DNA of 20,705 nucleotides from a bacterium. Lineage in GTDB: Bacteria > UBA9089 > CG2-30-40-21 > SBAY01. The notes below the pieces were generated by a model, which was not told the origin of the DNA, searched no databases, and saw only the letters and a program-made list of their open reading frames with translations. The stretch covers positions 1 to 20,705 of the forward strand of contig JBFLYA010000052.1 in assembly GCA_040757115.1 (NCBI GenBank). Reading direction: 5' to 3'. How positions within the stretch are numbered: position 1 is the first letter of the stretch; every line of letters starts with the position of its first letter. Below are positions 1-20,705 of the stretch, one piece after another. The translations under genes were made by a program, and so were the position numbers.

Positions 1-101
1 ACGATCTTGAAGTAAAAATACTCGAATATATCATGCATTGGAACAATTTTTGGGCTCATCCATTTGCATGGACGTATAATGGCAAACCCCTTAAACTGTG
101 A
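1..101 (+). CDS. IS630-type transposase, C-terminal fragment
   Basis: An open frame enters from the left edge (codons in phase with position 3) and stops at TGA 99-101. Its 32 residues include 'HWNNFWAHPFAWTYNGKPL'. A helix with Tyr/His/Trp followed by 'hPFxWTYxGKPL' is, from family knowledge, the typical end of IS630/Tc1-mariner-like DDE transposases; the catalytic domain lies outside the window. Immediately after the stop, the sequence turns into the reading frame of an unrelated secreted protein (from 116), so the right end of the IS should fall between about 102 and 125. The exact terminal repeat cannot be fixed from one end; IS630 elements insert at TA, and TA dinucleotides occur at about 113 and 121. 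The call rests on a short but characteristic stretch. Confidence 0.72.
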   Translation, partial: DLEVKILEYIMHWNNFWAHPFAWTYNGKPLKL

Positions 102-115
102 AAGAACTTAGCTAA

Positions 116-1991
116 CACGGTACTACTATTTCGCCTGAGTATGATTATACCAATAACAAATTTACAGAAATAGAGACAGTGGTAACCTCTCTTGACCCGA
201 ATGATAAATTAGTTAGCCCGCAAAGGTATATTCGAGATAATGAGTTGCTTAATTATACCATTCGCTTTGAGAATCAGGCAACCGCCACTGCCAGTGCTAT
301 CCTTATTACCATTGAAGACCAATTATCTTCTAACCTGGACTGGACGACGATGAAGTTTGGTCAGATAAAGATAGACGATACAATCTATACCCTTGAGAAT
401 TTTGATAGAGGTAGTTTGGCTTGTAGTTATGATGTAGGGAGTGGAAGTATTCGCTGGGAATTTGACTTTAAGACCGGGGCGCAAGGATTGCCACCAAATA
501 TCGTTTCCCCTGAGGGTGAAGGATATGTCAGTTTCAGTGTTAATGCCAAACAAGGATTAGTGGCAGGAACGGAGATTACTAATCAGGCAAGTATTCGATT
601 TGATTATAACCCATCGATGGATACACCGCCAGTAACCAATATCGTTGATTTGAATAAACCAACTTCGACAATGACACCACTGCCTGCAACTCAAAGTAAT
701 ACCTCATTTGTTGTTTCCTAGACAGGGACTGATACAGCTGGTAATAAATCTGGTCAGATAGAAAATTACACTATCTTCGTCTCGGATAACAATGGCACCT
801 GGACAAAATGGCTGGATGAGACGGTGGCGACATCTGGCACATTTACCGGGATGACAGGACATTCATACAAATTCTATTCTCTGGCCAAAGATAGGGCTAA
901 AAATGATGAGGTAAAAACACCAACAACAGAGGCACAGACAAGTTTAACTATCCCCAGACATCTTACCATAGCCACATTATCTACTACTCAGATACTTGTT
1001 GGTCAAACCTTATCACTGACATTGTCTATTTATGATACTTTAGGGAATTTAGTCACTGACTATGTTGGCACAGCCACACTGCAGGATAAATTAGGGGTTC
1101 TCGGAGAGGCAGTATTTAATGGCACCGCTACCTGGACAGGTGAGATAATTATTCCACAAATACCTAATGGCGGAACTAATGCCATTATTGTATCTGCCCC
1201 CTGGGGTTGGGGATGGAGTGAGCGATATATTGCTTATGGGTTTGGATTACGATGTGGGTGGAACAGTAACCTTATGGACACCAGGGATAGGAACGACAAC
1301 GATTGGCTTTGGCTCGGGAACATTTATTCAAAGCTGGGACTTCTACATCATCATTAATTGTATCACGCCGGCAAATATTCCTGATAATGGGATAAGGGAC
1401 TTTGTCCGCGAGATTTTGGCTTATAATGCCTATGATAGAAATACACAAATTACTGGCACTTTTACAAGAACTGCTTATCTTGAAATACCATATCCTGATG
1501 CTGACCAAAATGGATTTGTGGATGGAACAGCCGTTAAGGAAAGCACATTACGACTCTATGTCTGGGAAAATGACCAATGGCAGGAGGTGAGAACTTCAGG
1601 GGTAGATACACATAGAAATGTTGTCTGGTGTCAGCTCAACCATTTATCAACCTTTATGCCGATGGGGATTTTAGTTGCTCCTTCAACATTAGGCAATGTG
1701 GCTGTTTATCCCAATCCATTTAAACCAAATAGTGGCCTGGGGCATGAGTATATTACCTTTGGTAGTAAGCGTGAGATTAATCGGAGACTGACTTCGTATG
1801 CGACTATCAAGATTTATACCGTTGCGGGTGATTTAGTCAAGACATTAGAGGTTACACCGCAAGATAATGGGCAGAAGATATGGTATGCGGATAATGATGC
1901 GGATTATAAGGTTGCCAGCGGCGTGTATATATACTTGATTACCAATCCACAGGGCGAGAAATGCATTGGTAAGTTGGCGATTATCCGGTAA
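116..1991 (+). pseudogene. Broken secreted surface protein with FlgD/T9SS-like C-terminal Ig domain
   Basis: One ancestral reading frame can be followed through three lesions. (1) Coding similarity ('TTISPEYDYTNNKFTE...') already runs in frame at about 120, upstream of the GTG at 179, so the true 5' part was removed by the IS630 element. (2) TAG at 719-721 interrupts 'SFVVS-stop-TGTDTAGN'. Relatives read 'VSWTGTD' here, so this is TGG to TAG, and the same frame continues past it. (3) One base too many in the run of five C at 1197-1201 shifts the frame; removing one C joins '...NAIIVSAP' to 'GVGDGVSDILLMGLDYDVGG...'. Order: a DUF11/DUF7619-like repeat ('DPNDKL...LNYTIRFENQA', 183-640); a fibronectin-like segment ('GTFTGMTGHSYKFYSLAKDRAKN', 720-950); Ig-like segments; a C-terminal domain from about 1680 with 'VYPNPFKPNSGLG...IKIYTVAGDLVKTL...VASGVYIYLI...GKLAIIR', the FlgD-Ig/type A sorting-like end of exported proteins. 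The fragments should not be annotated as three separate genes. Function was presumably extracellular; export cannot be confirmed because the signal peptide is gone. Confidence 0.85.
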
Positions 1992-1996
1992 TTTTA

Positions 1997-2048
1997 TCCG
2001 CAGATTACGCAGATTTTCGCAGATTTAATAATCTGTGTCCTCTGCGGA
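1997..2048. repeat. Inverted repeat between pseudogene and polA
   Basis: TCCGCAGATTACGCAGATT (1997-2015) faces AATCTGTGTCCTCTGCGGA (2030-2048), an imperfect 19-bp inverted repeat around a 14-base loop, lying between two convergent genes. It ends 3 bases from the polA stop. It could act as a weak bidirectional terminator, but there is no clear T-run. Its sequence resembles the other 'cgcaga' repeats of the window, so a degenerate mobile repeat is equally likely. Confidence 0.5.
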
Positions 2049-2051
2049 GCG

Positions 2052-4709
2052 TTATATTTCCCCCCAGTTCTTTCCCCAATGAATATCAATCTTTATTGGC
2101 ACTAAAAATTGTCCTGCACCCTCCATACACTCTTTAACTAAGCCACTTATTTCATCCAGATTTTCTTTTTTAACTTCAAAGATTAATTCATCATGAACCT
2201 GAAGAAGCATTTGGGCTTTTTGACGGTCTAATTTTTTATAAATGTTGAGCATGGCGATTTTAATCAAATCAGCACAAGAGCCTTGAATAGGCATATTAAC
2301 TGCCTGGCGGTATGCAAATTCACGCAATTGCCTGCTTTCAGAGTTGATTTCAGGTAAATATCGCTTTCTTCCCCACAAGGTTGAAACATATCCCTTTAGT
2401 TTTGCCTCCTCAATAGTTTTATCAATATAGCTTTTTACCCCGGGATACCTTTCAAAATAGCGACTAATTATCTCATTTGCCTGCGTTGGGCTAATCTTTA
2501 ATTCCTGACTTAATCCATAGGCACTCATCCCATAGGTAATGCCGAAATTAACAACCTTTGCGGCACGACGCATCTCAGGAGTAACCAAATCCGGGCTGCC
2601 ACCAAATATTTCAATTGCTGTCTGAGTATGAATATCCTCATCATTGCGAAAGGCATTGATTAATCTTTCATCCAGGCTAATATGGGCTAAAAGCCGCAAT
2701 TCTATCTGAGAATAATCCGCAGAAAGTAACAGGTAACCTTCATCCGCAATAAATGCCGCTCTTATTCGATTACCCAGTTCGGTGCGAATAGGAATATTTT
2801 GTAAATTAGGCTCGCTTGAGGTCAATCTTCCGGTTGCGGCAATCGTTTGATTATAAGAGGTATGAAGTCTATGGGTGATAGGATTGGTCAAGGATATTAA
2901 TGCCTCAACATAGGTAGATTTTAATTTGGATACCTCTCGATATTCCAGAAGTTTATCTGGCAATTCATGATAACAACTTAATTCCTTTAAAACCTGTTCA
3001 TCAGTTGAAAATCCAGTTTTAGTTTTCTTTTTCACCGGCATTTTAAGTTTCTCAAATAATATAAATCCCAGCTGTTTGGGTGAATTAATATTAAATTCTG
3101 TTCCCGCAAGGATATAAATCTCCTTTTCTAAATCATTCAACCTTTTGCCAAATTCTTGCGAAAGTTCTTTAAGATAATGAATGTCAATTTTGATACCATC
3201 CTGTTCCATCTGTGCCAGGACATCAACTAATGGCATCTCTATTTCTTCAAACAAAGAGATAAGATTTTCTTCATTTAATCTGAATCTTAGTATTTCATCA
3301 CCTAGTCGATGTATAAAATCTGCATTTGAGCAGGCATACTCTCCTACCTGCTGAATTTCTACAGCAGATATAGATGTTCCCTTAGCCATTATATCTTTAG
3401 CCGAGGGTTTAGTAATTCCATAATAATTTAAGATTATCTCTTCTAAATTATGTTTTGCCGTAGAATTTATAAGATAGGAAGCAATCATGGTGTCGAATTT
3501 TGTTCCTTTGAGTCTAATTCCCTGATTAGTTAGAATAATTAGTTCATATTTAATATTTTGCCCAAGTTTCTTTGTATTCTTTGCTTCTAAAAAAGGTTTT
3601 AGTGCCTCCAGAACATATTCCTTTTTTAACTGTGGGGGTGCTCCCGGATATTCATGTGCAATAGGAATATAGTATGCACAATAGGGTTTGAGGGAGATTG
3701 CAATTCCAACTATTTGAGCATTCATAGGATTTATAGCGGTAGTTACTAAATTAATACTAAATGAAGAGGTATTTTTCAGGGAATTTAGTAATATTTGAAA
3801 CTTATCTTTATCCGCAATTATATGATAGTCTCCTGACACCTCTTTTTTATACAGCCCAAGTTCTTTCAGGAGTTTTTTAAATTCTAATCTATTCAGTATT
3901 TCAAATACTTTTTCTTTGTCATAATCTTTTATTTTACAGGCTTCTAAATCTACCTCGATAGGAACATTGGTATCAAGCGTAACCAATTCTTTACTCATAA
4001 TAGCACTTTGTGAGTGTCCGTTAATGTTTTCACGAAGGTTTTCATTAGAAACCTGATTAAGATTATTAAGTAAATTTTCTATGCCTCCAAACTGCTGGAT
4101 GAGTTTAACTGCCGTTTTTTCGCCTACTCCTTTGATTCCTGGAATATTATCTGAGGTATCTCCAGACAGACCGAGGAGATCAATGATATTATGAGGTTGG
4201 ACACCAAATTTTTCATTAACACCCTGAACATCATAAAGCACCGTTTCTGATAGCCCTTTTTTAGTTGCCAGGACCTTTATTTTATCATCCACAATTTGCA
4301 AAATATCCTTATCCCCGGAAACGACAACTATTTCATCTACCTCATTCTCATACCTTTTGGCTATTGTGCCAATAATATCATCTGCTTCATATTCACCCTT
4401 TGCAAATATGGGGATATTAAATGCCGAGATGACCTCCATAATAAGTGACATCTGGGATTGCATTTCACCAGGCATCTTCTGTCGTTGAGCTTTATATTCA
4501 GGATATTTTTTATGTCTAAAGGTAGGGACTTTAGAATCAAACACAACTGCCAGGTATTCTGGCTTTTCTTCTTTGATTAATTTTAGGAGCATAATGGTGA
4601 AGCCGTAAACGGCATTGGTGGGTATGCCTGTAGAAGTTGATAATAACTTAATAGCATAAAACGCTCGATAGATTAAACTATGCCCATCTACTAAAAATAA
4701 CCTTTTCAT
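2052..4709 (-). CDS. polA: DNA polymerase I, proofreading site degenerate
   Basis: An 885-residue family A DNA polymerase, which fills gaps and removes primers in replication and repair. Residues 1-290 are the 5'-nuclease: 'LFLVDGHSLIYRAFYAI', 'YEADDIIG' (about 107), 'VSGDKDILQI' (130), 'GLSGDTSDNIPGIKGVGEKTA' (180-200). About 295-480 is the 3'-5' exonuclease fold with its metal ligands lost: the Asp-x-Glu pair is Asn320/Val322, 'GQNIKYE' has Glu389 for Asp, and 'YACSN' has Asn462 for Asp (Tyr458 kept). About 490-885 is the polymerase: motif A 'LLLSADYSQIELRLLAH', O-helix 'RRAAKVVNFGITYG' (Phe at the sugar-discrimination site), motif C 'LQVHDELIFEV'. The open frame extends 14 codons further to a TTG at 4751, but that codon lies in a -35 box. 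ATG 4709 gives the canonical start 'MKRLFLVDGHSL'. No Shine-Dalgarno sequence precedes it, matching a near-leaderless transcript. Confidence 0.96.
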   Translation of the reverse strand: MKRLFLVDGHSLIYRAFYAIKLLSTSTGIPTNAVYGFTIMLLKLIKEEKPEYLAVVFDSKVPTFRHKKYPEYKAQRQKMPGEMQSQMSLIMEVISAFNIPIFAKGEYEADDIIGTIAKRYENEVDEIVVVSGDKDILQIVDDKIKVLATKKGLSETVLYDVQGVNEKFGVQPHNIIDLLGLSGDTSDNIPGIKGVGEKTAVKLIQQFGGIENLLNNLNQVSNENLRENINGHSQSAIMSKELVTLDTNVPIEVDLEACKIKDYDKEKVFEILNRLEFKKLLKELGLYKKEVSGDYHIIADKDKFQILLNSLKNTSSFSINLVTTAINPMNAQIVGIAISLKPYCAYYIPIAHEYPGAPPQLKKEYVLEALKPFLEAKNTKKLGQNIKYELIILTNQGIRLKGTKFDTMIASYLINSTAKHNLEEIILNYYGITKPSAKDIMAKGTSISAVEIQQVGEYACSNADFIHRLGDEILRFRLNEENLISLFEEIEMPLVDVLAQMEQDGIKIDIHYLKELSQEFGKRLNDLEKEIYILAGTEFNINSPKQLGFILFEKLKMPVKKKTKTGFSTDEQVLKELSCYHELPDKLLEYREVSKLKSTYVEALISLTNPITHRLHTSYNQTIAATGRLTSSEPNLQNIPIRTELGNRIRAAFIADEGYLLLSADYSQIELRLLAHISLDERLINAFRNDEDIHTQTAIEIFGGSPDLVTPEMRRAAKVVNFGITYGMSAYGLSQELKISPTQANEIISRYFERYPGVKSYIDKTIEEAKLKGYVSTLWGRKRYLPEINSESRQLREFAYRQAVNMPIQGSCADLIKIAMLNIYKKLDRQKAQMLLQVHDELIFEVKKENLDEISGLVKECMEGAGQFLVPIKIDIHWGKNWGEI

Positions 4710-4722
4710 TAAATTTATTTCA

Positions 4723-4751
4723 ATTTTACCATTTAATAAAGGTTCTGTCAA
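4723..4751 (-). promoter_or_regulatory. polA promoter, near-leaderless
   Basis: On the minus strand TTGACA (4751-4746), a 17-base spacer, then TAAAAT (4728-4723): a near-consensus sigma-70 promoter. A start point 6-7 bases downstream (about 4716) would leave a leader of only about 7 bases before ATG 4709. This agrees with the absence of a ribosome binding site there. A MITE ends its 8-bp flank only 3 bases upstream of the -35 box. Confidence 0.7.
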
Positions 4752-4762
4752 TAGAAAAATTG

Positions 4763-5008
4763 GTAACCGTTCAGGTGGTAATTTACCGCAGAGACGCAGA
4801 GAAACAGAGAGGAAAATATCTTTTTTTTCGTGTTTTTCGCGTTTTTCGGTGTTTAAAAAGGCTTAAAAACAGTTAGTCAAAAGTCCGTATTAAAAGATTA
4901 ATAAACAACGAAAGACCCGAAATGCACAAAAAAAAGGAAATTTCTGTCTCTGGTGAATAGATTTTAATTTTTTCTCTGCGTCTCTGTGTCTCTGCGGTGA
5001 ACGGTTAC
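4763..5008. mobile_element. MITE copy 1 (GTAACCGTTCA termini)
   Basis: A 246-bp non-coding element begins GTAACCGTTCA and ends TGAACGGTTAC, a perfect 11-bp terminal inverted repeat. Just inside, 'accgcagagacgcagagaaa' on the left faces 'ctctgcgtctctgtgtctc' on the right, so each arm forms an imperfect stem of about 40-50 bp. The flanks are AAAAATTG (4755-4762) and AAATTG (5009-5014), readable as a target duplication of 8 bp that lost two A, or of 6 bp. Its interior is nearly identical to the copy at 16765-16998 apart from a 12-base deletion there. It contains no open frame of note. GTAA ends with 8-bp duplications are characteristic of IS66 elements, so trans-mobilisation by an IS66-type transposase is inferred. 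Confidence 0.85.
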
Positions 5009-5034
5009 AAATTGAAGATGTGGCTATTTTTCTG

Positions 5035-5064
5035 TTGACAATTCTAATAGGTTATGATAACCTA
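5035..5064 (+). promoter_or_regulatory. Palindromic operator candidate with TTGACA
   Basis: TTGACA at 5035-5040 is followed by TAGGTTAT-G-ATAACCTA (5048-5064), a perfect 8+1+8 palindrome. No good -10 box lies at 17 bases (TAACCT at 5058; GATAAC at 15 bases), so the promoter is uncertain, but a palindrome of this size where a -10 box should sit is typical of a repressor site. It is 70 bases upstream of the small gene at 5135. Confidence 0.4.
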
Positions 5065-5076
5065 AATAGGAAGTTA

Positions 5077-5117
5077 GGGGTGTGTGTAATAAAAGCAGGT
5101 AAAATTGGACACGCCCC
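5077..5117 (+). promoter_or_regulatory. Leader hairpin before the 69-residue gene
   Basis: GGGGTGTGT (5077-5085) can pair with ACACGCCCC (5109-5117): nine pairs, one of them G-U, around a 23-base loop. The hairpin ends just before the Shine-Dalgarno sequence 'aaggtgag' (5120-5126) of the gene starting at 5135. It could affect mRNA stability or translation; no known riboswitch class was recognised. Confidence 0.4.
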
Positions 5118-5134
5118 CGAAGGTGAGATAAATT

Positions 5135-5344
5135 ATGAGCACTAAAATAGGTAATCCAGCGGATGTGGAGGGGATGTTTGAGGTAATAAAATTAATAGAG
5201 GAATTACGCGATATATTTCGGCAAACCGCTCCACTCCATATTCTCAATTCTCAACAAAAACAACAGGCAAAACAATTATTATCCACGGCTAAAAATATAC
5301 TGGATAAGGTAGAAAAGTCCCTGTGCGGTTATAGCGATTATTAA
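5135..5344 (+). CDS. Small helical hypothetical protein, 69 residues
   Basis: The only intact plus-strand gene in the window. ATG at 5135 follows 'aaggtgagataaatt', a fair ribosome binding site. The product is charged and helical ('VIKLIEELRDIFRQ', 'QQKQQAKQLLSTAKNILDKVEKSL') with no signal peptide or membrane segment; a short coiled coil or antitoxin-like helical bundle is possible, but no family was recognised. The last six residues (CGYSDY) and the stop are read from the adjacent repeat cassette: a near-identical 'ttatagcgrttattaactgg' recurs at about 5786. So the native C-terminus has probably been replaced. It is read divergently from polA with the MITE between them. A true gene is likely but unproven. 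Confidence 0.5.
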   Translation: MSTKIGNPADVEGMFEVIKLIEELRDIFRQTAPLHILNSQQKQQAKQLLSTAKNILDKVEKSLCGYSDY

Positions 5345-5526
5345 CTGGAAGTCTACATAGGATAATACCCATAAATAAGGCATGAGAATAATCGTTCCGT
5401 TAGGAACATAATATCGGTAGGAATAGATAGACAAATCAATCAGTTCCGTAGGAACGATATATTGGTAGAAAATTTATGGAAAGCCATTTACCGATATATT
5501 GTCCCTATGGGACAATATTTGTATGA
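5336..5526. repeat. Hairpin-plus-tail repeat cassette A
   Basis: This holds three short hairpins: GTTCCGTTAGGAAC (5394-5407) with tail 'ataatatcggtag'; GTTCCGTAGGAAC (5443-5455) with tail 'gatatattggtaga'; and, inverted, ATTGTCCCTATGGGACAAT (5498-5516) preceded by 'taccgatat'. Unit plan: 5-6-bp stem, 3-4-base loop, A/T-rich tail ending in 'ggtag'. Stretches 5336-5420 and 5421-5470 recur almost unchanged at 5796-5876 and 5923-5973. No coding potential is seen. Confidence 0.75.
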
Positions 5527-5536
5527 TATTTATTTC

Positions 5537-5751
5537 GTAACTATTCACCATTCACAATTTCTTCCCTAAATTTCCTTAATAATGGTGAATGGTGAATTGT
5601 CAATTGTGAATTGTGAATTATCACTCTTCACGGTGTCAAGCAAACCTGGCCCAAGAGTTCGATGCACCGCTATAGCGCATCCAATGACTCTATTCGATAA
5701 TTCATCAAATTTCACTTCGTGCTCTCCGTCCCCTTCGTGGTGAATAGTTAC
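5537..5751. mobile_element. MITE with perfect 8-bp target duplication
   Basis: A 215-bp element with a perfect 14-bp terminal inverted repeat, GTAACTATTCACCA (5537-5550) and TGGTGAATAGTTAC (5738-5751). It is flanked by TTTATTTC on both sides (5529-5536 and 5752-5759), a perfect 8-bp target duplication. The outer 11 bases match the same consensus (GTAACYRTTCA) as the 4763-5008 element, but the interior is unrelated: 'gaattgtcaattgtgaattgtgaatt' type runs and a hairpin GATGC..GCTATAGC..GCATC near 5663-5683. No open frame of note. It inserted within the hairpin-repeat array. Confidence 0.88.
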
Positions 5752-5760
5752 TTTATTTCT

Positions 5761-5974
5761 ACCGATATGTTGTCCCTATGGGACATTATAGCGGTTATTA
5801 ACTGGAAGTCTACAGAGGATAATGCCCATAAATAAGGCAGGAGAATAATCGTTCCGTGAGGAACATAATATCGGTAGTCTTACCATGAGAATAATCGTTC
5901 CGTTAGGAACATAATATCGGTAGGAATAGATAGACAAATCAATCAGTTCCGTAGGAACGATATATTGGTAGAAT
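5761..5974. repeat. Hairpin-plus-tail repeat cassette B
   Basis: Second copy of the array, with hairpins TGTCCCTATGGGACA (5771-5785, preceded by 'accgatatgt'), GTTCCGTGAGGAAC (5851-5864), GTTCCGTTAGGAAC (5897-5910) and GTTCCGTAGGAAC (5946-5958), each with a 'tatcggtag' or 'gatatattggtaga' tail. Stretches 5796-5876 and 5923-5973 duplicate cassette A. One extra unit (5877-5922) is inserted relative to A, suggesting growth by unit duplication. Confidence 0.75.
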
Positions 5975-6020
5975 TAAAGAGATGGATGTTTGTTCAAAAT
6001 CTTTCTTTTTTTCTGTGAAT

Positions 6021-6083
6021 AGGCTGAAGGCGAAAGGCTTAAGGCTGAAGATTTTTTATCCTATATCCTTCAGTCTTCAGCCT
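6021..6083. repeat. Inverted repeat 3' of pyrF
   Basis: AGGCTTAAGGCTGAAG (6035-6050) faces CTTCAGTCTTCAGCCT (6068-6083): 14 of 16 positions pair around a 17-base loop. A further AGGCTGAAG lies at 6021-6029. It sits downstream of the pyrF stop and could end the folP-pyrD-pyrF transcript, though no T-run follows the stem in that direction; on the plus side 'actttttacttt' follows it. Confidence 0.45.
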
Positions 6084-6104
6084 ACTTTTTACTTTCTCCT
6101 CCCT

Positions 6105-6147
6105 TTTATCCGTGCTCATCCGTGTTAATCAGTGGCTAAACAGTTAT
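6105..6147. repeat. Remnant of a second small repeat at the pyrF end
   Basis: 'tccgtgctcatccgtgttaatcagtggct' followed by 'aaacagttat' matches one end of the 92-bp nested element at 7912-8003 ('...agtggctgaatagttac' type). The last codons of pyrF, including its stop, fall in the terminal part of this remnant, so the repeat supplies the gene's end. Confidence 0.5.
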
Positions 6148-6837
6148 CTCATCTCTAATTTGCTTCACTACTTTGATGGGATTTTCGGCGGCGATTATCG
6201 GTCTGCCAACCACGATAAAATTTGCTCCTGAGTCTATCGCCTGTTTTGCCGTTGCTATTCTTTTTTGGTCATCCAGGATACCGGCAGGTCTAATTCCTGG
6301 TGTAACAATAATAAAATCTTGTCCACATTCCGTTCTAATCGCCTTAATCTCATGACTTGAGGCAACTACTCCATCAAGTCCTGATGATTTGGCTAACCTG
6401 GTTAAAGTAATCACTTCATCATTCAAATCCTTTTCTATCCCAATTTCTTCAAGCACATCTGAATCTAAACTTGTCAGGATAGTTACTCCAATGACTAATG
6501 GTTTTGGTTGAAATTGTGCAAGTGTTTTAACTACACCTTGCATCATCTCCTTGCCGCCGAGGGTATGAATAGTGAACATAAAAATACCTATTTTAGCCAC
6601 TATTTTTGTTGCAGAAACCACCGTATTTGGAATATCGTGATATTTCAGGTCTAAAAATACCTTACCACCTTTGTCATGAACCATTTTAACCGCCTCAGGT
6701 CCTGCGGCTGTAAATAACTGAGCCCCAACCTTAAAAATTGTAACATAATCTTTTAATTGGTTCACTAATTTTTCTGCGTCTTTCAAATTATCAACATCTA
6801 AGGCGACAATTAGCCGTTCTTCTGATTTTAGTTGCAT
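6136..6837 (-). CDS. pyrF: Orotidine 5'-phosphate decarboxylase
   Basis: Last step of UMP synthesis: OMP to UMP plus CO2, as a cytosolic TIM-barrel homodimer. The 233-residue length is normal for the bacterial type. Signature residues are present: 'IVALDVDN' (10-17), Lys37 in 'FKVG', the catalytic Asp-Lys-Asp array in 'FLDLKYHDIPNTV' (Asp63, Lys65, Asp68), 'GVTILTSL', the phosphate-binding 'TPGIRP' and 'VVGRPI' near the end. ATG 6837 is preceded by AGGAAGGG at a workable spacing. It lies 45 bases downstream of pyrD and is almost certainly co-transcribed. The final residues (Thr-Val) and stop are encoded by a repeat remnant. Confidence 0.96.
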   Translation of the reverse strand: MQLKSEERLIVALDVDNLKDAEKLVNQLKDYVTIFKVGAQLFTAAGPEAVKMVHDKGGKVFLDLKYHDIPNTVVSATKIVAKIGIFMFTIHTLGGKEMMQGVVKTLAQFQPKPLVIGVTILTSLDSDVLEEIGIEKDLNDEVITLTRLAKSSGLDGVVASSHEIKAIRTECGQDFIIVTPGIRPAGILDDQKRIATAKQAIDSGANFIVVGRPIIAAENPIKVVKQIRDEITV

Positions 6838-6882
6838 TATTACCCTTCCTTTTTTTCTCCTGGTCAGAGAAATCGGTCTAAC

Positions 6883-7770
6883 TTATTCGATTAGTCTGGC
6901 TTTTTTATTTTCTCTCAAATAATTTTCTATCCCTGCAATAATCTTTAACGGGACTTGCGGGTCAACGAAATTTGCCGTGCCGACTGCGACTGCGGTTGCT
7001 CCAGCAATGATGAATTCTAAGGCATCGGTGGTGTTCATAATTCCGCCCTGCCCAATAATGGGGACATGGACGGCCTTTGCGACCTCAAAGACCATTCGGA
7101 GTGCAATTGGTTTGATTGCTGGTCCGGACAACCCACCAGTAATATTAGCCAAAATAGGTTTTCGGGTATTAACATCAATCGCCATTCCCATGATAGTATT
7201 GATTAAAGAGATGGCATCTGTGCCCGCATCTTCGGCGGCTCTGGCAATTACTTTTATATCCGTAACATTTGGAGATAGCTTGGTGATTAATGGAACTTTG
7301 CTCACCTGACGAACATTGCTTACCACTTGATATGTCAGGGAGGAATCCTGCCCAAATTCCAATCCCCCTTTTGCCACATTCGGACAGGAAATGTTAATCT
7401 CCAAACCATCTACTAATCCATCTAACCTTCTGGCTAATTCAACATATTCCTCAACCGTCTTCCCGGCAATATTGGCAATCAGCGGGGTATCGAATTGCCG
7501 CAGGTAGGGTAATTTTTCCTTGATGAATTTTTCTACCCCGACATTTTCTAAACCAATGGCATTAAGCATTCCGCAGGGAGTTTCTACAATGCGAGGTGGA
7601 GGATTACCCTGGCGTGGGGCTAATGTAATTCCTTTACTCACAATTGCCCCGAGTTTATTTAAATCAATCAATTGAGCGTATTCCTCGCCATATCCAAATG
7701 TGCCGGAGGCAACCATCACTGGATTTTTCATCTTTATACTGGCAATATTTACTGTTAAATCAGGGTTCAT
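6883..7770 (-). CDS. pyrD: Dihydroorotate dehydrogenase, class 1B catalytic subunit
   Basis: Oxidises dihydroorotate to orotate with FMN (pyrimidine synthesis). The 295 residues contain '[16 protein letters not shown]', '[12 protein letters not shown]', '[12 protein letters not shown]' with the class 1 catalytic Cys129, 'KLSPNVTDI', '[17 protein letters not shown]' and 'IIGQGGI', all typical of the NAD-linked 1B form (PyrDB). The open frame continues 59 codons upstream to 7947, but that part is read through a MITE and is not homologous. ATG 7770, preceded by GGAG with six bases between, gives 'MNPDLTVNI' and the normal length. The usual electron-transfer partner pyrK is not next to it. It is downstream of folP; before the MITE arrived, the folP stop lay 44 bases upstream. 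Confidence 0.95.
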
Positions 7771-7848
7771 TCTTTTCTCCAATCGCCTATCCTCATGAAA
7801 AAATAGTTCACACCTTATTTCTTCAATCCTGAACCTTCCCGAATAATC

Positions 7849-8059
7849 GCGACCGTTCAGGTGGTAATTTACCGCAGAGACGCAGAGGAACAGAGAAGAC
7901 ATAGAAATAAAGTAACTATTCAGCCATTGATTAACACGAATTAGCACGGATAAAAAAATAAAATCAGTGTTTCATCTATGTCCATCTGTGGCTGAATAGT
8001 TACCAATAGATTTTAATTTTTTTTCTCTGCGTCTCTGTGTCTCTGCGGTGAACAGTTAC
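7849..8059. mobile_element. MITE copy 3, inserted in the folP 3' end
   Basis: Left end GCGACCGTTCA (two changes from GTAACCGTTCA), right end TGAACAGTTAC (8049-8059), with the family's inner arms 'accgcagagacgcagagga' and 'ctctgcgtctctgtgtctct'. Flanking GAATAATC (7841-7848 and 8060-8067) is an 8-bp target duplication, or 10 bp if GC is counted. The central part of copy 1 is missing and replaced by another element (7912-8003). The right arm encodes the C-terminal tail of FolP; the rest separates folP from pyrD. Confidence 0.85.
7912..8003. mobile_element. 92-bp repeat nested in the MITE
   Basis: A perfect 15-bp terminal inverted repeat, GTAACTATTCAGCCA (7912-7926) and TGGCTGAATAGTTAC (7989-8003), encloses 'ttgattaacacgaattagc' and 'catctatgtccatctgtgg', themselves imperfectly complementary, so the element is one long hairpin. 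The outer 11 bases fit the same GTAACYRTTCA consensus. No target duplication is visible, so it may have been exchanged by recombination rather than by fresh insertion. A remnant of this type ends pyrF. Confidence 0.75.
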
Positions 8060-9260
8060 GAATAATCGCATCAAGCATAAGTGCTACTCGCCTGGCAGAT
8101 TTAACATCATGCACGCGAAGGATATTTGCTCCATTTAATATCGAAATTGCCACTGTCGCCAGAGTCCCTTCTAATCGCTCTTCAACCGGTAAGTCCAGAA
8201 TTTTACCAATAAACGATTTTCGTGAAGTGCCAATTAAAATTGGTAAGCCAGGACTTTTGAATTCTCTTAATCTTCTTAAAATCTGTAGATTATGCTCCAC
8301 CGTCTTCCCAAATCCTATTCCGGGGTCGATAATAATCTTTTCTTTATCTATTCCAGAATCTTGAGCAAATTTAACTCTTTCTCTAAGATAAAGTATAATT
8401 TCAGAAACGACACATTTATATTGAGGGTTTTCCTGCATATCTTGTGGTGTGCCTTGAATATGCATCAAGACAACAGGGACTTTATATCCAGCGACTACCT
8501 TTGCCATATTCATATCAAATTTTAAGGCACTAATATCATTAATGATATGTGCCCCTTCAGCCAAACAGGCTTTTGCGACCTCTGATTTATATGTATCTAT
8601 GGAGAGCGGTAAATCAATATTTTCTTTAATAAGCCTTTTTACGATTGGTATGAGTCTTTCTAATTCTTCTTTTACCGAAGACGGTTTGGCTCCCGGGCGT
8701 GTAGATTCCCCACCAATATCAATTATATCTGCCCCTTCTTCCTTCATCTCAAATGCCCTTTTAATAGCCTTTTCAGGTTCATCATATTGTCCACCATCTG
8801 AAAAAGAATCTGGCGTTACATTTAAAATACCCATAATAAAAGTTCTTTGGGCAAGGTTAAATTGGTATTTTCCACAGACTAACTTGAAGTCATCCTTAAT
8901 AAAATTATTTAATACCTCTTCAATCTTATCGGCGAGGTCAGATAGTCCAAAATATTGGGATTGAAGTTTGCTGATTAATCTTTGATAATGTTTTAAGCTA
9001 CCTATGAGCAGGACATCTGTGGTTTTGCAGTTGAGAGAGATGGCGTCTTTAGTTAGAGCCGCCTCACCGCCGATGGAAAGCATTTCTTGTTTAAGGATAA
9101 GGGCAGGTTTTAGAGCAACATCTTCTAATTTTATCACCCGGCATACTGCTTTTTTCGCCATTAAATCAATTCCTTTAGGGTCAACACTTATCTTTTTCAT
9201 CTCATCACAGATTTGTTTTTCATTATAGATTTCTAAAACTCTGATTTTATAATCATTCAT
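8013..9260 (-). CDS. folP: Dihydropteroate synthase with N-terminal extension and MITE-derived tail
   Basis: Condenses 6-hydroxymethyl-dihydropterin diphosphate with p-aminobenzoate in folate synthesis. The TIM-barrel starts near residue 138: 'GILNVTPDSFSDGG', 'DIIDIGGESTRPGA', 'LSIDTYKSEVAKA', 'IINDISA', 'MHIQGTPQDMQENP', 'IIIDPGIGFGKTVEHN', 'GTSRKSFIGKI', 'RVHDV'; all substrate loops are intact. About 135 residues precede it, an extension seen in some DHPS of deep-branching bacteria and archaea. ATG 9260 follows GAGGTGAT at good spacing. The last 14 residues (NCSPQRHRDAEKKN) are read from the MITE at 7849-8059. Skipping the insertion restores '[12 protein letters not shown]' and a stop at 7815-7817. 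The new tail lies beyond the last helix and is probably tolerated. Confidence 0.95.
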   Translation of the reverse strand: MNDYKIRVLEIYNEKQICDEMKKISVDPKGIDLMAKKAVCRVIKLEDVALKPALILKQEMLSIGGEAALTKDAISLNCKTTDVLLIGSLKHYQRLISKLQSQYFGLSDLADKIEEVLNNFIKDDFKLVCGKYQFNLAQRTFIMGILNVTPDSFSDGGQYDEPEKAIKRAFEMKEEGADIIDIGGESTRPGAKPSSVKEELERLIPIVKRLIKENIDLPLSIDTYKSEVAKACLAEGAHIINDISALKFDMNMAKVVAGYKVPVVLMHIQGTPQDMQENPQYKCVVSEIILYLRERVKFAQDSGIDKEKIIIDPGIGFGKTVEHNLQILRRLREFKSPGLPILIGTSRKSFIGKILDLPVEERLEGTLATVAISILNGANILRVHDVKSARRVALMLDAIIRNCSPQRHRDAEKKN

Positions 9261-9308
9261 TTCGTTATCACCTCATAGAGGGTAGTTCAGGGTAACCTTT
9301 GTCAACTT

Positions 9309-10202
9309 TTATCTCTTCAAAAACTTAAATAACGGTAGTCTTTGCGTTTTAAATCGCCTATTTTTATCAAACAGGTGATATTGAATAGGTTCACTGCCAT
9401 AAATACAGAGATTTTTATATCTATCGGTATTTTGACAAAAACAACAAATGCCATTTTCCTTAGGTTTAGCAAGGCATTCGTTATCGCAATAAAAACAATC
9501 AGCGATAAATACGATAATAGCCCAATAAAAATCATCCTTTATATCATAAATTTGCTCTTTTGATAGATTAAGTTTATCTTCTTGATTTAATTTATTAATC
9601 TCGTTTTCAAAACATTCCACAAGATGCCCACCTGTCCTGACCGCAAAGAAATCACCCAGAGTTTGCTCTGCTAATTCTTCTGGAAAATCTTCAATAGTTA
9701 TTCCATTCAGGAAGATTTGCTTTTCAAATAATGCACTTCCATCCTCAATATAATTAATTGGACATCGCACTTCACAGCTATAGCATCTATTTACCTTTTC
9801 GTAACAAAGCGGGATAATGTTGTTAACTAATTGGTCTATAAGTATTTTGGGTGAAATAAATAAATTAGAAATCTTTGGCAGAAAATTATTAACTATTGCG
9901 CCCGTAAGATTGGCTACTTCGAAGACAAAATTATCAATTTTGGTTGGTTTTTTGGGGTCAACATATCTTTTTAGAAATTCTTCTCCCGATATAAGAATAG
10001 GAATCTCTTTTTCTAATATTTCTTTTTGGTTTGTCTTTTGTAATTCATAGAATTCGCCTTTAACTAAGTAAGGGCAATTTTGTGGGCAGTTGATTTCAAT
10101 TGTTCTTTTTTTACCACAGCATAAAGAGCATATCTGGTTATTTAATGCCGGACACCATCTTTTAGCCTTTGTATTTCCACAAGATAGACAAATAGTTTCC
10201 AT
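9309..10202 (-). CDS. Cysteine-rich protein, probable metal binding, function unknown
   Basis: 297 residues with three Cys clusters. The N-terminus (1-46) reads C-x2-C-x7-C-x7-C-x2-CC-...-C-x3-C, including 'ICSLCCGKKRTIEINCPQNC'. I have seen this type of motif at the start of uncharacterised proteins of anaerobes and read it as a treble-clef or knuckle metal site. The middle has 'CYEKVNRCYSCEVRCP'; the C-terminal third has 'CFYCDNECLAKPKENGICCFC'. There is no signal peptide or membrane helix, so it is cytosolic. ATG 10202 follows GGGAGGGG, a strong ribosome binding site. It lies between the MITE-scarred end of the signalling operon and folP (48-base gap), so it is probably co-transcribed with folP. 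Zinc or iron-sulfur binding cannot be decided from sequence. Confidence 0.8.
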   Translation of the reverse strand: METICLSCGNTKAKRWCPALNNQICSLCCGKKRTIEINCPQNCPYLVKGEFYELQKTNQKEILEKEIPILISGEEFLKRYVDPKKPTKIDNFVFEVANLTGAIVNNFLPKISNLFISPKILIDQLVNNIIPLCYEKVNRCYSCEVRCPINYIEDGSALFEKQIFLNGITIEDFPEELAEQTLGDFFAVRTGGHLVECFENEINKLNQEDKLNLSKEQIYDIKDDFYWAIIVFIADCFYCDNECLAKPKENGICCFCQNTDRYKNLCIYGSEPIQYHLFDKNRRFKTQRLPLFKFLKR

Positions 10203-10268
10203 AATTTTCCCCTCCCGATTAATTTTTAATTTTAAATCACCCAGATTGGTATTTTTTAGAAAGTTCTG

Positions 10269-10385
10269 CTATTCCACACGAAAAAAAAGATATTTTCCTC
10301 TCTGCGAACTCTTGCGTCTCTGCGGTAAAGGATTACCTGAACGGTTACGATTTAAGATATAGTCATTCTGGGTCATATAAGTCAT
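10269..10385 (-). pseudogene. Gene start overlapping the MNT stop, destroyed by a MITE end
   Basis: The MNT gene ends ...TTATGA, and the ATG of that ATGA (10385-10383) opens a frame 'MTYMTQNDYILN' which then runs straight into the MITE terminus GTAACCGTTCA (from 10348) and stops at TAG 10269. A 4-bp overlap downstream of a small MNT nucleotidyltransferase is the usual position of a HEPN or DUF86 partner, so this is probably the first dozen codons of such a gene. Too little remains to name the family. Confidence 0.45.
10276..10348. mobile_element. MITE copy 4, one end only
   Basis: Read on the minus strand, GTAACCGTTCAGGTAATCC starts at 10348 and continues with the inner arm 'ccgcagagacgcaagag' and 'ggaaaatatctttttttt' to about 10276, matching the left 75 bp of copies 1 and 2. 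The right half is missing, so the element deleted together with its target or was truncated afterwards. Confidence 0.75.
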
Positions 10386-10663
10386 AATGGCACCCCTTCA
10401 CTTAATGCTATTCGGACGAATGGATTGGATGTATCTTTAGCTATGACAAGGTCAATCTTCTGCTCGCCTAATAATTCATAAAGATTCAGGCGAATTTTTC
10501 TTTTATGCTCATTAGTTAGTTTGTTTGACCAGATAAGGATATCTATATCTCCACCCCTCTGGGTATCATCTACCCGTGAGCCAAAGAGATAGATTTTTGC
10601 CTCCAGGTCTATCTTCATAATGGTAGATTTAATTGCACTTATTTCCTCAGATGATAATCTCAT
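10382..10663 (-). CDS. MNT-type nucleotidyltransferase (MntA-like)
   Basis: A 93-residue minimal nucleotidyltransferase of the DNA polymerase beta fold. It has 'LFGSR' (Gly28-Ser29-Arg30), the metal-binding pair in 'GGDIDIL' (Asp39, Asp41) and the third carboxylate in 'KIDLVI' (Asp71). All catalytic residues are present. Such proteins usually form pairs with HEPN or DUF86 RNases; in MntA/HepT the nucleotidyltransferase AMPylates the toxin. ATG 10663 overlaps the stop of the preceding small ORF (ATGA). An alternative GTG at 10672 has AGGA six bases upstream. Its stop overlaps the next ATG, but that gene is broken by a MITE, leaving an orphan. Confidence 0.88.
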   Translation of the reverse strand: MRLSSEEISAIKSTIMKIDLEAKIYLFGSRVDDTQRGGDIDILIWSNKLTNEHKRKIRLNLYELLGEQKIDLVIAKDTSNPFVRIALSEGVPL

Positions 10664-10752
10664 AAGAAACACTCACTATCCTGCGTCGGCTTACAAAAGG
10701 GAATAACAAACAGTTTGAAATTGCAGGCTAACCACCACTTTGTATCTATCAT
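10660..10752 (-). CDS. 30-codon ORF linking kinase fusion and MNT genes
   Basis: ATG 10752 overlaps the stop of the receiver-kinase gene (ATGA), and its own TGA (10662-10660) overlaps the ATG of the MNT gene (ATGA). The product is 'MIDTKWWLACNFKLFVIPFC' plus ten residues: hydrophobic, with three Cys and no charge pattern typical of a soluble domain. Two precise 4-bp overlaps suggest translational coupling, but in AT-rich DNA a 30-codon frame can arise by chance. It may serve only to pass ribosomes to the MNT gene. Confidence 0.35.
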   Translation of the reverse strand: MIDTKWWLACNFKLFVIPFCKPTQDSECFL

Positions 10753-12353
10753 TTTTTATCCAGTCTTTCGCAGATTAAGGAGCTTGAAAGAAGGGCATGT
10801 CTTAATCGTTCTTTCTTAATATTAGGGTATCTAATCATATTAATTGTATGGTAAAGAAGTCCAATATAGTATTCATAAATGTTGTTGCATGGTTGAACAA
10901 AACTATGTGCCAGATTTCTCAAATCCTGGATAACCGCAAAAGCTTTGTTAAGTTCTTCAATAGGACTTTTAAAACTGTATGGTTCATCAAATTGCTCTGG
11001 ACTAACTAAAGATTTTTCAAATTCATATAGGGTTTCTATATTGCTTGTTTCAAGGTAGTTAAATTTAATGTCAGCCTCTAATTCTACAAAGTCTCTTAAG
11101 ATGTGTCCATAACCCGTTCTGAAAAAATCAATCAACCATGTATGCCCATCCTCATCAACCAGGATATTCTTTCCATTCAAATCACCGTGGGTACAACAGC
11201 GATAAGTAGGAAAAGAAAAAAGTTTATCCTTTAACCAAACAACCGGGTTAATAAAATCTTTTTCTAAACCCGAAAAGTTAATCAGATGTTTTCCTTTATA
11301 CTCTGAGAATATCTTTTTAAGGGCGTCGTCTAAGTCTTTCTGGTCACATCCTAATTGTTTTTTATATGACTCCTTAAGATTCAAATCTTGCGGATTACCT
11401 TTATTGCGATACCACAATTCACAAGTCTCTTTAAAAAGATCCTTCAAGACCCGGGTAATATTCACTTTATCGTTTTTACCATAGTATGTTCTAAAATCAC
11501 AAATATCTTTGAGGGTTCTACCAACAAGGGTATATCCTATTCCACCAAAATTTTGGGTATAAACAACTTCTCCTCTCTTAGTGCATCGCCGGGTCAGATA
11601 TGGTGCTACATAGTTGTCATAGTTTCTCTCTTCTGTCTCGATTGCCTTCCGTCCTCCAAATTTAACCACAAGAGGAGCACCTACTCCCTGGTCACTCCGA
11701 CCTGGTGTTACCCAAACTACCCCTGTTCCACTGTAGCCCTTTGATGATAGAACAGAGATGATAATCTTATGTTCTTTATAAAACAGCCTTTTAAATATTT
11801 CTCCTAACTCTCTACTCATCCTCTTTTTTTCTTCCTCAGAGTCTTTCCCTTTGATAAAAATTTCCTCCAGCAAAAATTCAAAAGCCTTTTCATCTTCTAA
11901 ATTGGTAATAGTTACACCTGAAGAAAGTTTCTCTTCCAACCTGACTTTAAGGTTAAAATTAATCTTTATCACCTTATTGAAAGCATCTTCGATTGTCTCT
12001 ATCAAACTTGAAGGTGGGTCCTTTTTTGAAATATAATCAAATGCAATTCCTCCAAAACGAGGACTTCTTGCCATTCGCCCTGTTTCATAACTATCAAATC
12101 CTGTCAAGATAATCTTTGGTATAATTGAATCAATTCTCTTTGCCAACTCTATTCCGCTAGTGTCTTTATCATCATTATGGTCGATGAGTTTTAAATCAAT
12201 TACTGCTAAATGAACCCGTTCCTTTTTTAACAATTCCTTTGCCTCATCTGGGCTCCCCGCTGAAAAAACCATATATCCTTGTTGTTCTAAATTAAACTTC
12301 CACGCATCCAATTCTGAAGATTCATTATCAACTAATAAAATTCTTTTTTCCAT
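10749..12353 (-). CDS. Response regulator receiver fused to a phosphotransferase/kinase-like domain
   Basis: 534 residues. 1-125 is a receiver: acidic site 'VDNE' (Asp9; the usual second Asp is Asn10, Glu11 kept), phospho-acceptor Asp53 ('VIDL'), Thr84 ('ILTG'), Lys110 ('ISKK'). About 140-200 is a charged helical linker. About 200-530 is a kinase fold of the aminoglycoside/choline phosphotransferase type: 'PLVVKFGG' with ATP Lys231, Glu-rich 'ETEERNYDNYV' (239-249), catalytic loop 'THGDLNGKNILVD' (Asp391, Asn396) and metal-binding 'WLIDFFRTGYGH' (Asp409). This resembles, from memory, the TCAD9-type kinase-like domain described in NTP-dependent conflict systems; that assignment is unverified. 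There is no DNA-binding domain, so the output is predicted phosphotransfer to an unknown substrate. The ribosome binding site AAGGAGGG lies seven bases before ATG 12353. It follows the lone receiver by 12 bases and overlaps the next ORF by 4. Confidence 0.85.
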   Translation of the reverse strand: MEKRILLVDNESSELDAWKFNLEQQGYMVFSAGSPDEAKELLKKERVHLAVIDLKLIDHNDDKDTSGIELAKRIDSIIPKIILTGFDSYETGRMARSPRFGGIAFDYISKKDPPSSLIETIEDAFNKVIKINFNLKVRLEEKLSSGVTITNLEDEKAFEFLLEEIFIKGKDSEEEKKRMSRELGEIFKRLFYKEHKIIISVLSSKGYSGTGVVWVTPGRSDQGVGAPLVVKFGGRKAIETEERNYDNYVAPYLTRRCTKRGEVVYTQNFGGIGYTLVGRTLKDICDFRTYYGKNDKVNITRVLKDLFKETCELWYRNKGNPQDLNLKESYKKQLGCDQKDLDDALKKIFSEYKGKHLINFSGLEKDFINPVVWLKDKLFSFPTYRCCTHGDLNGKNILVDEDGHTWLIDFFRTGYGHILRDFVELEADIKFNYLETSNIETLYEFEKSLVSPEQFDEPYSFKSPIEELNKAFAVIQDLRNLAHSFVQPCNNIYEYYIGLLYHTINMIRYPNIKKERLRHALLSSSLICERLDKK

Positions 12354-12365
12354 ACTTATCCCTCC

Positions 12366-12755
12366 TTATTTATGAGCCAGAGAAGGTTTTATTTTAAGCC
12401 CTTCTTGTATAGTTTTTAGCAATTTACTCTCATCAAACGATTTGCTCAGATAGTCAATAGCCCCTATTCTAAAGATATCTCTTCCTTCTTTCCATGAAGG
12501 AGAAGCCGAGACAACAACTACTCGTTCCTCCGGGTGTTTTTCTAAAATTCGCCTGAGAGAGACTGTTCCGTCTGGACCTGAAACATAAAAATCTAAAAAT
12601 ACTAAACCATATTTTTGAGAATCTAATTTTTTTAGAGCTTCATCTTCATTATGAGCTATATCCAATTTGTAACCGTGGGTAGAAAGCATCTTTTTGAAAA
12701 ATTCTGACCACCAGGGTTTATCATCTATGAGTAAAATTCTTGCAATCCTTTTCAT
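12366..12755 (-). CDS. Stand-alone response regulator receiver
   Basis: 129 residues, a single CheY-like domain with no output part: acidic pair in 'LLIDDKP', acceptor Asp in 'LVFLDFYVSGPDG', Ser in 'VVVSAS', Lys in 'DYLSKSF'. It probably shuttles phosphate in a relay or competes with the fused receiver for the kinase. The frame opens at ATG 12761, which overlaps the histidine kinase stop (ATGA). However, AGGAG abuts that codon, whereas it stands six bases before ATG 12755, so the second ATG ('MKRIARILLID') is preferred. Loss of two residues does not affect the fold. Confidence 0.92.
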   Translation of the reverse strand: MKRIARILLIDDKPWWSEFFKKMLSTHGYKLDIAHNEDEALKKLDSQKYGLVFLDFYVSGPDGTVSLRRILEKHPEERVVVVSASPSWKEGRDIFRIGAIDYLSKSFDESKLLKTIQEGLKIKPSLAHK

Positions 12756-12757
12756 CT

Positions 12758-14947
12758 TCATCTCCTTTTGATAGGCAAGTAGAGGGTAAATGTTGTTCCT
12801 TTTGACCCTGTTGATGTTAACTTTATATTGCCTCCATATTTTAAAAGGATGGTCTTTACCAACAGTAAGCCAACACCATTTCCTTTTGCTCCTCTGACTT
12901 GGTTTTTAAAAAGTTGAGATTTAATCTTTTCTGGTATCCCACCGCCTGTATCACTAACTTCTATTAAAATTTCACCTTTTTCTTCTTTACAAATAATAGT
13001 TAATTTTCCTTTCTCTGGCATTGCCCTCAGGGCATTTTTGATTATGTGCTCAAAGGCAATTGTCAACCAGGTATTACTGGCAATTATACGAGTCAATTCT
13101 TTTGATGGCTTTGGACGATTGACTTTAATCTTCAGCGGGGGATTGCATTTCTTAATTACAGCATCAAATATCTCATCAATAGAAACTTCTTCTTCTACAT
13201 CCTCAGATGGTAGATCAGGTGCTATCTTTATTATTGCTTCAGCATCCTCATCTATTCTCTTAAGTCTGTCAAGGAGAACCTCTTTCGAAAGAGCAAATTT
13301 TTTTTCAAGTGTATATACATTTGTCCTTATGGCATTAACCTTTTGAGTTATATCGTGCATCCAACTTGCCTTTACAATACCCAACCAGGCAAGGGTATTA
13401 GCTGCTGAAAGTTGGTCTTGAGCCTCCTGTAGTTCTTGATACTGTCTTGCCTTTTGGATAGCAATTGATGCCTGACCTGATAGTAACTCAATAAATTTCA
13501 CATTATCTTCATCAAAGGCATCTAAAATAGAATGTTCGAAATTAAAAACCCCTATTAATTCTCTTTCTTTATTTAGAATAGGAACTGCTATCTCAGATTT
13601 AGTAGAAGGATTAAAGGAGAGATACCGTCGGTCTTTATTTACATCGGGAATTCTCATAGTCTTTTTCTCCTTTGCTGCATAGCCAACAATTCCCTCTCCA
13701 ATCTTTATTGGATTCCAAGATTTTTCTGTTTCTAAACCTCGCCTAACTTTGGCTACTAATAATTCCCTCTCCTCAAGCAACCTTGCACTTGCTGAATGAG
13801 CACCCGTCTTTTCTAACCCCTTATCTAATATTAACCCTAATATTTCCTTTATATCTAAAGTTGAATTGATTACTTTCCCAATTTCATAAATTGCATTTTG
13901 AATCTCAAATTGCTCAGCATTGTGAATAGCAATTACTGCTTGTCGAGAAAGAGATTCAATCAAACGTTTATCATCTTCATCAAAGGCACTAACTTTTGGA
14001 CTCTCAAGATTAAATATTCCTATCAATTTCTTCTCATCACCCAGTAATAAGGGCACGGCCAATTCTGATCTTACCCCTGGAATCATTTCTATATACCATT
14101 CCTTCCACCTTTCTTCTGTAACATCTCGTATTAAAAGAGATTTCTTTTCTTTTGCAACTAAACCAGTAATGCCTATCTCACCAATCTTTGCTCTTTTATC
14201 CTTTCTCTCTTCAGGTACTCCAATACTTTGCTTGATAACTAACTCTCCTGTAGATTTATCTATAGACTGAATCATAGCATAAATTTTTACATCTTTATGT
14301 CTTTTTGCAATTAGCTCAACCCCTTTATTCAAAATTAGTTCCAATACCTTCTCAAGATTTAATACAGAACTAATAATTTCGTCAATGTGTTGTAATGCCT
14401 CAAGTTCCTTAACTCTCTCACTCAATTTTTTATCTGTTTGGTCAAATAGTCTTGCATTATTAATGTCTATTGCAGAAAAATCTGCTAAAGCCTCAAGGAG
14501 TTTTTGATTATTCTCATCAAAAGCACCAATATTCGGGCTTTCAACATTAAGCACACCTATTAATTTATCTTGAAATATCATTGGGACGGCTAACTCTGAT
14601 TTCATATTGGGAAAGACCTCTATGTAGCCTGAATCTTTAGCCGTTACATCAGAAACCAGAATCGTTTTTTTCTCTTTGGCTGCCCTACCAGTAATCCCCT
14701 CTCCAATCTTCTGAGGCGGTGTTTTTACTCCTTCTGGAATAATTACATTATAGGTTAATTCAGTCTTCTCTTCATTCAACATCCCTAAGGTTCCATATTT
14801 AGAATCTGTAAGTTCTAATGCCTTTTGAAGGATAAGTTTTAGAACTTCTTCCAACTTGAGTTCAGAGGTCAATATCTTTCCTATCTCATAGAGAGTTTCA
14901 ATTTCTTGAACCCTTCGGTTAAGTTGAGTTTGACTTTTCTCTGTCAT
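12758..14947 (-). CDS. Triple-GAF soluble sensor histidine kinase
   Basis: 729 residues, no membrane segment. A short coiled coil ('QLNRRVQEIETLYEIG') leads into three GAF domains of one design (about 30-165, 190-345, 355-500). Each has 'IGEGITGxxAKEKKxxxIxDV', 'SELAVPL' and 'LIGVxNxESPxxxAFDExxxxLIE'. The kinase core has phospho-acceptor His531 in 'SWMHDITQKVNAI', N-box 'FEHIIKNALRAMP' (Glu633, Asn638), G1 'DTGGGIP' and G2 'GNGVGLLLVKTI'. GAF domains bind small ligands, haem or cyclic nucleotides; no ligand can be read here. The frame extends 27 codons upstream to 15028 through an inserted repeat. ATG 14947 has AGGAG seven to eight bases upstream and opens directly into the conserved coiled coil. 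It is the first main gene of the signalling operon. Confidence 0.95.
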   Translation of the reverse strand: MTEKSQTQLNRRVQEIETLYEIGKILTSELKLEEVLKLILQKALELTDSKYGTLGMLNEEKTELTYNVIIPEGVKTPPQKIGEGITGRAAKEKKTILVSDVTAKDSGYIEVFPNMKSELAVPMIFQDKLIGVLNVESPNIGAFDENNQKLLEALADFSAIDINNARLFDQTDKKLSERVKELEALQHIDEIISSVLNLEKVLELILNKGVELIAKRHKDVKIYAMIQSIDKSTGELVIKQSIGVPEERKDKRAKIGEIGITGLVAKEKKSLLIRDVTEERWKEWYIEMIPGVRSELAVPLLLGDEKKLIGIFNLESPKVSAFDEDDKRLIESLSRQAVIAIHNAEQFEIQNAIYEIGKVINSTLDIKEILGLILDKGLEKTGAHSASARLLEERELLVAKVRRGLETEKSWNPIKIGEGIVGYAAKEKKTMRIPDVNKDRRYLSFNPSTKSEIAVPILNKERELIGVFNFEHSILDAFDEDNVKFIELLSGQASIAIQKARQYQELQEAQDQLSAANTLAWLGIVKASWMHDITQKVNAIRTNVYTLEKKFALSKEVLLDRLKRIDEDAEAIIKIAPDLPSEDVEEEVSIDEIFDAVIKKCNPPLKIKVNRPKPSKELTRIIASNTWLTIAFEHIIKNALRAMPEKGKLTIICKEEKGEILIEVSDTGGGIPEKIKSQLFKNQVRGAKGNGVGLLLVKTILLKYGGNIKLTSTGSKGTTFTLYLPIKRR

Positions 14948-14951
14948 CCTT

Positions 14952-15099
14952 GTTCTCCTGAAAATAGGAAGTAGAGAGTAGAAAGTAAAGAAAACATCAC
15001 TCCTCACGCTTATCTCCCTATCTCCCACCTTCTATCTCCTACCTACTATTTTCATCCTCATTTGTGAGCCAACGGTTCATGGCCGTTCTCCTGAAAATA
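14952..15099. repeat. 118-bp insertion bounded by a 15-bp direct repeat
   Basis: GTTCTCCTGAAAATA occurs at 14952-14966 and again at 15085-15099, enclosing a 118-bp low-complexity stretch rich in 'gtagagagtagaaag' and 'tatctcccacctt' runs. The repeat contains the Shine-Dalgarno sequence of the histidine kinase gene. It is either a long target duplication or a duplication of the promoter-proximal leader. No terminal inverted repeat is visible. Confidence 0.7.
15039..15080 (-). CDS. Leader peptide candidate upstream of the histidine kinase
   Basis: The upstream copy of the duplicated ribosome binding site (CAGGAGAACGGCC) is followed by ATG 15080 and 13 codons, 'MNRWLTNEDENSR', ending at TAG 15039. 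Ribosomes loading at the first site of the transcript would translate it and stop about 90 bases before the kinase start. It may be an accident of the 118-bp insertion rather than a selected leader. Confidence 0.3.
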   Translation of the reverse strand: MNRWLTNEDENSR

Positions 15100-15127
15100 A
15101 TATATCAATAAAATAAAAAAAAGTCAA
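15099..15127 (-). promoter_or_regulatory. Promoter of the histidine kinase operon
   Basis: TTGACT (15127-15122), exactly 17 bases, then TATATT (15104-15099): a near-consensus sigma-70 promoter. The -35 box overlaps the gatA stop codon (TGA 15126-15124). The start point should be near 15092, inside the upstream copy of the 15-bp repeat. Before the insertion, the kinase ATG would have been only about 12-15 bases from the start point. Confidence 0.75.
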
Positions 15128-16593
15128 TCCTTTTTTAAAGGAGGTCTTTTTAAATGATGTTCTGTATTCTGTTCAAAGGTGTAGGCTACTTGTAATAGTT
15201 TCTCTTCTCCAAATAATGGGGCTAAAATCTGTAGTCCAACAGGTAATCCATCCTGTGTCCATCCAGAGGGAATAGATATCCCCGGGACACCAGTTAAATT
15301 AGCAGAGATTGTAAGAATATCAGATAAATACATTTGAATAGGGTCAGATACCCTGGAGCCAATCTTAAAAGCAGGTGTTGGTGAAGTTGGGGTAATTATA
15401 ACATCACATCTTTTAAATACCTCTTCAAAATCTTGCTTAATCAATGTCCTTACCTTTTGTGCATTTAAATAATAGGCATCATAATATCCCGCAGATAAGG
15501 CATAGGTGCCAAGCATAATCCTTCTTTTGACCTCATTTCCAAAGCCTTGTGTTCTTGTCTGCTCATACATATCCATCAACTCTTTTTCTGGAACCCTAAG
15601 TCCATACTGAACGCCATCATATCGAGCTAAGTTAGAGCTCGCCTCTGCTGGGGCAATAAGATAATATACTGCCACACAATAGTCTGTATGGGGTAGGGAT
15701 ACTTCTAACACCTCTGCCCCTAACCCTTCCAACAATCTAATTGCTTTGTCAATACTTTCCTTAACCTCAATATCTATCTCTTCTCTAAAATATTCCTTAG
15801 GGATACCAATCTTTATTCCTGAAACATCATTGATTAAAGATTTAGTATAATCTGGTGCAGGAATGGGAGTAGATGTAGAATCATTTTTGTCATAGGTGCA
15901 AATAAGATTAAGAAGTAAGGCACAATCAGTAACATCTTTGGTAATTGGTCCAATTTGGTCTAATGAGGATGCAAAGGCAATTAATCCATATCTTGATACC
16001 CTGCCGTAGGTAGGTTTAAATCCTACTACGCCACACAAAGCCGCTGGCTGGCGAATAGAACCACCGGTATCAGAACCTAAGGCTAAAATTGCCTCATCTG
16101 AAGCCACAGCCGCCGCAGAACCACCACTTGACCCCCCTGGTACTGTCTCTAAATTCCATGGATTTTTAGTAGTCCCAAAGCATGAATTCTCAGTAGAAGA
16201 CCCCATGGCAAATTCATCCATATTGGTCTTGCCGATGATAATTGCACCTGCTTCTTTTAATCTTTGAATGACAAAGGCATCATAAGGGGGGATGAAATTG
16301 TAGAGGATTTTTGAGGCACAGGTAGTTTTTATACCTTTAGTGCAAATGTTATCCTTAATGGCAATGGGAATGCCTGCCAACGGATGTATCTGTTCTCCCT
16401 GGGCTATTTTTTTATCTACCTCTTTTGCCTGCTCAATTGCCTCATCAAAACAGGTGGTGATGTAGGCATTTATCTTTGAATCTAAAGCCTCAATTCGACT
16501 AATGACGGATTCTGTTACCTCTACTGATGTAACTTCTTTGGATTTAAGCAGGTTATGAATTTTATGTGCAGTTAGGGATGCTAATTCACTCAA
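15124..16593 (-). CDS. gatA: Asp/Glu-tRNA amidotransferase subunit A
   Basis: Amidase subunit of GatCAB, which releases ammonia from glutamine to convert mischarged Glu-tRNA(Gln) or Asp-tRNA(Asn). 489 residues. The Ser-cisSer-Lys triad is visible: Lys80 in 'IAIKDNI', Ser155 in '[12 protein letters not shown]', Ser179 in '[16 protein letters not shown]', followed by '[14 protein letters not shown]'. The frame opens at GTG 16602, but its only ribosome binding site (GGAG) is one base away from that codon. TTG 16593 lies about ten bases from the same GGAG and gives '[16 protein letters not shown]', matching the usual family start, so TTG is preferred. gatB and gatC are not adjacent. The stop overlaps the promoter of the next operon. 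Confidence 0.95.
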
Positions 16594-16641
16594 TTTTTTC
16601 ACTCTCCAATTATTCGTGGCAATTTAAAGAACTGAATTTTC

Positions 16642-16764
16642 GTAACCGTTCATTTTATTATACCATTGATTCCTTGTAAATGCAACAATTTTTATTTCAC
16701 CAGGGTAATGCGTCAGTGAAATGGGGGAACGATACTAACCACGAAAGCACGAAATAAAGAAAAT
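16642..16764. repeat. Solo MITE terminus and flank upstream of gatA
   Basis: GTAACCGTTCA at 16642-16652 is an exact family terminus, but the 'ccgcagagacgcag' arm does not follow it; about 110 unrelated bases lead to the complete copy at 16765. The stretch includes 'accacgaaagcacgaaataaag' (part of another common repeat) and no gene. It may be the edge of an older, rearranged copy. Confidence 0.5.
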
Positions 16765-16998
16765 GTAACCGTTCAGGTAATCCTTTACCGCAGAGACGCA
16801 GAGAAACAGAGAGGAAAATATCTTTTTTTCGCGTTTTTCGGTGTTTAAAAAGGCTTAAAAACAGTTAGTCGAAAATAAATATTAAAAGATTAATAAACAA
16901 CGAAAGACCCGAAATGCACAAAAAAGGAAATTTCTGTCTCTGGTGAATAGATTTTAATTTTTTCTCTGCGTCTCTGTGTCTGTGCGGTGAACGGTTAC
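16765..16998. mobile_element. MITE copy 2
   Basis: A 234-bp element, GTAACCGTTCA (16765-16775) to TGAACGGTTAC (16988-16998), with a body almost identical to copy 1 (4763-5008), including the run at 16845-16875 about 'aaaaaggcttaaaaacag'. It lacks 12 bases of the 'ttcgtgtttttcgcg' tract and has a few substitutions. No target duplication is visible (AAGAAAAT left, CAATATTA right), so it probably recombined after insertion. Its right end is 5 bases from the yifB stop codon. Confidence 0.85.
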
Positions 16999-17003
16999 CA
17001 ATA

Positions 17004-18542
17004 TTACTTCCATAAATTTCTATCTAAACTGCGATATTGGATGGCTTCAGAGATATGTGTGGCGGTGATTGTATCTGTGTTTTCTAAATCACTGATGGTG
17101 CGGGCGACCTTTAATACTCGGTCATAAGTACGGGCTGAAAAACCTAATTTATCAATCGCTGTCCGAAGTAATTCTTTCCCCTGGTCTTCTACCTGACAAT
17201 ATTTTTTAATCTCACGGGGTCCCATTTGACTATTAGCATAAACCTTTTGATGAGATGAATCTCTTTGTCGTTGAATCTGACGGGCTTTATTGATTCTTTC
17301 ACGGATGACCGTTGATGATTCTTCTTGAGTTTCCCCTTCAAGGTCTTTATACTTCAGACCGGGCACTTCAATATGAATATCAATTCTATCCCACAGCGGC
17401 CCTGATATTTTCGCCAGATACTTTTGTATTTGAGTTGGGGTGCAACTACATTCTTTTGATGGGTCGGTTAGATTTCCACAAGGACAGGGATTCATTGCCG
17501 CAACCAACATAAATGAGGCGGGAAAGGTAAGCGAAGTGCTTGCCCGTGAGATAGTTACCAGACCATCTTCTAAAGGCTGTCTTAGTGATTCTAAGACATT
17601 GCGGGGAAATTCTGGCAGTTCATCAAGGAATAAAACACCATTGTGAGATAAACTTATCTCTCCTGGTTTAGGAACCTGGCCACCGCCGACTAATCCGGCA
17701 TCTGAAATGCTGTGATGTGGTGCTCGAAAAGGCCGCGTCGTGAGTAAAGAACATTGATGAAAGACTAATCCGGCAATGGAATGAATCTTGGTTGTCTCAA
17801 TCGCCTCGGATAATGATAATTCCGGTAAAATAGTTGGTATGCGTCTGGCTAACATTGTTTTCCCTGAACCTGGTGGTCCTATCATCAAAATATTATGTCC
17901 TCCAGCACAGGCAACTTCTATTGCCCTTTTGACATGAGCCTGTCCTTTTACCTCACAGAAATCTAAATCATATTTAGAGGTTTGAGAAAATAAAGCCTTA
18001 ATATCTACGATATGCGGAGAGATACTTAATTCACCCGCAATAAATTTTACTGTTTCATATAATGTTTTAACTGGATAAACATTTATTCCTTCAACTACAG
18101 CGGCCTCTGGGGCATTGGCAAAAGGAACAATCAGGTTTTTAAATCCAGCCTCTTTAGCCGAGGAAGCAATCGGCAGTGCTCCTTTAATCGGTTTGACCGC
18201 TCCATCCAGGGATAATTCACCAACAATGAGATATTGAACTAAGGCTGTGGCAGGAATTTGTTGGGTAGTGGCAATCATCGCCAGGGCAATTGGCAGGTCA
18301 AAAAACGCACCTTCTTTTTTTATCTCGGCTGGGGCTAAGTTGACAACAACTCTTTTATTATACGGAAATTGACATTGCGAATTAACAATAGCAATCTTAA
18401 CACGCTCTTTGCTTTCTTTCACCGCAGAATCAGGTAATCCCACAATATTAAAATAAGGCATAGAACCAGTGGCATTTACCTCGACCGTAACAATATATCC
18501 ATCTATACCTGATAATCCAGCACTATAAGATTTGGCTAACAT
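17004..18542 (-). CDS. comM: YifB/ComM family Mg-chelatase-like AAA+ ATPase
   Basis: 512 residues, full length. The N-terminal Lon-protease-like S5 fold domain (1-170, 'MLAKSYSAGLSGIDGYIVTVEV', 'NLAPAEIKKEGAFFDLPIAL') is followed by an AAA+ module: Walker A 'GPPGSGKT' (222-229), 'TTRPFRAPHHSISDAGLVGGG' region (268-288), Walker B 'GVLFLDELPEF' (302-312). A Cys-rich loop 'NPCPCGNLTDPSKECSC' follows, then a Mg-chelatase C-terminal domain. ComM is a hexameric helicase promoting branch migration during natural transformation in Proteobacteria; in other bacteria its role is less certain. ATG 18542 has GAGGA five bases upstream. It was originally closely linked to yraN and rnhB, a common cluster (with dprA, absent here). 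Confidence 0.94.
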   Translation of the reverse strand: MLAKSYSAGLSGIDGYIVTVEVNATGSMPYFNIVGLPDSAVKESKERVKIAIVNSQCQFPYNKRVVVNLAPAEIKKEGAFFDLPIALAMIATTQQIPATALVQYLIVGELSLDGAVKPIKGALPIASSAKEAGFKNLIVPFANAPEAAVVEGINVYPVKTLYETVKFIAGELSISPHIVDIKALFSQTSKYDLDFCEVKGQAHVKRAIEVACAGGHNILMIGPPGSGKTMLARRIPTILPELSLSEAIETTKIHSIAGLVFHQCSLLTTRPFRAPHHSISDAGLVGGGQVPKPGEISLSHNGVLFLDELPEFPRNVLESLRQPLEDGLVTISRASTSLTFPASFMLVAAMNPCPCGNLTDPSKECSCTPTQIQKYLAKISGPLWDRIDIHIEVPGLKYKDLEGETQEESSTVIRERINKARQIQRQRDSSHQKVYANSQMGPREIKKYCQVEDQGKELLRTAIDKLGFSARTYDRVLKVARTISDLENTDTITATHISEAIQYRSLDRNLWK

Positions 18543-18664
18543 TTATTCCTCAAGAAAAGGTTATATACCGTTTCGCCTTTTCTCTCATCTCCTTTATCCT
18601 CAAATTCAAACAATTTCGCCCCATTGAAAGTAATAGAAAACTCCTTCTTTAATCTTTCTATCAT
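18536..18664 (-). CDS. Small ORF overlapping the comM start, possible frameshift remnant
   Basis: A 42-codon frame from ATG 18664 ('MIERLKKEFSITFNGAKLFE...') ends at TAG 18536, overlapping the comM ATG by 7 bases. It lacks its own ribosome binding site. A second frame just upstream, ATG at about 18692 ('MENRLLEIFDDRKIKEG...'), has GAGGAG (the last codons of yraN) ten bases before it but runs out after 28 codons. The two frames would join with one indel near the 'atatttgatg' stretch, giving about 51 residues. It could be a small, now frameshifted gene between yraN and comM, or chance frames. Confidence 0.3.
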   Translation of the reverse strand: MIERLKKEFSITFNGAKLFEFEDKGDERKGETVYNLFLRNKC

Positions 18665-18709
18665 CAAATATTTCTAACAAACGATTCTCCATTTAATTCT
18701 TACTCCTCA

Positions 18710-19098
18710 TAGAGTTCTGCAAAACTAAGAAACTGTAGTTTTTAAGCGGGTATTTAAAAACCTCTATTTTTATCAATTTCCTCCAAAGAGCAAAATGCAA
18801 AAAGCAAATATAAAAATTACATATCAAAATGTAAAATTATCCGACCTGTGCAGTTAGAGATTACAGAAAAATATCTATAACTTTCTCAATAAACATATCG
18901 CTCCTACGGAGCTAATTTGATGTTGAGACGATAAATCTATAAACATCTCGCCCTTACAGGGCTGAATATATTTTATAAACTCCGTTAGGAGTGATATATT
19001 TGTAGACTTTTTGAAATTTGATTTGTAATTTTGCATTTTGATATTTAATATTTGATATTTATTTGTTGTCTCCCCCAAATCCTATTTTGCAGAACCCT
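18710..19098. mobile_element. 389-bp element with 14-bp target duplication at the yraN stop
   Basis: ATTCTTACTCCTCA is present on both sides (18696-18709 and 19099-19112). The left end is TAGAGTTCTGCAAAAC; the right end, read inward on the other strand, is AGGGTTCTGCAAAAT. The interior holds imperfectly complementary A/T-rich arms (about 18800-18835 against 19015-19065) and three hairpin-plus-tail units: GCTCCTACGGAGC (18900-18912), GCCCTTACAGGGC (18950-18962) and ACTCCGTTAGGAGT (18979-18992, tail 'gatatatttgtaga'). No transposase gene; the 67-codon frame inside is not protein-like. It belongs to a different family from the GTAAC elements. Confidence 0.8.
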
Positions 19099-19102
19099 AT
19101 TC

Positions 19103-19474
19103 TTACTCCTCAAGATAAAAGGCATCTTTTATTAATTCAATTTTAGGTTTTTGGTTTGGCCGCCAGGTGATAGCCACAATATCAAATCGACAATCAATAT
19201 CCTGTAAATTTTTCTTTGCAAGATATTCTAAGGCGACTTTACCCATCTGTCTTTGTTTACGAATATCAACGGCTTCTTGCGGTAGTCCAAATTCTTCACC
19301 TCGACGCGTTTTTACTTCAATAAATGCTAAAACCTCCTGATTTTTAGCAATAATATCAATTTCCCCGGAGCGGGTTTTATAATTCTGTTCTAATATTTTG
19401 TATCGATGTCGTTTTAAATGTTTTAAAGCTAACGCCTCTCCTTTTTCTCCTAATTCAATTCTTTGTTTGGACAT
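19103..19474 (-). CDS. yraN: YraN/UPF0102 family nuclease-fold protein
   Basis: 123 residues, normal for the family. The PD-(D/E)XK-like core is visible: 'GEKGEALALKHLKRHRYKILEQNYKTRSGEIDIIA' with Glu38 and Asp40, then 'LAFIEVKTRRGEEFG' with Glu53 and Lys55. Biochemical function is not established; homologues lie with rnhB and comM as here. ATG 19474 has only a distant GAGG (about 13 bases), so translation may depend on coupling with rnhB, 29 bases upstream. The final Glu-Glu-stop lies within the 14-bp target duplication of the adjacent element, so the insertion left the protein intact. Confidence 0.92.
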   Translation of the reverse strand: MSKQRIELGEKGEALALKHLKRHRYKILEQNYKTRSGEIDIIAKNQEVLAFIEVKTRRGEEFGLPQEAVDIRKQRQMGKVALEYLAKKNLQDIDCRFDIVAITWRPNQKPKIELIKDAFYLEE

Positions 19475-19503
19475 AGGGATATTAAAACCTCATAAAAAAA
19501 CCT

Positions 19504-20157
19504 TTAATTTCGTGAAGCCCTCTTACACATAGATTTAATTGGTTCAAAAGATTTTCGGTGTATCGGACAAATACCATATTTTTTAATTGATTCAATATGT
19601 AAAGAAGTTCCATAGCCTTTATGTTTAGCAAAGCCATATTGCGGGAATTCTTTATCATATTCAATCATCATTCTATCTCTTATTACTTTGGCTAATATTG
19701 ATGCAGATTGAATGGAAATACTCAATTGGTCGCCCCGAATGATAGGTTTTTGTGGAATGTCTATAGAAGGAATTTTTAGTCCATCGACAAGTAAGAAATG
19801 TGGTTTTGACTTCAAAGAATCTATCGCCTTTTTCATCGCCAGGTGAGTTGCTCGTAAAATATTAATCTCATCTATTATCTCTTCATTGACAATACCTATT
19901 CCCCAATCAATAACTACATCAGAAATAGTCTTAAATAATCTTTCTCGTTGTTTGGGGGATAATTTTTTAGAATCATTTATGCCCGGTATTTTAGCCTCTT
20001 CTGGTAAAATTGCTACCGCGGCTACTACCGGGCCCGCTAATGGCCCTCTACCAACCTCATCTATTCCACCTATTAATTCATAACCTAAAGAAGATGCCTC
20101 TTCTTCATATAGGCAAAGTTTTTTAAAGGGATAATTTTCATATTTTGATGGGGCCAT
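19504..20157 (-). CDS. rnhB: Ribonuclease HII
   Basis: 217 residues. Cleaves RNA in RNA-DNA hybrids and at single ribonucleotides in DNA. The four acidic metal ligands are present: Asp33 and Glu34 in 'GGIDEVGRGPLAGPVVAA', Asp125 in 'FLLVDGL', Asp161 in 'KVIRDRMM'. 'YGFAKHKGYGT' near 175-185 is the family C-terminal motif. ATG 20157 is preceded by a perfect AAGGAGG at a spacing of about eight bases. It is the first gene of rnhB-yraN-(small ORF)-comM. Confidence 0.96.
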   Translation of the reverse strand: MAPSKYENYPFKKLCLYEEEASSLGYELIGGIDEVGRGPLAGPVVAAVAILPEEAKIPGINDSKKLSPKQRERLFKTISDVVIDWGIGIVNEEIIDEINILRATHLAMKKAIDSLKSKPHFLLVDGLKIPSIDIPQKPIIRGDQLSISIQSASILAKVIRDRMMIEYDKEFPQYGFAKHKGYGTSLHIESIKKYGICPIHRKSFEPIKSMCKRASRN

Positions 20158-20212
20158 TGTATCGCCTCCTTATTCAAAGTAAGCGTTTCAGGTATGGTAA
20201 GAAAAGGATGAA

Positions 20213-20242
20213 ATATTAGTATTTTAACAATCAATTAGTCAA
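20213..20242 (-). promoter_or_regulatory. Promoter of the rnhB operon
   Basis: TTGACT (20242-20237), 18 bases, TAATAT (20218-20213). A start near 20206 gives a leader of about 49 bases ending in AAGGAGG before ATG 20157. Confidence 0.6.
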
Positions 20243-20611
20243 CCATCAAACCATCAATTATTAAAATTTTACCACACCTTCCTTAAAAAGTCAAGAGGCT
20301 GACCGAGAATTTTTTAAAAAATATCCACCTGTGCGGTTAAATGTAAAATGGATAATGTAAAATGAGAAATGTAAAATGAAAATGTATAACTGAAAGGTAA
20401 TGCGTCTTGCGAAGTCCTAAAATTTGGTGGTGTCTGAAAATAACTCTAATAGTGAAATCTATGCAGATTTGGTGTCCAAAAGGGATTTCCTCCAAAGAGC
20501 AAAATGCAAAACTCGTTTATAGTTTATAGTTTATGGTTTATAGTTTATAGTTTATAGTCTATAGTCCTTCAACTATCTACTATAAACTATCTTTGCCAAA
20601 GTTCAGTAAAA
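20243..20611. repeat. Non-coding repeat-rich stretch
   Basis: No gene seen. It contains degenerate 'aatgtaaaatg' repeats (20339-20385) and a 27-base perfect direct repeat of 18776-18802 at 20485-20511 ('tcctccaaagagcaaaatgc' core). A tandem of seven to eight heptamers GTTTATA lies at about 20515-20565, partly complementary to 'actataaactat' at 20579-20590. The motif 'cctgtgcggtta' at 20329 also occurs at 5322 and, with one change, at 18845. Confidence 0.7.
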
Positions 20612-20705
20612 TTATCTCTTTCCTTTCAGCGTTAAAATACTTGAAGCAAAGATATTACCAAATTCCTCCAACTCTTTGAGAAACCCTGCTACTTCCTCTT
20701 TGAAA
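20612..20705 (-). CDS. C-terminal end of an unidentified protein (runs off the right edge)
   Basis: A frame enters from the right edge and gives 30 residues, '...FKEEVAGFLKELEEFGNIF' then 'ASSILTLKGKR', ending at TAA (20614-20612). The composition (amphipathic, Glu/Lys/Leu-rich, compact hydrophobic end) looks coding, and the repeat-rich DNA starts right after the stop. Too short to name a family. Confidence 0.5.
   Translation of the reverse strand, partial: FKEEVAGFLKELEEFGNIFASSILTLKGKR

Follow-up and report, generated by a model that had tools for sequence, protein, structure and literature searches.

Insertion of a miniature transposon into the 3' end of folP and replacement of the FolP C-terminus in an uncultured bacterial lineage

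In the 20,705-nucleotide stretch of DNA analyzed here (the window), which derives from a 4.3-Mb draft genome of 462 contigs (G000), the last codons of folP are encoded by a 211-bp miniature transposon (MITE). We consider it very likely (probability roughly 0.94) that a non-autonomous IS66-family MITE inserted in folP, replaced its tail and persisted as a probably neutral change. Under the mechanism we propose, a MITE that cannot move by itself, from an ISBst12-like lineage of the IS66 family, entered folP seven codons before the stop and duplicated 8 bp of target. The folP frame now continues into the right arm of the element, gains 14 residues there and stops at an internal TAA, while the ancestral end survives downstream of the element. 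Persistence of the insertion would be explained by the folding and catalysis of dihydropteroate synthase (DHPS) ending before the insertion point.

The insertion in folP and its reversal

The relevant features, in window coordinates, are as follows.

6883-7770, minus strand: pyrD (dihydroorotate dehydrogenase, PF01180), by Pfam match
7815-7840, minus strand: remnant of folP's former 3' terminus, with the remaining EGSGLKK codons and the stop at 7815-7817, from excision and the DAIIR/DAIIREG ends of relatives
7841-7848, no strand assigned: target-site duplication copy 1, GAATAATC, flanking the MITE
7849-8059, no strand assigned: MITE, 211 bp, with full-length siblings sharing both boundaries
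7912-8003, no strand assigned: palindrome nested within the MITE (GTAACTATTCA...TGAATAGTTAC), a unit that itself resembles an element and that sibling copies also have
8013-9260, minus strand: folP (DHPS, PF00809), now 415 aa, by Pterin_bind profile match and homology to DHPS 1tws
8016-8057, minus strand: FolP tail NCSPQRHRDAEKKN from the element, 14 codons, with the stop TAA at 8013-8015, also in the element
8060-8067, no strand assigned: target-site duplication copy 2, GAATAATC, flanking the MITE

FolP carries a complete Pterin_bind domain at residues 143-384 (E 2.2e-91, profile positions 1-244 of 244 covered), and homology to DHPS 1tws reaches residue 400 and then ends, just before the insertion point. 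On the minus strand the 3' codons of the gene read GCG ATT ATT CGT AAC TGT TCA CCG CAG AGA CAC AGA GAC GCA GAG AAA AAA AAT TAA, translated as A I I R N C S P Q R H R D A E K K N stop (AIIRNCSPQRHRDAEKKN*). The codon CGT is split at the element boundary: the target copy supplies its C, the element supplies GT, and the arginine stays an arginine; all 14 residues after it are element-encoded. An initial annotation had assigned the present end of FolP to an arm of the MITE, and this codon reading agrees, placing the last 14 residues and the stop inside the element. The reconstructed ancestral protein had 408 aa, and the swap exchanged the 7-aa EGSGLKK for the 14-aa NCSPQRHRDAEKKN.

The same annotation had held that removing positions 7849-8067 restores the old end, a claim that proved exact to the base in all its coordinates: with the element and one repeat copy taken out, the EGSGLKK end returns, the stop falls at 7815-7817 and pyrD follows 44 bases on. 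The spacing from the folP stop to the pyrD start codon, which begins at 7770, is now 242 bases. The predicted empty site would read ...GATTATTCGGGAAGGTTCAGGATTGAAGAAATAA, and an uninterrupted folP end ...CGGGAAGGTTCAGGATTGAAGAAATAA. The claimed 8-bp duplication is present as GAATAATC in both copies; from the folP site alone its length is ambiguous, the local direct repeat there being 11 bp (CGAATAATCGC), and it is set at 8 bp because flanking repeats across the family peak at that length.

Read on the minus strand, the right end of the element is GTAACTGTTCA, and its left, pyrD-side end at 7849 is GCGACCGTTCA, two substitutions from GTAACCGTTCA. The ends are terminal inverted repeats of the GTAACYGTTCA type, with 30-nt arms that are 83% complementary, and the 211 bp hold no transposase-sized ORF.

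FolP tails from 29 related genomes and about 75 GTDB genomes end soon after the conserved RVHDV...DAI helix, with DAIIR, DAIIRRETLF, DAIIREG, DAIIRG and similar endings; of two relatives in the same family, one ends in DAIIR and the other in DAIIRRETLF, and DAIIREG is the ending in a further genome of the phylum. The comparison with relatives' DHPS proposed as a check on the reconstruction recovered ends of the DAIIR/DAIIREG kind, and the SPQRHRD type of tail was absent from about 100 related FolP proteins. Same-family relatives that possess folP are about 74% identical, and in them the EGSGLKK tail is not exactly kept. The sister assembly G001, the only same-genus genome compared, is without folP and pyrD and apparently breaks next to pyrF; a scan of genome contigs likewise yielded no FolP from the genus. 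In a genome from another family of the phylum (G015), FolP ends in ...GLKFEFCNSSANHRGHRK*, a repeat-like tail (L038:2696-2745) with one other copy at 87% in that genome, possibly an independent repeat-derived tail. Upstream of folP, window positions 9309-10202 encode a 297-aa cysteine-rich protein for which a Pfam search returned no match.

A large MITE family and its likely source transposase

The window element is a member of a large MITE family whose copies are short, dispersed and numerous, with inverted repeats and a fixed 8-bp duplication. Used as a query against its own genome, it gave 93 matches, among them several full-length copies that are 93-96% identical and share its boundaries, and the exact 11-bp end GTAACYGTTCA occurs 652 times in the 4.3 Mb versus 13 times for the reversed control. 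In the first 1.9 Mb, 62 of 183 usable end pairs are flanked by exact 8-bp duplications (0.4 expected from shuffled partners) and none by repeats of 9 bp or more, which excludes chance as the origin of the flanking duplications; across 2.19 Mb, about half of the 4.3 Mb, exact 8-bp duplications flank 77 distinct elements. Ends of this type number 637 in the sister genome G001 and 493 in G008, are also frequent in G013 and G003, and are close to the background level in a number of the phylum's other families. Elsewhere in the window, the polA-pyrF intergenic region (4752-6135) is dense in repeats with many copies in the sister genome; elements lie at 4763-5008 and 5537-5751, the latter flanked by the exact duplication TTTATTTC, and a 234-bp element with the same end family lies at 16765-16998.

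Three properties connect the family with an IS66/ISBst12 source: GTAA-starting ends, the 8-bp duplication and the presence in G000 of an IS66 element whose ends match. This last element (L120:893-2455, G000:C277) is 1,563 bp long, has ends GTAACCGTTCAGGT...ACCTGAACGGTTAC and matches PF03050 (E 5.9e-39); its single-frame transposase has decayed through two nonsense codons (one TAA, one TAG), and its flanks show no duplication. It is the only copy in G000 with matching ends on both sides; we found no intact IS66 transposase in that genome, nor an autonomous full-length element combining an intact transposase with an exact 8-bp duplication. In G004, a genome from a different family within this order, a 1,505-bp IS66 element is bounded by GTAACCGTTCAC ends and has a frame that stays open for 476 aa. 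ISDge4, an active IS66 element of the ISBst12 group, has the terminal inverted repeat GTAACTGCTCAGCA, comparable with GTAACYGTTCAGG of the MITE, and makes an 8-bp direct repeat as the MITE does (PMC12898284); 8-bp repeats are also reported for other IS66 elements. Elements of the ISBst12 group carry a single-ORF PF03050 transposase (PMC12898284), and the decayed G000 element is likewise single-frame, whereas the window element is 211 bp, without a transposase and one of a family of hundreds of copies. Because the decayed IS66 element of G000 has the same ends, we propose that these MITEs were likely mobilized in trans by an IS66/ISBst12-type transposase.

Gene-end insertions and the sister species

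Tail rewriting recurs in G000 because insertions occur at gene ends and never in gene bodies. Of the 77 elements in 2.19 Mb, not one interrupts the body of an ORF of at least 150 aa, where uniform insertion would place 51, and 12 fall within the final 12 codons (1.5 expected), counts by ORF position being approximate since ORFs were called mechanically. The identities of four affected genes are supported by Pfam. In SecA, ATV was replaced by GNRSGGNLP; in a glycosyltransferase, AKNDIDK gave way to TVHRRDTETQRKN; and two further proteins, one with DUF2162 and one with a Germane domain, both became 4 residues shorter, because one frame of the element end (GTAA) is a stop. Some other genes kept their tails because the duplication contains the stop, and all three reading frames of the MITE end occur among the gene-end insertions.

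Between -36 and +100 bases relative to ORF stops, insertions that retain intact duplications are roughly 3-4 times as dense as in other non-coding DNA. This clustering may reflect a target preference or only selection; that the IS66-type MITE family prefers to insert around stop codons, and is thus a systematic rewriter of protein C-termini, we regard as a tentative and rather doubtful generalization.

The sister species provides an independent validation of the excision rule. Its SecA is 99% identical, lacks the element and ends in EKATV*, versus EKGNRSGGNLP in G000, and the G001 sequence at the site (GGAAAAGGCAACTGTTTAAATG) is, base for base, the empty site predicted from G000; over the 500 bases compared there are only 8 differences, none of them at or beside the junction. 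The glycosyltransferase insertion is common to both genomes with an identical tail, and the non-coding part of that element is nearly as conserved as the tail, so there is no sign of selection on the tail.

Competing readings, precedents and significance

The repeat could have been mis-joined into folP during assembly, as the genome is a draft with hundreds of repeat copies and contigs often break at repeats. This is the least probable of the alternatives, since mis-joining would not make the exact 8-bp duplications seen at the window element and 76 others, and the glycosyltransferase insertion recurs in the independent assembly G001. Only slightly more credible is a folP that is inactivated or decaying, with the insertion as part of its decay: the insertion does fall within the coding frame, but the 415-aa frame is intact, the Pterin_bind profile is full, DHPS homology runs throughout and only residues past the domain are altered. 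FolP is presumably still made and active.

We also think it improbable that FolP has adopted the element-coded tail, for stability, oligomerization or regulation, or that the hairpin of the element regulates pyrD. The tail is an open frame, basic and of the same kind as the glycosyltransferase tail conserved in the sister species, and the element RNA folds very stably (-106 kcal/mol for 291 nt, z -9.0). However, every palindromic MITE folds in this way, a scan of the element found no terminator-like site, the conservation of the glycosyltransferase tail is nearly matched by non-coding DNA, and sibling insertions merely shorten two proteins by 4 aa. Promoter-like sites in the element are no commoner than in shuffled sequence. 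With the catalytic domain untouched and only residues beyond it changed, the exchange of the FolP tail was probably selectively neutral, judging from the sequence.

C-termini supplied by MITEs are already known (described in PMC2759123, reviewed in PMC10969869), and the FolP event is a new, unusually well-resolved case of such a fusion. In enterobacteria, RU-1/ERIC insertions at gene ends give new C-termini to the ECA3499 amidase and the ECA0168 threonine dehydrogenase (Delihas 2007, PMC2759123); there, as here, the gene for a conserved enzyme has a MITE-like repeat at its 3' end, the old stop is lost and a new C-terminus begins past the domain. The element family is a different one, and here the 8-bp duplications allow base-exact undoing, and for SecA a sister species shows the empty site. 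Rickettsia palindromic elements are short palindromic repeats translated within host proteins as in-frame fusions, in many metabolic genes (PMC10969869). Like them, the MITEs become part of host proteins, but their insertions lie only at the extreme 3' end and use every reading frame of the element end, one frame giving an immediate stop (GTAA). A search of the open-licence literature turned up no paper describing such IS66-derived MITEs, and the abundant MITE repeat of this uncultured lineage is apparently undescribed.

These cases offer clean, base-exact examples of miniature transposons changing protein ends in essential-type genes (FolP, SecA), including one empty site and one common site in a sister species, and they tie a very abundant repeat of an uncultured lineage, in all likelihood, to IS66/ISBst12 transposases. 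Among the predicted proteins of this lineage, odd tails that recur, SPQRHRDAEK for example, are transposon arms, not conserved domains.

Follow-up and report, generated by a model that had tools for sequence, protein, structure and literature searches.

A putative two-component switch with a TCAD9 kinase domain as its output

Layout of the locus

The window analyzed here comprises 20,705 nt, positions 1 to 20,705 of contig JBFLYA010000052.1 (GenBank assembly GCA_040757115.1), from a bacterium of the GTDB lineage UBA9089; CG2-30-40-21; SBAY01. Open reading frames and Pfam matches on the minus strand at 10269-15127 place a histidine kinase (HK) gene, a lone receiver (REC) gene and a gene for a receiver fused to a TCAD9 domain in this order (Table 1), the same three proteins that a sequence-only reading of this DNA had described as an HK, a lone receiver and a receiver joined to an APH-like domain. 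The neighbors of the trio in the window are housekeeping genes (polA, pyrF, pyrD, folP, gatA, a comM-like gene and rnhB), and we found no defense island or mobility gene around it there. By Pfam search, neither the trio nor its neighbors in the window include a vWA, MoxR or STAND gene, and PADLOC returned weak, generic matches with no Detocs model among them.

Table 1. Features of the trio and the adjoining DNA (window coordinates)
Feature	Coordinates	Strand	Evidence and remarks
Putative promoter of the trio, TTGACT-17-TATATT	15099..15127	-	Consensus scan
HK, predicted cytosolic sensor	12758..15028	-	Pfam: 3 x GAF and HATPase_c; DHp with His558
Lone REC	12366..12761	-	Pfam Response_reg 1.9e-19; D57 phospho-acceptor; IDxKPWW motif invariant
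REC-TCAD9 fusion	10749..12353	-	Pfam TCAD9 8.6e-38, Response_reg 1.4e-8, APH 1.3e-5
30-codon ORF, probably no gene	10660..10752	-	4-bp overlap; G001 DNA open for only 20 codons, then diverges
MNT (MntA-like) nucleotidyltransferase, orphan	10382..10672	-	NCBIfam MntA 1.3e-8, below the model's cut-off
38-aa ORF, no gene	10269..10385	-	Mostly dispersed repeat, family D4/D6, at expected HEPN start
Diverged allelic block: HK GAF3 and catalytic core, lone REC, REC, TCAD9 N-lobe	11200..13800	-	Nucleotide and dS profiles

The residues expected of a two-component system are present: a phosphorylatable His in the HK, and an acceptor Asp, a Thr/Ser and a Lys in the receivers. The HK keeps intact N and G boxes and has its histidine within an H-box; its His and ATP-site motifs align across all 10 loci described below. 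The lone REC, whose gene overlaps that of the HK by 4 bp, has no output domain, contains D13, D57, S85 and K107, and is 67-71% identical to its counterparts in genomes G017 and G001. The fusion gene begins 12 nt further on and encodes a receiver (residues ~1-126, with D9, D53, T84 and K110) followed by a kinase domain (residues ~140-534).

The putative promoter named in the sequence-only reading is the best match of the region in a consensus scan, with a TG preceding the -10 box; its sequence is identical in G001, and by eye the diverged G017 has TTGATT-18-TATACT at the same position. Promoter-like sites in the region are, however, no more numerous than chance predicts (15 found, 16.4 expected). 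The HK likely starts at the ATG at 14944, which has a AGGAGAACAAGG ribosome site, and not at the GTG at 15028, because an insertion with duplicated ATTTTCAGGAGAAC parts this ATG from the promoter-like site, which lies directly upstream in G001. The insertion itself (window 14966-15088, ~122 nt relative to G001, between promoter and HK start) is flanked by the duplicated ATTTTCAGGAGAAC, which contains the ribosome site, and looks like a small element with a target duplication.

Conservation, pairing and exchange of the three genes

The HK-REC-REC-TCAD9 order recurs directly after gatA in G001, of the same genus, and in G017 (locus L009), of another family (MAG UBA9088), where identity to the window proteins is 68% for the REC, 51-66% for HK segments and 65% for the fusion. 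The HK has three GAF domains in G001 and one in G017. This order is conserved beyond chance; the 30-codon ORF and the MNT gene that follow it in the window are not. TCAD9 scores above the cut-off in 3 of the 19 genomes of the window's phylum, and the gatA neighborhoods inspected in the phylum's other genomes hold no intact trio. In genome G010 a degraded HK-REC remnant lies ~6 kb from gatA, where the contig ends. The remnant (L129:1-566, on the contig that bears gatA) consists of a decayed HK with its middle deleted and a truncated REC, both of the same subfamily.

Of 386 genomes spread across the domain, 11 carry TCAD9 above the cut-off; in the phylum of G078, a set of 400 genomes gave 15. 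Seven REC-TCAD9 loci were opened in this second phylum (L166, L170, L172, L173, L174, L177 and L178), and each has a multi-GAF HK gene on the same strand directly before the fusion gene, overlapping it or less than 60 nt away; L177 is apparently frame-shifted and L178 truncated. Counting the three in the window's phylum, all 10 loci inspected across the two phyla have an HK alongside the fusion, which bears out this part of the gene neighborhood proposed in the sequence-only reading. REC genes commonly adjoin HK genes in any case. At every second-phylum locus the HK His and the Asp, Thr/Ser and Lys of the receiver can be aligned; the RECs of L172 and L173 score under the applied Pfam threshold and are assigned by this alignment. 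The HK cores there are only ~19-30% identical to the window HK, no closer than generic HKs. In a tree of 17 sequences the REC-fused TCAD9 domains group together on the same side of a branch (79/94), and the window clade adjoins G782/G689 (88/91), with moderate support.

The two receivers that follow one HK could be taken as a true phosphorelay running from the HK through the lone REC to the fusion. We consider this improbable, as REC-to-REC phosphotransfer requires an HPt or DHp intermediate and no HPt is encoded in the block. Nor is a second REC universal, as L166 and L170 of the second phylum lack one. A separate lone REC gene is absent in that phylum, and two of its seven HKs carry an N-terminal REC.

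Comparison of the window with its congener G001 (locus L038) revealed a diverged 2.6-kb block with sharp edges and flanks that are 94-98% identical. Values of dS are ~0-0.3 in gatA and the N-terminal part of the HK and 0 in the final 114 codons of the fusion gene, compared to 0.4-2.0 within the block (~11.2-13.8 kb). Over N-lobe codons 181-300, dN is 0.06-0.14 between G001 and G017 versus 0.30-0.42 between G001 and the window. These profiles indicate that one contiguous allele was replaced, with all phosphotransfer partners included, and exchange of the HK core, both receivers and the kinase N-lobe as a unit argues that the partners work together. Allele replacement is usual for systems under conflict but no proof of one, and the mosaic is less probably an artefact of chimeric MAG assembly.

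The kinase domain and the proposed switch

TCAD9, a ternary complex-associated domain, has been linked to vWA-MoxR-VMAP systems (PMC10910872), and Kaur et al. (2020, PMC7159879) assign active APH-like kinases an effector role in ternary conflict systems. Profile search of the window fusion returned this kinase family: TCAD9 (PF19974) reaches 131 bits, where the cut-off is 40, and APH reaches 25.5 (cut-off 23.2). Catalytic residues K231, H389-G390-D391, N396 and D409 are exactly as listed in the sequence-only reading, which had called Lys231, the HGD391LNGKN396 loop and Asp409 intact. Across 17 TCAD9 domains from several phyla, H389, G390, D391, N396, D409 and D421 (window numbering) show no variation, and K231 and E241 almost none; the sole row lacking the Lys column was clipped during extraction. 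Against solved structures, the TCAD9 profile best matches RIO2 kinases (7.8e-5), followed by APH (0.0017) and S/T kinases. Based on the conserved catalytic residues and these structure matches, the domain is likely an active kinase; the profile matches favor neither a protein nor a small molecule as its predicted substrate. An AlphaFold model of the fusion, computed from two sequences only, has a pLDDT of 35, too low for the model to be informative.

Alternatively, TCAD9 could be a pseudokinase or nucleotide-binding scaffold whose assembly is controlled by the REC, since most S/T/Y kinase domains of ternary systems are disrupted (Kaur et al., PMC7159879). The same study, however, sets the APH-type domain apart as an active one, and the window protein, like essentially all of the 17 sequences, keeps the Lys, the HGDxxxxN loop and the Asp that binds metal, so we regard this possibility as unlikely.

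Elsewhere TCAD9 is fused to STAS (L070-L073), TPR (L074, L075) and Clp_N (L167) domains, heads nSTAND6-TPR (L168) and NB-ARC-TPR (L175) receptors, and has AAA/STAND genes beside it at L068 and L173. This variety of partners indicates that TCAD9 is a portable output domain, which its domain architectures place under phospho-switches of various kinds as well as under STAND receptors. Among individual loci, L174:4559-7087 encodes a protein that joins REC, TCAD9 and a caspase (Peptidase_C14); its gene lies behind that of a 7-GAF HK, and an AAA/STAND gene adjoins it. At L069:8401-10752, an isochorismatase, TCAD9 and a DSP-type phosphatase are combined in one protein, a kinase with an opposing phosphatase, next to genes for a Clp-type ATPase and an aldehyde dehydrogenase. 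A Cache-HAMP-SpoIIE-TCAD9 protein (L179:4539-7286), like the STAS-TCAD9 fusions, ties the domain to partner-switching phosphatase/STAS modules.

We favor, as the probable reading of these sequences, a cytosolic two-component switch that gates a TCAD9 kinase effector and does not involve the MNT. A phosphotransfer unit with a kinase as output, as the earlier reading had proposed, fits both the TCAD9 profile match and the recurrent pairing of HK and fusion. The GAF-bearing HK would sense an intracellular signal, autophosphorylate on His558 and pass the phosphate to D53 of the fusion, a transfer we infer from the intact residues and the conserved HK/fusion pairing. Phosphorylation of D53 would then switch on or release the APH/RIO-like kinase domain with its complete active site, while the lone REC may compete for phosphate as a buffer or branch, like DtcB of Detocs. 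The kinase would most likely phosphorylate a cellular component and thereby halt or reprogram the cell under stress or attack; both the substrate and a role in conflict, which we consider plausible, are suggested by the other TCAD9 partners.

A serious rival, to which we give somewhat less than even chances, is that the three genes serve ordinary stress or metabolic signaling without a role in conflict, with TCAD9 acting non-toxically, either as a protein kinase regulated within a partner-switch-like network or as a metabolite modifier. The fusions to STAS, Cache-HAMP-SpoIIE and the DSP phosphatase suggest reversible protein-phosphorylation signaling, the best structure matches are RIO2 protein kinases, and the neighborhood is one of housekeeping genes. 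Against it stand the fusions to caspase and NB-ARC/STAND-TPR receptors and the patchy distribution within the phylum combined with allelic replacement.

Detocs comprises the HK DtcA, the buffer receiver DtcB and the response regulator DtcC with an enzymatic effector (PMC11728103, PMC11249213). The trios of the window, G001 and G017 share this plan of three genes for an HK, a lone REC and a REC-effector, a likeness of described plan and domain family. The DtcA sensor bears TPRs, whereas the trio's sensor has GAF domains only; its effector is a TCAD9 kinase in place of the ATP-cleaving PNP of the best-described Detocs, and it lies outside a defense island. Because sensor and effector differ and Detocs was compared by description only, we file the trio as a two-component system with a TCAD9 output, not as Detocs. 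Our most tentative extension, rather doubtful at present, is that such loci represent widespread Detocs-like defensive systems, in which an HK gates TCAD9, sometimes fused to a caspase, and shuts down the cell by phosphorylating an essential target, a form of kinase-on-kinase immunity.

The window TCAD9 resembles the TCAD9/APH-like effectors of ternary and STAND systems in scoring above the family cut-off, in its intact kinase motifs and in the fusions of its family to STAND/NB-ARC and caspase domains. It differs in being apparently controlled by a REC and an HK of its own and in having no adjacent vWA-MoxR or STAND gene, and the trio does not belong to a vWA-MoxR/STAND ternary system, a context of the family that is not part of the profile definition. 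Among vWA-associated effectors, Kaur et al. detected no HK domains and REC only sporadically (PMC7159879). As in response regulators with GGDEF, PP2C, CheB or other enzymatic outputs, a REC would gate an enzyme; the difference is that the enzyme here is an APH/RIO-like kinase. The literature searched, whose scope left out most subscription papers, contains no published description of a REC-APH/TCAD9 protein, and relatives of the fusion were absent from the viral contigs and from the plasmids searched.

TCAD9 is a catalogued, uncharacterized kinase domain, and its own HK and receiver at this locus provide an experimental handle: phosphomimetic and phosphodead variants of D53, together with a known upstream kinase, could switch TCAD9 on and reveal its substrate. 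If the kinase proves toxic or protective, it would broaden the Detocs principle of HK, buffer REC and REC-effector, in two phyla, to include a kinase as effector.

The MNT gene and the repeats

The sequence-only reading had also suggested that the MNT step may be part of the same stress or defense response, a proposal the comparison contradicts. Its tight spacing and 4-bp overlaps exist in the window, but the 30-codon ORF and MNT gene are not conserved with the trio: MNT is absent beside the trio in G001 and L009/G017, the 30-codon ORF is absent in L009, and the DNA after the fusion gene in G017 holds a DUF2723-like gene. MNT homologues in the phylum (G011, G002 and G001 C11) are followed by a HEPN gene with a 4-bp overlap, at which HEPN starts in L077, L078 and L081. 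In the window the HEPN start runs at once into a dispersed repeat, and only the 38-aa ORF is found in place of an adjacent HEPN. Because the repeat directly follows this start, the window MNT is an orphan remnant whose HEPN was lost to the repeat.

MNT was accordingly rejected as a component of the system. A four- or five-gene system that includes the MNT and the 30-codon ORF, for which the close spacing and overlap in the window speak, is very improbable given the other trios, the HEPN pairing of the MNT relatives and the replacement of the window HEPN by a repeat. By sequence the window MNT is of the kind found in type VII MNT/HEPN toxin-antitoxin systems, and its relatives in the phylum pair with HEPN; it differs in lacking a HEPN, and it is unconnected to the HK trio.

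Copies of the dispersed repeat, GTAACCGTTCAGGTAATCCTTTACCGCAGAGACGC, lie at 4763-4859, 7852-7899, 10269-10345 (minus strand) and 16765-16861, several of them between housekeeping genes. A gene-free stretch at 5329-5973 of the window contains long, near-perfect direct repeats of 92 nt and 90 nt (95-100%) and small palindromes.
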